A DNA stretch of 64,000 bases from IMG/VR virus record IMGVR_UViG_3300035703_000060, positions 1 to 64,000 of that record; one strand, written 5' to 3'. The translations under genes were made by a program, and so were the position numbers. The stretch comes from a virus. This document shows, in pieces, positions 1-64,000 of this stretch (its first letter is position 1; every line of letters starts with the position of its first letter). The notes beneath the pieces are model-generated. The model saw only the letters and a program-made list of their open reading frames with translations, was not told the DNA's origin and did no database searches.

Positions 1-2
1 TG

Positions 3-20
3 AAAAATGAAATCCCTTAG
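3..20 (+). CDS. Possible C-terminal end of an upstream gene (partial)
   Basis: The reading frame entering from the left edge ends in TAG at 18-20 and abuts the ATG at 21, as is usual for the tightly packed genes here. Only five residues (KNEIP) are visible, so no function can be given. A TGA in another frame at 1-3 is an alternative end for the upstream gene. Confidence 0.3.
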   Translation, partial: KNEIP

Positions 21-197
21 ATGAAAAAAAATTCCCCAGAAAATTTTAGACCCCTACAAGTTGATCCAATAAACGGCGACTATTATGTTATAATACCAGA
101 GTGGATTGTAAATGATCTTTCATGGTATGAAGATACACAAATAGAATTCACAATCGATGGTAAAGATATTATACTCTCAGAAAAAGAAGATGACTGA
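21..197 (+). CDS. AbrB/MazE (SpoVT-AbrB)-like small protein
   Basis: A 58-residue protein. The central part reads G-D-Y-Y-V-I-I-P-E-W-I-V-N-D-L-S-W-Y-E-D-T, then a strand-rich tail ending EKEDD. The pattern of I-P-x-W-x-x-x-D-L-x-W-x-x-x-x-x-I followed by an I-x-L-x-E strand is what I expect of a swapped-hairpin AbrB/MazE DNA-binding fold, so a small transcriptional regulator or antitoxin-like protein is likely. Its stop overlaps the start of the next gene by 8 nt (ATGACTGA), so the two are probably translationally coupled. Fold assignment rests on pattern recognition only. Confidence 0.65.
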   Translation: MKKNSPENFRPLQVDPINGDYYVIIPEWIVNDLSWYEDTQIEFTIDGKDIILSEKEDD

Positions 198-381
198 AAC
201 ACTCTATCACATATACTTAAAAGATAAATGCATCTATCATTCACTTACAGAAGATGAATTTAATCTAACCTGGAGAATGATTTCAGAATTTCTTTCAATT
301 ACAGATGACTCTAAGAAAAACGACCTTTCTTATGAGCAAGTAGTCCGTTCAAAAGAACTTGTATTAAATTCATCTCATTGA
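190..381 (+). CDS. Short conserved phage protein, YxIY family
   Basis: 63 residues from the ATG at 190, chosen over an in-frame ATG at 157 because it overlaps the preceding stop in the common ATGA-like way. Near the N-terminus it has Y-H-I-Y-L-K-D-K-C-I-Y-H-S-L-T-E-D-E-F. The gene at 1669 has the same layout (Y-x-I-Y, six residues, I-Y, x-x-L-[ST]-E-[ED]), so the two look like paralogues. I do not recognise a function. Coupled to the AbrB-like gene; the -35 box of the next promoter overlaps its stop codon. Confidence 0.7.
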   Translation: MTETLYHIYLKDKCIYHSLTEDEFNLTWRMISEFLSITDDSKKNDLSYEQVVRSKELVLNSSH

Positions 382-406
382 CAATTCACTATATACTTGG
401 TATGAT
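378..406 (+). promoter_or_regulatory. Sigma70-type promoter with extended -10
   Basis: TTGACA at 378-383, exactly 17 nt, then TATGAT at 401-406, preceded by TGG (extended -10). It lies 22 nt before the HNH gene start at 429. This is the strongest host-type promoter I see in the window and fits early transcription of the HNH and glycosyltransferase genes. Confidence 0.75.
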
Positions 407-428
407 ATGAAAGTAACCTATCTTCTTT

Positions 429-902
429 ATGAATTTAAAAGAAAAATTTCATAAGTATCTTCCAGACAATCTTGACAAAAACAAATGTTGGGAATGGAAA
501 GGATCAATAAATCGTGGATATGGTGTAATATGTCACAATAAAAAAACTATTAAAGCACATAGAGTATCATATGAATTATATTATGAAAAACCTTTAAATG
601 ATCTTCATTGTCTCCATAACTGTGATAATCCGTCCTGCGTAAATCCACTACATTTATTTGCAGGAACAAATCTAGATAATGTAAGAGATAAAATAAACAA
701 AGGTAGATGTTATACGGGTCATCAAAAAGGTGAGCATAATGGAGCATCTAAATTAAAAGATGGAGATGTAATTCAAATTAGAGAGTTGTATAATAATCAA
801 AATTATACAACCATAAAATTAGGAAAAATGTATGGAGTTAACCGTGCTACAATTTCCTACATTGTAAATAACAAAACTTATACACATTTATTGGAGGAAT
901 GA
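429..902 (+). CDS. Free-standing HNH homing endonuclease with C-terminal HTH
   Basis: 157 residues. The core A-H-R-V-S-Y (about 43-48) and H-N-C-D-N-P-S-C-V-N-P-L-H-L-F (about 63-77), followed by G-T-N-L-D-N, is the HNH_3-type signature of phage homing endonucleases; the two Cys probably bind zinc and the His/Asn residues form the beta-beta-alpha-metal site. The C-terminal part (about 105-155) reads as a helix-turn-helix, with L-x-x-x-Y-G-V-N-R-A-T-I-S-Y-I, and would give site recognition. It has its own promoter at 378-406, ends 3 nt before the next gene, and has no clear Shine-Dalgarno. Expected to cut DNA of related phages that lack it and spread by repair. Confidence 0.88.
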   Translation: MNLKEKFHKYLPDNLDKNKCWEWKGSINRGYGVICHNKKTIKAHRVSYELYYEKPLNDLHCLHNCDNPSCVNPLHLFAGTNLDNVRDKINKGRCYTGHQKGEHNGASKLKDGDVIQIRELYNNQNYTTIKLGKMYGVNRATISYIVNNKTYTHLLEE

Positions 903-905
903 ATC

Positions 906-1664
906 TTGGCAAAGGGTTTTACAGTAAAGGCAAAGGCACCAATTGTCTCACAGACAACACAAGAATGGGATTATGATTTAGCAAAAGAAATGGTAAAGGG
1001 AAAATCCATTGTCTTTTGTTTGCCAGGAAGAGGAGTGTCATATGCATATTTGAAAAACTTTGTTCAACTTTGCTTTGACATTGTTCAGGCCGGAGCAAGC
1101 ATCCAGATCTCGCAAGACTATTCATCAATGGTAAACTTTGCAAGATGCAAATGTTTAGGTGCGAATGTACTGCGAGGACCTGATCAACTTCCCTGGGATG
1201 GAAAACTTCAATACGATTGGCAACTTTGGATTGATTCTGATATTGTATTCAATACAGAAAAGTTCTGGCAGTTGATTTTAATGGACAAAGATATTGCAAG
1301 TGGTTGGTATTGTACCGAAGATGGTCATACAACTTCGGTGGCTCACTGGATGGAAGAAGAAGATTTTAGAAGTAATGGTGGAGTCATGAATCATGAAACT
1401 CTCGAAAGTATTTCAAAGCGTCGGAAACCATTCACAGTTGATTATGCTGGATTTGGATGGTTAATGATCAAGAAGGGAGTCTTTGAACATCCAGAAATGA
1501 AGTATCCTTGGTTCGCTCCAAAGATGCAAATTTTCGAATCTGGTGAAGTTCAAGACATGTGTGGTGAAGATGTGTCATTCTGTCTGGATGCAAAAGAAGC
1601 AGGATTTGAAATCTGGTGTGATCCTCGTATCAGAGTTGGTCACGAAAAAACAAGAGTTATTTGA
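906..1664 (+). CDS. GT-A fold glycosyltransferase
   Basis: 252 residues from a TTG start at 906; no ATG fits, and the start follows the HNH stop by 3 nt. Seen: a nucleotide-sugar/metal DxD motif (W-I-D-S-D-I-V-F, residues 108-115), a G-E-D-V-S-F-C block at 220-226 and a late His (V-G-H-E-K, about 244-248), which together are typical of GT2-like enzymes. It probably transfers a sugar to phage DNA, a virion protein or a host surface glycan; acceptor and donor cannot be read from the sequence. Similar small glycosyltransferases are common in cyanophages. Confidence 0.75.
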   Translation: MAKGFTVKAKAPIVSQTTQEWDYDLAKEMVKGKSIVFCLPGRGVSYAYLKNFVQLCFDIVQAGASIQISQDYSSMVNFARCKCLGANVLRGPDQLPWDGKLQYDWQLWIDSDIVFNTEKFWQLILMDKDIASGWYCTEDGHTTSVAHWMEEEDFRSNGGVMNHETLESISKRRKPFTVDYAGFGWLMIKKGVFEHPEMKYPWFAPKMQIFESGEVQDMCGEDVSFCLDAKEAGFEIWCDPRIRVGHEKTRVI

Positions 1665-1668
1665 GTCT

Positions 1669-1839
1669 ATGACAAATAATCACGAAAAATATAATATCTA
1701 CTGCAATGGTCGCAAAATTTATTCCGATCTTTCAGAGGAAGACTATTTGGATGTGATGCAAGATTTAGCAGAGGAGTTCTATGAAAATGGAACTCCTGCG
1801 CCTTATGAATTAAACACTGAAATTATACAAGGAGATTAA
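1669..1839 (+). CDS. Short conserved phage protein, YxIY family (paralogue)
   Basis: 56 residues from the ATG at 1669, 4 nt after the glycosyltransferase stop. An in-frame ATG at 1543 would overlap that gene by more than 100 nt and is rejected. It contains Y-N-I-Y-C-N-G-R-K-I-Y-S-D-L-S-E-E-D-Y, matching the protein at 190-381 in spacing and residues; the C-terminal half is acidic and not conserved between the two. Function unknown. Confidence 0.7.
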   Translation: MTNNHEKYNIYCNGRKIYSDLSEEDYLDVMQDLAEEFYENGTPAPYELNTEIIQGD

Positions 1840-1844
1840 GTCTT

Positions 1845-2000
1845 ATGGCAGTTAAAGCAAAAGGTGGTTTGAACAAGAATAGTTCTTATATTCCAGGGCC
1901 ACCGAAGAAATCTCGTCAAGGAGATGGTATGGGCACCAAGTATGCCGCATCTTCTCGCAATGGGGCACGTAAGAAGTACAGGGGTCAAGGTAAAGGATGA
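1845..2000 (+). CDS. Small basic Gly/Lys-rich protein
   Basis: 51 residues starting MAVKAKGGLNKNSS, with I-P-G-P-P-K-K-S-R, ending in a run of Lys, Arg and Gly. It is strongly basic and probably disordered, so nucleic-acid or virion binding is possible. An upstream GGAG (1831-1834) is a plausible ribosome site. Its stop overlaps the next start (ATGA at 1997-2000). I believe near-identical small proteins occur in other cyanophages, but no function is known to me. Confidence 0.65.
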   Translation: MAVKAKGGLNKNSSYIPGPPKKSRQGDGMGTKYAASSRNGARKKYRGQGKG

Positions 2001-2653
2001 GTCAATTAATCACCAACATACCAGCTAAGAAGGTTTGGGTTCGTAAAGAATACTTACGTGATTTGCAAGATGGGCATGGTGAATTTGTAGAGGGCGTCTG
2101 GGTAACGGCAAAGTCCTTACCTGGACGTGCTTTTTATTTTGAAACTTATTTACCAGAATATGGTGCATTGTATGATAAGTTACCCATCTCTGCATTTGTC
2201 TCATCTCCAAAAACACCAGATCCAGATTTAGATCTTCCGAATCTTCAATTTTGGAACTGCATGGATTATGGAGTTCGCTGTATTAAGAAAAAACATATAG
2301 CAGAATTAGATTTTGAGTTAAGAACAAGACATTTTGGAACTATAAAAGGTCAATATGTTTTTAGTCTCGATAATTATCATCCAGAAAATGATATTGTTGA
2401 TTGTGGAACAAGTGAACTTCCAGAGGAACATAAGTCTCATAACTGCATTTTGTTAGAAAATGGACAATTTGCACTATATCCAAACAATAGAATGCGATTG
2501 TACAGTCCATCTAGAACTCCAGAACAAGTGAAAACACCAGACTTTAAAGTTTCTACACATTTTTATCAGGTAGAAACTGGTTTAAACTGGGGAAGATTGG
2601 GAGATACAGATGAATATTTCTGGCAAACTCCTGAAGAAAAGCAAAATAAATAA
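1997..2653 (+). CDS. Conserved cyanophage protein of unknown function
   Basis: 218 residues, coupled to the preceding basic peptide by an ATGA overlap. It is mixed alpha/beta and rich in aromatic residues (F-Y-F-E-T-Y-L-P-E-Y-G-A-L-Y-D-K), with no membrane segment, signal peptide or recognisable catalytic motif. Near the middle there is F-W-N-C-M-D-Y-G-V-R-C. It sits between the glycosyltransferase group and speD. I recognise it only as a protein conserved near speD in cyanophages. Confidence 0.65.
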   Translation: MSQLITNIPAKKVWVRKEYLRDLQDGHGEFVEGVWVTAKSLPGRAFYFETYLPEYGALYDKLPISAFVSSPKTPDPDLDLPNLQFWNCMDYGVRCIKKKHIAELDFELRTRHFGTIKGQYVFSLDNYHPENDIVDCGTSELPEEHKSHNCILLENGQFALYPNNRMRLYSPSRTPEQVKTPDFKVSTHFYQVETGLNWGRLGDTDEYFWQTPEEKQNK

Positions 2654-2658
2654 ATTTT

Positions 2659-3015
2659 TTGCCAAAAACTGAATTGGAACAGTACTCAATGGGTAAACAC
2701 CTGCTCTTAGAGGTGTATGATGTTGATTTTGAAGCGATTAATGACGTAGAATCGCTTCAAAATTCAATGATCAAAGGTATAAATCGTGCAAAGATGACGA
2801 TTTTGAACACTTTTTCCCATTGTTTTATTCCTCAAGGATGTACAATAGTCATTGCACTCGCAGAAAGTCATGTTTCTTGTCATACATGGCCCGAAAACGG
2901 GTGTCTTGCCATTGATGTTTACACATGTGGTGAAGGAAACCCAAAATTAATTGCACTTGAACTTTTAAAATACTTAAATTCGGACAATTACGCCATCAGA
3001 GAAATAAATCGTTAA
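2659..3015 (+). CDS. speD: S-adenosylmethionine decarboxylase (SpeD), pyruvoyl type
   Basis: 118 residues from a TTG at 2659; an ATG at 2689 (MGKHLLLEVYDV) would give 108 residues and also fits the family start. The enzyme decarboxylates AdoMet to supply aminopropyl groups for spermidine. The self-cleavage site is visible as A-E-S-H-V-S-C-H-T-W-P-E: E69/S70, where S70 becomes the pyruvoyl cofactor. H75 and C90 sit at +5 and +20 from the Ser, as in the Thermotoga enzyme, so all key residues are present and the protein should be active. Phage speD may raise host polyamines during infection or help neutralise packaged DNA (inference). Confidence 0.92.
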   Translation: MPKTELEQYSMGKHLLLEVYDVDFEAINDVESLQNSMIKGINRAKMTILNTFSHCFIPQGCTIVIALAESHVSCHTWPENGCLAIDVYTCGEGNPKLIALELLKYLNSDNYAIREINR

Positions 3016-3054
3016 ATAATAGCAAGGAGATAGCAACCTCCTTCCAAAAAAGTT

Positions 3055-3073
3055 CTGTTTTTACAAAAAACAG
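3055..3073 (+). promoter_or_regulatory. Leader hairpin overlapping a ribosome binding site
   Basis: An 8-bp perfect stem (CTGTTTTT / AAAAACAG) with a 3-nt loop. The 3' arm runs into AGGAG at 3072-3076, 5 nt before the ATG at 3082. A second small inverted repeat, AAGGAG/CTCCTT, lies upstream at 3024-3043. The first could limit access to the ribosome site; neither is followed by a good U-tract in the right place to be a clear terminator. Confidence 0.4.
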
Positions 3074-3081
3074 GAGCTAAA

Positions 3082-3333
3082 ATGTCCAATTTACCCGTTG
3101 ATAGAGACAAAGATTACATGTATCAGATGTGGGGAACCACTTCTCTTACCTCTGACTACAATAGTTTAGATCAAAAATCAAAAGTGATTCAAGAAATTAT
3201 GCACGATGATGTTCCAAAAAATCAACATCACCTAAAGGAACAATCTAAACTGCATCAAAAAATTAGAAATTCAAATGATTATGATGATTGGGAATATGGC
3301 ACAGAACCAAATTATGGAGTTTCTTGGAAATAA
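3082..3333 (+). CDS. Small hydrophilic protein, unknown
   Basis: 83 residues, rich in Asp, Asn, Lys and His, starting MSNLPVDRDKDYMYQMWG and ending with Trp/Tyr/Gly residues (W-E-Y-G-T-E-P-N-Y-G-V-S-W-K). A good AGGAG precedes the ATG by 5 nt. No domain recognised. It lies directly before the late-type element of gp25, so it is probably the last gene of the leftward accessory group. Confidence 0.65.
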   Translation: MSNLPVDRDKDYMYQMWGTTSLTSDYNSLDQKSKVIQEIMHDDVPKNQHHLKEQSKLHQKIRNSNDYDDWEYGTEPNYGVSWK

Positions 3334-3334
3334 C

Positions 3335-3342
3335 CATAAATA
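3335..3342 (+). promoter_or_regulatory. Late promoter-like element (CATAAATA)
   Basis: Seven of eight bases match the T4 late -10 box TATAAATA. It ends 23 nt before the gp25 start codon and lies just past the stop of the preceding gene. Confidence 0.55.
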
Positions 3343-3365
3343 ACTGAAGAAAAAGTCCTGTTCAG

Positions 3366-3776
3366 ATGGCAGTCAACCCAATTACAAGGATATCTAGATC
3401 ATTCAAGGACATTAGTTTGTCTTTTGAATCACATCCAGTAACCAAAGACTTGCCAATTTTAAAAAATGAAAGAGCGATTATAAGATCAGTACGTAATATT
3501 GTAGAAACAATACCAACCGAAAGATTTTTTAATCCAGATTTTGGTTCTGATGTAAGATCAAGTTTATTTGGTATTATTGACTTTGCAACATCATCAATCA
3601 TTGAAGATCAAATTAAGACATCGATTACTCTTTATGAACCAAGAGTTGAAAATGTTCAGGTGAATGTAAATCCAGAATATGATGATAATGCTTTAGAAGT
3701 TACAGTTATTTTTGATATTATTGGACAGGACTTCCCAACACAAGAGTTTACTTTCATCCTAGAGGCAACGAGATAA
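3366..3776 (+). CDS. gp25: Baseplate wedge subunit gp25
   Basis: 136 residues, close to T4 gp25 (132). It has the GPW/gp25 family block E-R-F-F-N-P-D-F-G-S-D-V-R at 52-64 and the final beta-hairpin ending F-T-F-I-L-E-A. gp25 is the small wedge protein that helps nucleate sheath assembly on the baseplate. First gene of the tail block, followed after 1 nt by gp6; the gp25-gp6 pair is standard for contractile tails. Confidence 0.93.
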   Translation: MAVNPITRISRSFKDISLSFESHPVTKDLPILKNERAIIRSVRNIVETIPTERFFNPDFGSDVRSSLFGIIDFATSSIIEDQIKTSITLYEPRVENVQVNVNPEYDDNALEVTVIFDIIGQDFPTQEFTFILEATR

Positions 3777-3777
3777 A

Positions 3778-5679
3778 ATGCCTTTCACCAATTATACAAA
3801 TTTAGATTTTGATCAGATAAAATCTTCAATTAAAGATTATCTAAGAGCAAATAGTAACTTCACTGATTTTGATTTTGAAGGATCTAATTTTTCAGTTTTA
3901 ATTGATACACTAGCATACAATACTTACATTAATGCATTTAACTCAAACTTAGCTGTTAATGAAGTATTTTTAGATTCTGCAACTCTTCGTGAAAATGTAG
4001 TTTCTCTTGCAAGAAACATTGGATATGTTCCAAGGTCTAGAAAGTGCTCAACTGCGGTAGTGTCATTTAATGTTGAGACTACAAGTGAAATCTCTACACT
4101 TGCACTTCAACCAGAATTAGTTTGTATAGGATCAGTAGATAATAGTTCTTATATATTTTCAATACCAGAAGAAATTACTCGAACTGTAAGCAATGGTATT
4201 GCATCATTTAATAATATTCAAATTTATCAAGGAAGGTTTTTAAGTTTATCTTTTACTGTAAACCGTTCTTTAGATCAAAGATTTATAATTCCAAATCCAT
4301 ATGTAGACACCAGTACAATTAGAGTGTATGTAAGAGGAGTTAGTGAAACTGGTATTGGTAAAAAATATTCTTTAGTTGATAATATTATAACAGTAGATAG
4401 TAAATCAGAAATATTTTTAATTCAGGAAGTTAAAGATGAGAAATATGAACTTTTGTTTGGTGATGGAGTTTTTGGTAAAAAACTTGAAAATGGTAGTGTA
4501 ATTACAGTAAATTATATTGTAACTGATGGTAGAGATGGTAATGGTGCATCAGAATTTTCATTTGCAGGATCAATCAAAAATTCAAATGGTGCTCTTATCG
4601 CTCCATCAAATACTGTAACAGTTACTACAAGTCAATCATCAAGAAATGGATCAAATACAGAGTCAGTTGATTCTATTCGTTATTTTGCACCAAGGTTATA
4701 TTCTTCACAATACAGAGCAGTAACTGCTGGTGATTATGAATCAATTATAAAAAATATTATATACCCAAATGCAGAAGTTGTGAGTGTGGTTGGTGGAGAA
4801 GATTTAGAACCTCCAGAATATGGATCTGTAACAATATCAATTAAACCTAAAGATGGTTTGTATGTTTCACGATTCGATAAAGAATTAATATTATCAAAAT
4901 TGAAACAGTATACAATTACTGGTATAAATCAAAAAATTACAGATATTAAAGTTCTTTATATTGAATTAGATTCATATGTTTATTATAATACTTCAAATTC
5001 TCCTGGTGTAGAAAGTTTAAAAACAAAAGTAGAAAATTCTTTAATTACTTATTCAAATTCTTTAGATATAAACAAATTTGGTGGACGATTTAAGTATAGT
5101 AAATTATTGCAGATTATTGATAATACTGATGTTTCAATTACATCAAATATTACTAAGATTACAATTAGAAGAAATTTAAATGTACTGTTAAATCAATTTG
5201 CAGAATATGAATTATGTTATGGAAATAAATTTCATGTAAACTCTGAAGGAGCAAATATAAAATCTACAGGATTTAAAATACCATCAGAACCTGGGTTTGT
5301 ATATTTAACTGATAAACCAAACAAAGATAAAATTACTGGTACTCTCGCAATAATTAAATTATCACAAAATCCCTCACAATCTCCAACTACAATTATAAGT
5401 TCTGCTGGAGTGGTTGATTATCAAACTGGTGAAATAAGATTAAATGGAATTAATATCATCGGAACGGAATTGCCAAATAGTGTTGTTGAGATACAAGCAT
5501 ATCCAGAATCTAATGATGTAATAGCTCTTAAAGATTTATATCTTTCTTTAGATATTTCAAAAAGTAAAATAAATATGAATAAAGATGTAATATCTTCTGG
5601 AGAAAATACCTCTGGCGTTTTATTCGCCAGAGATTATTATCAATCAAGTTACTCTAACGGAATTTTAATTAGAAAATAA
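3778..5679 (+). CDS. gp6: Baseplate wedge subunit gp6 (J-like)
   Basis: 633 residues against about 660 in T4. The N-terminal region (F-D-Q-I-K-S-S-I-K-D-Y-L, then T-L-R-E-N-V-V-S-L-A-R-N-I-G-Y at about 78-92) is the gp6/baseplate-J signature for the wedge core that forms the inner iris with gp7 and gp53. The C-terminal part is beta-rich. It directly follows gp25 and is followed after 1 nt by the giant gene, matching T4 order gp25-gp6-gp7. Confidence 0.92.
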   Translation: MPFTNYTNLDFDQIKSSIKDYLRANSNFTDFDFEGSNFSVLIDTLAYNTYINAFNSNLAVNEVFLDSATLRENVVSLARNIGYVPRSRKCSTAVVSFNVETTSEISTLALQPELVCIGSVDNSSYIFSIPEEITRTVSNGIASFNNIQIYQGRFLSLSFTVNRSLDQRFIIPNPYVDTSTIRVYVRGVSETGIGKKYSLVDNIITVDSKSEIFLIQEVKDEKYELLFGDGVFGKKLENGSVITVNYIVTDGRDGNGASEFSFAGSIKNSNGALIAPSNTVTVTTSQSSRNGSNTESVDSIRYFAPRLYSSQYRAVTAGDYESIIKNIIYPNAEVVSVVGGEDLEPPEYGSVTISIKPKDGLYVSRFDKELILSKLKQYTITGINQKITDIKVLYIELDSYVYYNTSNSPGVESLKTKVENSLITYSNSLDINKFGGRFKYSKLLQIIDNTDVSITSNITKITIRRNLNVLLNQFAEYELCYGNKFHVNSEGANIKSTGFKIPSEPGFVYLTDKPNKDKITGTLAIIKLSQNPSQSPTTIISSAGVVDYQTGEIRLNGINIIGTELPNSVVEIQAYPESNDVIALKDLYLSLDISKSKINMNKDVISSGENTSGVLFARDYYQSSYSNGILIRK

Positions 5680-5680
5680 T

Positions 5681-8600
5681 ATGGTACAATCAAACTTTGA
5701 ATCCAAGGTAAGAATTCAAGAAATTATTGATAATCAAATACCAGAATTTATATTAGAAGAAAATCCAAAATTTTCTGAATTTTTGAAGCAGTATTATATT
5801 TCTCAAGAATATCAGGGTGGAAGTGTAGACCTTGTTGAGAATTTAGTAGAGTACTTAAAATTAGATAATTTAACTCCAGAAGTAATTTCGGGTGATACAA
5901 AATTAACAAAAGAAGTAGTAAAATCTTCTACTGAAATTTATGTCGATAGTACAAAGGGATTTCCTAAATCGTATGGTTTGTTGCAAATTGGTGATGAAAT
6001 CATCACATATAAAAACATAGAGCAGAATCAAATCTCCGGAAGTTGTAATGTTTCTATTGGATCTACAATTGCATATACGTCTGGAATTAGTTCTTCTTTG
6101 TATATAGGAAGACCCTTTGTTATTAATTCCTTAAATGTTAGTCCAACCATAGTATCTGTAGCATCTACATTTGTTGTTTTATCAGATGTCGTTGTAAAAA
6201 ACAGTAACGTTAGTGGTTATTCTTCTATTGGTGCATATAATTTTAATATTGATAGTCCAGAGTTTACTGATTGTAGTAGAGGATTTAGTGGAATAGAGTC
6301 CTATGATAGCAAATTAGTCTTTAGTACTACAAAGGCATCTTCTCACGTAAAAAGTTCTAAAGTTATTAATTTAAGTGTATTATTTTTACAAAAATTTTAT
6401 GAAAAAATAAAGTTTACTTTTTTACCAGGTTTGGAAAAAGTAGATCTATACGAATCATTAAATGTAAATAACTTTATTAAAAATTCTAAGTCTTTCTATC
6501 AAGCAAAGGGAAGTAAAGAGTCTTTTAGGATTTTATTTAATGCTTTATATGGAATAGAACCGACTGTAATTGATCTTGAAACATTTTTATTCAAATCTTC
6601 TGCAGCAATTTATAGAAGAAGAAAAGAACTACTGTTTGAAAATTTATCTACAAATAGAAATCCTTTACTACTAACCGGATATCAAGTAACCAAAAATAAT
6701 AATTCTAACGTATTTGGTTCAGTATCTGAAGCGGAGATATTCACTAGAAATAATAAGACTTATTATAAATTTTATATATTTTTAGGATATGATGATTCAA
6801 ATTCCGAAAATAGTGGAGAATTTGAGATTACTCCATCCTCTAAAGTTGTAGAAAAAATATCTGCAGAAGATAATGCAACAGTTATTACTGTTGATTCTAC
6901 CATTGGATTTGGTAATTCTGGTAGTATATTTTGTAATGGAGTTGAGATTTTTTACACCGATAAAAGTATTAATCAATTCTTTGGGTGTTATACGAGCACC
7001 AACAATTATATTGATGCAAATATAGAAAAAACATCATTAGTATATTCTAATGATACTTACTTTGGTTATGAAAATGGTGACAAAACTAAAAAAGTTAATC
7101 TTCGTCTCTTAGGTGTAGTTAATGATATTGAAATTAAAAATGAAAATGAATCAGATTATATTTTTTCTGAAGGAGACAAAATATACATAAAAAATCTGGG
7201 TAATTTAATTAAAAATCCCCCATCAAATAAAAGTAATTTACAAGTAATTGCAAACAGTTTTATTTACAATACTAGTTCTAGGTATGAACTTAGTCAATTT
7301 AATGTAAATTCCAGAACAGCATTTACTTTAAGTGAAATTGATGACTCATCTTTAAAAGAAGGTGATTATGTAGAATTTTTAGAAAGAAATACAGAAATAC
7401 TTGAAAGTGATTTAAGTAATGTAATAGTAACTTCAATAAACAGAGAAACTGGAGAAATAGAGTTTAATTCAAACTTAGGATCATTAAATCCTTTAAAAGA
7501 TTATGATATTAGAAGAAAGTTAAAAACTTCTTCAAGTTCTGTAGTTCCTTTAAAATATGAAAATATTACTTGCGATGTAACAAATGTATATTCTGAAAAT
7601 GATCAAAATTTGTATATTGCTTCAAACTCATTACCTTCTTATCAGATAACTAAAAATTTATTTTCATATAATGCTTCTTCTTTAGTTAATTTTAATACCA
7701 CCGAAGAGAAATATACTTCAGTAAGATTTAATAGTGAAGTATCTTTTTTAAGTGGTGATAGAGTATATTATTCATATTCAAATGCTCCAATATCTGGACT
7801 TTCGGAAGGTTTATATTATGTTACAGTATCTTCTGATAAAAAAGAACTTAAATTATTTGTCTCAAAATCATTTATTTCTATAGATAAATTTGTTTATTTA
7901 GAGTCTATTCCTAGTGGAACACATACATTTACTTTATCATCACAAAAAACCCTTGATAGTGCAATATATCCTCAAAAGTTATTAAAGAAAATTGAATCTA
8001 ATGTAGATACATTTTATGATGGTAAAGATCCTATTGGAACAGAAACTATTGGTGTTCTTGTAAATGGTGTTGAAATTTTTAGTCCAAAATCAAATGATAA
8101 AATTTACTATGGGCCTTTAGAATCAGTTCAAGTTATAAATCGTGGAGAAAGTTATGATGTAATTAATCCACCAATATTAGAATTATCATCTGGAAATGCA
8201 AAATTACAACCAGTTGTTCAAGGTTCTATTGAAAAAGTACACATAGACCCTCAGGAGTTTAATATTGAAAGACCTATAACCCTATCAGTCTCTGGTGGAA
8301 ATGGTAAAGGTACAATTTTATCTCCTATAACTAAATTAAAGAGTAGGGAAGTATTTTTTGATGCAAGAATTATAGAAGAAGGTGGTGGGTTAAGCATAAC
8401 ATCAGAAACTATTACATTTTTAACAGATCATAATTTTTTTGATGGGCAAAAAGTAATCTATGATATTGACAATATTAATAATCAAAAAATTGGAATAGGT
8501 TTATTTCAAGGATCTAATAATGATAGTGGAAGATATTTGGGAAATAATTCTGTTTTTTATACAAAAGTAATCAATTCAAAAACTATACAAATTTATCCAA

Positions 8601-11600
8601 CTTATGGTGACTATGTATCAGGAATAAACACTGTTGGATTTACAACAATAGGAAATTTTGGTATCCATAAGTTTAAAACAGAACCTAAAAAGGTTTTAGA
8701 TTCTATTAAGATTATAGATGGTGGAAGTGGATTTACCAATAGAAAATTAATAGTAAAACCATCTGGAATATCAACTTACAATCATACAGTTAATTTTAAT
8801 GATCATGGATTTTTGAGTGGAGAATTGGTTACCTATGATTTTGAAACAACCTCAATTTCTGGGTTATCTACAACAAATCAATATTATGTTTTAAAAGTAG
8901 ATAAAGACTCTTTTAGACTTTGTAATGCTGGTATTGCTGGTACTGATAATCAACATTATTTACGTCAGAATTATATTAAATTTTTATCTACAGGATCTGG
9001 TTATCAATACTTTAATTATCCAAATATAACTGTAGATGTTTCATATACTTTAGCGGATGGTCAAACAATTAAATCAATTACAGCCACTCCTGTAGTAAAA
9101 GGATCAATAATCCAAACCTATCTTTATGAAAAAGGATCTAGCTATGGATCAAATATATTAAACTTGGAAAATGTGCCTGATGTAAAAATATTAGAAGGTG
9201 AATTTGCACAACTTACACCTGTAATTTTTGCGGGAAGAATAGTAGATGTTTTAGTTTCATATTATGGTTCAGATTATTATTCTGTACCAGATATAATTGT
9301 TGAAAGTAAAAGTGGATCTGGAGCAATATTTAGGGCTAATATTAATAGAACAAATGGTAGATTAGAATCTGTAACTATTTTAAGTGAGGGATATAATTAT
9401 AATCTAGATGATACTACTTTAAAAGTAGTATCTACAGGAAAAAATGCAGTATTTTTTCCAAAGATCAGGGAATTAACTTTAGATAATTGCTATAAGTACG
9501 GTACTCAATATCAAAGTTATAGAGATCAATCGTATGAAATTTTATACAGGTCAAAAAATAATACTCTTCAATATGCAGTAACAGGTTATTCTGAATTATT
9601 AAGATCACTATTTAATGAATCTACTGGAAGACATTCTCCTATAATAGGTTGGTCTTATGATGGTATCCCGATTTATGGTCCTTTCGGATACTCAGATCCA
9701 GAAAACTCCGGATCACAAATAAAACTTATGCAATCTGGTTATTCTTTATTTGAAGTTGAAAATAGAGTTAGCACTACAGATTTTCCTCTAGGTTATTTTA
9801 TTGATGATTATAAATTTACAAATTCTGGGGATCTTGATGAATATAATGGGAGATTTTGTAAAACACCAGAATATCCAAATGGAACTTATGCGTATTTTGC
9901 AACAGCAGAATTAAATCCAGAAAATAATTATATTGGCGTATTTCCGTATTTTATTGGAAAATATTATAGATCAAAATTAATATCAGAAAATGTAAATCCT
10001 AATTTGAATCAAAAATTTGATTTTAATAGTTCAAATTTATTAAGAAATACTTTACCATATAAGTCTGGACAAAAATATGGAAGAAATGACTTTATACCAA
10101 ACTATTTTGGGCAAATATGTCAAGTAGATTCAACATTTTCTGGAAATGTTGAACAAATAAAAGTAACAAATGGGGGAAATAATTATAAAGTTGGTGATTT
10201 ACTATATTTTAACAATAACAAAACTTCTGGTTATGGATTAGAGTGTTCTGTAGAATCTATAAAAGGTAAAAAGGTATCTAACATACATTCAACAGTTAAA
10301 GTATATGAAAATGCTAAATTTTACACAAATTCTACTAATGAATTTTATGTAAAGTACTCACCCAATTTTGATATTAAAGATAATTCAAAAGTAACTATAA
10401 CAGGATTATCATCATCTTTTGCAGATTTAAATGGTCAGCACAATGTTTTTATTGAAGAGTTTAACACTAAATTAATTAATAATATTCCATTTGGTGCTCC
10501 AGGAATAGTAACTGATTTATACTTACAAGATTTTCCAAAAAGGGTTTCTATTGGAAGTTCTATTAAAATAGTTGGAGCAGAGTATGATCAATATTTTAAA
10601 ATATTAAATTATTTTGACGATATTGATGTTTTGAGAGTTGTAAGAACTTCATCATCTGGTTTAAGTACCGCCAATTCTACGATATCATTTTTACCAGACA
10701 TATTGAGAATAAAGGCAAAATCTAGTAGTACGACACAATTAGAAAACTATTTAAGATATTTTAACCCAAATAATTCGATAGGTATTGGAACTTGGTCCGG
10801 AACTTTTACTAGTAAATCTTTTTATAATGGTTCAGAACTAGTAACTATTTCAATACCATCTCAGTCTATATATTTACCTGATCATGGTTTTAGAACGAAT
10901 CAAAAAGTAATTTTAAAGAGACCAAGTGGGACAACAGCAATTCAGGTTAGTAATGATGGAAATACTTCATTCCAGATTTTATCTGGAGGAGAAACAGAAA
11001 GAGAATTATACATAATTAACAAATCCAAAGATTATATTGGTATAGTTACATCAGTTAATTTAACAAACACTAATGGTTTATATTTTACTGGTGCAGTAGG
11101 TTCTAACAATTACCAGTATTCGTTTGAATCAGTATTTGATGAAGTTTTATGTAATATTGTTGATGTTAAGAGTACTGTCTCTGTTTCTACAATTCATAAT
11201 TTATCTTTAAATGATGTTGTAGATATCAATGTTAAACCTAACAAGAGTGTTGGTGTCGGTGGATCTTCATTTATCAATTTAAAATATATTGAAGATATAA
11301 AATCAATTACTACAAAATTATTATCATTTACTCCAACTGAAGTAAATTTATCAACTCATAAAATAAATTTGACTGATCACAATTTATCTACTGGTGATAA
11401 GGTTTATTATATTTCAACTTCTGTAATTGGTGGATTAAGTACTGGAACATATTATGTACATAAAATAGATGCTAATAATATTCACTTATGCGAAACTTAT
11501 ATAGATTCTACTTCATTACCACCAAGTTTTATTAAGTTTACTTCAGTTGGAATTGGAACACAGCAATTCAATTTAGTTCAACCTAAAATAAATGTTATAA

Positions 11601-14600
11601 GAAATAATGATTTAGTTTTTAATGTATCTGATTCATCTTTAGAAGGGTATCAATTTAAATTATACACAAATTCAGATTTAACAAAAGAGTTTGTTTCTAT
11701 AGCGTCTACTGGTGTGTTTTCTCTAGTTGGATTTAACACTATAGGAATCAGTTCAGATGCTTCAATAACTTTAAAATATTCAAATAATTATCCCAAAAAA
11801 CTGTACTATACTTTAGAAAAAAATAATGAATTGGTAGAATTAAAAGACACTGTTATAAATTCATCTGAGATTAGTTTTATTGATAGTTTTTATTCTGGAA
11901 GATATAATATTTTTAATGTTACAAATACAACATTTGATATCAATCTGAAAGACGTTCCAGAAGAATCTTTTTACGATTTTATCGATTGTGATGTTTTAAC
12001 TTATTCTACAAACTCTTTGTCTGCATCTGGAGAAGTAGATAAAGTAAAAATAATTAGTTCAGGTGTTAATTATAAAGATATTCCTAGTTACACATCATCT
12101 TCTTTAACAAATGGTAGAGGATTAAATATTATACCATCATCAAATAATATTGGAAAAATTAATGATATAACAATAAAAAATAGTGGATTTGAATATTCTA
12201 ATGACAAAACGTTATCACCAAAAGCAGATATATCTAAAAATATAAAGATAACTAAATCTAGCACTTTAACTAGAGTAAATGTAATTGATGGTGGAAAAAA
12301 ATATCCATCAGCACCAAATTTAGTTGTTGTTGATTCCGATACTGGTAAAAAAATAGATAGTGGTCTTCTCAGAGCATCTATGTCTGGAGGGGGACTTGGG
12401 AACTCTAACATAGAAAGAGTTGTAATTGAAATACCAGTAAACGGATTACCTTCCACTCCAGTAACTATAAAGGCAGTTGACAATTCAAACGGAATTATTA
12501 TTGATAGAGTCGAATCATCAAGATCGGGAATACTTACATGTTTAATAAAAACTCCTATTTTGGGATTTGTTGATGATCCATTTGAAATTAATGATGAAGT
12601 ATTTGTTGAAAATATTGAAATAGTTCAAAATAGTGGAATAGGTTTTGATTCCGAAAATCATGGTTACCAATTCTTTAAAGTAATTGATTATACTTCTGGT
12701 TCTAATCCCGGAAGAATAGTAATACAAATACCACAACTATATGGTGATCCTGGCATAGCAGTAACATTCCAAATTAATAGTTTTGCATCAATAGTTAAAA
12801 AATTAAACTATCCAATTTTTAGTGTAGATCAAGATTATAGTTTATTTGAATTAGGTGAGCAGATAGCAGTTGTTTCAGATCCAGAAAATGTTATTGTTAC
12901 AGATTTAATCGTTGAAAAATCCAGAGAAAATTATTTAAAACTCTCTGGAGATTATGAATTGATTATTGGTGATGTAATAAAAGGATTTTCTAGTGGTTAC
13001 TTAGCTACTGTAGAAAACATATCGGTTTCTAATGGTATTTTTATGGTAGGTGCAGAAAATACTAAGTCTTTAGATTGGGATGATGAAACTGGAAAAACTA
13101 GTAACGATTCTCAGTTTTTAGCAGATAATGATTACTATCAAAATTTATCATACACAATAAAAAGTGAAAAAACTTGGGATGAAATATCCTCCATAGTTAA
13201 TTCAATGGTACACCCAATTGGAACTAAAAACTTTGCAGATACTCAAATCTCATCATCAACTTCAGGAATAGTTTCTACAGGATTAGTACCAAGTTCTCAA
13301 TTAGATTCTATACAATCATTCATTTCACAGTCTAGAACTGATATAATTAAGAATTTAGACTTTGTTAAAGATTATGATACAATTTCAAATGTATCAAAAA
13401 TTATCAGATTTAAAAATATAAAATTAACTGATTATGTTGAAGCAATATCAAATAGAGTTTTACAAATAGATGATATAAGTGAAGAGTTTTCTAGCACTGA
13501 TGATAACGATCAACGATTAAATCAAATTATACTTGCACTTCCGAAAGATCAATCATATGGTAAGTTTTTAATTCAAATAAAGTCTACTAATCAAAATTTA
13601 GTAGAAAAAGGCATAAATCAAGTACAATTTACAGAAATTATATCCTTAAAAAATAACAATGATGCATTTTTCTTAGAAAAAAACACAATAAGTAATCTGT
13701 ATGGTATAGGTAGTGATTCAAATGTATTTGGAACAAAAATTGCAGACATAACACCAGTTGTGGATGATGTTAAAAATTATTATTTCTTATTTACTCCAAC
13801 TAATCCATATGATATTGATTATGAAATAAAAATACTTGGAAGTAGATTTTTAACCACTTTAGATTCAAATTCTTCCTTAACAGTAGGATCTTCGGACATA
13901 TTTAACACCGTAAACGTAGTATCTCCACAAGAGTCCGAAGATATTTTATCATTAAATTCTTCAAAATATACTTCGTTTTATTCACAAATTCATGTGTTAA
14001 ATAGAACTACTTTTGAGATGAATTATGTTGAGGTTTACACAACTTATGATGGAAATAATGTTTATTATAGTGATTATTATTTTGATGGGACAGAAAAAAA
14101 TGATTTTAGTTATGGATTTATAGGTTCTTTTGGACTATCTGTAAGTGGAGGATTAATAAAATTAAATTATTACAATGAAAATAATAATGATGATATAACA
14201 TTAAGAGCAAAGACTATTTGCTTTAATAATTCATCTTCAGGAATAGGAACATATAGATTTAAATCTACAAGACAAGCAGATGGTAGTGAGAGAACTGTAA
14301 TATTAGAATCCGGAACATCTACAGTTTCAACATCTTCTTCTATTTTTTCTTATGATAGTGAATTATTCTCTAGTATAAAATCTCTTGTTAAAGTCAGCAT
14401 TGGAAATACAAGTTCAATACATCAATTAATGACTATACATGATGATAATAATTCTATTATCACAGAATATCCTATTTTGTTAGTTGGAAATAATTTGGGA
14501 ATAGGAACTTTTAGTTCTTTTGTAGATGAAAATAAATTTGAAGTTATATTTACTCCTAATATTGAATTTAACGGTAAATCAATTAAGGTACAATATTACA

Positions 14601-17600
14601 ATGAGGTATTTTATACATTTTTAGATGAAATTAATACTCCTCAACCACTTTCATTAACACCATTATATGAAAACTTAAATATTGCAAAATATTTTGGTTT
14701 AAATTCAAATAATATCAATAGACTAAACTTTAAATTAAGATACAGAAATGTTCCAATATTTGCCAAAACATTTGATCCATTTGATGTAGAAGTTTTAAAT
14801 CCATCTACTGGAGTCTTTACAATAGATAATCATTTCTTTAGTACTGGTGAAAGGTTAATTTATAAACCAAAATCAACATTTATTGGTTTGGGACAAAGTG
14901 CGATGGGTATTCCATCTGGATCAGTTACAGATATCGGTATTTCTACAAATAGATTACCCTCTAGTGTTTATGCTATCAAACTATCAAATAATCAATTCCA
15001 AATAGCATTGACACAATCTAATGCAAATTCTGGAGTTGCAATTACATTTACTTATCTTGGTGAAGGTAATGCACATATGTTTGAAATGCATAAAAAGAAT
15101 GAAAAGTCTTTAATTACAATTAATAATCTGGCACAATATCCATTAACTTTTACTGGTATAGCACATTCTTTATTTGAAAACGGTGGTCAAATTGGTGCTG
15201 GAGTTACTTTCTTTACTTTAAGTGGTATTAGTTCTATTAAACCAACAGATTTATTAAAAATTGATGATGAATACATGAGTGTTGTCAATGTTGGTATTGG
15301 AACTAGTAGTTCTGGGCCTATATTATTCTTTACAGGTAATAAAAATATTGTTGAAGTTGAGAGAGGATTTGTTGGTTCTTCAGCAACATCTCATTTAGAT
15401 AATTCTAAAGTTCAAGTTTATAGAGGTTCTTATAATATTTCTGAAGATCAAATATATTTTACTCAACCACCTAGAGGAAATATATTTGATTTAGTCCAAA
15501 AAGATGAAAGAAATTTAGAAAGATCTAGAGCAAGTTTTAGTGGAAGAGTGTTCTTAAGACAAGATTATTCTACAAATGTTATTTTTGATGATATTTCTTC
15601 ACAATTTACTGGTATAGGTGAAACTTTCTTACTAAAGTCTCAAGGAATAAACACTGTAGGTTTAGGAACAACATCGGGAAATGGAATATTATTCATCAAT
15701 GGAATATATCAGACTCCATTCACACAAAATGTAACTGATTTTAATTTTAGAATAATTCAGAATCCATCTTCTGGTATTAGTAGTGTTGTATTTACTGGAA
15801 TAAGAAATGATAATAATGAAATTACAATTTCAGAATCTGATGTAAATCAAAATCAATTGCCAAGAGGTGGAATTATTGTATCTTTAGGATCAACAGCAGG
15901 TCTTGGATATGCACCATTAGTTGGAGCAAAAGTAAGAGCAATCTTGGGTGTCAATGGTTCTATTACTGGTGTAGTTGGGATAGCAACAACAGGAAGTCCA
16001 GTAGCATTTACTACAGTTTCATATAATAATCAAACAGGGGTCTTAAATGTTTTTGCACCATCAACTTATAATCTTATTGGTGCAAATCAGGTAAAAATAG
16101 TTGGATTGGCATTTACATGTCCGTCAAATCCTGGCATTGTTTCTTATTTCCCAAGTCACAATGAATCTTTAAATATTATTGGAATTGGAACGACATCATT
16201 CTCTGTTCAAGTTGGTACAAGCACATTACCACATTATTATGTTGGATATGGGACAATATACCCATGGTATGAAGAGTTAAATTTTGGATCAGGATATAGG
16301 GAACCAATTTCAGTAGCAGTGACCGAATCTGGACATACTGGGAGTGCTGCAACAATAACTGCTACCGTTGGGGCAGGTGGCACTCTATCGTTTGTTGTAG
16401 GGGCAGGTGGAACGGGATACAGTAATCCAATAATTCAAATATCACCACCAAGTTATGAAAACTTACCAATTATTGGTGTTTCTCGACTTGGAATTGGTGA
16501 AACTACTGACACTGGAATTGGTATGTTAATGAATGTTGAAGTAGGATCAGCAGTTGGTATTGATACTTTAGGTAATGTTGGGATTGGTTCCACTCTTTTC
16601 CAGGTATCTTCTTTTAAAATTACAAGACCTGGATATAACTTTAAAAGAGGTGACATCTTTAGACCAGTTGGATTAGTAACTGCAAAAGGTCTAACAAAAC
16701 CAATACAAGAATTTAGACTTACGGTACTAGAAACATACAACGATAATTTTGCTGCTTGGCAATTTGGAGAACTTAACTTGATAGATTCTATAAAAAGATT
16801 TCAGGATGGTTCTAGACTAAATTATCCATTATATTATGATGGTGAACTTCTAAGTTTCCAAACAAACGTTGATAATCCAGATTCCCAATTTATAGATTTT
16901 GATTCTTTATTAGTTATTTTTGTGAATGGGATACTTCAAGAACCAAAAATTGCATATGAATTTAATGGTGGATCTGCAGTTAGATTTTTAACGGCACCAA
17001 AAGTTGATGATAATATTGAAATTTATTTTTATGTTGGAACAAGAGGAGTAGACTCTAAGCAAGTTAATGTAGAACCAATACTACAAGTTGGAGATACAGT
17101 TCAAATTTACAGTAATAATGGAAACTTAGAAAATACGGTTACTCAAAATACAAGAATTGTTTTTGATTTAATTTCATCAGATTTGATGGAAACTAATCTT
17201 TATTCTGAGCAAGGAGTGGATGAACAAAATGAAAAACCATTGTATTGGATTAAACAAAAAGAAGACCTTATTATTAATGATATTACATATTCAAAGGCAA
17301 GAGATTCTTTAGAACCACAAGTTTACCCAACTGGAAAAATTATAAAAGATTTTTCAACAACAGATAGTGCGATATTTGTCGATAATGCAAGTTTCTTTGA
17401 CTATGAACAAGAACTACCAACAGAAAAAATTGACCTCTTAATTATTCCGTCAAATGAATCCATAGAGGTTGGTATCTTAACTGCTGTAGTTTCTGCATCT
17501 GGAACTATTCAATCATTGTCAATAGTAAATGGTGGAATTGGTTATACTGGATCTGGTGTAGATGTAAAAATATCAAATCCATATTATGGAATTGGTGTTG

Positions 17601-18265
17601 GAGTTGGAACAACTGCAACGGCGTCTCTTACAATATCTGGCGGATCTATAACTAGCACATCTATAATTAATCCTGGATTTGGATATACTAATACAAATCC
17701 ACCACAAGTTATAGTAGAATATCCCACAATTGAGTACGAAGAGTGTCTCGATGCAAATGTTGTTGATGGATTTGATGGAGTAATTACTGGTATTGGAACA
17801 ACATCAGGAATAGGTGTTAATTTGGCTCTAAAATTTAAGTTATTTAAATCTGATGAAGTTTATTCTGATTTATCAGTTGGTTATCCAATTTATATTTTCA
17901 ATACTAACGTTGGTACTGGATTGACAACTATTGATCAAAATGAAAATGATATTGTTGGAGTATCGACATCAACCTTGGACAATATTTATTATGTACATGG
18001 AATTGATACCATTACTGGCATTATTACGTGTAACATATCAAATAACACAAACATTGTTGGTATTGCAACTACTGGTACAGTAGCAAGTCCTGTAGGTAAA
18101 TTCTCTTGGGGTAGAATAAGTGGATTTAGTCGTTCATCCAATCCAGTTTCTATTGGTGTAAGTGGATATAAAGTAAATTCAGGGTTATCATCATATCCTA
18201 CAGTTCAAAGAAGAGGTTATGGACTAAGAAGTACTGGTGCTCTTAAAAAAGATTTAACAACATAA
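5681..18265 (+). CDS. Giant baseplate/tail protein with YHYH domain (gp7 position)
   Basis: 4194 residues. It occupies the place of T4 gp7 between gp6 and gp8, and the N-terminal 250 residues (E-S-K-V-R-I-Q-E-I-I-D-N-Q-I-P-E-F; later F-Y-Q-A-K-G-S-K-E-S-F-R-I-L-F) look like a conserved wedge-attachment domain. Around 9600-9960 lies a YHYH-type domain: H-S-P-I-I-G-W-S-Y-D-G-I-P-I-Y-G-P-F-G-Y, then L-D-E-Y-N-G-R-F. The rest is beta-rich with two repeat families: G-x-G-Y units (about 8116-8770, 9110-9450, 10155-10220, 12040-12330, 16390-16680, 17510-17720) and D-H-x-F-x-x-G-x-x-V-x-Y units. Probably a wedge-plus-fibre protein projecting from the baseplate. The precise role is inferred from position. 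Confidence 0.8.
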   Translation: MVQSNFESKVRIQEIIDNQIPEFILEENPKFSEFLKQYYISQEYQGGSVDLVENLVEYLKLDNLTPEVISGDTKLTKEVVKSSTEIYVDSTKGFPKSYGLLQIGDEIITYKNIEQNQISGSCNVSIGSTIAYTSGISSSLYIGRPFVINSLNVSPTIVSVASTFVVLSDVVVKNSNVSGYSSIGAYNFNIDSPEFTDCSRGFSGIESYDSKLVFSTTKASSHVKSSKVINLSVLFLQKFYEKIKFTFLPGLEKVDLYESLNVNNFIKNSKSFYQAKGSKESFRILFNALYGIEPTVIDLETFLFKSSAAIYRRRKELLFENLSTNRNPLLLTGYQVTKNNNSNVFGSVSEAEIFTRNNKTYYKFYIFLGYDDSNSENSGEFEITPSSKVVEKISAEDNATVITVDSTIGFGNSGSIFCNGVEIFYTDKSINQFFGCYTSTNNYIDANIEKTSLVYSNDTYFGYENGDKTKKVNLRLLGVVNDIEIKNENESDYIFSEGDKIYIKNLGNLIKNPPSNKSNLQVIANSFIYNTSSRYELSQFNVNSRTAFTLSEIDDSSLKEGDYVEFLERNTEILESDLSNVIVTSINRETGEIEFNSNLGSLNPLKDYDIRRKLKTSSSSVVPLKYENITCDVTNVYSENDQNLYIASNSLPSYQITKNLFSYNASSLVNFNTTEEKYTSVRFNSEVSFLSGDRVYYSYSNAPISGLSEGLYYVTVSSDKKELKLFVSKSFISIDKFVYLESIPSGTHTFTLSSQKTLDSAIYPQKLLKKIESNVDTFYDGKDPIGTETIGVLVNGVEIFSPKSNDKIYYGPLESVQVINRGESYDVINPPILELSSGNAKLQPVVQGSIEKVHIDPQEFNIERPITLSVSGGNGKGTILSPITKLKSREVFFDARIIEEGGGLSITSETITFLTDHNFFDGQKVIYDIDNINNQKIGIGLFQGSNNDSGRYLGNNSVFYTKVINSKTIQIYPTYGDYVSGINTVGFTTIGNFGIHKFKTEPKKVLDSIKIIDGGSGFTNRKLIVKPSGISTYNHTVNFNDHGFLSGELVTYDFETTSISGLSTTNQYYVLKVDKDSFRLCNAGIAGTDNQHYLRQNYIKFLSTGSGYQYFNYPNITVDVSYTLADGQTIKSITATPVVKGSIIQTYLYEKGSSYGSNILNLENVPDVKILEGEFAQLTPVIFAGRIVDVLVSYYGSDYYSVPDIIVESKSGSGAIFRANINRTNGRLESVTILSEGYNYNLDDTTLKVVSTGKNAVFFPKIRELTLDNCYKYGTQYQSYRDQSYEILYRSKNNTLQYAVTGYSELLRSLFNESTGRHSPIIGWSYDGIPIYGPFGYSDPENSGSQIKLMQSGYSLFEVENRVSTTDFPLGYFIDDYKFTNSGDLDEYNGRFCKTPEYPNGTYAYFATAELNPENNYIGVFPYFIGKYYRSKLISENVNPNLNQKFDFNSSNLLRNTLPYKSGQKYGRNDFIPNYFGQICQVDSTFSGNVEQIKVTNGGNNYKVGDLLYFNNNKTSGYGLECSVESIKGKKVSNIHSTVKVYENAKFYTNSTNEFYVKYSPNFDIKDNSKVTITGLSSSFADLNGQHNVFIEEFNTKLINNIPFGAPGIVTDLYLQDFPKRVSIGSSIKIVGAEYDQYFKILNYFDDIDVLRVVRTSSSGLSTANSTISFLPDILRIKAKSSSTTQLENYLRYFNPNNSIGIGTWSGTFTSKSFYNGSELVTISIPSQSIYLPDHGFRTNQKVILKRPSGTTAIQVSNDGNTSFQILSGGETERELYIINKSKDYIGIVTSVNLTNTNGLYFTGAVGSNNYQYSFESVFDEVLCNIVDVKSTVSVSTIHNLSLNDVVDINVKPNKSVGVGGSSFINLKYIEDIKSITTKLLSFTPTEVNLSTHKINLTDHNLSTGDKVYYISTSVIGGLSTGTYYVHKIDANNIHLCETYIDSTSLPPSFIKFTSVGIGTQQFNLVQPKINVIRNNDLVFNVSDSSLEGYQFKLYTNSDLTKEFVSIASTGVFSLVGFNTIGISSDASITLKYSNNYPKKLYYTLEKNNELVELKDTVINSSEISFIDSFYSGRYNIFNVTNTTFDINLKDVPEESFYDFIDCDVLTYSTNSLSASGEVDKVKIISSGVNYKDIPSYTSSSLTNGRGLNIIPSSNNIGKINDITIKNSGFEYSNDKTLSPKADISKNIKITKSSTLTRVNVIDGGKKYPSAPNLVVVDSDTGKKIDSGLLRASMSGGGLGNSNIERVVIEIPVNGLPSTPVTIKAVDNSNGIIIDRVESSRSGILTCLIKTPILGFVDDPFEINDEVFVENIEIVQNSGIGFDSENHGYQFFKVIDYTSGSNPGRIVIQIPQLYGDPGIAVTFQINSFASIVKKLNYPIFSVDQDYSLFELGEQIAVVSDPENVIVTDLIVEKSRENYLKLSGDYELIIGDVIKGFSSGYLATVENISVSNGIFMVGAENTKSLDWDDETGKTSNDSQFLADNDYYQNLSYTIKSEKTWDEISSIVNSMVHPIGTKNFADTQISSSTSGIVSTGLVPSSQLDSIQSFISQSRTDIIKNLDFVKDYDTISNVSKIIRFKNIKLTDYVEAISNRVLQIDDISEEFSSTDDNDQRLNQIILALPKDQSYGKFLIQIKSTNQNLVEKGINQVQFTEIISLKNNNDAFFLEKNTISNLYGIGSDSNVFGTKIADITPVVDDVKNYYFLFTPTNPYDIDYEIKILGSRFLTTLDSNSSLTVGSSDIFNTVNVVSPQESEDILSLNSSKYTSFYSQIHVLNRTTFEMNYVEVYTTYDGNNVYYSDYYFDGTEKNDFSYGFIGSFGLSVSGGLIKLNYYNENNNDDITLRAKTICFNNSSSGIGTYRFKSTRQADGSERTVILESGTSTVSTSSSIFSYDSELFSSIKSLVKVSIGNTSSIHQLMTIHDDNNSIITEYPILLVGNNLGIGTFSSFVDENKFEVIFTPNIEFNGKSIKVQYYNEVFYTFLDEINTPQPLSLTPLYENLNIAKYFGLNSNNINRLNFKLRYRNVPIFAKTFDPFDVEVLNPSTGVFTIDNHFFSTGERLIYKPKSTFIGLGQSAMGIPSGSVTDIGISTNRLPSSVYAIKLSNNQFQIALTQSNANSGVAITFTYLGEGNAHMFEMHKKNEKSLITINNLAQYPLTFTGIAHSLFENGGQIGAGVTFFTLSGISSIKPTDLLKIDDEYMSVVNVGIGTSSSGPILFFTGNKNIVEVERGFVGSSATSHLDNSKVQVYRGSYNISEDQIYFTQPPRGNIFDLVQKDERNLERSRASFSGRVFLRQDYSTNVIFDDISSQFTGIGETFLLKSQGINTVGLGTTSGNGILFINGIYQTPFTQNVTDFNFRIIQNPSSGISSVVFTGIRNDNNEITISESDVNQNQLPRGGIIVSLGSTAGLGYAPLVGAKVRAILGVNGSITGVVGIATTGSPVAFTTVSYNNQTGVLNVFAPSTYNLIGANQVKIVGLAFTCPSNPGIVSYFPSHNESLNIIGIGTTSFSVQVGTSTLPHYYVGYGTIYPWYEELNFGSGYREPISVAVTESGHTGSAATITATVGAGGTLSFVVGAGGTGYSNPIIQISPPSYENLPIIGVSRLGIGETTDTGIGMLMNVEVGSAVGIDTLGNVGIGSTLFQVSSFKITRPGYNFKRGDIFRPVGLVTAKGLTKPIQEFRLTVLETYNDNFAAWQFGELNLIDSIKRFQDGSRLNYPLYYDGELLSFQTNVDNPDSQFIDFDSLLVIFVNGILQEPKIAYEFNGGSAVRFLTAPKVDDNIEIYFYVGTRGVDSKQVNVEPILQVGDTVQIYSNNGNLENTVTQNTRIVFDLISSDLMETNLYSEQGVDEQNEKPLYWIKQKEDLIINDITYSKARDSLEPQVYPTGKIIKDFSTTDSAIFVDNASFFDYEQELPTEKIDLLIIPSNESIEVGILTAVVSASGTIQSLSIVNGGIGYTGSGVDVKISNPYYGIGVGVGTTATASLTISGGSITSTSIINPGFGYTNTNPPQVIVEYPTIEYEECLDANVVDGFDGVITGIGTTSGIGVNLALKFKLFKSDEVYSDLSVGYPIYIFNTNVGTGLTTIDQNENDIVGVSTSTLDNIYYVHGIDTITGIITCNISNNTNIVGIATTGTVASPVGKFSWGRISGFSRSSNPVSIGVSGYKVNSGLSSYPTVQRRGYGLRSTGALKKDLTT

Positions 18266-18273
18266 TATAAATA
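18266..18273 (+). promoter_or_regulatory. Late promoter-like element (TATAAATA)
   Basis: Exact match to the T4 late -10 box, right after the stop of the giant gene and 19 nt before the next start codon. Confidence 0.7.
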
Positions 18274-18292
18274 ATAAAAAAAACGGGTTAAT

Positions 18293-19870
18293 ATGCCAGC
18301 CTTTGTTACAGACCAATTTAGAATTTTAAATACAAATAATTTTATTAATTCTATAGATACTGCAACTGATAATTATTATGTTTTTGTTGGACTGCCAAAT
18401 CCAGATCAAAATGGATTTGGTAGAAATGTAAGTTGGGATAGTCCAGATATTATTGGAGATCCAGTTTTACCAAACCCAACTGATAATTTTGATTACCTTC
18501 CACACTACGGTGACACTATTTTATATGGAAAAAAAGTAACATCTCAAAATATTAGAAGATGTGTAAGGAAGATTGAATGGACACAAGGTGTAAAGTATGA
18601 CATGTATCGACATGATTATAGTGTCACTAATCCTTCCGGAGTTACTAATAGGGCAAGATTATATGATTCAAATTATTATGTAATTAATAGTCAATATCAG
18701 GTATATATTTGTATATCTAATGGTTCAAGTGGAATTAACACAACTGGAAATCAATCTCAAGATGAACCATTATTTACTGATTTAGAACCATCGAGAGCAG
18801 GAAATAGTGGAGATGGATATATATGGAAATATTTGTTTACTGTACCACCAACAGATATTATCAAATTTGATTCTACAGAATTTATACCAATACCAAACGA
18901 TTGGGAGACTTCAACACTATCTCAAATAAAATCTGTCAGAGAAAATGGAGATTCTACTCTTAATAATAATCAAATTAAATTTGTATATATCGAAAATCAA
19001 GGAAGTAACTACACTACAGGTGAGGTAAATATTTTAGGTGATGGAACGGGTGCAAGAGTTTATGTTGAAGCAAATGAAGATGGGCAAATAATAAAAACCA
19101 CAGTTACTGCTGGTGGGAGTGGATATACATATGGAATTGTTGACCTTGGACCACTTCAAACTTTAGACACTATAGCATTTCCGGCAAAGTTAATACCAAT
19201 AATTCCACCTTCAAGAGGTCATGGATATGATTTGTATCGTGAAATGGGTTCTGATAAGGTTTTAATTTACTCTAGATTTGATGATTCATCAAAAGACTTT
19301 CCCGTAGACACAAAGTTTGCACAAATAGGAATATTAAAAAATCCAACAAGATTTATATCTACAGAATCTTATACATCAGATAGATTTTCTGGATTAGCAT
19401 CTTTGAAAGTCATAAGATCTGGTAACACTTTACCAACAATAGGTGAAAAAATAGAACAAACTCTGTCTGGTGGAGAAAAAGCAGTTGGTTATGTTGCTTC
19501 TTACGATAGAGACACTAATGTTTTAAAATATTTTAAAGATAGATCTCTTTATTATAATCAATCTTCATATGATCAAACAGATTATGTTGGTATTTCTTCT
19601 TCAGGAAATGCCTCATTAGATTTTAGCAATTCTGGAGGATCTATTAGCGGAGTTGAAAGTGGATTTTTATGTTCGATAGATTCATCATTTAATGCATCAA
19701 CATTAACTGTTCAAAATAGAATAATCAACCTAGATGTATCTTTCACATCAGGTATAGCAAATCCCGAAATAAATAAAACATCTGGAGATATTATCTACAT
19801 TGATAATAGACCTTTAATACAGAGAAACTCTAGGCAAAAAGAAGACATCAAAATTATTCTAGAATTTTAA
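18293..19870 (+). CDS. gp8: Baseplate wedge protein, gp8-like
   Basis: 525 residues, starting MPAFVTDQFRILNTNNFINS, with Y-Y-V-F-V-G-L-P-N-P-D shortly after. I associate this start with the proteins annotated gp8 in cyanophages; T4 gp8 is shorter (about 334). The middle region carries two G-x-x-Y repeat units (about 18985-19150) shared with neighbouring tail proteins. gp8 bridges wedge subunits and binds gp6, gp7 and gp10 in T4. An exact late element precedes it, and the next gene starts 2 nt after its stop. Confidence 0.7.
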   Translation: MPAFVTDQFRILNTNNFINSIDTATDNYYVFVGLPNPDQNGFGRNVSWDSPDIIGDPVLPNPTDNFDYLPHYGDTILYGKKVTSQNIRRCVRKIEWTQGVKYDMYRHDYSVTNPSGVTNRARLYDSNYYVINSQYQVYICISNGSSGINTTGNQSQDEPLFTDLEPSRAGNSGDGYIWKYLFTVPPTDIIKFDSTEFIPIPNDWETSTLSQIKSVRENGDSTLNNNQIKFVYIENQGSNYTTGEVNILGDGTGARVYVEANEDGQIIKTTVTAGGSGYTYGIVDLGPLQTLDTIAFPAKLIPIIPPSRGHGYDLYREMGSDKVLIYSRFDDSSKDFPVDTKFAQIGILKNPTRFISTESYTSDRFSGLASLKVIRSGNTLPTIGEKIEQTLSGGEKAVGYVASYDRDTNVLKYFKDRSLYYNQSSYDQTDYVGISSSGNASLDFSNSGGSISGVESGFLCSIDSSFNASTLTVQNRIINLDVSFTSGIANPEINKTSGDIIYIDNRPLIQRNSRQKEDIKIILEF

Positions 19871-19872
19871 AA

Positions 19873-22800
19873 ATGGCACAAAAAACTAATCTTAATGTCA
19901 ATCCATATTTTGATGATTTTGATTCAACAAAGAATTTTTATAAAGTTCTTTTCAATCCAGCAAAACCAGTACAGTCTAGAGAGTTAAATACTATACAATC
20001 TATTCTTCAAAACCAAATAGAGTCTTTTGGAAGTCATATCTTCAAAGAAGGTTCTATGGTTATACCTGGTGGAGTATCCTATGATTCAGAATATTGTGCC
20101 GTAAAATTAAATTCTACTTCTTTTGGTATAGACATTTCATTGTATATTGAAAAATATGTCGGACAAATTATTAGGGGAGAAGTTTCTGGGATATCTGCAG
20201 TAATAAAAGAAGTAGTTTTTCCAAATAGTAGTGGTGTAGAAACTATAACTCTTTATGTAAAATACTTAGAGTCAAATAACAGTTTTAATCAGTCATTCTT
20301 TTTAGATGGTGAATCTTTATTATCTACAGAAGCAATATCTTATGGAATTAATAATACAGTAATATCTGACGGAACTCCCTTTGCTTCATTAATATCTGAG
20401 AATGCAACAGCAACGGGATCTTCAGTTTCTATTGATAATGGTGTTTATTTTGTTAGAGGAACTTTTGTAAATGTAAATAAACATACATTAATTCTGGATT
20501 ATTACAATAATATTTCTTCTTATAGAATAGGTCTAAGAGTATCTGAAACCATCATAACAACAAAAGATGATGAGACACTTTTTGATAATGCAAAAGGTTT
20601 CACAAATTTTGCATCCCCAGGAGCAGACAGATTTAAAATAGATTTGTCTCTGACAAAAAAACCTTTAACAGATATTAATGACACAGATTTTATAGAATTA
20701 TTAAGAGTTGAAAATGGTTTTCTTAAAAAGATCGAAAATAAAACAGATTATAATTTAATAAAAGATTACATTGCACAAAGAACTTATGATGAATCTGGAA
20801 ATTATACAGTTACACCATTTACAATTTCTGTAAACAATTCTTTAAACAATTTACTTGGAAATAATGGAATTTATTTTGATGGAGATTTAACAACTGCAGG
20901 AAATACTCCTTCTGATGATTTAATGTGTGTAAGTGTAAGTCCGGGTAAGGCTTATGTAAAAGGTTATGATGTTGAAAAAACTAATACAACTATTTTAGAT
21001 GTTGAAAAACCAAGAGATACACAAACAGTTACTGGTGCTTTAGTCCCATTTAAGATGGGAAATATTTTAAGAATTAACAATATCTATGGTGCGCCAACTA
21101 ACAAATCAACAGTATATTTTTATAGTAAAAGAAGAAATGGTGCTACTTCATCTCCAAATGGAGTCGAATTAGGATCTGCAAGAGTTTATCTATGTAAACT
21201 TACTGATGCAGCGTATGACGGTGCTAAAACCAAATGGGATTTGTATCTTTATGATATACAATTTTACACTCATTTAACTTTAAATAATTCTTTAACTGCA
21301 ACTCAATTACCAGCAACATCTATTATTAAAGGAAATAGTAGTGGTGCAACTGGTTATGTTGTATCTGCAGGTACTAGCGGAAATTTAGCAATTATAAGAC
21401 AAACATCTGGTGTATTTTTACCTAATGAAAATATTACCATAAATGGTACAACACTGACATCTAGAACTATTTTAAATGTAAAATCTTACACTTCTTCTGA
21501 CATTAAATCTGTTTATTCTTCAGGTAGTCCTGCATTTTTAGCAGATTCTGTTTTAGACTCATTTATTCCATCTGGATTTAGTGGACAAGATCAAATCACT
21601 ATAGGATCAGATGGGGTAGTAAGAACTACAAATAAACCATTTAGTGGTATATCTACCGATACCATTGTAAAATATTCTAGACCAGGATTTAGTACAGAAA
21701 CATACAATAGCGTTACTAGTGTTGCTTCAGATGGAACAACATTTACCTTATCTGGAATATCATCAGTAACAAATGTTAATGATGGTGGTGTTACAAGTTC
21801 CAGTCTACAATCTAGATTTTTAGTTGGAAACTCAGTATTAAGAGATCAAAGTTCTGGGTATCTATATTCAGTCTTACCAAACACTAATATTTCTAGTATA
21901 GATCTTAATAATTCTCAGTTAACATTTTCAGCACAATCTACATCCTCAAATGTAATATCTGGAGGATCTTTAACTTTATCAACTGGTGATTTTAATTTAC
22001 CTGGAAATTCTGGATCAATAAAATTTGATACTTTTGATGCAGAAAAATATTCCATACACTATAGTGATGGAACTACTGAAACAATAACAGATGATCAAGT
22101 AACTTTTAATGCAGAGTATACACAAATTACTTTTAATGGAATTACAAATGGAAAAACAACATCAATCATAAATGGCACTTTCGTAAAAACTGGGATACAA
22201 AGTAAAACAAAAGTTCACAAAAAGAGTACAATACTTAATGTCGAATTATCAAAGTATGAGCAATCTGGATCAAATGCAAATTCTTCAGTTAATGATGGAT
22301 TAACATTTAATAGATATTATGGATTGAGAGTTCAAGATGAGGAAATATGTTTAAGATATCCTGATGTAATTAGAGTATTAGCAGTATATGAATCACTAGA
22401 TTCGTCTTTACCAACTTTTGACAAATTAAACTTTTCTTCACTATATGGCATTTCAAGCAACTCTATAGTTGGTGAAAATATAGTTGGAAAGACAAGTAAA
22501 GCATTAGCAAGAATTGTAAAGAAAGACTCTTTATATCCAAACAGTGTAGAAATAGTATATTTAAATAATAATAAGTTTCAAGTTGATGAAGAAGTTACTT
22601 TTGAAGACTCTAACATAGTCGCTCCAATTTCTTCATTATCTTTTGGACGATTTAAAAATATCACAAATATTTTTAAATTAGATAAAGGTCAAAAAAATCA
22701 ATATTATGATTATTCAAAACTAATAAGAAATAATAATGAACCAGAACCTAGTAGGAAAATTACTATAGTATTAGATCATTATGACGTTTCTCCAACAGAT

Positions 22801-25800
22801 TCTGGAGATTTGTACAGTATCTTAAGTTACAATCGTGAAAATTATAGTAAGGATATTCCCAATATAGGATTTTTAAACATTAGAGCTTCCGATACTTTAG
22901 ATTTTAGACCGAGAGTTTCATATTTTAGTAGTTCATCTTCTTCACCGTTTGATTTTTCATCAAGAAATTTTGGAAACACTCCAAAAATAATCTTTACTCC
23001 AAATGAATCGAGTTTAATAAATTATGATTTCTATATTGGTAGAATTGATAAAGTATATTTGGATAGTTATGGATCAATAATTGTTGAAAAAGGTATATCT
23101 TCGATTAATCCAAAAGAACCTTATAAGTCTGGCGATTTGTTAGAAATTGCATCTATTTCCTTACCACCGTATCTTTATGATACCAGTGACGTTAAAATAA
23201 CTTTGGTAGATAATAGAAGATACACAATGCGTGATATTGGAAAAATAGAAGATAGAGTTGAAAATTTAGAAATAGTAACTTCTCTCTCTTTACTAGAATT
23301 AGATACTCAAACTCTTCAAATACAAGATGCTGATGGATTAAATCGCTTTAAAACAGGATTCTTCGCTGACTCATTCAAAAATGACAACTTTATTGATCTT
23401 GGAAACTCTCTCTCAGAAATCTCCGACAATAATGAATTAACTCCATTAATTTCAAAAAATAGTTTAAAAAATCAAATTATCGCGGCATCAAATCCCACTG
23501 ATTTTGAATTAGATTTATCACAAAATTTCGAATTGTTAGACAATAGAGTTAAAAAAACTGGACAAGTAATTACTTTAGATTATGAAAGTGTAGATTGGAT
23601 AGAACAACCGTTAGCAACAAGAGTTGAAAATGTAAACCCATTTCATGTTATTCAATATGTTGGAGATGTTAGATTAAATCCTTTTAGAGATACTTGGATA
23701 AGAACTGTAGAACTTCCCGATAGAGTTATTACCCATAATAATAGTTTAAACTTAGAAAGTAGAGTTAATACTGAAAGAATTACATTAAACAATGTTAATA
23801 ATACTACTGGTACAGGATCTGGAGGATTGGGTGTTGGGCAAGTAAGAGATACATGGACTGAATTAAGTTTAAGTGATGGTACTGTATCTCAAGAAACATT
23901 TAATTCTTCTGATACTAGTACTTCCACTTCTACAGAAAGATCTTTCATTGAAAGTCAATTTGATATATTCATGAGATCTAGAAATACTGAGTTTTCAGTA
24001 TCTAATTTAAGATCTTTTACTCAGTACTATTCATTCTTAGATGGAATTTCTTCAATTGATTTTATACCAAAATTAATAGAGGTTACTAGAGATATAGAAC
24101 TGCAAAATCCTGGAACAGATGGTAGTTTTATTGTTGGTGAAAATATTATAGGTTTTGATAATGGAGTACCAATTATAACATTTAGACTTGCTCAGCCAAA
24201 CCATAAATTTGGTGCGTTTAATAATCCATCAACTACTTATGATGTAAATCCATATTCAAAGTCAGAAATTTTACCTACTGCATATAGCGAATCTTCGACA
24301 GTTTTAAATATTGATACATTTTCACTATCAGAAGAAGCTCAAGGATTATATTCTGGTTATTTAGTTCGTAGAGCGGTATTAATTGGAGAAACTAGTGGTG
24401 CTGCAGCATATGTAAAAGACTTAAGATTAATTACAGATAACTATGGTGATTTAATTGGAACATTTTTTATCAGAGATCCAAACGCACTACCTCCACCGAT
24501 TATAAGAGTTCCTACTGGAAATAAGACTTTTAAATTGTCTTCATCTCCATTAAATGAAAATGGTTTATTGAATGGAACTGATATTTCTTCTGCAGAAACT
24601 AATTACTTGTCAGAAGGTACTGTACAAACTTACCAAAATATTATAAGGGTTCATACAATAAATGCTTCATTAACAACAACTAATAATGTAAGGACAAGAA
24701 CTTTAAATGCAGTAAGAAATGAAAATATATCAACAATAAATCTTCCAGCACCACCTCCACCTGTTATTAATGTAACTCAAAATATAACACAAAATGTAAC
24801 TCAAAATGTAACTCAAAATATAACAAATATTAATAGAATAATTCAACAACAAAGACATGCCGATCCATTAGCACAAACATTCCTTGTTGGTTCTAGTAGA
24901 GGATTAAATTCATTTAATGATGACGTTAATGGTGCATTTTTAACTGCTGTCGATTTATTCTTTGCTAAAAAGGATCAAGGAAATGCTCCTGTTACAGTTC
25001 AAATAAGAACTGTTGAATTTGGAACACCTACGTTAACAATAATAGGTGACCCAGTAATTCTCAGACCAAGTGATATTCAAACTTCCACTGATGGATCAGT
25101 GGCAACTAAAGTAACCTTCCCATATCCAATATTTTTACCACCAGGATTAGAATATGCAATTGTTATTTTGGCACCTCAAAGTGATCAATATGAATTATGG
25201 GTTGCTAGAATGGGTGAAAAAACTAGAAATACACTAAATCTTCCAGATGTTGAAAGTGTAAGATATACTAAACAGTTTGCAATTGGTAGTTTGTTTAAAT
25301 CTCAAAATGGATCAATATGGACTGATGATCAATATGAAGATCTTAAATTCAAACTATATAAAGCAAAATTCACTGAGTTGAATGGAATAGCATATTTCCA
25401 AAATCCAACTTTAAGTAAGAGTAATGGATATGTAAGAAACTTAATAAACAATCCAATTACAACACTACCAAGAAAACTTAAAGTTGGTATAACAACAGTA
25501 TATAATAGCACAATTGTAGATACAATATTAACTATTGGTAGAAAAGTTGGAGAAACTTCAAAAAATTATGTCTACGGAAATATTGTGGGAACAGGATGTT
25601 CAGTATCTAGTGTTGCAATTAGTACTGGTGGTAGAAATTACACTGTTGGAATATCTACGGTAGATACTTTCAATGTTACTGGCAATGGTTCTGGATTAAA
25701 ATTAAATGTTACTGCTGGATCAAACGGAACAATTCAGTCAGTTTCTGTTAATCAATTTGGAAGTGGATATTCAATTGGGGATGTAGTAGGAATTGTTACT

Positions 25801-27384
25801 TCAACAATTACTGGAACTGCAAATTTAAGTAAAGGTCAAAATGCATTAATAACAATAACCGGAAACAATAATGCAATTGATACGTTATACCTATCCGATT
25901 TTCAAGGAAACACATTTACTAATGGAAGTGCCGAATTAGTTTATTATAATAATTCCGGTACAAGAGTTACTTTAGGATCTACTATCATACAATCTTCTGA
26001 GACCTATGGGTCTTATTCGGATGGAAAATATTTTAAAGTTGATCATTTCAATCATGGTATGTATGCTACAAATAATATTGTAGAATTGAGTGGTGTTACT
26101 CCAGACACACCTGGAGTAACTTTATCGTCACAACTACTAAGAACAGATTCTATTTTAAATATACCATCTGCTGATAGTTCATATTTTCAAACTTTTGAAG
26201 GTAGTACTGTAAGTCCTACTAATCCTGGATATTTAATTATTAATAATGAAATAATCAAATATACTTCCACACAATCATCATCATTGGAAGGGTTAGAAAG
26301 AGGTATTGATGGTACTATTGCAATAACTCATCCAGAAAACTCAATTATTCGTAAATATGAATTGAATGGAGTTTCTCTCAGAAGAATTAATAGGACACAT
26401 AATATTGTAGATTCTAATATTGAGTTAGACAGTTATTACTTAGAAATAGATAGAGGTGGATTAGATGGTGGAGATAATTTTGCCTATGATAGATCTGTTG
26501 ATGCTTCACCATATCCAATGTTATCGTTTAATAGTGAAAAGAGTGTTGGTGGTGCATTTGCATACGCATCAGAAAATATTGTCTATGATACTGTAATACC
26601 GTTCTACAATATTATAATACCTGGTGCTACAACCGAAGTGACTTCTCAGATAAGATCTATTACTGGAACAAGTTCTGGTGGAAATGAAATATCATTTAGA
26701 GATCTTGGTTATGAAAATGTTCAAATTAATCAACAAAACAAATTAAATGAACTTAGAATGGTTGCTTCTAAAGTTAATTCTGACGAATATTTAGATGCTT
26801 TACCTAGAAATAAATCTTTAGTAACTGCACTAACTTTATCATCAGATAACTATAATCTTTCTCCCATGATTTTCTTGGATGATACATTTACAGAATTCCA
26901 CAATGCAAGACTGAATAATCCAATGTCAAATTATGTTACTGATGGTAGAGTAAATAGCCTTTTAAATGATCCCCATGCGGCAATTTATGTTTCTAGAACA
27001 GTTAGACTTTCTCAACCATCTAATAGTTTGAGAGTATTATTATCTGCTTACAAGCATCCATCTGCTGATTTTAGAGTTTTATATTCATTAATAAAACCAG
27101 AATCAAATGAATCTTTACCATCTTTTAATTTATTCCCGGGATATGATAATTTAACAACTGACAATAATTTAGATGGTTATTTTGATGTTATTGATGAAAG
27201 TAATAATAGTGGACTATCCGATACTATAGTTCCCAGTAGTTTGGAAAATCAGTTCCTTGAGTATCAATATACGGCAGCAAATGTTGGTCCATTTGTTGGT
27301 TTTACTATTAAAATTGTGATGTCTGGTACAAGGCAAGATAAATATCCAAGATTTAAAGACTTAAGGGCGATAGCATTAGCATGA
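19873..27384 (+). CDS. Large DUF4815-type tail/fibre structural protein (gp10 region)
   Basis: 2503 residues. The N-terminus has the DUF4815 pattern F-N-P-A-K-P-V-Q-S-R-E-L-N-T-I-Q-S-I-L-Q (about 28-47), seen in large cyanophage structural proteins. A later region has a proline run (A-P-P-P-P-V-I) followed by tandem T-Q-N-[IV] repeats (24772-24831), and G-x-x-Y units at about 25612-25800. The C-terminal third is beta-rich with a conserved-looking ending. Position after gp8 matches T4 gp9-gp10-gp11-gp12, so a baseplate-anchored fibre or fibre-connector protein is most likely. Function is inferred from domain and place. Confidence 0.75.
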   Translation: MAQKTNLNVNPYFDDFDSTKNFYKVLFNPAKPVQSRELNTIQSILQNQIESFGSHIFKEGSMVIPGGVSYDSEYCAVKLNSTSFGIDISLYIEKYVGQIIRGEVSGISAVIKEVVFPNSSGVETITLYVKYLESNNSFNQSFFLDGESLLSTEAISYGINNTVISDGTPFASLISENATATGSSVSIDNGVYFVRGTFVNVNKHTLILDYYNNISSYRIGLRVSETIITTKDDETLFDNAKGFTNFASPGADRFKIDLSLTKKPLTDINDTDFIELLRVENGFLKKIENKTDYNLIKDYIAQRTYDESGNYTVTPFTISVNNSLNNLLGNNGIYFDGDLTTAGNTPSDDLMCVSVSPGKAYVKGYDVEKTNTTILDVEKPRDTQTVTGALVPFKMGNILRINNIYGAPTNKSTVYFYSKRRNGATSSPNGVELGSARVYLCKLTDAAYDGAKTKWDLYLYDIQFYTHLTLNNSLTATQLPATSIIKGNSSGATGYVVSAGTSGNLAIIRQTSGVFLPNENITINGTTLTSRTILNVKSYTSSDIKSVYSSGSPAFLADSVLDSFIPSGFSGQDQITIGSDGVVRTTNKPFSGISTDTIVKYSRPGFSTETYNSVTSVASDGTTFTLSGISSVTNVNDGGVTSSSLQSRFLVGNSVLRDQSSGYLYSVLPNTNISSIDLNNSQLTFSAQSTSSNVISGGSLTLSTGDFNLPGNSGSIKFDTFDAEKYSIHYSDGTTETITDDQVTFNAEYTQITFNGITNGKTTSIINGTFVKTGIQSKTKVHKKSTILNVELSKYEQSGSNANSSVNDGLTFNRYYGLRVQDEEICLRYPDVIRVLAVYESLDSSLPTFDKLNFSSLYGISSNSIVGENIVGKTSKALARIVKKDSLYPNSVEIVYLNNNKFQVDEEVTFEDSNIVAPISSLSFGRFKNITNIFKLDKGQKNQYYDYSKLIRNNNEPEPSRKITIVLDHYDVSPTDSGDLYSILSYNRENYSKDIPNIGFLNIRASDTLDFRPRVSYFSSSSSSPFDFSSRNFGNTPKIIFTPNESSLINYDFYIGRIDKVYLDSYGSIIVEKGISSINPKEPYKSGDLLEIASISLPPYLYDTSDVKITLVDNRRYTMRDIGKIEDRVENLEIVTSLSLLELDTQTLQIQDADGLNRFKTGFFADSFKNDNFIDLGNSLSEISDNNELTPLISKNSLKNQIIAASNPTDFELDLSQNFELLDNRVKKTGQVITLDYESVDWIEQPLATRVENVNPFHVIQYVGDVRLNPFRDTWIRTVELPDRVITHNNSLNLESRVNTERITLNNVNNTTGTGSGGLGVGQVRDTWTELSLSDGTVSQETFNSSDTSTSTSTERSFIESQFDIFMRSRNTEFSVSNLRSFTQYYSFLDGISSIDFIPKLIEVTRDIELQNPGTDGSFIVGENIIGFDNGVPIITFRLAQPNHKFGAFNNPSTTYDVNPYSKSEILPTAYSESSTVLNIDTFSLSEEAQGLYSGYLVRRAVLIGETSGAAAYVKDLRLITDNYGDLIGTFFIRDPNALPPPIIRVPTGNKTFKLSSSPLNENGLLNGTDISSAETNYLSEGTVQTYQNIIRVHTINASLTTTNNVRTRTLNAVRNENISTINLPAPPPPVINVTQNITQNVTQNVTQNITNINRIIQQQRHADPLAQTFLVGSSRGLNSFNDDVNGAFLTAVDLFFAKKDQGNAPVTVQIRTVEFGTPTLTIIGDPVILRPSDIQTSTDGSVATKVTFPYPIFLPPGLEYAIVILAPQSDQYELWVARMGEKTRNTLNLPDVESVRYTKQFAIGSLFKSQNGSIWTDDQYEDLKFKLYKAKFTELNGIAYFQNPTLSKSNGYVRNLINNPITTLPRKLKVGITTVYNSTIVDTILTIGRKVGETSKNYVYGNIVGTGCSVSSVAISTGGRNYTVGISTVDTFNVTGNGSGLKLNVTAGSNGTIQSVSVNQFGSGYSIGDVVGIVTSTITGTANLSKGQNALITITGNNNAIDTLYLSDFQGNTFTNGSAELVYYNNSGTRVTLGSTIIQSSETYGSYSDGKYFKVDHFNHGMYATNNIVELSGVTPDTPGVTLSSQLLRTDSILNIPSADSSYFQTFEGSTVSPTNPGYLIINNEIIKYTSTQSSSLEGLERGIDGTIAITHPENSIIRKYELNGVSLRRINRTHNIVDSNIELDSYYLEIDRGGLDGGDNFAYDRSVDASPYPMLSFNSEKSVGGAFAYASENIVYDTVIPFYNIIIPGATTEVTSQIRSITGTSSGGNEISFRDLGYENVQINQQNKLNELRMVASKVNSDEYLDALPRNKSLVTALTLSSDNYNLSPMIFLDDTFTEFHNARLNNPMSNYVTDGRVNSLLNDPHAAIYVSRTVRLSQPSNSLRVLLSAYKHPSADFRVLYSLIKPESNESLPSFNLFPGYDNLTTDNNLDGYFDVIDESNNSGLSDTIVPSSLENQFLEYQYTAANVGPFVGFTIKIVMSGTRQDKYPRFKDLRAIALA
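24772..24831 (+). repeat. In-frame 12-nt tandem repeat
   Basis: Four 12-nt units, G/A-TAAC-T/A-CAAAAT (24772, 24784, 24796, 24808), followed by a degenerate fifth. They encode V/I-T-Q-N repeats just after a proline-rich hinge. Unit number could change in steps of 4 residues without breaking the frame. Confidence 0.8.
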
Positions 27385-27599
27385 TGGAAGATTTAATATC
27401 GGTTGAAGGGCACCCAAATCTCTTTAGAGATCAAAAAACGGGTGCCATAGTAAACTGTGATAATGTAGCATATAAACAGTATTTGAACAGTGTTTCAAAT
27501 AGGATGAATACAAAAAAAGAAATTGAAAATTTGAAAAGTGATGTTGAAGAAATTAAATCTCTATTAAAGGAGTTAATAAATGAAACCAGAAGAAATTGA
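27381..27599 (+). CDS. Small coiled-coil protein, unknown
   Basis: 72 residues with two adjacent ATGs at the start; the first overlaps the previous stop by 4 nt (ATGA). The first half reads G-H-P-N-L-F-R-D-Q-K-T-G-A-I-V-N-C-D. The second half (about 42-72) has heptad-like K-K-E-I-E-N-L-K-S-D-V-E-E-I-K-S-L-L, a clear short coiled coil. Lying between fibre and neck genes, it may be a small virion or assembly protein. A conserved cyanophage family with no function known to me. Confidence 0.7.
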   Translation: MMEDLISVEGHPNLFRDQKTGAIVNCDNVAYKQYLNSVSNRMNTKKEIENLKSDVEEIKSLLKELINETRRN

Positions 27600-27744
27600 A
27601 TTAGGTGATATTAATAAATTGTTTGAGTATGAAAAACATTGTAGAGTAATTGATGAACTAAGTGTAGAAGAGTTAAAAAATTTTTCAAAATTATACTTAA
27701 AGTTATATTTAAAGCAACAAGAAGTAGTAGCATTATTTAATTGA
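27580..27744 (+). CDS. Small acidic helical protein, unknown
   Basis: 54 residues from the ATG at 27580, overlapping the previous gene by 20 nt, with AAAGGAG at 27566-27572 just upstream. Sequence begins MKPEEIELGDINKLFEYEKH and continues with L-S-V-E-E-L-K-N-F-S-K-L-Y-L-K-L-Y-L, predicted helical. No known domain. Its ribosome site, clean stop and fit between neighbours support a real gene. Confidence 0.6.
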   Translation: MKPEEIELGDINKLFEYEKHCRVIDELSVEELKNFSKLYLKLYLKQQEVVALFN

Positions 27745-27752
27745 CATAAATA
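27745..27752 (+). promoter_or_regulatory. Late promoter-like element (CATAAATA)
   Basis: 7/8 match to the T4 late box immediately after the preceding stop, 26 nt before the ATG at 27779. The TTGACA overlapping 27741-27746 has no partnered -10 at 17 nt, so I read this as a late-type site. Confidence 0.5.
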
Positions 27753-27778
27753 ACTCATAGGCATATTTTTGATGGTAA

Positions 27779-28129
27779 ATGGCATCACCATACGTAGTTA
27801 ACTTAAGTATTAATACTGGTACATCATTTACACAAACTTTTACTTTAGCCAACGAAAATGGTTCAGCACTTAATCTTTCCAATTATAGTGTTAAGTCACA
27901 GTTAAGAAAACATCCCCAAAGTAGTTCTTATGTAAATTTTATTTCTACTGCGGTTTCTCCCCCATCTAGTGGGGTAATAAAAATTGAATTAGATCCAAAC
28001 TCCACTACTAGTTTAAAACCTGGAAGATATTTGTACGATATTATTATTACAAATGGTGGAACTGGTGAAAAAACAAAAGTTATAGAAGGTTCCGCAATAG
28101 TTTCAAAAAGCATAACAAGAGATAGTTAA
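27779..28129 (+). CDS. Small beta-rich virion protein candidate
   Basis: 116 residues, alternating hydrophobic pattern throughout, with I-N-T-G-T-S-F-T-Q-T-F-T-L at 11-23 and L-K-P-G-R-Y-L-Y-D-I-I-I near residue 80. This resembles the Ig-like N-terminal domain of some baseplate upper proteins (BppU-type), where a short beta-sandwich anchors fibres. No catalytic residues seen. It lies behind a late-like element and directly ahead of gp13, so a structural role at the baseplate or neck is likely. Confidence 0.6.
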   Translation: MASPYVVNLSINTGTSFTQTFTLANENGSALNLSNYSVKSQLRKHPQSSSYVNFISTAVSPPSSGVIKIELDPNSTTSLKPGRYLYDIIITNGGTGEKTKVIEGSAIVSKSITRDS

Positions 28130-28133
28130 TGTT

Positions 28134-28961
28134 ATGGCAAAACCATCAACAAGACAAGAATTAATTGATTATTGTTTAAGGAGACTAGGAGCTCCAGTTT
28201 TAGAAATAAACGTAGATGATGATCAAATAGATGATTTAGTAGATGATGCTTTACAATACTTCAATGAACGTCATTTTGATGGTGTTGAAAGAATGTATTT
28301 GAAATATCAAATCACACAAGATGATGTCAACAGAGGAAAAGCAAAAAACACTAGTGGTCCAGGAATAGTAACAACTACTGCTTCATCTGCAGGCAATACT
28401 TTTAATTTTTATGAGACATCAAACTATATTCAAGTTCCAGACTCTGTAATTGGTATAGAAAAAGTATTTAAATTTGATACTAGTTCTATTTCTGGTGGAA
28501 TGTTTAGTATAAAGTATCAGTTATTTTTAAATGATCTTTATTATTTTAATTCTGTAGAATTATTACAATATGCAATGGTAAAAAGTTATCTTGAAGATAT
28601 TGACTTTTTGCTGACAACTGATAAACAAATAAGATTTAATAAAAGACAAAATAGAATGTATCTGGATATTGACTGGGGAGCACAGTCAGTTGGTAACTTT
28701 TTAGTAATAGATTGTTATAGAGTACTAAATCCGAATGATTTTACTAAAGTTTATAATGATAGTTTCTTAAAAAAATATTTAACTTCACTTATTAAAAAGC
28801 AATGGGGACAAAATTTAATTAAGTTTAGAGGTGTTAAATTACCAGGTGGAGTAGAATTAAATGGAAGAGAAATGTATGATGATGCACAAAGGGAAATTGA
28901 TGATTTAATGCAAAAAATGTCTATGGAATATGAACTTCCCCCATACGATTTTATAGGATAA
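28134..28961 (+). CDS. gp13: Neck protein gp13
   Basis: 275 residues (T4 gp13 about 309). Typical start with T-R-Q-E-L-I-D-Y-C-L-R-R-L-G-A-P-V-L-E-I and an acidic block D-D-D-Q-I-D-D-L-V-D-D-A-L-Q-Y-F, then a C-terminal helix with K-K-Q-W-G-Q-N-L-I-K-F. gp13 and gp14 form the neck that closes the filled head and joins the tail. It starts 4 nt after the previous stop and is followed after 2 nt by gp14. Confidence 0.9.
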   Translation: MAKPSTRQELIDYCLRRLGAPVLEINVDDDQIDDLVDDALQYFNERHFDGVERMYLKYQITQDDVNRGKAKNTSGPGIVTTTASSAGNTFNFYETSNYIQVPDSVIGIEKVFKFDTSSISGGMFSIKYQLFLNDLYYFNSVELLQYAMVKSYLEDIDFLLTTDKQIRFNKRQNRMYLDIDWGAQSVGNFLVIDCYRVLNPNDFTKVYNDSFLKKYLTSLIKKQWGQNLIKFRGVKLPGGVELNGREMYDDAQREIDDLMQKMSMEYELPPYDFIG

Positions 28962-28963
28962 TT

Positions 28964-30361
28964 ATGGCATTAAACCCATTTTTTCTTCAAGGATCAGATT
29001 CTGAACAACATCTGATTCAACAATTAATAAATGAGCAATTAAAAATTTTTGGTGTTGAAGTATCCTATTTACCCCAAAAATTTATAAAGAAAGAGACAAT
29101 ATTAAGAGAAGTTAGTGCATCAAAATTTGATGATAATTTTTCAATAGAAGCATATGTAAGTAACTTTGACGGATATACTGGTTCTGGAGATATTTTATCA
29201 AAATTTGGAATGAATCTAAAAGATGAGTTAACACTTATAATATCAAAAGAAAGATTTGAAGATTTTATTGCTCCATTTCTTTCTGATATGGATCCCGATG
29301 AAATAATAATTTCCTCTAGACCAAGAGAAGGTGATTTAATTTATTTCCCTCTTGGTAAAAGATTATTTGAGATAAAATTTGTAGAGCATGAGCAACCATT
29401 TTATCAGTTAGGCAAGACTTATGTTTATGAATTAAAATGTGAATTGTTCGAGTATTCAGATAATATTGGTGGATGGGATAATGTAAATACGACAGTTGAA
29501 GAAATAGATAGAACTTTAGAAAATCAAGGTTATATTAATACACTTAAATTATTTCCATCTGGTTCGCAAGCAACTGCACAAACTTCAATTGTAAATGGTT
29601 ACGTTAGAAAAATAACTCTACTCAATGATGGTTATAATTATAAAACAACACCAACTGTAGCAATTAGTAGCGCACCAGCAGGAGGAATAAATGCACAAGC
29701 AGTGGCAATTACTTCGTGTATAGGGAATTTTTGTTCGGTTAAAGAAATTTTACTGGTAAATCCTGGAGCAGGATATACAGTAGAACCAACAGTTATAATT
29801 TCAAGTACTACAGGAGTTGGAGCAACTGCAAAAGCAGTAATTGAAAAAACATACTCCGGTATTGGAAGTATAACAATTACTAACAGTGGTTCTGGATATG
29901 TTACATCACCATCTATAGGATTCTCATCTCCTACAGTTGGATCTGCAATTACTGCTGTGGCAAGAACTATTGTTAATTCTAATGGTCAAATTGGTCAAAT
30001 ATTAATTTCCGATGCGGGTATTGGATACATATCAAATCCATCAATATCTATATCAAACCCACCGTTACTTGTTGGAATTAATACTTATATCTTTAATGAA
30101 GTAGTTATTGGAGAAACTTCTGGGGCTAAGAGTAGAGTTAAAACATGGGATAGCACCACAAGTACTTTGAAAGTTGGCACTGTAAATGGAGATTTTATAC
30201 CTGGGGAAATTATAGTTGGATCAATATCTTCAGCAAGATATCCATTGCAAAAATATCAAGTTTCAGACTTGTATGATAAATATGAACAAAACGACGAGAT
30301 ACAACAAGAGTCAAATTCTATAGTTGACTTTTCAGAATCTAATTTATTCGGTAATTACTAA
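28964..30361 (+). CDS. gp14: Neck protein gp14 with C-terminal repeat extension
   Basis: 465 residues, much longer than T4 gp14 (about 256). The first about 190 residues are the gp14 core (P-R-E-G-D-L-I-Y-F-P-L-G-K-R-L-F-E-I; F-Y-Q-L-G-K-T-Y-V-Y-E-L). Residues about 210-370 hold four G-x-[GN]-Y repeats (L-N-D-G-Y-N-Y, V-N-P-G-A-G-Y, T-N-S-G-S-G-Y, S-D-A-G-I-G-Y), and the last part is a separate tail. The repeats match modules in the baseplate proteins. The core binds gp13 in the neck; the extension may decorate the collar in place of whiskers (inference). The stop overlaps the gp15 ATG by 1 nt. Confidence 0.9.
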   Translation: MALNPFFLQGSDSEQHLIQQLINEQLKIFGVEVSYLPQKFIKKETILREVSASKFDDNFSIEAYVSNFDGYTGSGDILSKFGMNLKDELTLIISKERFEDFIAPFLSDMDPDEIIISSRPREGDLIYFPLGKRLFEIKFVEHEQPFYQLGKTYVYELKCELFEYSDNIGGWDNVNTTVEEIDRTLENQGYINTLKLFPSGSQATAQTSIVNGYVRKITLLNDGYNYKTTPTVAISSAPAGGINAQAVAITSCIGNFCSVKEILLVNPGAGYTVEPTVIISSTTGVGATAKAVIEKTYSGIGSITITNSGSGYVTSPSIGFSSPTVGSAITAVARTIVNSNGQIGQILISDAGIGYISNPSISISNPPLLVGINTYIFNEVVIGETSGAKSRVKTWDSTTSTLKVGTVNGDFIPGEIIVGSISSARYPLQKYQVSDLYDKYEQNDEIQQESNSIVDFSESNLFGNY

Positions 30362-31158
30362 TGCTAGGATCATATTTTTATCATCAAAATATTAGAAAAA
30401 CAATTATTGCATTTGGCAATCTTTTTAATAATATATCAATAAAACATCAAGATGGTGATGGTAATGATTATAGTGATGTGAGAGTTCCTTTAGCATATGG
30501 TCCAACTCAAAAGTTTTTAGCACGTTTAGAACAGCAAGCAGATTTAAATAAACCAGTTGCAATAACGTTGCCAAGAATGTCTTTTGAGATGAATTCTATA
30601 AAATATGATTCTTCAAGAAAGTCTGGAATTTCTCAATCCTTTAAAGCTTCTGATGGAAACAACATTAAAAAGGTTTTCATGCCAGTACCATACAATATAG
30701 GATTTGAATTGAACATAATGGCAAAATTAAATGATGATGTTCTTCAAATTATAGAACAAATTTTACCATTTTTTCAACCTGCCTTTAATGTTACTATTGA
30801 TATGGTTGATATAATTGGAGAGAAAAAAGATATTCCCATAGTTTTGGATGATATTTCTTTTAGAGATGATTATGAAGGTGATTTTTCTACTAGAAGAATT
30901 TTACTATACACTTTACAGTTTACAGCAAAAACATATCTCTTTGGACCTATATCAGATAGTACAAGTGGACTTATTCGCAAAGTTCAAGTGGATATGTATT
31001 CATCTACCGATGTTCAAACTGCAAGAAGAGAAGTAAGGTATACAGTAACACCAGATCCTATTGATGCACAACCAGATGATGATTTTGGATTTAATGAGAA
31101 TTGGGAATTCTTTGGAGACGCAAAAGTTTATAGTCCTGTTCAACAAACTGATATTTAA
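30361..31158 (+). CDS. gp15: Tail sheath stabiliser / tail terminator gp15
   Basis: 265 residues (T4 gp15 272). Family features: N-terminal H-Q-N-I-R-K-T-I-I-A-F-G-N-L-F, R-V-P-L-A-Y-G-P-T-Q-K-F and the closing T-A-K-T-Y-L-F-G-P-I. gp15 caps the tail tube and sheath and links them to the gp13/gp14 neck. Its place after gp14 is conserved. Confidence 0.93.
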   Translation: MLGSYFYHQNIRKTIIAFGNLFNNISIKHQDGDGNDYSDVRVPLAYGPTQKFLARLEQQADLNKPVAITLPRMSFEMNSIKYDSSRKSGISQSFKASDGNNIKKVFMPVPYNIGFELNIMAKLNDDVLQIIEQILPFFQPAFNVTIDMVDIIGEKKDIPIVLDDISFRDDYEGDFSTRRILLYTLQFTAKTYLFGPISDSTSGLIRKVQVDMYSSTDVQTARREVRYTVTPDPIDAQPDDDFGFNENWEFFGDAKVYSPVQQTDI

Positions 31159-31163
31159 ATTCC

Positions 31164-31592
31164 ATGAAATCTAAAAGTTTTGACTCCTTAGATAATGTGT
31201 TGAACACATCTAGTGAAATGCAGGTTTATGAAGAACCAAAATCCTCAGAAATAAAAACTGTTGATCAATCATCAGTTGACATAAAAAAAGATTATGAGTA
31301 TACGAGAGCCAACCTCTATTCTTTAATTGAGAAGGGTCAGGAGGCGATTGATGGAATTATGGAACTTGCTGCGGAAAGTGATCAACCAAGGGCCTATGAG
31401 GTCGCTGGACAACTTATAAAGAGCGTTGGTGATGTAACTGATAAACTTATAGATCTTCAAAAAAAATTGAAGGATATAGAAGATGAAAATATAAAAACGA
31501 CAAACAATGTTACTAATAATGCAGTGTTTGTCGGATCTACATCAGAGTTATCAAAACTACTGAAGCAAGGTTTTCTAAATAATAAAGAGTAG
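31164..31592 (+). CDS. gp16: Terminase small subunit gp16
   Basis: 142 residues (T4 gp16 164). Mostly helical, with Y-E-Y-T-R-A-N-L-Y-S-L-I-E-K-G-Q-E-A-I (about 46-64) and a coiled-coil-like V-T-D-K-L-I-D-L-Q-K-K-L-K-D-I-E. gp16 forms a ring that stimulates the gp17 packaging motor. In T4 it is followed directly by gp17; here two other genes intervene. Confidence 0.9.
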   Translation: MKSKSFDSLDNVLNTSSEMQVYEEPKSSEIKTVDQSSVDIKKDYEYTRANLYSLIEKGQEAIDGIMELAAESDQPRAYEVAGQLIKSVGDVTDKLIDLQKKLKDIEDENIKTTNNVTNNAVFVGSTSELSKLLKQGFLNNKE

Positions 31593-31606
31593 TTCTTTTT
31601 GATCTG

Positions 31607-33550
31607 ATGGGTTGGTCGGAAAAATATAAAAAATCTATTGATTGCGACAATCCCAAAGGATTTTCACAAAGATCTCATTGTCAAGGTCGTAGAAAAAAAT
31701 TGAAAGAGCAATTTAAATCATTTAAGACAGTTGAACAAATTGCAAAGAAGCATCGTCTTGATGTTTCTTTCATCCAAAGGCAACTTGATATGGGTGAACC
31801 AATTGAACATGAGCATACTAAAGATCATAAATTGGCCATGGAAATTGCTCTTCAACATTTGGATGAAATTCCAGATTATTATACTCGTTTGAAAAAGATG
31901 GAAGCATCTGCAAAAAAAGAACATAAAAAGTTCAAAGATGCTCCCGTTTCTGAAGGTACATTACATCATTGGTATCAAGGTTCTCGCTCAAAGGGGGGGA
32001 AACCAGGATGGGTTCAACCAGATGGGTCACCCTGTGCCAATGAACCAGGTGAAACTAAAACTCCAAAATGTTTTAGTAGTGCAAGATTAAGATCTCTCAA
32101 GAAAAAAGGTAAAAAAGGAATTTCACTTATCAGATCCGCAGTTAGACGTAAGAGACAAAAAGATAAAGGACAACAAGCAAAATCTGGGGCGGCAGCACCA
32201 ACTAATGTTCCAACATTTGCAAAGGGTAAAAAAGATCCTAACTATGTAAAGGCAGAACCAGGAATTAAAGAAGCAATGGAACTTAACGAAGCAAGAAAAG
32301 ACAAACCTGGAAAAGGTAGTGGAACTAAAGATGCTTGCTACCATAAAGTAAAGTCACGATATGATGTTTGGCCAAGTGCATATGCATCTGGAGCACTGGT
32401 TAAATGTCGTAGAGTTGGTGCTTCAAACTGGGGAAATAAATCAGAATCTTTAAACTATGATTGGGATACTCCCATTCGTGAAAGACCAGATAGATATTGC
32501 CCCAAATGCCAAAAACTAGAACTGAGGAGTGAGTGTAAATATGGTCCGAAATATTGGGATATGTTTTCATTACCTGCAGAATTAATTAGTTCAAAAAAAG
32601 ATTTTAATACAACTATGCCACACCCCGGAAATATGCCAGAGGGATACGATCACGAGTACTCAATGGCACGTTCTGAAATCTCTACAATTATTTCAGCAGC
32701 GAAAAGACTTCGTAAAAAAATGGCAAAAGGTGAGGGAAATGTTGAAGCATGGGTACAATCAAAAATTACCAAAGCAGCAGATTATTTAGATTCTGCCGCA
32801 GATTATGTTGATAGTGGTGAAATGAAGGAGCAAGTTGCAGATACTAATGCAATGTCCGACAAAAAACCATTTGATGTCGCAGTGAAAAAAATCATGGACA
32901 GGAAGGATAAAATGACTCCTAAACAGAGAATCATTGCTCTTAAACAAGCAGGAAAATTTCAAGGAGTTGATGAGCAAATGCTTCCACCAATCAATCCCGA
33001 AAAACATAAACAATTGCAAAAAACACAAAAACTTTATAATAAAGGTGCGAGTACAGATAATCCACATGAAAAAGAAATTTTCTTAAAAAGAACTGGACCA
33101 CAATTACCTTTAGCAAAAAGAGAAACTAAAACTCAAGTTGCACATTATGAACCAGAAGGTGAAGTAATTGATGAAAAGTGTTGGCCTGGATATAAAAAGA
33201 AAGGAATGAAAACAATGTTTGGAAAAAGATATCCAAACTGTGTTAAATCGGAAGAGTTCTCTAATTGGAGAGCGGATTTTGGATTATCAGAAGATTGGCA
33301 AAAAGTTAATCGCAAAGATAAGACTGATGGATTGAGCCAAGCAGCAGTTGATGCTTATCGTCGTGAAAATCCAGGATCAAAACTTCAAACTGCGGTAACT
33401 GAAAAGAAACCAAAAGGAAAAAGAGCAAAGCGTCGTGCTAACTTCTGTCGGCGTATGAAAGGCATGAAGTCTAAACTGACTTCTGCAAAGACTGCAAGAG
33501 ATCCAGATTCAAGAATTAATAAAGCACTCCGTCGTTGGAACTGTAACTAA
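31607..33550 (+). CDS. Modular basic Cys-rich protein between terminase subunits
   Basis: 647 residues, strongly basic. Seen as a string of short modules: G-T-L-H-H-W-Y-Q-G-S-R-S-K-G-G with C-F-S-S-A-R-L-R-S-L-K-K-K (about 117-170); C-Y-H-K-V-K-S-R-Y-D-V-W-P-S-A-Y-A-S-G-A and V-K-C (about 243-268), known to me as a recurring module in marine phage proteins; a C-P-K-C site (about 298); a helical E-A-W-V-Q-S-K-I-T-K-A-A-D-Y-L-D-S module (about 382-398); C-W-P-G-Y-K-K-K-G (about 525); and a Cys/Arg-rich end. It also carries A-H-Y-E-P-E-G-E, shared with the protein at 53438. Probably a DNA-binding virion or packaging-associated protein; no catalytic site found. Confidence 0.75.
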   Translation: MGWSEKYKKSIDCDNPKGFSQRSHCQGRRKKLKEQFKSFKTVEQIAKKHRLDVSFIQRQLDMGEPIEHEHTKDHKLAMEIALQHLDEIPDYYTRLKKMEASAKKEHKKFKDAPVSEGTLHHWYQGSRSKGGKPGWVQPDGSPCANEPGETKTPKCFSSARLRSLKKKGKKGISLIRSAVRRKRQKDKGQQAKSGAAAPTNVPTFAKGKKDPNYVKAEPGIKEAMELNEARKDKPGKGSGTKDACYHKVKSRYDVWPSAYASGALVKCRRVGASNWGNKSESLNYDWDTPIRERPDRYCPKCQKLELRSECKYGPKYWDMFSLPAELISSKKDFNTTMPHPGNMPEGYDHEYSMARSEISTIISAAKRLRKKMAKGEGNVEAWVQSKITKAADYLDSAADYVDSGEMKEQVADTNAMSDKKPFDVAVKKIMDRKDKMTPKQRIIALKQAGKFQGVDEQMLPPINPEKHKQLQKTQKLYNKGASTDNPHEKEIFLKRTGPQLPLAKRETKTQVAHYEPEGEVIDEKCWPGYKKKGMKTMFGKRYPNCVKSEEFSNWRADFGLSEDWQKVNRKDKTDGLSQAAVDAYRRENPGSKLQTAVTEKKPKGKRAKRRANFCRRMKGMKSKLTSAKTARDPDSRINKALRRWNCN

Positions 33551-33551
33551 G

Positions 33552-33866
33552 ATGAAATCTTTTCAACAATTTCTATCAGAAAGTATCAATATTGCTGGAG
33601 ATTTTAATGGAAATCTCTATATGAATTCTGGATCTCAACCAGAACAAGCAACAGAATCTTTCCTTGCTGATGTAGTTTGGCAAGGTAAATTATATCGTAT
33701 GGAAGTAGAGGGTTCTATGATAGATAAGAATTCTCTTACGGAACAACTTCAAGGAGAATATCCTGGAGCAATTGTTCATAATGTTTATCCAGTACAATCT
33801 CAAAGTTCTTTAAGAATTAAAAATACACAAAGATATCAACCAGAAAGACTCACTTGGACTGATTAA
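33552..33866 (+). CDS. Small protein with capsid-targeting-like N-terminus
   Basis: 104 residues beginning M-K-S-F-Q-Q-F-L-S-E-S. This closely matches the T4 internal-protein capsid-targeting signal (M-K-T-Y-Q-E-F-I-x-E-A), and L-S-E fits the [IL]-x-E cut site of gp21-type proteases. Maturation would leave about 94 residues. The rest is alpha/beta with no known domain (V-V-W-Q-G-K-L-Y-R-M-E-V-E-G-S in the middle). Lying in the packaging cluster, it is a candidate internal head protein. The start follows the previous stop by 1 nt. Confidence 0.65.
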   Translation: MKSFQQFLSESINIAGDFNGNLYMNSGSQPEQATESFLADVVWQGKLYRMEVEGSMIDKNSLTEQLQGEYPGAIVHNVYPVQSQSSLRIKNTQRYQPERLTWTD

Positions 33867-33868
33867 TT

Positions 33869-35455
33869 ATGGCACAATGGAACAAGTCTACACAAGATTA
33901 TCTAAATCAAGAAAGAACACTTCACGAAGTTTATCTTCGTGCTGATGAGTATGGAAATATTCTAAATGAAAGTGCTTGTGCAAAATCTGCTTTTGGTGAG
34001 AATATTGCTATTCAATTAACACCAAAAGTTCAGGGTGATGCTGTCTATGGACTAGATCCGAGAGAGTTTGAGAGATTTACTTTTAGTTCTAGTGGAATTG
34101 CTACAAATGGTAATTCTAGATTTAGAGTTGGTGCTGGAACAGATGCTAATTCTTATGGTGTTATTAGAAGTACAAACTTTTTAAGATATCGTCCTGGACA
34201 AGGCGCGGTATGTAGATTTACTGCGGCATATTCTTCCAACCCAGTAGGATTTACTCAAAGAGCAGGTTTATTCAATCAAGAACAAGCAATTCAAATTGGA
34301 TATGCCTCCACCAATGGAAAGTTTGGTGTTCTTCGTGCGAATGGTGGTAAAGCACATATTCAAATTTTTACTTTCAGTGCGTTAGCAGACGGAAATGTAA
34401 CAGTTACTCTTAATGGAACTGTTTTTACTGCGGTAACTTTAAATGCAGGGTCTGTTGCCGGAAATATTGCTCTGCTTGTACAAGGATTAGTAAGTCAATC
34501 AGCATTTACTGCTCGTTATGTGGCTGAATATGATGAAACCAGAATAAAGTTTTTAGCAACATCTCTTGGTCCACAAAATGGGACATTTAATGCAACTAGC
34601 ACCACAACAATAACGTTTACAAACACAACAAGTCAAAGTGGCGTAGCACAAACAGAGTATTGGACATTCCAAGAAGATTTTAATTTAGATAAACTTGATG
34701 GCACTGGATACTCTGGTGTTACTTTGAATCCATCAAAACTAAATGTATATCAAATTAACTTCCGTTGGTTGGGTGCCGGTGAAATTCGTTATGCAATTGA
34801 AAATCCTCATAATGGAGATATGATGTTCTTCCATCACGAACATTATACAAATAAATATGAGTTTCCACATCTAGATAATCCATCATTGAAGATTGGATAC
34901 GTAGCAGCAAACTTGGGATCTCCTACAAGTGGTGTTGTAACTTGTACTGGTTCTTCATTCCTTGGAGCTGTTGAAGGAATTGTTGAAAGGACAAGACTTC
35001 CTTATTCTATAACTGCGACCAGAACTGACTCAATGAATACTCCTGGTTCTTTATATCATCTTGTTTCTCTCAAAAATAAACTTGTTTATCAGAATAAAAT
35101 CAATACAAGAGATCTTATTGTTTCAAGACTTACTGGATCAGTAAATACTACCGGTAGTCCCGCAGTCATTTACTTATATTGGAATCCAACAATTACAAAC
35201 TATCTAAGATGGACAACTCAGAGTGATTTTAACGCATCTCTTTATGCAACCCAAGATAGTACAGGATTGTTTATATTAGGAGCACAATCAATACCACCTA
35301 TTGCCGCTTTTCATGTTTCTAATGGAGACACTATTGATGTTAATTTAATTGATATGGGCATTCATATTCCACCAAATAGTTTCTTAACCGCAGTAATTTC
35401 ATCCACAAGCAATATGACTGCTGCCAATGCTTCGTTCGTTTATGTTGAAGATTAA
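33869..35455 (+). CDS. Virion structural protein, beta-rich
   Basis: 528 residues. The first third has G-L-D-P-R-E-F-E-R-F-T-F and R-Y-R-P-G-Q-G-A-V-C-R-F-T-A; a middle part reads I-N-F-R-W-L-G-A-G-E-I-R-Y-A-I-E-N-P, a motif I associate with marine phage tail-fibre or decoration proteins, followed by D-M-M-F-F-H-H. Thr, Ser, Asn and Gly rich, no transmembrane segment. It is located just before gp17 and 2 nt from it. Probably a virion surface or fibre protein; the exact site on the particle is unknown. Confidence 0.65.
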   Translation: MAQWNKSTQDYLNQERTLHEVYLRADEYGNILNESACAKSAFGENIAIQLTPKVQGDAVYGLDPREFERFTFSSSGIATNGNSRFRVGAGTDANSYGVIRSTNFLRYRPGQGAVCRFTAAYSSNPVGFTQRAGLFNQEQAIQIGYASTNGKFGVLRANGGKAHIQIFTFSALADGNVTVTLNGTVFTAVTLNAGSVAGNIALLVQGLVSQSAFTARYVAEYDETRIKFLATSLGPQNGTFNATSTTTITFTNTTSQSGVAQTEYWTFQEDFNLDKLDGTGYSGVTLNPSKLNVYQINFRWLGAGEIRYAIENPHNGDMMFFHHEHYTNKYEFPHLDNPSLKIGYVAANLGSPTSGVVTCTGSSFLGAVEGIVERTRLPYSITATRTDSMNTPGSLYHLVSLKNKLVYQNKINTRDLIVSRLTGSVNTTGSPAVIYLYWNPTITNYLRWTTQSDFNASLYATQDSTGLFILGAQSIPPIAAFHVSNGDTIDVNLIDMGIHIPPNSFLTAVISSTSNMTAANASFVYVED

Positions 35456-35457
35456 TT

Positions 35458-37179
35458 ATGAGCATTCAAGACATTCAACTAAAGCAAAGTGATGCTTATC
35501 TTTCTAACCCAAATTTAAAGAGAGCAAATACACAGATACAGTGGACTAAAGAGCAAATACTTGAGTTTTATGCTTGTAAAGAAGATCCAGTTTACTTTGC
35601 AAAAAATTATATTAAAATTGTTTCTTTGGATCATGGACTTGTTCCATTTGAAATGTATCCTTTCCAGGAAAGACTTGTAAATAATTTCCATAAGAACAGA
35701 TTTAATATCTGCAAGATGCCCAGACAAACTGGGAAAAGTACTACTGTAGTATCGTATCTTTTACATTATGCAGTATTTAATGATAATGTAAACATTGCAA
35801 TTCTGGCAAACAAAGCCTCAACGGCAAGAGATCTTCTTCAAAGATTGCAACTTGCTTATGAAAATTTGCCAAAGTGGATGCAACAAGGTATTCTGTCATG
35901 GAACAGAGGATCATTAGAATTAGAAAATGGATCTAAAATTATCGCCGCATCTACTTCTGCATCTGCTGTTCGTGGCGGATCGTACAATATCATCTTTTTG
36001 GACGAGTTCGCGTTCATCCCGAATCACATTGCTGATGACTTCTTTGCCTCTGTTTATCCTACTATCTCGTCAGGTCAAAGTACAAAAGTCATTATAGTTT
36101 CCACCCCTCGCGGTATGAATCATTTCTACCGCATGTGGCATGATTCTGAGAAAGGTAAGAATGAATATCTTCCTACTGATGTTCACTGGTCTGAAGTTCC
36201 TGGAAGAGATGAAAAATGGAAAGAGCAGACGATTGCAAACACTTCAGAACAACAGTTCAAAACAGAGTTTGAGTGTGAGTTTTTAGGATCGGTCAATACC
36301 CTAATTAACCCATCAAAACTAAGGAATCTTGTATACGAAGACCCTATAAAAAGAAACGCAGGTCTTGATGTTTATGAACATTCAAAAAAAGACAATAATT
36401 ATTTAATAACAGTAGACGTTGCTCGTGGAATAGGGAATGACTATTCTGCATTCGTTGTTTTTGATATCACTAATTTTCCATATAAAACGGTAGCAAAATA
36501 CAGAAATAACGAAATTAAACCAATGTTATTTCCAAGCATTATTAATGAAGTAGCAAAGGGGTATAACAATGCTTGGATTTTAATCGAAGTTAATGATATT
36601 GGAGATCAAGTATCAAATATTCTTCATTTTGATCTTGAATATGATAATATTTTAATGTGCTCTATGAGAGGTCGTGCAGGACAAATAGTTGGTTCTGGTT
36701 TTAGTGGAAAGAAATCTCAACTTGGTGTCCGCATGACAGCATCTGTTAAAAAGTTGGGTTGTTCTAACTTAAAGACTTTATTAGAAGATGATAAATTACT
36801 AATCAATGATTATGAAATGATTAGTGAACTTACAACATTTACTCAACGTCATAACTCCTTTGAGGCAGAAGAAGGATGCAATGATGATTTGGCAATGTGT
36901 TTAGTCATATTCTCATGGTTAGTTGCTCAAGATTATTTTAAAGAGATGACGGACAATGATGTTCGTAAAAGGATATATGAAGAACAAAAAAATCAAATAG
37001 AACAAGATATGTCACCATTTGGATTTATTTCGGATGGTTTAGAAGAATTTGAACCTATTGTTGACAAGGAAAATAATGATAGGTGGATATGGGTAGGGTC
37101 CGATAAAAGTAATCAAGCAATGGAAGTATGGAATATCGACGAATATGGTGACAGATCTTACATGTGGGATTATAGGTAG
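35458..37179 (+). CDS. gp17: Terminase large subunit gp17
   Basis: 573 residues (T4 gp17 610). ATPase: Walker A-type M-P-R-Q-T-G-K-S-T-T at 87-96, Walker B plus catalytic Glu I-I-F-L-D-E-F at 178-184, coupling motif V-I-I-V-S-T-P-R-G at 211-219. Nuclease (RNase H fold): D320 in T-V-D-V-A-R-G, E377 and D380 in L-I-E-V-N-D-I-G, and a late D-D-L-A-M. It drives DNA translocation into the prohead and cuts concatemers. Confidence 0.97.
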   Translation: MSIQDIQLKQSDAYLSNPNLKRANTQIQWTKEQILEFYACKEDPVYFAKNYIKIVSLDHGLVPFEMYPFQERLVNNFHKNRFNICKMPRQTGKSTTVVSYLLHYAVFNDNVNIAILANKASTARDLLQRLQLAYENLPKWMQQGILSWNRGSLELENGSKIIAASTSASAVRGGSYNIIFLDEFAFIPNHIADDFFASVYPTISSGQSTKVIIVSTPRGMNHFYRMWHDSEKGKNEYLPTDVHWSEVPGRDEKWKEQTIANTSEQQFKTEFECEFLGSVNTLINPSKLRNLVYEDPIKRNAGLDVYEHSKKDNNYLITVDVARGIGNDYSAFVVFDITNFPYKTVAKYRNNEIKPMLFPSIINEVAKGYNNAWILIEVNDIGDQVSNILHFDLEYDNILMCSMRGRAGQIVGSGFSGKKSQLGVRMTASVKKLGCSNLKTLLEDDKLLINDYEMISELTTFTQRHNSFEAEEGCNDDLAMCLVIFSWLVAQDYFKEMTDNDVRKRIYEEQKNQIEQDMSPFGFISDGLEEFEPIVDKENNDRWIWVGSDKSNQAMEVWNIDEYGDRSYMWDYR

Positions 37180-37198
37180 TTCTTAAAGGGGAGGAAAT

Positions 37199-37206
37199 TA
37201 TAAATA
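37199..37206 (+). promoter_or_regulatory. Late promoter-like element (TATAAATA)
   Basis: Exact T4 late box in the 62-nt gap between gp17 and gp18, 35 nt before the sheath gene. Confidence 0.7.
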
Positions 37207-37241
37207 TTTTTAGATAATTCTGGACATGTCGGAGAGAAAAG

Positions 37242-39392
37242 ATGCCACTAAATTTAGCATCTCCTGGAATTTTAATAAGAGAGGTTGATTTAACTGTTGG
37301 AAGAATAGATCCAGTATCAGCTTCTGTGGGTGCAATTTCTGCACCATTTGCAAAGGGGCCTGTAGATGAACCAACTTTAGTTGAATCTGAAAATGATTTA
37401 TTGAATACTTTTGGAAAACCATATTCAGTAGATAAGCATTATGAGCACTGGATGGTTGCATCATCCTATCTAGCATATGGTGGAACTTTGCAAGTCGTCA
37501 GAACAGATAGTTCTGACTTAAGAAATGCAGGATATGGGTCAACAATAAAAGTAAAAAGTTTACAACACTATACTGAACTTGGATATTTAGATAATCCAAT
37601 TTCAGGCGTAACTGTCCTTGCACAAAATCCCGGTTCTTGGGCAAATGGGATTAAGGTTTCAATTATTGATGCTCAGGCAGATCAAATTTTAACTGGATTT
37701 ACAACAACTGGAGTTTTAGTTGGGTATGGTGTAACACAAGCAATTGCAAGTACTTTACCTGGTGCTGGAACAACTTCAGTCTTAGATGGCTACCTGAAAG
37801 GGGTTATTACTGGAGTTGGTGCTGGTCGTATCAATGTTAAAGTCATTAGTCATGTATCTGCTGCTGGAACTGAAACTAAAGTCGATTATCAACCTTTAGG
37901 TGTATATAATTTTGCGGACAACGGTACAGTTGGAGTTCATACAACTGCAGTTGGAACAGCATTTACATCTAGATCATATTCTGTTGAATTAGATTGGTTT
38001 GATCAGCAAAAAATTACTCTTGCATCAGGAACACAAATTTCTTGGAACTCTCTTACACCAAGACCAAGCACTTCCGAATTTGCTGCAGAAAGAAATTCCA
38101 GATTTGATGAATTACACATTGTAGTTATTGATGATGAAGGTAAAATTACTGGTAACTCTGGAACAATTTTAGAAAAGCATGTTGGTCTTTCGAAAGCAAA
38201 AGATGCACTTTATTCTTCTGGAAGTCCTTCTTATTGGAGAAAGTATTTAACAACCGGTTCGCAATATATTTTTGCGGGTTCTGCTCCTACTGGTATTGTA
38301 ACTACTGGATTCAGTGAAGGTTTTGAACTTTCATCCGATACTGGTTGGGATCAAGAAGCACAAGATATTATTTTTGCTGGTGCAGCTGCTTTAGATTTAC
38401 CATTAAGTGGTGGAAAGAATTATGATGGAAACACCACTATAGATGTTGCAGGATCTCTTTCAGCAACACTTGGCGAAATAATTAGTGGTTACGATGCATT
38501 TATCAATGAAGAGGAAACTGATATTGATTTCCTTCTCATGGGTTCCGCTGGTTATAATAAATCAGATACTCAAGCATTAGCAAATAAACTAATTGCTGTT
38601 GCAGAATCCAGAAAAGATGCAATCGCATTTATTTCTCCCTACAGAGGTGCAGCAATTACTGACACCTCATCACAAACTGCAGAAACAATTAGAAACATTG
38701 ATACTATCACTGAAAATGTTGTAAGTTTCTATGCACCTATCACATCATCAACTTATGCCGTTTTTGACAGTGGTTATAAGTATATGTACGATAGATTTAA
38801 CAATACTTTCAGATATGTTCCTCTAAATGGAGACATTGCTGGAACATGTGCAAGAAATGATATTAACAACTTCCCATGGTATTCTCCAGCAGGAACCACT
38901 AGAGGTGCAATTTTAAATGCTGTCAAACTTGCATATAATCCAGGAAGAATTCAAAGAGATCGTCTTTATACAAATAGAATTAATCCAGTAATTTTATCTC
39001 CTGGAGATGGCATAATTCTTTTTGGTGATAAAACTGGATATGGTAAGGCATCTGCTTTTGATAGGATTAATGTTCGTAGATTATTTGTTTACCTTGAGAA
39101 TGCAATTTCTGCTGCAGCAAAAGATCAACTCTTCGAATTTAATGATGAACTAACTAGAACGAACTTTGTTAACATTGTTGAACCATTCTTGAGAGATGTA
39201 CAATCTAAGAGAGGTATATATGATTATGTTGTAGTCTGCGATGAAACAAACAATACTCCTGCAATTATTGATGCTAACGAGTTTGTTGCAGACATTTACA
39301 TTAAACCAGCGAAATCGATCAATTTCATTGGTCTGACCTTCATTGCCACCAGAACTGGTGTTGCTTTTGAAGAAGTAATCGGCAATTTCTAA
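37242..39392 (+). CDS. gp18: Tail sheath protein gp18
   Basis: 716 residues (T4 gp18 659). N-terminal P-G-I-L-I-R-E-V-D-L-T is the sheath arm that links subunits; the C-terminal domain has R-I-N-V-R-R-L-F-V-Y-L-E-N-A-I and ends near T-G-V-A-F-E-E, both hallmarks of contractile sheath proteins. The variable middle domain faces outward. A GGAGA lies about 8 nt before the ATG, consistent with high late expression. Followed by the tube gene after 17 nt. Confidence 0.96.
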   Translation: MPLNLASPGILIREVDLTVGRIDPVSASVGAISAPFAKGPVDEPTLVESENDLLNTFGKPYSVDKHYEHWMVASSYLAYGGTLQVVRTDSSDLRNAGYGSTIKVKSLQHYTELGYLDNPISGVTVLAQNPGSWANGIKVSIIDAQADQILTGFTTTGVLVGYGVTQAIASTLPGAGTTSVLDGYLKGVITGVGAGRINVKVISHVSAAGTETKVDYQPLGVYNFADNGTVGVHTTAVGTAFTSRSYSVELDWFDQQKITLASGTQISWNSLTPRPSTSEFAAERNSRFDELHIVVIDDEGKITGNSGTILEKHVGLSKAKDALYSSGSPSYWRKYLTTGSQYIFAGSAPTGIVTTGFSEGFELSSDTGWDQEAQDIIFAGAAALDLPLSGGKNYDGNTTIDVAGSLSATLGEIISGYDAFINEEETDIDFLLMGSAGYNKSDTQALANKLIAVAESRKDAIAFISPYRGAAITDTSSQTAETIRNIDTITENVVSFYAPITSSTYAVFDSGYKYMYDRFNNTFRYVPLNGDIAGTCARNDINNFPWYSPAGTTRGAILNAVKLAYNPGRIQRDRLYTNRINPVILSPGDGIILFGDKTGYGKASAFDRINVRRLFVYLENAISAAAKDQLFEFNDELTRTNFVNIVEPFLRDVQSKRGIYDYVVVCDETNNTPAIIDANEFVADIYIKPAKSINFIGLTFIATRTGVAFEEVIGNF

Positions 39393-39409
39393 TTTAGAGG
39401 TTAAATCAA

Positions 39410-40000
39410 ATGGCAACTAGAACACAGTTTAATCCACCTCCTCTTAGAAAAATTACTGACTTCAAAAGTCAGTTAACTGGAGGTGGTGCAAGAAGTAACC
39501 TTTTTGAAGTGGTTATTTCATTCCCAGACATTGCAAAAGTTAGTAATGCAATTTTGGAAAAATCCAGATTCATGATTAAAGCTGCTAACTTACCAGCTTC
39601 TCAAGTCGCAATGATCGATGTACCTTTTAGAGGTCGTACTTTAAAAGTTGCTGGCGACAGATCTTTTGAAAGTTGGACTATTACAGTAGTTAACGATACT
39701 GACTTTGGTATCCGTTCAGCATTTGAAAATTGGGTTAATAAAATTAACAGAGTTTCTGATGGTACTGGTTCAACTGATCCTGCATCTTACACAGCAGATG
39801 CCTTCATTTATCAATTAGATCGTGATGGAAAAACTTTAAGAGCATATCATTTCTATGATTTGTTCCCAACATCAGTTGCTGCGATTCCTGTTTCCGCAGA
39901 CAATTCAAATATTCAGGAATTTACAGTAGAACTTCAAGTTCTTTACTGGGAAGCACTTAAGGGCAATTCTCCAATTTCTGGTGGTACTGACATCAACTGA
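39410..40000 (+). CDS. gp19: Tail tube protein gp19
   Basis: 196 residues (T4 gp19 163). The family pattern is visible: N-L-F-E-V-V-I-S-F-P, then S-R-F-M-I-K-A-A-N-L-P-A-S-Q and the closing beta strand with E-F-T-V-E-L-Q-V-L-Y-W. It forms the hexameric rings of the inner tube. A strong AGAGGT lies 10 nt before the ATG. Order sheath-tube-portal is as in T4. Confidence 0.95.
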   Translation: MATRTQFNPPPLRKITDFKSQLTGGGARSNLFEVVISFPDIAKVSNAILEKSRFMIKAANLPASQVAMIDVPFRGRTLKVAGDRSFESWTITVVNDTDFGIRSAFENWVNKINRVSDGTGSTDPASYTADAFIYQLDRDGKTLRAYHFYDLFPTSVAAIPVSADNSNIQEFTVELQVLYWEALKGNSPISGGTDIN

Positions 40001-40006
40001 TAAATA
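39999..40006 (+). promoter_or_regulatory. Late promoter-like element (GATAAATA)
   Basis: 7/8 match to the T4 late box, overlapping the gp19 stop region, 29 nt before the gp20 start. Confidence 0.45.
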
Positions 40007-40035
40007 ATACATAATAAGCAGTTAAAGTTTATAAG

Positions 40036-41703
40036 ATGGCGAAACTTTTTGGTTTTTCAATTGAGGATAATGAAAAAAAATCCAAATCTATAATTTCCCC
40101 CGTTCCTCCTAACAATGAGGACGGGGTTGATCATTTTATCCAATCTGGATTTTATGGACAATATGTAGATATTGAAGGTGTCTATAGAACAGAATATGAT
40201 TTGATTCGCCGCTATCGTGAAATGGCATTACATCCAGAATGTGATGGTGCTATTGAAGACGTGGTTAATGAAGCTCTTGTTAGTGATTTGTATGATTCTC
40301 CAGTAGAAATTGAGTTAACTAATTTAAATGCAAGTGATAAATTAAAAGAAATTATTAGAAATGAATTTAAATATATTAAAGAAATTATGGACTTCGATAA
40401 GAAGTGTCATGAAATTTTTAGAAACTGGTATATTGATGGAAGAATTTATTATTTAAAAGTTATAGATCTTAAGAAACCTGAAGATGGTATTCAGGAGTTG
40501 AGATATATAGATCCAATGAAAATAAAGCATATACGTCAAGAGAAGAAAGATAAAAATGATGGATATGTTACCATAAACAAAGGAATAGAAGATAATAAAT
40601 TTCCAGAAATTGAAGAATACTTCATATATACACCAACTCCAAATTTCCCAGCAGGAACGATTAGTGGTGGTTCAAAAAAAGGTGTAAAAATCACAAAAGA
40701 TGCTGTTGCATATTGCAATTCAGGATTAGTAGATAGAAATAAAGGAACCGTACTTTCTTATTTACATAAAGCAATTAAAGCACTCAATCAATTAAGAATG
40801 ATTGAGGATTCTCTAGTAATTTACAGATTATCAAGAGCACCTGAAAGAAGAATTTTTTACATTGATGTTGGTAATCTTCCCAAAGTGAAAGCGGAACAGT
40901 ATCTCAAGGAGGTAATGAGTCGTTATCGTAACAAACTTGTTTACGACGCAAATACTGGTGAGGTTCGTGATGATCGTAAGTTTGTGAGCATGATGGAAGA
41001 TTTTTGGCTTCCAAGAAGAGAAGGTGGTAGAGGCACTGAAATTACAACTCTTCCTGGTGGTCAAAATCTTGGAGAACTTGCAGACATTGAATATTTCCAG
41101 AAAAAACTTTATAGAGCACTTGGTGTTCCTGAATCTAGAATTGCAGGTGGTGGTGATGGATTTAATTTAGGTCGTTCATCCGAAATCTTAAGAGATGAAC
41201 TTAAGTTTTCTAAATTTGTAGGTCGTTTAAGAAAAAGATTTGCAAATGTATTTAATGATATTTTACGTACACAACTGTTATTAAAAAATGTTGTTACACC
41301 AGAAGATTGGGATAAAATGTCCGATCACATTCAATATGATTTCTTATATGACAATCATTTTGCAGAATTAAAAGAAGCAGAACTATTGACAAATAGACTT
41401 ACTCTTGCAACAACTGTAGAACCTTATGTAGGGAAATACTATTCAACTGAATATGTTCGTAAGAAAATTCTTAGGCAAACTGATTCTGAAATTATTGATA
41501 TTGATTTACAAATTCAAGATGAAATTCAAAAAGGTATTCTTCCAGATCCTAATGCTCCGGTAGATGAAATGGGAAATCCTCTTCCTGGAGGAGGTGGTGA
41601 CATTCCCCAAGAAGAAGTTCCTGTAGATCAACAAGTTCCTCCTACTGAAGAACAAGTTCCACTCGAACCAGAAATTGTAAAACCAAAAGGCGGCAAAATA
41701 TAA
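40036..41703 (+). CDS. gp20: Portal vertex protein gp20
   Basis: 555 residues (T4 gp20 524). Recognised by Y-R-E-M-A-L-H-P-E-C-D-G-A-I-E-D-V-V-N-E-A (about 61-81), L-S-R-A-P-E-R-R-I-F-Y-I-D-V-G-N-L-P and the G-V-P-E-S-R block. It forms the dodecameric DNA channel, initiates prohead assembly and docks gp17. The C-terminus is rich in Pro, Glu and Gln. An imperfect coding-region hairpin sits at 40098-40126 close to the 5' end. Confidence 0.97.
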   Translation: MAKLFGFSIEDNEKKSKSIISPVPPNNEDGVDHFIQSGFYGQYVDIEGVYRTEYDLIRRYREMALHPECDGAIEDVVNEALVSDLYDSPVEIELTNLNASDKLKEIIRNEFKYIKEIMDFDKKCHEIFRNWYIDGRIYYLKVIDLKKPEDGIQELRYIDPMKIKHIRQEKKDKNDGYVTINKGIEDNKFPEIEEYFIYTPTPNFPAGTISGGSKKGVKITKDAVAYCNSGLVDRNKGTVLSYLHKAIKALNQLRMIEDSLVIYRLSRAPERRIFYIDVGNLPKVKAEQYLKEVMSRYRNKLVYDANTGEVRDDRKFVSMMEDFWLPRREGGRGTEITTLPGGQNLGELADIEYFQKKLYRALGVPESRIAGGGDGFNLGRSSEILRDELKFSKFVGRLRKRFANVFNDILRTQLLLKNVVTPEDWDKMSDHIQYDFLYDNHFAELKEAELLTNRLTLATTVEPYVGKYYSTEYVRKKILRQTDSEIIDIDLQIQDEIQKGILPDPNAPVDEMGNPLPGGGGDIPQEEVPVDQQVPPTEEQVPLEPEIVKPKGGKI

Positions 41704-41706
41704 ATA
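41699..41706 (+). promoter_or_regulatory. Late promoter-like element (TATAAATA)
   Basis: Exact T4 late box spanning the gp20 stop, 24 nt before the ATG at 41731. Confidence 0.65.
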
Positions 41707-41730
41707 ATCTTATAATAATACAATAAATTT

Positions 41731-41907
41731 ATGGATAACATTATAGACTTGATTGCTACTGATTCTTCTCCTGCAGAAATTGCAGATGGTATAAAAGCAG
41801 CACTTTTTGCAAAGTCTGCAGAAAAACTTAATGATATTCGTCCTTATGTGGCTTCATCATTATTTGGTGCAGAAGAATCTGAAAATTCTTTTGAAGATGA
41901 AGAATGA
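41731..41907 (+). CDS. Prohead core protein, gp67-like
   Basis: 58 residues: MDNIIDLIATDSSP, then A-E-I-A-D-G-I-K-A-A-L-F-A-K-S-A, ending in an acidic tail E-E-S-E-N-S-F-E-D-E-E. The short helix-plus-acidic-tail layout and the location between portal and protease are those of T4 gp67, a prohead core (scaffold) peptide. Sequence similarity to T4 gp67 is weak by eye, so the name rests mostly on position and composition. Confidence 0.65.
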   Translation: MDNIIDLIATDSSPAEIADGIKAALFAKSAEKLNDIRPYVASSLFGAEESENSFEDEE

Positions 41908-41932
41908 TATTTAAATCATAAAGGAAAAAATA

Positions 41933-42208
41933 ATGTCAGCACGAATTAAAATTCTTGGAGCAGAAGCAGCACTTCCAACTACAACTGGAACAGCAACTAG
42001 TTTCAGTTCAGCAACAGTCGTCCGTTTAGTTAATACTGCAACTAGTGCAGATTATCTGGTTACGGTTGTTGAAACACAGGGTGGCAGTGTTATTGGATCA
42101 TTCACACTAATGAGGTCTCAATCAGAATTGTTAGAAAAATTACCATCACATTGCGTTTATGCTGCAAACGCTGCTGTTTTGGGAGCAAAAGTAGGATTTA
42201 CAAACTAA
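41933..42208 (+). CDS. Small beta-rich virion protein candidate (gp68 position)
   Basis: 91 residues, Thr/Ser/Ala/Val-rich with alternating beta strands: S-S-A-T-V-V-R-L-V-N-T, then V-V-E-T-Q-G-G-S-V-I-G-S-F-T-L and a helix ending in L-L-E-K-L-P-S. It sits where T4 has gp68, but its composition is unlike that scaffold protein and looks more like a small decoration or stabilising protein. A GGAAAAAA precedes the ATG. Conserved in cyanophages as far as I recall; function not established. Confidence 0.6.
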   Translation: MSARIKILGAEAALPTTTGTATSFSSATVVRLVNTATSADYLVTVVETQGGSVIGSFTLMRSQSELLEKLPSHCVYAANAAVLGAKVGFTN

Positions 42209-42212
42209 GAAA

Positions 42213-42863
42213 ATGAAACTCATCACAGAAGAAGTATCACAAGTAAAATTTATCACCGAAGGAAAAGGTTCTCAGAAAAAACTGTATATTGAAGGAGTTT
42301 TTCTTCAAGGTGATATTTGTAATCGCAATGGAAGAATGTATCCAATGGAGACACTCTCCCGCGAGGTAAAAAGATATACAGAATCTTTTATTAACAAGGG
42401 TCGTGCTCTTGGAGAACTTGGACACCCAGATGGTCCAACAGTAAACCTTGATCGAGTTTCTCATAAAATTGTTTCTCTTACTCAAGAGGGATCTAATTTT
42501 AGAGGTAAAGCACAACTTCTCGAAACTCCAATGGGCAAGATTGCAAAATCTCTTATTGATGAAGGAGTTTGTCTTGGTGTTTCTTCTCGTGGTGTTGGTT
42601 CACTCAAAATGACCAATGAAGGTCACAAAATTGTTGGTGAAGATTTCATGCTTGCTACTGCAGCTGATATCGTTGCCGATCCTTCTGCTCCTGATGCTTT
42701 TGTTCAGGGAATTATGGAAGGTAAAGAGTGGGTATGGGAAGGCGGAATTCTTCGTGAGCAACTTGCAGAATCTACAAAACGTAGAATTAATACTTTAGTT
42801 GATGAAAGAATACTTCAAGAATATAAAGTTGAGTTGTTCCAAGAGTTTCTCTCAAATCTTTAA
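42213..42863 (+). CDS. gp21: Prohead core protease gp21
   Basis: 216 residues (T4 gp21 212), a herpes-assemblin-like serine protease. Active-site His is H71 in L-G-E-L-G-H-P-D-G-P and the nucleophile Ser lies in G-V-S-S-R-G (S124/S125). It degrades the scaffold and trims gp23 and internal proteins at [IL]-x-E sites before DNA packaging. Overlap-free, 4 nt after the preceding gene. Candidate substrates in this window: gp23, gp22, gp67-like, and the two proteins with capsid-targeting-like N-termini. Confidence 0.95.
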   Translation: MKLITEEVSQVKFITEGKGSQKKLYIEGVFLQGDICNRNGRMYPMETLSREVKRYTESFINKGRALGELGHPDGPTVNLDRVSHKIVSLTQEGSNFRGKAQLLETPMGKIAKSLIDEGVCLGVSSRGVGSLKMTNEGHKIVGEDFMLATAADIVADPSAPDAFVQGIMEGKEWVWEGGILREQLAESTKRRINTLVDERILQEYKVELFQEFLSNL

Positions 42864-42865
42864 AT

Positions 42866-42873
42866 TATAAATA
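42866..42873 (+). promoter_or_regulatory. Late promoter-like element (TATAAATA)
   Basis: Exact T4 late box right after the gp21 stop, 32 nt before the gp22 start. Confidence 0.7.
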
Positions 42874-42905
42874 AATATAGATTAAATACAAAGATCTAAA
42901 AACAA

Positions 42906-44030
42906 ATGTCCGTTGGTAGAAATTTACAAGAAATGGAAAACGTAGTAACCAAAGGTGCTGCACCTGCCGAACCAATGCACAACACCTCACAGAATGCATC
43001 TGGAGTTGCTACTCCAGGTCAAACTGGTGCTTGGGAAGATTTAGGTGGACCTACTCCAGAAAATTATCGTCCAGATGATGATTCTGCAAAACTCAAGGAT
43101 CCATCAGCGACTCTTGCCCAAGTAAGAGATGTTGTAAATGCTAAGGCAGCAGCAGTTAAAGAAGAAGTTGTTGACGAAGAGGAAGACGTAATTTCTGAAG
43201 AGGAAGAAGTTGAAGAAGAAGACTTAGAGGCAGAAATAGAAGAAGAAGAAGCAGCAGAAGAAAGCGAAGAAGAAGTAGTTGCAGAAGAAGAGTTTGATAT
43301 CGAAGAAGATGTCAATGCTCTCCTCGCTGGTGAAGAGCTTTCCGAGGAATTCCAAGAGAAAGCACGCACCATCTTCGAAGCTGCTATCCGTTCAAAAGTT
43401 TCTGAAATCAAAGAAGAACTTCAAGAGACTTATGAAAATGCACTTATTGAAGAAGTTCAGTTCATTAAAGAAGAATTAACTGAGCGTTTAGACGCTTATC
43501 TTGAGTACGTTGCCGATGAGTGGATTCAAGAGAATGCACTCGCCATCGAGCACGGTCTCAAGACTGAGATGACCGAATCATTCCTTCAAGGAATGAGAGG
43601 TCTTTTTGAAGATCATTATGTTTCAATCCCTGAAGATAGATATGATGTAATCGAGAGCATGGTAGATAAACTTGATGAAATGGAAGAAAAACTCAACGAG
43701 CAAATCGAAAGAAACGTTGCTCTGAACAGAAGATTAGCCGAGTCGGTTGCCGATGTAATCTTTGCAGATGTCGCTGAGGGTCTCGCACTTTCTCAGAAGG
43801 ACAAACTCGCTTCTCTTGCAGAAAATGTTGAGTTTGATGGTGAAGAGAACTATCGTGAGAAACTGGTAACTCTGAGGGAATCATATTTCCCAACCAGAAG
43901 TGCTGGTACTCAAAGAGATGACTCTGAAACTTTATCTGAGTCTGTTTCCTATGATACAAATTTAACTGAATCTGTATCACCTTCTATGGAAGCATATCTT
44001 CAGACTCTTAGCAGAGTCGCTAAAAAGTGA
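42906..44030 (+). CDS. gp22: Prohead core scaffold gp22
   Basis: 374 residues (T4 gp22 269). Very acidic: residues about 86-135 are mostly Glu and Asp, followed by long amphipathic helices rich in E, K and L, as expected of a scaffold removed by gp21. The N-terminal 70 residues are disordered-looking and have P-G-Q-T-G-A-W-E-D-L-G-G-P-T-P. Its place between gp21 and gp23 is conserved. Codon and base composition are less AT-rich than in the tail genes. Confidence 0.93.
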   Translation: MSVGRNLQEMENVVTKGAAPAEPMHNTSQNASGVATPGQTGAWEDLGGPTPENYRPDDDSAKLKDPSATLAQVRDVVNAKAAAVKEEVVDEEEDVISEEEEVEEEDLEAEIEEEEAAEESEEEVVAEEEFDIEEDVNALLAGEELSEEFQEKARTIFEAAIRSKVSEIKEELQETYENALIEEVQFIKEELTERLDAYLEYVADEWIQENALAIEHGLKTEMTESFLQGMRGLFEDHYVSIPEDRYDVIESMVDKLDEMEEKLNEQIERNVALNRRLAESVADVIFADVAEGLALSQKDKLASLAENVEFDGEENYREKLVTLRESYFPTRSAGTQRDDSETLSESVSYDTNLTESVSPSMEAYLQTLSRVAKK

Positions 44031-44080
44031 TTTTTAAATTATAACGATCAAACTAAATTTTTTTAAAAGAGGTAAAACAA

Positions 44081-45490
44081 ATGCAAATGTTCAACGCAGA
44101 ATATTTGCAGGAGAAGTGGGCACCTATCCTGGACTACTCAGGACTCGATGAAATCAAAGATTCACATCGTAGAGCTGTAACCGCTATCCTGCTCGAAAAC
44201 CAAGAAAAGGAACTTCGTGAAGCACGCGAATTCCTTTATGAAGCTCCAACCAACTTCACTGCATCTGGTGCAAGTGGTGCTGGTTTTGGTGGTAGTGCTC
44301 AAGGTTTTAGTGCTGGTCCTACCGCAGGTTTCGACCCTGTTCTGATCAGCCTCATTCGCCGTTCAATGCCCAACCTGATCGCTTATGATCTGTGCGGCGT
44401 TCAACCAATGAATGGTCCTACTGGACTCATCTTCGCAATGCGTTCCCGCTACAATAACCAAAGCGGAACTGAAGCATTCTTCAACGAAGTAGATTCTGCA
44501 TTCTCTGGTCAAGATTCTGGATTTAATGTTACTAGTGGATTCACCGCTGGTAGCGTTGGTATGGGTACTACCACACAGCAAGGTACTAATCCTGGTATCC
44601 TTGATGGTACTGCTCCACAAACTGGTGACGCAACTACCTACAACGTAGGTCAGGGTATGCGTACAGACTCTGCAGAAGACCTTGGACAAGGTTCTGGTGA
44701 TCACTTCAACCAGATGGCATTCTCAATCGAGAAGGTCACTGTAACTGCAAAGTCACGCGCACTGAAGGCTGAGTATTCATTAGAACTCGCTCAAGACCTC
44801 AAGGCAATTCATGGTCTGAATGCAGAAGCTGAGTTGGCAAACATTCTGTCAACTGAGATTCTTGCTGAAATCAACCGTGAAATCATTCGTACCATCTACA
44901 ACGTCGCTAAGCCTGGTGCTCAAGCAAACGTTGCAACCTCTGGTACTTTTGACCTTGACGTTGATTCAAACGGTCGTTGGTCTGTTGAGAAGTTCAAGGG
45001 TCTTATCTTCCAAATCGAGCGCGACGCTAACGCGATTGCACAAACAACTCGTAGAGGAAAGGGTAACATGATCCTCTGCTCTGCTGACGTTGCTTCGGCA
45101 CTCACCATGGCAGGTGTTCTTGACTACACCCCAGCACTCAACGCTAACCTGAACGTTGATGACACTGGTAACACCTTCGCAGGTGTTCTCCAAGGTAAGT
45201 ATCGCGTATATATCGATCCTTATGCTGCTAACGTATCTGCTAACCAGTTCTACGTTGTAGGTTATAAGGGTTCTTCACCTTATGATGCAGGTCTCTTCTA
45301 CTGCCCATATGTTCCTCTCCAAATGGTTCGTGCCGTTGGTGAGAACACCTTCCAGCCCAAGATTGGCTTTAAGACCCGTTACGGTCTTGTTGCCAACCCA
45401 TTTGCTGAAGGTGCAACTGTTGGTCAAGGTGCTCTTAACCGTAACGCTAACGCTTACTACAGAAGAGTCAAAGTGACCAATTTAATGTGA
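44081..45490 (+). CDS. gp23: Major capsid protein gp23
   Basis: 469 residues (T4 gp23 521). HK97-fold family features: R-R-S-M-P-N-L-I-A-Y-D-L-C-G-V-Q-P-M, then T-G-L-I-F-A-M-R-S-R-Y, and the C-terminal Y-G-L-V-A-N-P-F. The expected gp21 cut site is F-L-Y-E54/A55, equivalent to E65/A66 in T4. A good AGAGGT ribosome site sits 10 nt upstream and the gene is markedly more GC-rich than the tail genes (31/60 in 45121-45180). No exact late box was found in the 50-nt gap upstream, so it may be read from the gp22 promoter. Confidence 0.98.
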   Translation: MQMFNAEYLQEKWAPILDYSGLDEIKDSHRRAVTAILLENQEKELREAREFLYEAPTNFTASGASGAGFGGSAQGFSAGPTAGFDPVLISLIRRSMPNLIAYDLCGVQPMNGPTGLIFAMRSRYNNQSGTEAFFNEVDSAFSGQDSGFNVTSGFTAGSVGMGTTTQQGTNPGILDGTAPQTGDATTYNVGQGMRTDSAEDLGQGSGDHFNQMAFSIEKVTVTAKSRALKAEYSLELAQDLKAIHGLNAEAELANILSTEILAEINREIIRTIYNVAKPGAQANVATSGTFDLDVDSNGRWSVEKFKGLIFQIERDANAIAQTTRRGKGNMILCSADVASALTMAGVLDYTPALNANLNVDDTGNTFAGVLQGKYRVYIDPYAANVSANQFYVVGYKGSSPYDAGLFYCPYVPLQMVRAVGENTFQPKIGFKTRYGLVANPFAEGATVGQGALNRNANAYYRRVKVTNLM

Positions 45491-45510
45491 TTTCGATTCA
45501 CATATCTACC

Positions 45511-45538
45511 AGACCTCCCGAAAGGGGGGTCTTTTTTT
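45511..45538 (+). terminator. Rho-independent terminator after gp23
   Basis: 9-bp stem AGACCTCCC / GGGGGGTCT (one G-T pair), GAAA tetraloop at 45520-45523, then a run of T. This is the strongest intrinsic terminator in the window and closes the head gene cluster. Confidence 0.93.
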
Positions 45539-45559
45539 ATCTAAATAAAAATAAAAAGA

Positions 45560-45973
45560 ATGAAGACTTTTAAGCAGTTTATATCTGAAGCATTACCATT
45601 TGGTGCTGTAGTATCAACTAGTTCTTATGGTCCAGGATTATATGGAAATCCTACTGCATCTGGTGCAAAATTAACTCCATCAACTAGAGGGGTTGCACAT
45701 AAAACTTTACCTCTTGGAAGTCAGGTAAGAATTACAGATCCCAAAACAAAAAGATCAATAACTGCTCCAGTCGTTGATAGAGGACCTTATCATGGAAATC
45801 GCCAATACGACTTAACTACAAAAACAACACAAGATCTTGGATATAAAGACTATAAACAATTTGGTGTTAGAGATCTTGACGTAACACCTATAAAACCAAA
45901 ACCAAAAGTTCCAGATTTGGGTGTAAAGGTTGATATGAGTGTTCCAAAAATTGTTCCAACTAAGAAAAGATAA
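45560..45973 (+). CDS. RlpA-like double-psi beta-barrel protein with capsid-targeting-like N-terminus
   Basis: 137 residues. Residues 1-11 are M-K-T-F-K-Q-F-I-S-E-A, almost the T4 capsid-targeting signal, with an I-S-E/A site suited to gp21. Residues about 18-108 are an RlpA-type barrel: S-S-Y-G-P-G-L-Y-G-N-P-T-A-S-G, A-H-K-T-L-P-L-G (H47), V-V-D-R-G-P-Y (D73), Y-D-L-T. RlpA proteins bind or cleave naked peptidoglycan glycans. The Glu normally following T-A-[NS]-G is Ala here (A36), so catalysis may be altered. A basic Pro/Lys tail follows. It probably rides in the head and acts on the host wall at entry, or acts at lysis (inference). Confidence 0.78.
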   Translation: MKTFKQFISEALPFGAVVSTSSYGPGLYGNPTASGAKLTPSTRGVAHKTLPLGSQVRITDPKTKRSITAPVVDRGPYHGNRQYDLTTKTTQDLGYKDYKQFGVRDLDVTPIKPKPKVPDLGVKVDMSVPKIVPTKKR

Positions 45974-46518
45974 TGGCAACTTCACCATTCAATAAACAAT
46001 TACAAAATAGAAACTTTCTATCCCCAGTAGGATTTGAATTTTCTTTGGCAAAGTATCCAAAAGTTTCCTTTTTTTGTAACTCTGCAAAAATTCCACAAAT
46101 ATCATTGCAAACTGAAATTCAATCCACTTATTTAAAGCAAATTGACATTCCTGGTGACCAATTAACATATTCCGATTTAACATTAAGATTTTTAGTTGAT
46201 GAAGATTTAGTTAATTATAAAACTGTGCATAACTGGTTAACTTCTCTTGGATTTCCAGAAACAGCAGATCAATATGCAAGTCAATTGAATGAAAATGGAA
46301 TTAGAGACCCTTTAAATTTTTTCAGTGATGGTACTTTGATTATTTTAAATAGCAATTATAATCCAAAAGCACAAGTAAAATTTAAAGACCTTTTTCCAGT
46401 TTCTTTAACTTCTTTAGATTTTGATTCTACAGCAACAGACATACAATACTTTACGGCAGAGGTATCTTTCAAGTATACTGTCTATAATATCCTTAACATG
46501 CAAAATAAACCATTATGA
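45973..46518 (+). CDS. gp3: Tail completion / sheath stabiliser protein, gp3-like
   Basis: 181 residues (T4 gp3 176). Starts MATSPFNKQLQNRNFLSPVG, then S-F-F-C-N-S-A-K-I-P-Q-I-S-L and F-L-V-D-E-D-L-V-N-Y. The S-A-K-I-P stretch is reminiscent of tail-tube-fold proteins. The slot between gp23 and uvsY is where cyanophage annotations usually put gp3, the tail-tube terminator. Assignment depends largely on that order; a different tube-fold protein (gp54-like) is the alternative. One-nt overlap with the preceding gene, 4-nt overlap with uvsY. Confidence 0.6.
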   Translation: MATSPFNKQLQNRNFLSPVGFEFSLAKYPKVSFFCNSAKIPQISLQTEIQSTYLKQIDIPGDQLTYSDLTLRFLVDEDLVNYKTVHNWLTSLGFPETADQYASQLNENGIRDPLNFFSDGTLIILNSNYNPKAQVKFKDLFPVSLTSLDFDSTATDIQYFTAEVSFKYTVYNILNMQNKPL

Positions 46519-46946
46519 ATCTTGACGAAATACAGGACATGTGGCAGAGAGATTCTGTCATCGATCCTGATAATTTACATGATGAATCCTTAAAAATTCC
46601 TCAACTACATTCAAAATATTATACAGTTTATAATACAATTACTCTTCTTCGTGAAAAAGCAAGAGAAACTCATAATAGAGTTAAGTTAGAACGATACAAC
46701 TACTACACAGGAAAGGCACCAGCAGAGGTTTACGTAAAAGAACCTTTCCCATATAAAGTCAGAGAAAAAGACGCCTTACAGAGGCATATGGACGCAGATG
46801 AGAAACTTTCAAAAATTGAAATGAAGATTCGATATTATGATATTATGCTTAAGTTTCTTGAGGAAGTGATTAAGATGATTTCTAATCGTAATTATTCCAT
46901 CAAGAACGCAATAGATTGGAACCGCTTCCAGGCAGGGTTTAATTGA
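46515..46946 (+). CDS. uvsY: Recombination mediator UvsY
   Basis: 143 residues (T4 UvsY 137). It has the family layout: acidic N-terminus M-N-L-D-E-I-Q-D-M-W, central Y-Y-T-G-K-A-P, and a C-terminal I-K-N-A-I-D-W-N-R-F-Q-A-G close to the T4 ending. UvsY loads the UvsX recombinase on gp32-coated ssDNA. Followed by uvsW. Confidence 0.92.
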   Translation: MNLDEIQDMWQRDSVIDPDNLHDESLKIPQLHSKYYTVYNTITLLREKARETHNRVKLERYNYYTGKAPAEVYVKEPFPYKVREKDALQRHMDADEKLSKIEMKIRYYDIMLKFLEEVIKMISNRNYSIKNAIDWNRFQAGFN

Positions 46947-46949
46947 GAC

Positions 46950-46957
46950 AATAAATA
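46950..46957 (+). promoter_or_regulatory. Late promoter-like element (AATAAATA)
   Basis: 7/8 match to the late box just after uvsY, 23 nt before uvsW; uvsW is a late gene in T4, which fits. Confidence 0.45.
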
Positions 46958-46980
46958 CTCGTAAGTAATATTATGAGTAT

Positions 46981-48444
46981 ATGTCTCATTTGATTATATC
47001 AAAAAAGAATGAAGTATATCTTCAAGTAAAAGCAGAACCTCACATTTACTACGAACTGGCAGATCAGTTCACGTTTGAGGTTCCAAATGCTAAATTCAGT
47101 CCTCAGTTTCGCAACAAATATTGGGACGGAAAAATTCGTTTGTTCAATACCCAAACTGGTGAAATCTATGTTGGATTATTGGACAAACTTATAAGATTTT
47201 GTGAAAATCATGAATATACTTATGAATTTGTTGATAATAAATTTTATGGTCTTCCTTTTGAGGTAAACAAAAATATCTCAAAAGAAGGTGTAAAGGATTA
47301 TATGAATTCTATCTGCAAGTATGCTCCCCGCGAGTATCAAGTTGAGGGAGTATACGACGCTTTAAGACATAATAGAAAGTTGTTGATATCTCCAACTGCT
47401 TCTGGAAAGTCTTTGATGATATACTCGATTGTGAGATATTACGTTGAGAGAGGACAAAATACTCTGATAGTCGTGCCGACGACATCCCTTGTAGAGCAGA
47501 TGTATAAAGATTTTGCAGATTATGGATGGGATGTGGGTTCATTTTGCCACAAGATATACGCGGGAAAGGAAAGAGAAACAGACTCTCAGGTGATTATCAC
47601 TACCTGGCAGTCCATCTACAAACTTCCCCGACAATATTTCTCAAGATTTAATGTGGTCGTTGGAGATGAAGCACACCAGTTTAAATCAAAGTCATTAGTA
47701 TCTATAATGACAAAACTTTCTGATGCAAAATATCGTTTTGGATTTACTGGTACATTAGATGGATCACAAACTCATAAATGGGTTTTAGAAGGTTTATTTG
47801 GTCCTTCTTATAAGATTATCCGTACAGATGAATTGATGCAAAAGGGTCATGTTGCAAAACTTGATATTAATATTCTTTTATTAAAGCATCCACCAAATAG
47901 ATTTGAAACCTTTGAAGATGAAGTTCAATATATCATTAATCACGAAAAACGAAATAAGTTTATTCGCAATCTTGCTTTAGATCTTAAAGGTAATACACTT
48001 ATTCTTTTTTCAAGAGTTGAAGGACATGGGCAACCTTTGTACGATCTCATAAATAATAGCAAATCTGATCATCGTCATGTTTTTTTCGTTCATGGAGGCG
48101 TGGATACTGAAGATAGAGAACAGGTTAGAGAAATTACTGAAAAAGAAAATGATGCAATCATTGTGGCATCATATGGAACGTTTAGTACAGGAATTAACAT
48201 TAAGAATTTACATAATGTTATTTTTGCATCACCTTCAAAGTCTAGAATCCGTAATCTACAATCAATCGGAAGAGTACTCCGAAAAGGTAACAATAAAGTA
48301 AAAGCAACTTTATATGATATTGCCGATGATATCAGTTATAAGTCAAGAAAAAATTATACACTTAATCATTTAATGGAAAGAATAAAAGTTTATAATGAAG
48401 AAAATTTCAATTATGATATTGTAAACATACCAATTAAAAACTAA
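46981..48444 (+). CDS. uvsW: ATP-dependent DNA/RNA helicase UvsW
   Basis: 487 residues (T4 UvsW about 500), superfamily 2. N-terminal small domain, then Q-like motif R-E-Y-Q (117-120), Walker A S-P-T-A-S-G-K-S (137-144), D-E-A-H (229-232), motif III F-T-G-T-L (255-259) and motif VI S-I-G-R-V-L-R-K-G. UvsW unwinds R-loops and recombination intermediates, shutting off origin-dependent replication late in infection. Its stop overlaps the next ATG by 1 nt. Confidence 0.96.
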   Translation: MSHLIISKKNEVYLQVKAEPHIYYELADQFTFEVPNAKFSPQFRNKYWDGKIRLFNTQTGEIYVGLLDKLIRFCENHEYTYEFVDNKFYGLPFEVNKNISKEGVKDYMNSICKYAPREYQVEGVYDALRHNRKLLISPTASGKSLMIYSIVRYYVERGQNTLIVVPTTSLVEQMYKDFADYGWDVGSFCHKIYAGKERETDSQVIITTWQSIYKLPRQYFSRFNVVVGDEAHQFKSKSLVSIMTKLSDAKYRFGFTGTLDGSQTHKWVLEGLFGPSYKIIRTDELMQKGHVAKLDINILLLKHPPNRFETFEDEVQYIINHEKRNKFIRNLALDLKGNTLILFSRVEGHGQPLYDLINNSKSDHRHVFFVHGGVDTEDREQVREITEKENDAIIVASYGTFSTGINIKNLHNVIFASPSKSRIRNLQSIGRVLRKGNNKVKATLYDIADDISYKSRKNYTLNHLMERIKVYNEENFNYDIVNIPIKN

Positions 48445-48851
48445 TGGGAGATGAATTCTACGCAATTATAAAATTAGTATCTGGTGAGGAGATCATGTCT
48501 CTTGTAATGGTCGATGAGAATGATGGTGATCCTGTTGTAGTTCTTCAAAATCCAATTACAATGAAAATGATTACAAGTTCTCAAGGATCTTTTGTTAAAG
48601 TAAAGTCGTGGATAGAAATGTCTGATGATGATTTCTTTATTATAAAATTAGATAAGATTATTACTATGACTGAAACTAAAGATAAAAGAATGATCAATCT
48701 TTATAACAACTACATTGAAGATGATTCTACCGTTGAATCTTATGAACCTGGAGGTCATGTTAGACCTTCTTCTAAGATGGGATATCTATCTTCTGTCGAA
48801 GATGCTCGTAAGAAACTCGAAAGAATCTTTAAGGGTATTAAAGAAAGCTAA
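48444..48851 (+). CDS. Conserved phage protein, small beta-barrel-like
   Basis: 135 residues. N-terminal two thirds are strand-rich: Y-A-I-I-K-L-V-S-G-E-E-I-M-S-L-V, V-V-V-L-Q-N-P-I-T-M, then V-K-V-K-S-W. This L-x-S-G-E-E-I pattern recalls Sm-like or SH3-type barrels, but that is a visual impression only. The C-terminus is a short charged helix (D-A-R-K-K-L-E-R-I-F). It sits between uvsW and gp55; a conserved cyanophage gene with no role known to me. Confidence 0.65.
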   Translation: MGDEFYAIIKLVSGEEIMSLVMVDENDGDPVVVLQNPITMKMITSSQGSFVKVKSWIEMSDDDFFIIKLDKIITMTETKDKRMINLYNNYIEDDSTVESYEPGGHVRPSSKMGYLSSVEDARKKLERIFKGIKES

Positions 48852-48921
48852 ACTCTCATCTTCAACCGGGACAAAGGTAGTCTACATGGTTTTAGGTCTT
48901 ATGTCAAGCCCTTCAGTTATG

Positions 48922-48930
48922 TGCTATAAT
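48922..48930 (+). promoter_or_regulatory. Extended -10 promoter for gp55
   Basis: TGCTATAAT: perfect TATAAT at 48925-48930 with the TG extension at 48922-48923. The -35 region is poor, as is common for extended -10 promoters. It lies 37 nt before gp55, inside a 116-nt gap with no other feature. Confidence 0.65.
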
Positions 48931-48967
48931 GGTTATAACATTTTAAAACTTAATAGAATTTATTATT

Positions 48968-49492
48968 ATGCCAAGAGGAAAGGGTAAATCCGAACATTAT
49001 GTTAACAACAAAGAATTTTTAGAAGCTTTGGTTGTTTATCGGAAAAAAGTAGAACAAGACTTTATGAGTAGGAACAGTAGAAGTCCTACTCAAGAAGATA
49101 GGGGAAAGCGTTGGGAAGGTAAACCTCCAATTCCAAATTATATTGGAGAATGTTTTTTAAAGATTGCCACACATCTTTCTTATAAACCAAACTTTGTTAA
49201 CTACATGTTTCGTGAAGATATGATTTCTGATGGAATAGAAAATTGTGTTCAGTACATTCACAATTTTGATCCAGAGAAATCAAGTAATCCTTTCTCATAC
49301 TTTACTCAAATTATTCACTACGCTTTTATACGAAGAATTACAAAGGAAAAGCGTCAGTTAGAAATTAAAACTAAAATTATTGAGAAGACTGGTTTTGATG
49401 AGGTTATGACAATTGATGATGGGTTGCTTTCTGGGAGCAATTCGGATTATAATACAATGAAGGACAACATCCAATATCGTAGTAACAGATGA
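48968..49492 (+). CDS. gp55: Late-transcription sigma factor gp55
   Basis: 174 residues (T4 gp55 185). The sigma region 2 core is visible: F-R-E-D-M-I-S-D-G-I-E-N-C-V-Q-Y-I and N-P-F-S-Y-F-T-Q-I-I-H-Y-A-F-I-R-R-I. The N-terminus is basic. It binds host RNA polymerase core and recognises the TATAAATA late box, with gp45 as mobile enhancer. It has its own host-type promoter, which makes sense because it must appear before late genes. Coupled to gp47 by ATGA. Confidence 0.95.
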   Translation: MPRGKGKSEHYVNNKEFLEALVVYRKKVEQDFMSRNSRSPTQEDRGKRWEGKPPIPNYIGECFLKIATHLSYKPNFVNYMFREDMISDGIENCVQYIHNFDPEKSSNPFSYFTQIIHYAFIRRITKEKRQLEIKTKIIEKTGFDEVMTIDDGLLSGSNSDYNTMKDNIQYRSNR

Positions 49493-50523
49493 AGGTAGCA
49501 ATTATCACAGATACTCATTATGGGTGTAAAAAGGGTTCTAAGTATATTCATGATTACTTTGAACTGTTTTATAAAAACGTATTCTTTCCTACCCTTGAAG
49601 AGCACGGAGTAGAAGCAGTTATTCATATGGGAGATGCTTTTGATAGTCGCAAGTCAATTGACTATCAAAGTCTTGAGTGGTCAAAACGAGTTGTATTTGA
49701 CCCTCTCAAAAAATATGATGTTCATATGATCATTGGTAATCACGATACTTATTACAAAAATACAAATACTGTAAATTCTCCTGAACTTTTATTGCAAACG
49801 TATTCTAATATTAAGACTTATAGTGATCCAACAGAAGTTAATATTGGTGGTCTAAAGATTTTATTTTTACCTTGGATTAATCAAGAAAATGAAGAAAAAA
49901 CTCTCAAACTTATTCAAAAGACAACTAGCAAGGTTGCGATGGGGCACCTTGAGTGTCAAGGATTTAGAGTTAATCGACAACTCATCATGGAGCATGGTCT
50001 TCAGAGCGAATTATTTGAGAAGTTCGATAGGGTCTACTCGGGACACTATCACACTAGATCGAATAATGGGATAATTTTTTATCTAGGAAATCCTTATGAA
50101 ATGTATTGGACGGATGTAAATGATACTAGAGGATTTCACATCTTTGATACTGAAACCTTAGAACATACTCCAATTAATAATCCTTATAAATTATTTTATA
50201 ATATTTACTATGAGGATACTCCTTACCAAATGTTTGATGCGACAGAGTATCAAAATAAAATTGTTAAAGTGATTGTTCGTAAAAAATCTAAACCAAAAGA
50301 TTTTGAAAAGTTTATTGATAAACTTTATAGTATTGGAGTTCAAGAATTAAAAATTATTGAAAATTTTGAAATTCAAGAAAGTGAAGACTTTAAAGTCGAT
50401 GAAGATGAGAATACACTATCAATTTTAAATCGTTACATTGATGATTCTGAATTTGATTTTGATAAATCTGTTATAAAAAATATTCTTCAAGATCTTTACC
50501 AACAAGCATCGCAGGTAGAGTAA
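49489..50523 (+). CDS. gp47: Recombination nuclease subunit gp47 (SbcD/Mre11-like)
   Basis: 344 residues (T4 gp47 339). Metallophosphoesterase motifs in order: D8-x-H10 (T-D-T-H-Y-G), G-D (I-H-M-G-D-A-F-D, about 45-52), G-N-H-D (83-86), and later G-H-Y-H-T-R. With gp46 it forms the Mre11/Rad50-like complex that resects DNA ends for recombination-dependent replication and degrades host DNA. ATGA overlap with gp55. Confidence 0.96.
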   Translation: MKVAIITDTHYGCKKGSKYIHDYFELFYKNVFFPTLEEHGVEAVIHMGDAFDSRKSIDYQSLEWSKRVVFDPLKKYDVHMIIGNHDTYYKNTNTVNSPELLLQTYSNIKTYSDPTEVNIGGLKILFLPWINQENEEKTLKLIQKTTSKVAMGHLECQGFRVNRQLIMEHGLQSELFEKFDRVYSGHYHTRSNNGIIFYLGNPYEMYWTDVNDTRGFHIFDTETLEHTPINNPYKLFYNIYYEDTPYQMFDATEYQNKIVKVIVRKKSKPKDFEKFIDKLYSIGVQELKIIENFEIQESEDFKVDEDENTLSILNRYIDDSEFDFDKSVIKNILQDLYQQASQVE

Positions 50524-50524
50524 A

Positions 50525-50794
50525 ATGTTTCTTCTCACTCTCAAAGACAAAAAAAATGATGGTGCATATGCTGTTCAAGATCAGTATGGGCACAAAGTTT
50601 TATTTCTTTTTGAGGAGGAAGATGATGCGACAAGGTATGCTATGATGCTTGAAGATCAAGAAGATCATGAAATGGATGTTGTCGAAGTTGATGCTGAACT
50701 CGCAATAAAAACTTGTAAATTATATAATTACAAATACTCTATAATTACTCCAAATGATATTGTAATTCCTCCAAAAAATGTTGTTATTTCATAA
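50525..50794 (+). CDS. DUF3110-like protein
   Basis: 89 residues. Pattern: V-L-F-L-F-E-E-E-D-D-A-T-R-Y-A-M-M-L-E at about 26-44, and near the end P-N-D-I-V-I-P-P-K-N. This matches DUF3110, a short domain I know from cyanobacterial genomes (F-E-x-x-D-D-A-x-R-F-A..L-E, closing P-P-E-x-N). Function unknown. Its insertion between gp47 and gp46, absent in T4, is a cyanophage trait and points to cyanobacterial origin. Its 3' end overlaps gp46 by 17 nt. Confidence 0.8.
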   Translation: MFLLTLKDKKNDGAYAVQDQYGHKVLFLFEEEDDATRYAMMLEDQEDHEMDVVEVDAELAIKTCKLYNYKYSIITPNDIVIPPKNVVIS

Positions 50795-52490
50795 GATTAA
50801 ATATAAAAACTTTTTAAGTTCTGGTAATCAATTTACAGAAGTTGATTTTAGAAAAAGTAGTACAAATTTAATAATTGGTACAAATGGTGCAGGTAAATCC
50901 ACAATGTTGGATGCACTTACTTTTGTTCTCTTTAATAAAAGTTTTAGGGGAATCACAAAACCTCAACTTGTCAATAGTACCAATGAAAAAGATTGTGTAG
51001 TTGAGATAGAATTTTCAGTTAATAGTAAAAATTATCTTGTTCGACGAGGGATCAAACCTAATATCTTTGACATTGAAGTTAATGGAGTTGCTCTCCATAA
51101 AGAAGCAGATGATCGTGCTAATCAAAGAATATTAGAAGAAAATATTTTAAAGGTAAATTACAAATCTTTTACTCAAATTGTAATTTTGGGTAGTAGTAAC
51201 TTTGTTCCTTTTATGCAACTTACATCTTCAAATCGTCGTGAGGTGATTGAAGATCTTTTAGACATTCGTATTTTTTCTGCTATGAATGCCTTAGTTAAAG
51301 ATAAGATTAAAGAGCAAAAGGAAGAAATTAAATCTTTAAGTTTGAAAAAAGATAATCTTAAAGATAAAATTAAAATGCAAGAGAGTTTTATTGAAGAACT
51401 TGAAAATCGTGGTAATGCCAATATAAATGCCAACAAAGAAAAGATTACCAAGTTAGATGAAGAAATTGGCGTTTATATGTCTGAGAACGCATCAACCGAA
51501 GAAGAAATTTCTAAGTTTATTAAAGAGCAAGAAGAAGTTATTGGTGCTGGAGATAAGTTAGTAAAGCTTAACAATCTAAAAGGTAAGATCTCTCAGAAAG
51601 TATTAACAGTTACTAAAGAACATAAGTTTTTTAGTGAAAATACGGTATGCCCTACTTGTACTCAAACCATAGAAGAAGAATTTCGATTAAATAGAATTGC
51701 AGATGCTCAAAATAAAGCAAAGGAACTTAAAGATGGTTATGAAGAACTTGAACAAACAATAAAGTTCGAACAAGAGAGAGAGCGTCAATTCAATGCACTT
51801 TCTAAGGAGATTACAAAATTAACGCATGGCATTTCTCAAAACAATACTCGGATTTCACTCAATCAAAGACAAATCCGAGATCTTGAATCTGAAATTCAAA
51901 CAATTGCCGAGAACCTTGCAAACCGAAATACTGAACATGAGAAACTAGAAGAATTTAAAGAAAATCTCCAAAATACAATTGAATATCTCTCAGATAAAAA
52001 ACAACAAATCGTTCATTACGATTTTGCCTATTCCTTACTTAAGGATGATGGTGTAAAAACGAAGATCATTAAGAAGTATCTTCCGTTCATAAATCAGCAG
52101 GTGAATCGTTATCTTCAGATGATGGATTTTTATATTAACTTCCATTTAGATGAAGAATTTAATGAAACAATTAAATCTCCAATTCATGAAAATTTTTCAT
52201 ATTCTTCTTTTTCAGAAGGTGAAAAAATGAGAGTAGATTTATCTCTACTTTTTACATGGAGAGAAGTTGCTAAACTTAAAAATTCAGTGAATACAAACCT
52301 GCTGATTATGGATGAGGTATTTGATTCATCTTTGGATGGATTTGGAACAGATGAGTTTCTTAAGATTATTCGTTATGTAATTAAAGACGCAAATATTTTT
52401 GTTATTTCACATAAGACTGGTCTTGAGGACAAATTTGAAAGTGTGTTAAAATTTGATAAAGTTAAAGGATTTAGTAGGTTAGTTGTATGA
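50778..52490 (+). CDS. gp46: Recombination ATPase subunit gp46 (SbcC/Rad50-like)
   Basis: 570 residues (T4 gp46 560). Walker A G-T-N-G-A-G-K-S-T (34-42), long coiled coils on both sides of a zinc hook C-P-T-C (about 294-297), ABC signature F-S-E-G-E-K-M-R, and Walker B L-L-I-M-D-E-V-F. It works with gp47 on DNA ends. The start is the ATG at 50778 inside the preceding gene, needed to keep the first strand M-L-L-F-H-K-I-K-Y-K-N-F. ATGA overlap with the next gene. Confidence 0.96.
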   Translation: MLLFHKIKYKNFLSSGNQFTEVDFRKSSTNLIIGTNGAGKSTMLDALTFVLFNKSFRGITKPQLVNSTNEKDCVVEIEFSVNSKNYLVRRGIKPNIFDIEVNGVALHKEADDRANQRILEENILKVNYKSFTQIVILGSSNFVPFMQLTSSNRREVIEDLLDIRIFSAMNALVKDKIKEQKEEIKSLSLKKDNLKDKIKMQESFIEELENRGNANINANKEKITKLDEEIGVYMSENASTEEEISKFIKEQEEVIGAGDKLVKLNNLKGKISQKVLTVTKEHKFFSENTVCPTCTQTIEEEFRLNRIADAQNKAKELKDGYEELEQTIKFEQERERQFNALSKEITKLTHGISQNNTRISLNQRQIRDLESEIQTIAENLANRNTEHEKLEEFKENLQNTIEYLSDKKQQIVHYDFAYSLLKDDGVKTKIIKKYLPFINQQVNRYLQMMDFYINFHLDEEFNETIKSPIHENFSYSSFSEGEKMRVDLSLLFTWREVAKLKNSVNTNLLIMDEVFDSSLDGFGTDEFLKIIRYVIKDANIFVISHKTGLEDKFESVLKFDKVKGFSRLVV

Positions 52491-53275
52491 TTGGAATTAT
52501 TGGAAATGGATTTGTAGGTAATGCAGTTTACCAAAATTTAAGAGACAAAGTATCTTGTAAAGTTTTTGATGTTGACAAGAATAAATCATTCAATACTCTG
52601 GATGAAGTATTAAAGCAATCATTTATTTTTGTTTGTTTGCCAACTCCAATGAAATCTACTGGTGAATGTGATCTTTCGATTTTGGATAATTTTTTTAAAA
52701 ATCTTCCAGAAATAGTCGATGGTATTTTTATTATTAAATCAACTGTTCCTATTGGAACAACTAAAAGATATGCTAAAAAGTATAAGGTGATTCATAATCC
52801 AGAATTTTTGACTGCTAGAAATGCTGTTGAAGACTTTAGAAATTCTGAAAGGAATGTTGTTGGTGGAAGTAAAAATCTGTGCCAACAGTTTGTTAATTTT
52901 TTTATAACTATTTTTCCAAATATTCCAAGTGTAATTACTACATCTGATGAAAGTGAAGCAATTAAATATTTTGCAAATAGTTTTCTTGCTTGCAAAGTTG
53001 CATACTTTAATAAAATGTATGATTTGTGTGAAGTAGTTGGTATGAACTATAATGTAGTTTGTGATGGTGTAACTTCTGATAGTCGAATCGGTAAATCTCA
53101 TACACAAGTCCCTGGTATTGACAATGACCGTGGATTTGGTGGCACTTGTTTTCCGAAAGATTTAAATTCTCTTATAAATCAGATGGAAGCGCACAGCATC
53201 GACGCTGATATGCTAAAATCTGTTTGGTCTTACAATCAACAAGTTCGCACGGTCATTGATTGGTCCGTAACCTAA
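52487..53275 (+). CDS. Nucleotide-sugar (UDP-glucose/GDP-mannose) 6-dehydrogenase, short form
   Basis: 262 residues. NAD-binding G-N-G-F-V-G (6-11), S-T-V-P-I-G-T-T (85-92), and active-site residues K160 and N164 (A-I-K-Y-F-A-N), and C221 in G-F-G-G-T-C-F-P-K-D. The family oxidises a sugar C6 alcohol to the acid with two NAD+. Usual length is about 390-430; here the C-terminal nucleotide-sugar-binding domain is missing after about residue 260, with a clean stop. It may still work as a minimal enzyme or accept another partner. Probably modifies host or phage glycans, perhaps alongside the glycosyltransferase at 906. Confidence 0.85.
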   Translation: MIGIIGNGFVGNAVYQNLRDKVSCKVFDVDKNKSFNTLDEVLKQSFIFVCLPTPMKSTGECDLSILDNFFKNLPEIVDGIFIIKSTVPIGTTKRYAKKYKVIHNPEFLTARNAVEDFRNSERNVVGGSKNLCQQFVNFFITIFPNIPSVITTSDESEAIKYFANSFLACKVAYFNKMYDLCEVVGMNYNVVCDGVTSDSRIGKSHTQVPGIDNDRGFGGTCFPKDLNSLINQMEAHSIDADMLKSVWSYNQQVRTVIDWSVT

Positions 53276-53276
53276 A

Positions 53277-53414
53277 ATGAACACTCCAAACTGGCAACAC
53301 CACTCTAAGAAGGAGCAGAAGCGGAAACTGAAACCGCAAGCACTCCGACAAGCAAAGGCACGACGCCAAGCACTCAAGAAGCGTCTCCAACAAGGGGGCG
53401 TTTCTTTTTTATAA
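53277..53414 (+). CDS. Small basic peptide whose gene ends in a terminator
   Basis: 45 residues: MNTPNWQHHSKKEQKRKL, then K-P-Q-A-L-R-Q-A-K-A-R-R-Q-A-L-K-K-R-L, ending Q-Q-G-G-V-S-F-L. Highly basic and helical, ATG 1 nt after the previous stop. Its last codons form the terminator hairpin and T-run (53378-53410). Charge, gene spacing and clean start suggest a real nucleic-acid-binding peptide; I believe similar short proteins occur in other cyanophages. The alternative is a non-coding leader. Confidence 0.55.
   Translation: MNTPNWQHHSKKEQKRKLKPQALRQAKARRQALKKRLQQGGVSFL
53378..53410 (+). terminator. Rho-independent terminator
   Basis: 11-bp stem (53378-53388 with 53394-53404) containing three G-T pairs, AACAA loop, followed by six T. 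It closes the uvsW-gp46-dehydrogenase group and abuts an exact late box. Confidence 0.82.
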
Positions 53415-53417
53415 ATA
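53410..53417 (+). promoter_or_regulatory. Late promoter-like element (TATAAATA)
   Basis: Exact late box starting on the last T of the terminator, 20 nt before the ATG at 53438. Confidence 0.7.
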
Positions 53418-53437
53418 TCTAAAAAGTCTTTATAAAA

Positions 53438-54175
53438 ATGAGAGATAAAGAATTTATAGATTTAAGTAATGCTTATAATCAAATTTGTGAGCAAAGTTAT
53501 GGGATTGATGCTTCAAAGCATGGTGGTCCAGATAAACTCTTACAAAAAATGGTTGATGAAAAGAAGAGAAGAGGTGATAAAGATGGTGGGGGAGAAGTAG
53601 TTCAAAGTGGACTTCAAAAAGCAAACTATGAACCAGAAGGTGAATTGGTACTAGAAAAGGACGAAACCGAAGAAGGTATTACTGGACTTCCAATTCCAAA
53701 AAAGAGAATGAGTTCTGCAAAAAGACATGAATTTGAAAAGAAAAGAAGAGCAGAAAGAAAAAAGCGTGGAGATGATAGAGTTGGAGATACTTTCTCTCAA
53801 CATAGAATGACTGGTAGTAGAGGGCGTGGATCTGAATATCAAAATATTCGCACAGTTCGTGAAGAAGTTCTTGTCGATTATCTTCTTGGAGAGGGTTTTG
53901 CTTCTGATGAAAAGTCAGCACAAGCAATCGCTGGTGTAATGAGTGAAGAGTGGAAAGATAATATTCTTGGAGAGGAAAAAAAAGAATTTCCAAGTGATAA
54001 AGTAAGGAAACAATCTGCTAAACATGAAAAAAATTATCTTACCAGACCAAATTCTTATTCTGGGCAAGCATCTAAATCAAAATCTAGAAAAATGAAAGCA
54101 ATTGCTTCTACTGTGGAAGTTGGTGATGACCCAAGAAATACCATGCATGGGCAGGATTTAAGAAAAATTAAATAG
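53438..54175 (+). CDS. Charged protein with MSEEW module, unknown
   Basis: 245 residues, very rich in Lys, Arg, Glu and Gly, mostly disordered-looking. Two recognisable pieces: A-N-Y-E-P-E-G-E-L (about 69-77), also in the 647-residue protein at 31607; and V-D-Y-L-L-G-E-G-F-A-S-D-E-K-S-A with V-M-S-E-E-W-K (about 147-173), shared with the protein at 56651. Late box upstream. Probably a virion-internal or assembly-linked protein; no catalytic site seen. Confidence 0.7.
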   Translation: MRDKEFIDLSNAYNQICEQSYGIDASKHGGPDKLLQKMVDEKKRRGDKDGGGEVVQSGLQKANYEPEGELVLEKDETEEGITGLPIPKKRMSSAKRHEFEKKRRAERKKRGDDRVGDTFSQHRMTGSRGRGSEYQNIRTVREEVLVDYLLGEGFASDEKSAQAIAGVMSEEWKDNILGEEKKEFPSDKVRKQSAKHEKNYLTRPNSYSGQASKSKSRKMKAIASTVEVGDDPRNTMHGQDLRKIK

Positions 54176-54187
54176 AGACCACTTCCC

Positions 54188-54233
54188 AAACTGGCACACT
54201 AGAGGGTTTCATCGCCCTCTTTTTTTGTATGAT
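54188..54233 (+). promoter_or_regulatory. Terminator-promoter cassette ahead of the vWA protease gene
   Basis: AAACTG at 54188-54193, then hairpin AGAGGG/CCCTCT (54201-54206 with 54215-54220) with a T-run, then GTATGAT, with TATGAT at 54228-54233. The same order and spacing (AAACTG to -10 box about 40 nt) recurs before cobS at 57643-57689. The hairpin should end the preceding transcript, and the TATGAT should start a new one 20 nt or so before the ATG at 54255. No convincing -35 box. Confidence 0.65.
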
Positions 54234-54254
54234 ACGCTCATACGCAACAAATCC

Positions 54255-56402
54255 ATGACGGTTCGCCACGAAATCAAATCTCAACTCGCCAAGCTGCTTG
54301 CCACGGAAGATCTGGTGGTTGAGCACAAGAAGGTAGAGACTGCCCAGTTCAACGTTCATACCCGTGTGCTGACCCTGCCTATGTGGGAGAAGGCAAGCAA
54401 CACTGTGTATGACCTGCTGGTGGGGCACGAAGTCGGACACGCTCTTTACACCCCAGATGAGGATTGGACAGTAAACGTAAAGGTTCCTCCACAGTTTGTC
54501 AATATTGTGGAAGATGCTCGTATTGAAAAAATGATGAAGCGTCGTTATCCTGGTCTTGCAAAGACTTTCTTCAATGGATATAAAGAACTCACTGATGATG
54601 ATTTCTTTCAAATCAAAGACGACAATTTGGAAACTTATAACCTTGCTGACCGTGCAAACCTGTGGTTCAAGATTGGTAACTATGTTGATGTACCGATTGA
54701 ACGTGGTGAAGAGACTGAAATTATCAATCTAATTGCTGATAGTGAAACTTTTGCAGATGTTTTGATTGCTGCAGAAGAACTCTATAAGTATTGTAAACAA
54801 TCCCAGAAAGAGGAAACTAATATTCAAATTGATAGTTTGGAATCTCAATCATCTGGGGCAAGTCAGCAACCCTCTTCTGATTTTACTGATCAGCAAGAAG
54901 GTGACAATGATCAAGAAAAAACAGACACTTCTAAACTTCCTAACACTAGCGAAACTGAACAGGAAAAGCAACCTAATAATTCACCTCAAGGTGGTCAAGA
55001 GTCTGAACCAGAAGTTAAGACGATGGAGTCTCTTGAAGAGGCACTAAAAGATCTTGTTAATGATGATGGATATGAGAATGTCTATCTGGAATTGCCTCAA
55101 CTAAATCTAGATGATGTGATTGTTCCCAATTCTGAGATTCACAACAAGTGTAAAGAATATTGGGATGCTTTTATTGGAGATCGTGACTGGAAATATACTG
55201 ATGTATTTGGTAAAGTTGATAAAGAATATCTAGAGTTTAAGCGTTCTGCCCAGAAAGAAGTCAACTATCTGGTCAAAGAGTTTGAATGTCGTAAGGCAGC
55301 AGATTCTTATGCTCGCGCTTCAACTGCACGTACTGGTGTTCTAGACTGCTCTAAACTTCACACATACAAATATAATGAAGATATTTTCCGCAAGGTAACA
55401 ACTCTTGCTGATGGTAAGAATCACGGTTTAGTCTTTGTTCTTGACTGGTCTGGTTCTATGTGTGATGTTATGTTGGATACTGTTAAACAACTATACAATC
55501 TAATTTGGTTCTGTAAAAAAGTTGCAATTCCTTTTGAGGTTTATGCTTTTACAACCGATTATCCTCTTGTCAAGTATGATGAAGCAGGTAAGGCAAATCT
55601 TCGTCAACTTTCCTACAAGAAAAAAGATGGTCTTATTCAGGTTGGTGAATGGTTTTCAATGATGAATCTTCTTACCAGTAAAGTAAACTCTAAAACTCTT
55701 GAAGAGCAAATGAAGAACATCTTCCGTCTTGCCACTTCTTTCCGTTACAATTCATATACTCAATATAATGCTCCTGTTGGAATGAGTCTCTCGGGTACTC
55801 CTTTAAATGAGGCATTGATCTCACTTCATCAAATTCTTCCCAAGTTTCAACGTGAAAATAAACTTCAAAAAGTCCAGTGTGTTGTTCTAACTGATGGTGA
55901 GGCTTGTATGCTTAAATATCACCGCGAAGTTCAACGTCGTTGGGAAGAAGATCCTTACATGGGCACTGCTCATATTGGACCTAATGCTTTTCTTCGTGAT
56001 CGTAAAACTGGCAATACTTATTCTTGTAATTCTGAGTGGCATGAGTTTACTGATATTCTTCTTCGAAATTTGCGGGATAGGTTTGTCGATATGAACTTTA
56101 TTGGTATTCGTGTTTTGGAAGGTCGTGATGCTGGTAGTTTTATTCGTCGCTATTGTGGGTTTTATGGTGATGAGTATGATAAGGTAATGAATTCTTGGAA
56201 AAAAGAAAAGGCATTTACAATTAAGAAATCTGGATATCATTCTTACTTTGGTATTTCTGCTAATGCTCTTGCTCAGGATTCTGAGTTCTCTGTTTCTGAA
56301 GATGCTACCAAGTCTCAAATCAAATCTGCTTTTGCTAAAAGTTTGAAATCCAAAAAAATGAACAAGCGTATTCTTGGTGAGTTTGTGGAACTTGTTGCTT
56401 GA
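54255..56402 (+). CDS. Zinc metalloprotease-vWA protein (CobT-like)
   Basis: 715 residues from the ATG at 54255. An in-frame TTG at 54225 is rejected because it lies in the promoter and T-run. N-terminal zincin domain: H-E-V-G-H (58-62) with a likely third ligand in N-I-V-E-D-A-R-I-E (about 83-91). A low-complexity Gln/Ser/Glu linker runs from about 190 to 260. C-terminal von Willebrand A domain with MIDAS D397-W-S-G-S401 and later L-T-D-G-E. vWA proteins of this type work with MoxR/CobS ATPases; the CobS-like gene lies 1.3 kb downstream. Often annotated as a peptidase or cobalt-chelatase subunit; a protein-remodelling role is more likely (inference). The first about 250 nt are unusually GC-rich. 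Confidence 0.82.
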   Translation: MTVRHEIKSQLAKLLATEDLVVEHKKVETAQFNVHTRVLTLPMWEKASNTVYDLLVGHEVGHALYTPDEDWTVNVKVPPQFVNIVEDARIEKMMKRRYPGLAKTFFNGYKELTDDDFFQIKDDNLETYNLADRANLWFKIGNYVDVPIERGEETEIINLIADSETFADVLIAAEELYKYCKQSQKEETNIQIDSLESQSSGASQQPSSDFTDQQEGDNDQEKTDTSKLPNTSETEQEKQPNNSPQGGQESEPEVKTMESLEEALKDLVNDDGYENVYLELPQLNLDDVIVPNSEIHNKCKEYWDAFIGDRDWKYTDVFGKVDKEYLEFKRSAQKEVNYLVKEFECRKAADSYARASTARTGVLDCSKLHTYKYNEDIFRKVTTLADGKNHGLVFVLDWSGSMCDVMLDTVKQLYNLIWFCKKVAIPFEVYAFTTDYPLVKYDEAGKANLRQLSYKKKDGLIQVGEWFSMMNLLTSKVNSKTLEEQMKNIFRLATSFRYNSYTQYNAPVGMSLSGTPLNEALISLHQILPKFQRENKLQKVQCVVLTDGEACMLKYHREVQRRWEEDPYMGTAHIGPNAFLRDRKTGNTYSCNSEWHEFTDILLRNLRDRFVDMNFIGIRVLEGRDAGSFIRRYCGFYGDEYDKVMNSWKKEKAFTIKKSGYHSYFGISANALAQDSEFSVSEDATKSQIKSAFAKSLKSKKMNKRILGEFVELVA

Positions 56403-56408
56403 TAAATA
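56401..56408 (+). promoter_or_regulatory. Late promoter-like element (GATAAATA)
   Basis: 7/8 match to the late box at the stop of the vWA gene, 24 nt before the ATG at 56433. Confidence 0.45.
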
Positions 56409-56432
56409 TTTCTATAAGACTTTTTAAAGACA

Positions 56433-56618
56433 ATGGGCAGATTCACAGATCTTTTTTCTCAAACTGAACAATCAGTTGTAGTTGAACAAATTCACGTTGT
56501 TGAAGAAGTGCATGAAGAACCCCAAGTTCCTTCTGCACAAGAGACTGTAGTTAATGCTGAACTACCAAAAACAAATTTAAAGGAAGTGTCAACTACTTTT
56601 AAAAAGAGTAGAAAATAA
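56433..56618 (+). CDS. Small acidic Val/Glu-rich protein, unknown
   Basis: 61 residues starting MGRFTDLFSQTEQSVVVEQ, then a run of Val, Glu, His and Pro, and a basic end (T-T-F-K-K-S-R-K). Disordered by composition. Flanked on both sides by late-like elements, so it is probably a late gene. No domain recognised. Confidence 0.6.
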   Translation: MGRFTDLFSQTEQSVVVEQIHVVEEVHEEPQVPSAQETVVNAELPKTNLKEVSTTFKKSRK

Positions 56619-56624
56619 TAAATA
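56617..56624 (+). promoter_or_regulatory. Late promoter-like element (AATAAATA)
   Basis: 7/8 match to the late box, overlapping the preceding stop, 26 nt before the ATG at 56651. Confidence 0.45.
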
Positions 56625-56650
56625 AAGGTATAGAAAAATACTTAAAAAAA

Positions 56651-57631
56651 ATGAATTCACAACAAGTAGCGGATTTAAAACTCCTTTATGAGGCAGTTTA
56701 TGATGAAAATTTAAGAGAAAAGGCAGAAGAGTATAATAGTGCTGTATGTGATGAAGACATTATTGAAGTTGCAACTGAATATTTTTATACTTATGGATTG
56801 AATGAAGATGGCATTGACATCTTAATTGAAAAAGTTGGTCTTGATAATTTTGTTGAGTTTGTTTATGATCTCTCTGAAGATCTTGTAGTTCTTACTGAAG
56901 CAAGAGCGGCAAAGAAAAGAACTGGTGGTAAGTCTTATGAAGAAGTGAAAGCAGAAATTGATGCAAGAGAGGCTAAAAAAGCGGCAAAGAAAAAAGCAAC
57001 AAAATCTGCTGAAGAGAGAAAAGAAACTGAAAAGAAAGAACCAGAATCTAAAGGTCCAGATACTGAAGCAAAAGCAGAACAACCTAAATCAAAGAAACCA
57101 ATTAGAGATGCTATTGCAAGACAAATTCTTGCTGGTATGAAGCGTCACCGTGAAGCAACTCAGACTGCTGGGAATCTTGCTAGAGAAACTGGAAAGACTT
57201 TAGGTAAACTTGCTTCAGTAACTCATGAAGCAGGTCGCCGTGCAGGTGAGCATGTTAAAAAGCATGGATTAAAGTCTCTTGCAAATGAAGAGTTTGATAA
57301 TTTTGATATTATTTTTGAATACTTAGTTGCTGAAGGATATGCTGATACAAATGAAGCAGCACTCGCTATTATGGCAAATATGAGTGAAGAGTGGAGACAA
57401 AGTATTGTCGAGGGTTCTACTGGTTTTTCTGTTCCAAGTAGAATTGATGATTTTAATAACAGAAGAGATGAGTTAAAAAATCGCTACAAGCAAGATGTTG
57501 GTCCAAGAATTCCTGGACCTTCTGGTGGTGGTCAATATGGAGAACCACCAGCACCTAAAGCGATGGGTTTGAGACTTGCTAGAGGATCCTCTAGTTCAAA
57601 AAGAGGCGTAGAATCAAAGAACAACGCTTGA
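56651..57631 (+). CDS. Helical, Lys/Glu-rich protein with MSEEW module
   Basis: 326 residues. N-terminal 80 residues are acidic and helical (F-Y-T-Y-G-L-N-E-D-G-I-D-I-L-I). Then L-T-E-A-R-A-A-K-K-R-T-G-G-K-S-Y-E-E-V-K (about 81-100), a long Lys/Glu/Ala segment to about 155, and L-V-A-E-G-Y-A-D-T-N-E-A-A with N-M-S-E-E-W-R (about 224-250), the same module as in the protein at 53438. The C-terminus is Gly/Pro/Ser-rich. Recognisable as a conserved cyanophage protein without known function; a structural or DNA-organising role is possible. Confidence 0.7.
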   Translation: MNSQQVADLKLLYEAVYDENLREKAEEYNSAVCDEDIIEVATEYFYTYGLNEDGIDILIEKVGLDNFVEFVYDLSEDLVVLTEARAAKKRTGGKSYEEVKAEIDAREAKKAAKKKATKSAEERKETEKKEPESKGPDTEAKAEQPKSKKPIRDAIARQILAGMKRHREATQTAGNLARETGKTLGKLASVTHEAGRRAGEHVKKHGLKSLANEEFDNFDIIFEYLVAEGYADTNEAALAIMANMSEEWRQSIVEGSTGFSVPSRIDDFNNRRDELKNRYKQDVGPRIPGPSGGGQYGEPPAPKAMGLRLARGSSSSKRGVESKNNA

Positions 57632-57642
57632 AGACAATTTCC

Positions 57643-57689
57643 AAACTGTCCACTCAGGTGCCCACAAGGCACCTTTTTTCTTGTATAAT
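57643..57689 (+). promoter_or_regulatory. Terminator-promoter cassette ahead of cobS
   Basis: AAACTG at 57643-57648, hairpin AGGTGCC/GGCACCT (57656-57662 with 57668-57674) plus six T, then TTGTATAAT with TATAAT at 57684-57689. The layout matches the cassette at 54188-54233. The hairpin is a good intrinsic terminator for the upstream gene; the -10 box is perfect, with no clear -35. It lies 34 nt before the cobS ATG. Confidence 0.72.
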
Positions 57690-57723
57690 ATGAGAGTTCA
57701 AATGAAACACACCTAATTACATC

Positions 57724-58863
57724 ATGTCTCGCAAACCTTCAGTGAACGACGAACAACTCATTTCCGAACTTAAGTCTCTGTATGGTACAGAGTTTTCTGC
57801 TGGTGATGTTCGCGGTTATTGTGCATCCAAAGGTATTTCTTATCCTACCGTGACTCGTTATCTTGAACCTTTTAAAACAGATCGTGGTCGGTGGAATCTG
57901 GAAGTGACTCAACAACGTGTTGATGAGATTGAGCGTACTTTCCAAGCACCTGCTGTGATTCCTCCCACTGAACAAAATCTCATCCCCGACAAAGATGATA
58001 CCTTCGTCAAGTTTGGTAACTTTGGTGATATTAAAAAAATTATTCAGTCCCGTATCTTTTACCCTGCGTTCATTACGGGTCTTTCGGGTAATGGTAAAAC
58101 GTTCAGTGTTGAGCAAGCGTGTGCTCAACTCAAGCGTGAATTGATTCGTGTAAACATCACGATTGAAACTGATGAAGATGACCTTATTGGCGGTTTCCGT
58201 CTTGTTGATGGTGCCACTGTTTGGCACAACGGTCCTGTTATTGAAGCACTCCAACGTGGAGCGATCCTGCTCCTTGACGAGATTGACCTTGCCTCCAACA
58301 AAATCCTTTGTCTACAATCCGTGCTAGAAGGTAAGGGAGTCTTTCTGAAAAAGATTGGTACTTTTGTAAAACCTGCCCCTGGTTTCAATGTCATCGCCAC
58401 CGCCAACACTAAGGGTAAGGGTTCTGATGACGGCCGCTTTATCGGCACTAACGTGCTCAATGAAGCGTTTCTGGAGCGTTTTCCTGTGACCTTTGAGCAG
58501 TCCTATCCTGCCCCTGCTACGGAGCAGAAGATCCTGGAAGGCATTGCTCTGGACCTTGGCGTGGAAGACCGCGACTTCTGTAAGCGTCTTTGCGATTGGT
58601 CGGACGTGATCCGTAAAACCTTCTACGATGGTGGTATTGAGGAAATCATTAGCACCCGTCGCTTGGTTCATATCATTCGTGCCTATGCTATCTTTAAAGA
58701 CAAAGCAAAGGCAATTCAAGTTTGTGTAAATCGCTTTGACGATGAAACTAAACAGGCATTCTTGGAACTCTATGATAAAATTGATGTGGACTTTCAACTT
58801 CCCAAAGAAGAAAAACCTGAACTTGAATTGACCATTGGGGGAGGTCACGAAGTTTCTTTCTAA
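57724..58863 (+). CDS. cobS: CobS/MoxR-like AAA+ ATPase
   Basis: 379 residues. N-terminal about 65 residues look like a winged-helix or CobS N domain (G-D-V-R-G-Y-C-A-S-K-G-I-S-Y-P-T-V-T-R-Y). AAA+ core: Walker A G-L-S-G-N-G-K-T (119-126), Walker B L-L-L-D-E-I-D (182-188), sensor 1 A-T-A-N-T (225-229), and Arg-finger segment N-E-A-F-L-E-R-F (246-253). CobS is the ATPase of the aerobic cobaltochelatase and is widespread in cyanophages, which otherwise lack the pathway. Here the likely partner is the vWA-metalloprotease at 54255, forming a MoxR-vWA pair. Much of the gene is GC-richer than its surroundings. Confidence 0.9.
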   Translation: MSRKPSVNDEQLISELKSLYGTEFSAGDVRGYCASKGISYPTVTRYLEPFKTDRGRWNLEVTQQRVDEIERTFQAPAVIPPTEQNLIPDKDDTFVKFGNFGDIKKIIQSRIFYPAFITGLSGNGKTFSVEQACAQLKRELIRVNITIETDEDDLIGGFRLVDGATVWHNGPVIEALQRGAILLLDEIDLASNKILCLQSVLEGKGVFLKKIGTFVKPAPGFNVIATANTKGKGSDDGRFIGTNVLNEAFLERFPVTFEQSYPAPATEQKILEGIALDLGVEDRDFCKRLCDWSDVIRKTFYDGGIEEIISTRRLVHIIRAYAIFKDKAKAIQVCVNRFDDETKQAFLELYDKIDVDFQLPKEEKPELELTIGGGHEVSF

Positions 58864-58875
58864 TAAAACTTCTTT

Positions 58876-58919
58876 ACTGAAAAGTGTTATTCGTATAAAT
58901 AATAATAGCACTTTTCAGT
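58876..58919 (+). repeat. Long inverted repeat with a late box in its loop
   Basis: 16-bp stem (58876-58891 with 58904-58919), one G-T pair, 12-nt loop containing TATAAATA. It lies between the cobS stop and the HNH start, 5 nt before that ATG. As RNA it could end cobS transcripts in either direction (flanked by T-rich sequence) or mask the HNH start. Confidence 0.85.
58894..58901 (+). promoter_or_regulatory. Late promoter-like element (TATAAATA)
   Basis: Exact late box, in the loop of the inverted repeat 58876-58919 and 23 nt before the HNH start at 58925. Transcripts starting here would carry only the 3' arm of the repeat. Confidence 0.6.
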
Positions 58920-58924
58920 TTATT

Positions 58925-59434
58925 ATGCCTTATTCAAGAGAACAAAAAATTGAATATAATAAAAAATATCGTCAAAAAATGACGGAAGAACAAAAGGAAG
59001 CAAAGCGTCTTGCTGACAGAGAATACTATCATAAAAATAAAGAAAAATGTAATGAACGTAATTTGCGTTATTATGAAAATCACAAAGAACGAATAAAAGA
59101 AAATGGAGCGAAAAACAACAAAAAAAGACGCCAAAATTTAAGAGAACAAGCAAAACAAAAACTTGGTGGAAAATGTGTGTGGTGTGAAACGACTGAAAAT
59201 CTTGAATTTGACCATATAGACCCAGCACAAAAATCTTTAACTATCGGAAAACTTGATTGTTCTCTTGAACTATGGTGGAAGGAAGTTGAGAAGTGTCGTC
59301 TTCTTTGTAAAATCTGTCACAAAAAACATAGTGATGCTGAAATGGTAGCAAAACACCTCTATTGGATAAATCTTTCTTTTGATGAACGGCAAAAACTTAT
59401 TCAGCAACAACTTGACCAGGAAGCACAATCCTGA
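58925..59434 (+). CDS. HNH endonuclease
   Basis: 169 residues from the ATG at 58925; an in-frame ATG at 58835 overlaps cobS and the hairpin and is rejected. The N-terminal 75 residues are a basic helical arm rich in Lys, Arg, Glu and Tyr (R-E-Q-K-I-E-Y-N-K-K-Y-R). Then a zinc-bound HNH core: C84-V-W-C87, L-E-F-D-H97-I-D-P, C128-x-x-C131-H-K-K-H135. This architecture is typical of phage mobile endonucleases of the McrA/HNH type. Free-standing between cobS and the DUF3310-like gene. Probably a homing endonuclease. Confidence 0.82.
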   Translation: MPYSREQKIEYNKKYRQKMTEEQKEAKRLADREYYHKNKEKCNERNLRYYENHKERIKENGAKNNKKRRQNLREQAKQKLGGKCVWCETTENLEFDHIDPAQKSLTIGKLDCSLELWWKEVEKCRLLCKICHKKHSDAEMVAKHLYWINLSFDERQKLIQQQLDQEAQS

Positions 59435-59440
59435 TATAAT
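59412..59440 (+). promoter_or_regulatory. Sigma70-type promoter with extended -10
   Basis: TTGACC at 59412-59417, 17 nt, TATAAT at 59435-59440 with TGA before it (extended -10). It lies inside the end of the HNH gene and 50 nt before the next ATG. Probably drives the DUF3310-gp45-gp44 group early. A weak hairpin GGGAAGG/CCTTTCC follows in the leader (59443-59467). Confidence 0.75.
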
Positions 59441-59490
59441 TGGGGAAGGTAAAAAATGTGCCTTTCCTTTGTTCTTTATTTTGAAAAAGT

Positions 59491-60009
59491 ATGTCCGAAA
59501 ACTTTGAAAGCACTTACGAAAACACAATTCCAAAATCCAAAGACTATACAGTTCTTGGTGGATCAAGTTCTACTGATACAATTTCTTTTTCAGGATCTCG
59601 ACTTTCTGGTGGAATTTATGATTCTTCTCAGGATTACTGGTATGAAGATGGTATCAGTTTGACTGGAAATCCTTATTCTGCACCCGATACAATTACTTTT
59701 AATTTGAATATGCCTGAAGACACAAACAAAAACGGTTTCTGGAAGTATAACGAAGATAAAATCCTGAAACAACTTGAAGAGTATATTGCCAGCACTTATC
59801 GTCAGCATTATGTTGATCGAACTGGTGGTGGAAAGGAACAAACTCTCGATAAGATCAAACACAATCGCCGTGAAGGATTTTGCGCTGGTAACGTAACTAA
59901 GTATATTGATCGGTATGATACGAAAGGAACTCCTCGTGCGGATTTGTTCAAGGTTCTCCATTATACTATTCTTCTGATTAATCACCTCAATCTTATTGAA
60001 AACAAGTGA
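59491..60009 (+). CDS. DUF3310-like protein
   Basis: 172 residues. The first 80 are Ser/Thr/Asn-rich and disordered-looking (V-L-G-G-S-S-S-T-D-T-I-S-F). The C-terminal about 80 match DUF3310: H-Y-V-D-R-T, then G-F-C-A-G-N-V-T-K-Y-I-D-R-Y-D-T-K-G and a helix D-L-F-K-V-L-H-Y-T-I-L-L-I. DUF3310 proteins are common in phages near replication and nucleotide genes; activity is not established. It lies after a host-type promoter and directly before gp45 (overlap removed by using the gp45 ATG at 60027). Confidence 0.75.
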   Translation: MSENFESTYENTIPKSKDYTVLGGSSSTDTISFSGSRLSGGIYDSSQDYWYEDGISLTGNPYSAPDTITFNLNMPEDTNKNGFWKYNEDKILKQLEEYIASTYRQHYVDRTGGGKEQTLDKIKHNRREGFCAGNVTKYIDRYDTKGTPRADLFKVLHYTILLINHLNLIENK

Positions 60010-60026
60010 AACTTCAAAATAAAACT

Positions 60027-60692
60027 ATGAAACTCTCTGAAAATACTCTCACAATCCTCAAGAATTTTGCGGGTATTAATAATTCAATTCTTGTGAAACA
60101 GGGAACTAAACTCCGTACAATTTCTGTAGCCAAGAACATTCTTGCTGAAGCGGAAATTACTGAGGATTTTCCACGTCAGTTTGCTCTTTATGATCTTAAT
60201 CAATTTTTGAATGGATTGAGTCTCCATAAAGATCCTGACTTAGATTTTACCGACAATTCCTATATCACAATTCGTGAAGGTAAACGAAAGGTCAAGTATT
60301 TTTATGCAGATCCAAATGTAATTGTTTCTCCTCCAGAAAAGGAAATTCAACTTCCTTCTAAAGATGTATGTTTCCAACTGGATAGTGTTACTTTGGAAAA
60401 ACTTCTTAAAGCATCAGCAGTTTATCAACTCCCAGATCTTTCTGCTGTTGGTGAAGCAGGAGTTATTCGTCTTGTTGTTCGTGATAAAAAGAATGACACT
60501 TCGAATGAATACTCAATTACAGTTGGTGAAACTGATAAAGAGTTTGTCTTTAATTTCAAAGTTGAAAACATTAAAATCATTCCTGGTGCCTATGACGTGA
60601 TTGTGTCAGAAAAATTACTGTCACAGTTCACGAATTCTGCCTACAATCTGAAGTATTATATTGCTCTGGAACCTGATTCCTCTTTCAACTGA
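60027..60692 (+). CDS. gp45: Sliding clamp gp45
   Basis: 221 residues from the ATG at 60027 (T4 gp45 228, same M-K-L-S start and L-L/L-K-N-F-A-x-I-N continuation). A GTG at 60006 would add 7 residues and overlap the previous gene; it is less likely. Also visible: A-L-Y-D-L-N-Q-F-L-N-G-L-S-L, as in T4 (I-Y-D-L-N-G-F-L), and C-terminal Y-Y-I-A-L-E-P-D-S-S. It tethers the DNA polymerase and is the mobile enhancer for gp55-dependent late transcription. Confidence 0.96.
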   Translation: MKLSENTLTILKNFAGINNSILVKQGTKLRTISVAKNILAEAEITEDFPRQFALYDLNQFLNGLSLHKDPDLDFTDNSYITIREGKRKVKYFYADPNVIVSPPEKEIQLPSKDVCFQLDSVTLEKLLKASAVYQLPDLSAVGEAGVIRLVVRDKKNDTSNEYSITVGETDKEFVFNFKVENIKIIPGAYDVIVSEKLLSQFTNSAYNLKYYIALEPDSSFN

Positions 60693-61123
60693 TGCATTTT
60701 CTTCTTTATCTTTCTCCCGAAGGCACTGAAATCTACAATATGATTTCAAGAAAAGTTCGGGTAGTTGAAAACACCCCTATCTGTCGCAAGTATGACATTT
60801 TTGGGTGGTATCAGAACACAACCAAAACTATGGTTTTTTGTACTGATAAAATTGTTTCTAAAGGAAATCCCAAGTATTATGTAAATGAAACTCTCTTTCA
60901 CGAAGCTGCTCATGTTGCTCAGGCATGTAGGCAAAATATGAAAGAAGTAAAACCATTTGGGATTTCTCCCACTAAAATGCATCTTTCTGATGTTAGAAAA
61001 AATGATTTGAAACTATCTTATTCTATTGGGGGTAATGAAGTTCTGTCCATTGAGCGAGAAGCATATTGGATGGAAGATAAACCAGATCAAGTTAAGTATG
61101 TACTTCAAAAGTATTGTTTTTGA
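60692..61123 (+). CDS. Small zincin-like metallopeptidase
   Basis: 143 residues, start overlapping the gp45 stop by 1 nt. Zinc motif H70-E-A-A-H74 within E-T-L-F-H-E-A-A-H-V-A-Q-A-C; a candidate third ligand is E121 or E123 in S-I-E-R-E-A-Y-W-M. No signal peptide or membrane segment, so it acts inside the cell. Compact one-domain zincin of unknown substrate. Its placing within the clamp and clamp-loader genes is not seen in T4 and could mean action on replication or host proteins. Confidence 0.75.
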   Translation: MHFLLYLSPEGTEIYNMISRKVRVVENTPICRKYDIFGWYQNTTKTMVFCTDKIVSKGNPKYYVNETLFHEAAHVAQACRQNMKEVKPFGISPTKMHLSDVRKNDLKLSYSIGGNEVLSIEREAYWMEDKPDQVKYVLQKYCF

Positions 61124-61125
61124 TC

Positions 61126-61638
61126 ATGAACATTTTTGTGACGCATAAATTTCCGGCAGAAAGTGCAATTGTACTTCCTGACAAATTAGTGGTGAAAATG
61201 CCTTTAGAGGCGTGTCAAATGCTCTCTATCGTGGCATCGGGCAAGTGGGGACATGGATACGGTACTCTCCCCAAGGCAGATGGAACCCCGTACAAGACCG
61301 AAAAGGGGGCATTCCGCAATCATCCCTGTACCAAGTGGGCGCTGGAAAGTATCCATAATGCTTACTGGTTGATCAAGCATGGTTTGAACTTGTGCGATGA
61401 GTACACTTTGAGGTATAATAAGGTTCATGCCTGCTATAAGACTCTTGTAGATGCTTATTACTTGTTTCCTAAAGGGAAGATTACTGAAGTAACATCATTT
61501 GCCCGTGCTATGCCCGATGAGTATAAACTTGACACAAGCATTGACACTTTTACTGCTTACAAGATGTATATCGCATCCAAACCTTGGGTTGCATCTAATT
61601 ATCTTCGTATGCCACAACGAAAACCTGAATGGATCTAA
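61126..61638 (+). CDS. Conserved phage protein, unknown
   Basis: 170 residues from the ATG at 61126 (a TTG at 61114 overlaps the previous stop and is rejected). It begins M-N-I-F-V-T-H-K-F-P-A-E-S-A-I-V-L-P-D-K-L-style, then K-M-P-L-E-A-C-Q-M-L; later N-H-P-C-T-K-W-A and L-C-D-E-Y-T-L-R-Y-N-K-V-H-A. These conserved His, Cys and Asp/Glu positions are shared by a phage family that I recall but cannot name functionally. The stretch 61200-61400 is more GC-rich than its surroundings. Confidence 0.7.
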   Translation: MNIFVTHKFPAESAIVLPDKLVVKMPLEACQMLSIVASGKWGHGYGTLPKADGTPYKTEKGAFRNHPCTKWALESIHNAYWLIKHGLNLCDEYTLRYNKVHACYKTLVDAYYLFPKGKITEVTSFARAMPDEYKLDTSIDTFTAYKMYIASKPWVASNYLRMPQRKPEWI

Positions 61639-61641
61639 ATT

Positions 61642-61989
61642 ATGAACTCTATTTATTCTGAATGGAACCCTAAGTTAATGGAGGTTTTTTCTCCAAAAGA
61701 GTTAATTATTTTGGAAAATGTGATGATGTATCTGCAGTACGAAAATAATATTGCATATCAAGACAGTATGTATGAAACTGCGCGAGATAGTGGGGAAGAA
61801 TCTGAGTATCTTGATGTTATTCCTGGTGAAGATCGTGAAGTTCAAGAATATAAAGTCTTTAACGACATTTATAAAAAACTTATGATCATTCATGAGGTAA
61901 AATTTGAAGAACTTCCTGAAAATTTAATGACTGAACCAAAATATTCATCAAATATGTCTAACCAGTTTCGTCAAGCAATTATGGGTTGA
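61642..61989 (+). CDS. Acidic helical protein, unknown
   Basis: 115 residues, acidic, mostly helical, starting MNSIYSEWNPKLMEVFSPKE, with L-E-N-V-M-M-Y-L-Q-Y-E-N-N, then a loop rich in Asp, Glu and Gly. No domain recognised. Three nt after the previous stop, just ahead of gp44; a conserved passenger of the cyanophage clamp-loader region. Confidence 0.6.
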   Translation: MNSIYSEWNPKLMEVFSPKELIILENVMMYLQYENNIAYQDSMYETARDSGEESEYLDVIPGEDREVQEYKVFNDIYKKLMIIHEVKFEELPENLMTEPKYSSNMSNQFRQAIMG

Positions 61990-61991
61990 TT

Positions 61992-62936
61992 ATGACAAGT
62001 GAATTTCTTTATGTGGAAAAGTATCGTCCTCAAGTGATTGAGGATTGTATTCTTCCTGATGATACTAAAAAAACGTTTAAGGAGTTTGTAGAGAAGGGTG
62101 AGATTCCAAATCTCCTTCTTGCTGGACCTCCTGGTATTGGTAAAACAACTATTGCTAAAGCATTATGTAATGAATTGGGGGCAGATTATTATGTCATCAA
62201 CGGATCCGACGAAGGGCGTTTCCTGGATACTGTACGGAACCAAGCAAAGAACTTCGCTTCGACCGTTTCACTTACGGGATCTTCTAAACACAAAGTCATC
62301 ATTATCGATGAGGCGGATAACACAGGCAACGATGTACAACTCCTACTACGGGCGAATATTGAGGCATTTTATAACAACTGCCGATTCATCTTCACCTGTA
62401 ATTACAAGAACAAGATTATTGAACCTCTCCACTCCCGATGTGCAGTCATTGACTTCAACATTAAAGGAAAACAGAAGCAGCAACTGGCAGGAAGTTTCTT
62501 CAAAAGAGTTCTCCAAATCTTGGATCAGGAAAAAATTGAGTATGATGAAAAAGTTGTTGTTGAACTAGTTACCAAACACTTTCCAGATTTTCGTAGGGTT
62601 CTTAACGAATGCCAAAGATACTCTACTGGGGGAAAAATTGACTCTGGCATTCTTGCATCTTTCTCTGACATTTCTGTAAATGAACTTATTAAAAATCTCA
62701 AGGATAAGAACTTTCCTGAAGTCCGAAAGTGGGTGGTCTCCAACTTGGACAACGATGCTTCTAGTTTACTTCGCAGGATTTATGACGCCTCTTATGATTG
62801 CCTTGTTCCCGCATCTATCCCTGCTGCCGTTCTTGTTATTGCTAAGTATCAATACCAATGTGCGTTCGTGGCTGATCAGGAAATTAACCTTCTAGCGGCA
62901 TTAACTGAACTAATGTGTGAGGTTGAATTCAAATGA
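61992..62936 (+). CDS. gp44: Clamp loader large subunit gp44
   Basis: 314 residues from the ATG at 61992 (T4 gp44 319; a TTG at 61986 is rejected). Start M-T-S-E-F-L-Y-V-E-K-Y-R-P is typical. AAA+ motifs: Walker A G-P-P-G-I-G-K-T (45-52), Walker B V-I-I-I-D-E-A-D, and the S-R-C motif in L-H-S-R-C-A-V-I-D-F. With gp62 it loads gp45 at primer ends. gp62 itself is not in the window. ATGA overlap with the next gene. Confidence 0.96.
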   Translation: MTSEFLYVEKYRPQVIEDCILPDDTKKTFKEFVEKGEIPNLLLAGPPGIGKTTIAKALCNELGADYYVINGSDEGRFLDTVRNQAKNFASTVSLTGSSKHKVIIIDEADNTGNDVQLLLRANIEAFYNNCRFIFTCNYKNKIIEPLHSRCAVIDFNIKGKQKQQLAGSFFKRVLQILDQEKIEYDEKVVVELVTKHFPDFRRVLNECQRYSTGGKIDSGILASFSDISVNELIKNLKDKNFPEVRKWVVSNLDNDASSLLRRIYDASYDCLVPASIPAAVLVIAKYQYQCAFVADQEINLLAALTELMCEVEFK

Positions 62937-63139
62937 ATTTATATAAAGTTGATTATAAGTCTTTAAAAGAAGAACGTGTTAAGACTACTCCTGAAAATGT
63001 AAGGGAAGCAAACGAAGCGTTGTTTCGTGCTAAAATGACTCTTCCTGCTGCTGCAAAGCATTGTGGCATGACGCAGAAAGAAATGAAAATGACCTTTCTT
63101 GAGTATTTAAAGTACCATCCCACTGATTATGAAGTCTAA
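62933..63139 (+). CDS. Small HTH-like protein, unknown
   Basis: 68 residues. The second half, E-A-L-F-R-A-K-M-T-L-P-A-A-A-K-H-C-G-M-T, followed by K-E-M-K-M-T-F-L-E-Y-L, reads as a helix-turn-helix (A-A-K-H-C-G-M-T as turn). Basic and Lys/Glu-rich. Coupled to gp44 by ATGA and overlapping the next gene by 11 nt. It sits in the slot of gp62 but is too short and unlike it. Confidence 0.6.
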   Translation: MNLYKVDYKSLKEERVKTTPENVREANEALFRAKMTLPAAAKHCGMTQKEMKMTFLEYLKYHPTDYEV

Positions 63140-63719
63140 TTTTTCTAAACTCCAACCAAAGCAAAAGGATCGTGTTGAAACTTACTGTAGAATTGCTTTT
63201 AATGCTCTAAAGGCAAATGTAGACGAATGGTTTTCTAAGCGAAATTGTAAAGATACAACTCGTGCAATCACTCATTCATTTTATAACACAGTACATTCTC
63301 TTTCAATTCCTTCTGGATTAATTAGTGTTGAAGCAGTAGAAAAGAAAAAACAAGAACCTGAATGGGCTCTTTGTAAAGATCATTGTTATTCTCCACAATT
63401 TGTTGGTAGAATGATCATGGATAACTCTGATAAGTATTTGAATGATTATGATCTTTATCGAGAATTGTTCATCATGGCATGTACAACTATCATCGTTACT
63501 CCAGAAGAAAACAGAAGTCTATCATTTTTGACCTCTAATAGGAATAATGAGTTTAAAATATATGCCCATACTGATCAAAAATATCAACATTTAAATATTC
63601 AGTTGTTAGAAAAAGCAGAAGGTGCAAAGTGGTATAATAAAGATATGAAACCTGCCAGTAACTACATTGAAACACCAACTGAACTTATTGAATATGAAAC
63701 CCAGTTCTTAATCGTATGA
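63129..63719 (+). CDS. Conserved phage protein, unknown
   Basis: 196 residues. Features: V-D-E-W-F-S-K-R-N-C-K-D-T-T-R-A-I, then A-L-C-K-D-H-C-Y-S-P-Q-F-V-G-R-M-I-M-D-N and a hydrophobic segment L-F-I-M-A-C-T-T-I-I-V-T that is probably a buried strand rather than a membrane helix. No catalytic motif I can name. The length is close to T4 gp62 (187) but the sequence does not resemble it. Overlaps both neighbours by a few nt. Confidence 0.6.
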   Translation: MKSNFSKLQPKQKDRVETYCRIAFNALKANVDEWFSKRNCKDTTRAITHSFYNTVHSLSIPSGLISVEAVEKKKQEPEWALCKDHCYSPQFVGRMIMDNSDKYLNDYDLYRELFIMACTTIIVTPEENRSLSFLTSNRNNEFKIYAHTDQKYQHLNIQLLEKAEGAKWYNKDMKPASNYIETPTELIEYETQFLIV

Positions 63720-64000
63720 GTTTATTATCCGAAAGTGATGCTATTTGGGCAGCAGATCAATTTATACAATATTATTCTAAGTTTAATCGCATTGATGATT
63801 ATATGCGATTTGTAAAACAAAGTAGAATTGAAAATTCTTCTGGAAAATTATTTGGTCCTGAAGAGGAAATATTTTCTGACTTTTCAGTTGAACCAAATAG
63901 TATGTCTTTTACAATTCATGAGGTGGACACTAGTTCTAAACCAAAGACAAAGTATAATCAGGAATTGTATTCTGAAATTTTAAATATGACTGCTTCTAAT
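63716..64000 (+). CDS. Partial gene running off the right edge
   Basis: 95 residues visible from the ATG at 63716 (ATGA overlap with the previous stop), still open at 64000. It begins MSLLSESDAIWAADQFIQYY and continues with N-R-I-D-D-Y-M-R-F-V-K-Q-S-R-I. Not recognised; in T4-like genomes gp62 or regA would follow in this neighbourhood, but the visible part resembles neither. Confidence 0.6.
   Translation, partial: MSLLSESDAIWAADQFIQYYSKFNRIDDYMRFVKQSRIENSSGKLFGPEEEIFSDFSVEPNSMSFTIHEVDTSSKPKTKYNQELYSEILNMTASN

Follow-up and report, generated by a model that had tools for sequence, protein, structure and literature searches.

The protein encoded by ORF 45560-45973 of a T4-like cyanophage would be a T4-type tagged internal head protein whose new part is its cargo, an RlpA-type barrel, and storage of a wall protein in the head would be a novelty among T4-like myoviruses. 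The window that we analyzed is a stretch of 64,000 nt from a 74.5-kb virus record. The source virus is a T4-like cyanophage, and the gene order gp17-18-19-20-21-22-23-(ORF 45560-45973)-gp3-uvsY-uvsW matches that of Synechococcus phages S-SRM01, S-CAM9, and S-RIM8. Within this order the ORF (+ strand, ATG to TAA) is a stand-alone 137-aa gene between gp23 and gp3 and not a hub or baseplate domain, and its product is basic (pI 10.1) with the N-terminus MKTFKQFISEA. A gp21 protease gene lies directly upstream, as the original prediction had it, together with genes for a gp22-type scaffold and gp23, whose own processing site, judged from its sequence, is likely LYE-54, followed by APT. Coordinates are collected in Table 1.

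Table 1. Features of the tagged barrel gene, its surroundings, and a second tagged gene in the window
Feature	Position (strand)	Details
Second tagged protein, MKSFQQFLSES, 104 aa	33552..33866 (+)	Conserved in T4-like cyanophages
gp21-type prohead protease (S77), presumed processing enzyme	42213..42863 (+)	PF03420 E=7.8e-37; PHROG head maturation protease
gp22-type prohead core scaffold, presumed tag docking partner	42906..44030 (+)	PF25623 E=2.2e-80; 22 [LI]xE sites
gp23 major capsid protein	44081..45490 (+)	PF07068 E=8e-154
Intrinsic terminator behind gp23	45511..45532 (+)	9-pair stem, T-run
CTAAATA, T4-type late-promoter-like motif	45541..45547 (+)	12 nt before ATG of ORF 45560-45973; putative promoter
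Capsid-targeting sequence MKTFKQFISEA, codons 1-11	45560..45592 (+)	Predicted gp21 cut after codon 10
Relaxed linker, residues 12-19	45593..45616 (+)	dN/dS 0.446
RlpA-type double-psi beta barrel, residues 20-111 (A36, H47, D73)	45617..45892 (+)	PF03330, AF2, Foldseek
Lys/Pro-rich disordered C-terminal tail, net charge +6	45893..45970 (+)	pLDDT below 50
gp3-like tail completion protein, right border of cargo slot	45973..46518 (+)	PHROG tail tube E=2.6e-43; named gp3-type in S-SRM01

An IMG/VR scan for relatives of the barrel protein yielded 80 loci, from which 52 distinct complete proteins were compared. We rejected a wrong start codon, since the relatives begin at the same start, which in several of them is GTG instead of ATG, and some have a stop codon a short way upstream. 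TAAATA was found no more than 60 nt upstream of the barrel gene in 52 of the 80 relatives; among 12 listed relatives without it, most have a 52-aa gene in between. The full CTAAATA occurs only twice in the window, and its other copy precedes 31575-33550, which encodes a 647-aa DUF5661/DUF6321 protein.

Residues 1-11 had been predicted to nearly equal the T4 capsid-targeting signal and to end in an [IL]-x-E site, and comparison with the T4 internal proteins (IPs) bore this out: IPII and IPIII both begin MKTYQEFIAEA and IPI begins MKTFKEFTSTT. In the T4 tag, residues 4 and 7 serve targeting and residues 8 and 10 serve processing, and Asp at position 10 stops cutting but not targeting (PMC9026906). 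The cyanophage protein shares with IPI, IPII, and IPIII an N-terminal tag of 10 residues with aromatics at 4 and 7, an aliphatic residue at 8, and Glu at 10, and like them it is a small basic protein, putatively late, of a phage encoding gp21 and a gp22-type scaffold. Unlike the T4 IPs, it carries an RlpA-type barrel instead of an anti-restriction protein, its gene is placed between gp23 and gp3, and its packaging is a prediction. No hydrophobic core, lipobox, or signal peptide was seen at the N-terminus, and the AlphaFold2 model has a helix at residues 4-10. Among open-licence papers, our literature search found none reporting the tag in cyanophages.

The N-terminal signal is retained among the homologues: position 4 is Phe in 51 of the 52 relatives and Tyr in the other, and position 7 is Phe in every one. 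Position 10 is Glu in 48, and 46 relatives fit at both processing positions (8 and 10). The six relatives that keep the targeting residues only (MKTF[KR][EQ]FQE...) have lost the processing residues and would stay uncut; these loci (L055, L060, L067, L071, L075, and L076, with FQEQ or FQEE) offer a natural test of targeting without cleavage. Comparison of dN/dS values placed the strongest protein-level constraint in the tag (0.072), with 0.235 for the barrel and the linker as given in Table 1. Synonymous sites of the tag have diverged strongly (pS 0.69), which rules out constraint at the DNA level rather than the protein level. A gene would match the strict N-terminus MK.[FYW]..[FYW][ILVMF].E at random with a probability of ∼1e-5, or ∼9e-4 over ∼75 genes, and only two ORFs in the window match it, 45560-45973 and 33552-33866. 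On this low probability per window, together with the conservation and constraint of the tag, we rejected a chance match.

The tag also behaves as a module. When we compared 125 gp23-gp3 intervals, the slot held the RlpA-type barrel protein in 71 and was empty in many related phages, and searching next to gp23 recovered other tagged cargos too. These included a 56-61 aa protein (MK[ST]FQ...), found also in cultured S-SRM01, a 76-78 aa protein (MKTFKQFINEAVGDP...), two further cargos (loci L255 and L315), and a protein of 207-216 aa (MKTFREFCEDA...) in which the C-terminal part is distantly related to the same barrel (hhalign E=2.7e-4, probability 42%). This second barrel (L125:1634, L129:3363, and L162:836) is found by no Pfam model and has a conserved Asp. 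Since unrelated proteins with the same tag fill the slot in other phages, we regard the tag as a module; the cellular relatives of the barrel (66 loci) align from residue 17 or later, save one that aligns from residue 8. In some slots the barrel gene is preceded by a further gene of 51-52 aa without the tag (MKPTPRQSQEI...; L016:4846, L003:4846, and others), and some contain endonuclease-like insertions.

The site after ISE-10, at which A11 follows, is the sole [LI]xE site of the 137-aa protein, and the segment from the predicted cut, A11-K37, reads ALPFGAVVSTSSYGPGLYGNPTASGAK. In the mature part of the 52 relatives we found no further [LI]xE sites, where shuffling led us to expect 7.9, a descriptive figure since the sequences are related. 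This absence, along with the stable fold and the conserved cleft residues, weighs against the idea that the protein is brought to the prohead core by its N-terminus for assembly only and is not ejected in active form. T4 core proteins gp22, gp67, and gp68 are indeed cut up in the head (PMC5694885), some tagged small proteins went undetected in virions, and the empty slot of many related phages means that the cargo is dispensable; on balance, we consider a role confined to assembly improbable.

To relate the tag to virion content, we used published proteomes. The S-CREM2 virion proteome comprises 52 proteins (PMC10665884 Table 3). We trained a tag profile on the barrel proteins and T4, leaving S-CREM2 out, and scored all 219 S-CREM2 CDS with it. 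The six highest-scoring products (ORFs 154, 6, 14, 136, 143, and 13) were all virion proteins, with a gap after the sixth, and five of them are not classed as structural: a cytidylyltransferase, a SAM hydrolase, an APH-like kinase, and two hypotheticals. For these five the hypergeometric p was 3e-5, with the cut at five chosen after the ranking was seen. Across all N-termini, rank-sum tests gave no significant difference (p=0.07-0.24), so the signal lies only in the top-scoring tail. The Cas9-like virion protein of S-CREM2 has ..LRFASFMAEAA at residues 17-27. The SAM hydrolase, kinase, Cas9-like nuclease, and cytidylyltransferase among the S-CREM2 virion enzymes (L168 ORFs 6, 12, 13, 14, and 15; L103 ORFs 136 and 154) all have tag-like N-termini; the tagged kinase has a GTG start. 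The authors of that study left undecided whether the virion enzymes are encapsulated cargo or contamination, and the tag favors encapsulation.

S-SCSM1 has two genes with a clear tag, an NMNAT (MKSFLQFLKEA) that is in the virion and SSCSM1_30, which was not detected by MS. The S-SZBM1 cytidylyltransferase was detected in the virion and starts MRFRQFIIEA, one residue out of register, and the exact tag matches of this phage, the small proteins SSZBM1_191 and SSZBM1_192, were not detected by MS. The tag is no perfect predictor of virion presence given these three undetected small proteins, and its association with virions is strong for enzymes and imperfect for small proteins.

Further tagged genes were encountered along the way. 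At least 135 phage records, all of them cyanophages judging by their names, contain homologues of the second tagged gene of the window, at 33552-33866; the protein has no known domain, and its homologue was absent from the proteins detected in S-SCSM1 and S-SZBM1 virions. SSZBM1_192, which starts with the tag MKTFKQYITEA, is a relative of the C-terminal part of the DUF5661/DUF6321 protein. A tagged HiPIP-like iron-sulfur protein (L090:1501, S-SRM01 47292) and a tagged GNAT acetyltransferase (L092:1501, S-CRM01 139045) are candidate head cargos of cultured cyanophages. T4 gp61.1 (L102:967-1131), a 54-aa protein of unknown function, has the tag-like start MKTFKEFIKED, in which Asp comes after Glu10, and is a candidate unrecognized T4 internal protein. 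An IMG/VR scan with the tag gave at least 82 matches in at least 80 loci. Among the matches listed, 33 belong to a single cluster represented by a cytidylyltransferase, and only 22 of the 80 loci listed show a window homologue in the stretch analyzed, so that for most the phage type is presumed.

The remainder of the protein had been described as an RlpA-type double-psi barrel, which held for the fold but not for residues 112-137, a disordered Lys/Pro tail in the AlphaFold2 model. PF03330 matches residues 27-96 above the Pfam cut-off (E=5e-10), and the best phmmer match is P. aeruginosa PA4485 (4avr, E=3.9e-12), followed by a baseplate protein of cyanophage A-1(L). In the AlphaFold2 model the barrel spans about residues 16-111, with most blocks at pLDDT 83-91. 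Foldseek with this model likewise placed PA4485 first (4avr, E=3.6e-10, TMt 0.87), then the A-1(L) baseplate protein (8kea), then loosenin and expansins; the Streptomyces papain inhibitor and kiwellin were also among the fold matches. Like the bacterial septal lytic transglycosylase RlpA (PF03330, TIGR00413), the protein has the double-psi barrel and the TASG, AHK-LPLG, and DRGPY motifs, and it keeps the Asp and His. Unlike RlpA, it has a capsid tag in place of a lipobox or signal peptide. A second Pfam domain was not found in the 137 aa, nor was a SPOR or other wall-binding domain seen, and the RlpA family score was 46 bits, below the cut-offs of 82 and 201 (TIGR00413/PRK10672). RlpA proper is ruled out by this score and by the missing export signal and SPOR domain.

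None of the other phage RlpAs that we examined bears the tag; in most cases they carry a lipobox or export signal, or else they are parts of a tail protein. The exported ones (S-PM2p158, S-CREM1, S-CRM01, phiM12, and OLIVR5) are also stand-alone barrels of similar size, but they carry an export signal or lipobox and no tag, lie mostly away from head genes, and in most cases have Glu after TA[NS]G. The same barrel is present in cyanophage particles in the hub of A-1(L) (8kea) and in S-CBWM1 gp134, where it is a domain of a large baseplate or tail protein, whereas ours is a free protein predicted to be in the head. Such hub domains, and exported barrels such as those of S-PM2 and S-CREM1, would suit a wall protein that serves lysis or is associated with the tail, the likeness of its N-terminus to the T4 tag being a coincidence or having some other cause. 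With no signal peptide, and with a tag that is rarely expected by chance in such a window, conserved, constrained, and swapped among cargos, we consider this explanation very improbable.

Head targeting by a T4-type capsid-targeting sequence is, by contrast, well supported by sequence comparison, given the motif positions, the selection on the tag, the swapping of cargo in the slot, and the agreement with the S-CREM2 proteome.

What the barrel would do after delivery is less firmly indicated. Residues A36, H47, and D73 are present as the original prediction stated. Asp73 is invariant in the phage family (52 relatives) and in the 66 cellular relatives. His47 occurs in 48 of the 52 phage relatives, the other four having Asn or Ser; of the 66 cellular ones, 50 have His and 15 have Asn. 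At position 36 the phage family has Q, A, E, S, or T, and the cellular relatives have mostly G or Q and otherwise V or E, so that the Glu said to be expected there is not conserved even in the closest cellular relatives. Because position 36 varies freely, Ala36 is no argument for a binder: the suggestion that the protein binds glycans more than it cuts them does not follow with Asp73 invariant and His47 nearly so, and we likewise rejected the notion that A36 means non-catalytic. A literature search on RlpA catalytic residues found no paper. From its sequence, the barrel may cut glycan or only bind it.

The invariant Asp, the near-invariant His, and the cleft residues common to bacterial RlpA, as well as the second, divergent barrel with a conserved Asp in the same slot of other phages, speak against the protein being head cargo but not a wall enzyme, that is, a barrel put to another use, after injection, as inhibitor or binder of some cytoplasmic protein of the host, like T4 IPI. 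In favor of such a role, gmrSD is inhibited by IPI and IPIII functions in the cytoplasm (PMC9391042), inhibitors and elicitors with the barrel fold exist (the papain inhibitor and kiwellin), and the loss of His47 in four relatives would fit. We judge a cytoplasmic role in general unlikely, and this injected inhibitor or binder in particular quite unlikely.

Our best explanation, which we hold to be probable, is a late-made internal head protein that is ejected with the genome and acts on the wall for entry. ORF 45560-45973 would be made late as an internal head protein, residues 1-10 would fold as a short helix and bind the gp22-type prohead core as in T4, gp21 would cut after Glu10, and the 127-residue barrel protein would remain among the packaged DNA. 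At infection it would exit through the tail with the genome and, in the envelope, most likely bind or cleave peptidoglycan glycan strands, aiding genome entry. The sequence itself shows the tag with its constraint and modularity, the barrel, the catalytic-type Asp and His, and the co-encoded gp21 and gp22; packaging, cleavage, ejection, and wall action are what we infer. Peptidoglycan action taken by itself is plausible, with an even chance of being right, and would be slightly favored if the protein is targeted to the head. A counterpoint to wall action is that T4 IPs of known function act in the cytoplasm, without peptidoglycan, and counting against the head or wall reading are the three undetected small proteins, the relatives that lost His47 (4/52) or the cleavage residues (6/52), and the missing SPOR or other wall-binding domain.

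A works-like precedent is T7 gp16, a head-stored protein with a peptidoglycan-hydrolase domain that is ejected at infection (PMC8954989). Unlike our protein, gp16 is a 1318-aa podovirus core protein, yet as a precedent it means that a head-to-wall route is not fantastic. The N-terminal hydrolase domain of gp16 differs in fold from the RlpA-type barrel. The original proposal of a head-stored, injected peptidoglycan-acting protein is partly supported, and such a protein would not be wholly unlike known systems.

Taken together, these results suggest that T4-like cyanophages have conserved the T4 loading tag and that it can be recognized from sequence. We tentatively propose, at somewhat less than an even chance, that in these phages the 10-residue tag is a general loading code for head enzymes and that this phage group delivers a peptidoglycan-acting barrel with its genome. 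The proposed tag-loaded enzymes are cytidylyltransferase/NMNAT, SAM hydrolase, kinase, Cas9-like nuclease, GNAT, and the HiPIP-like Fe-S protein. If true, this would explain why SAM hydrolase, kinases, and NMNAT recur in cyanophage virion preparations, and the head cargo of abundant aquatic phages would become predictable and testable. To our knowledge, no head-delivered wall-entry device is known in T4-like myoviruses, and a possible head-delivered wall enzyme would be added to the contractile-tailed phages.
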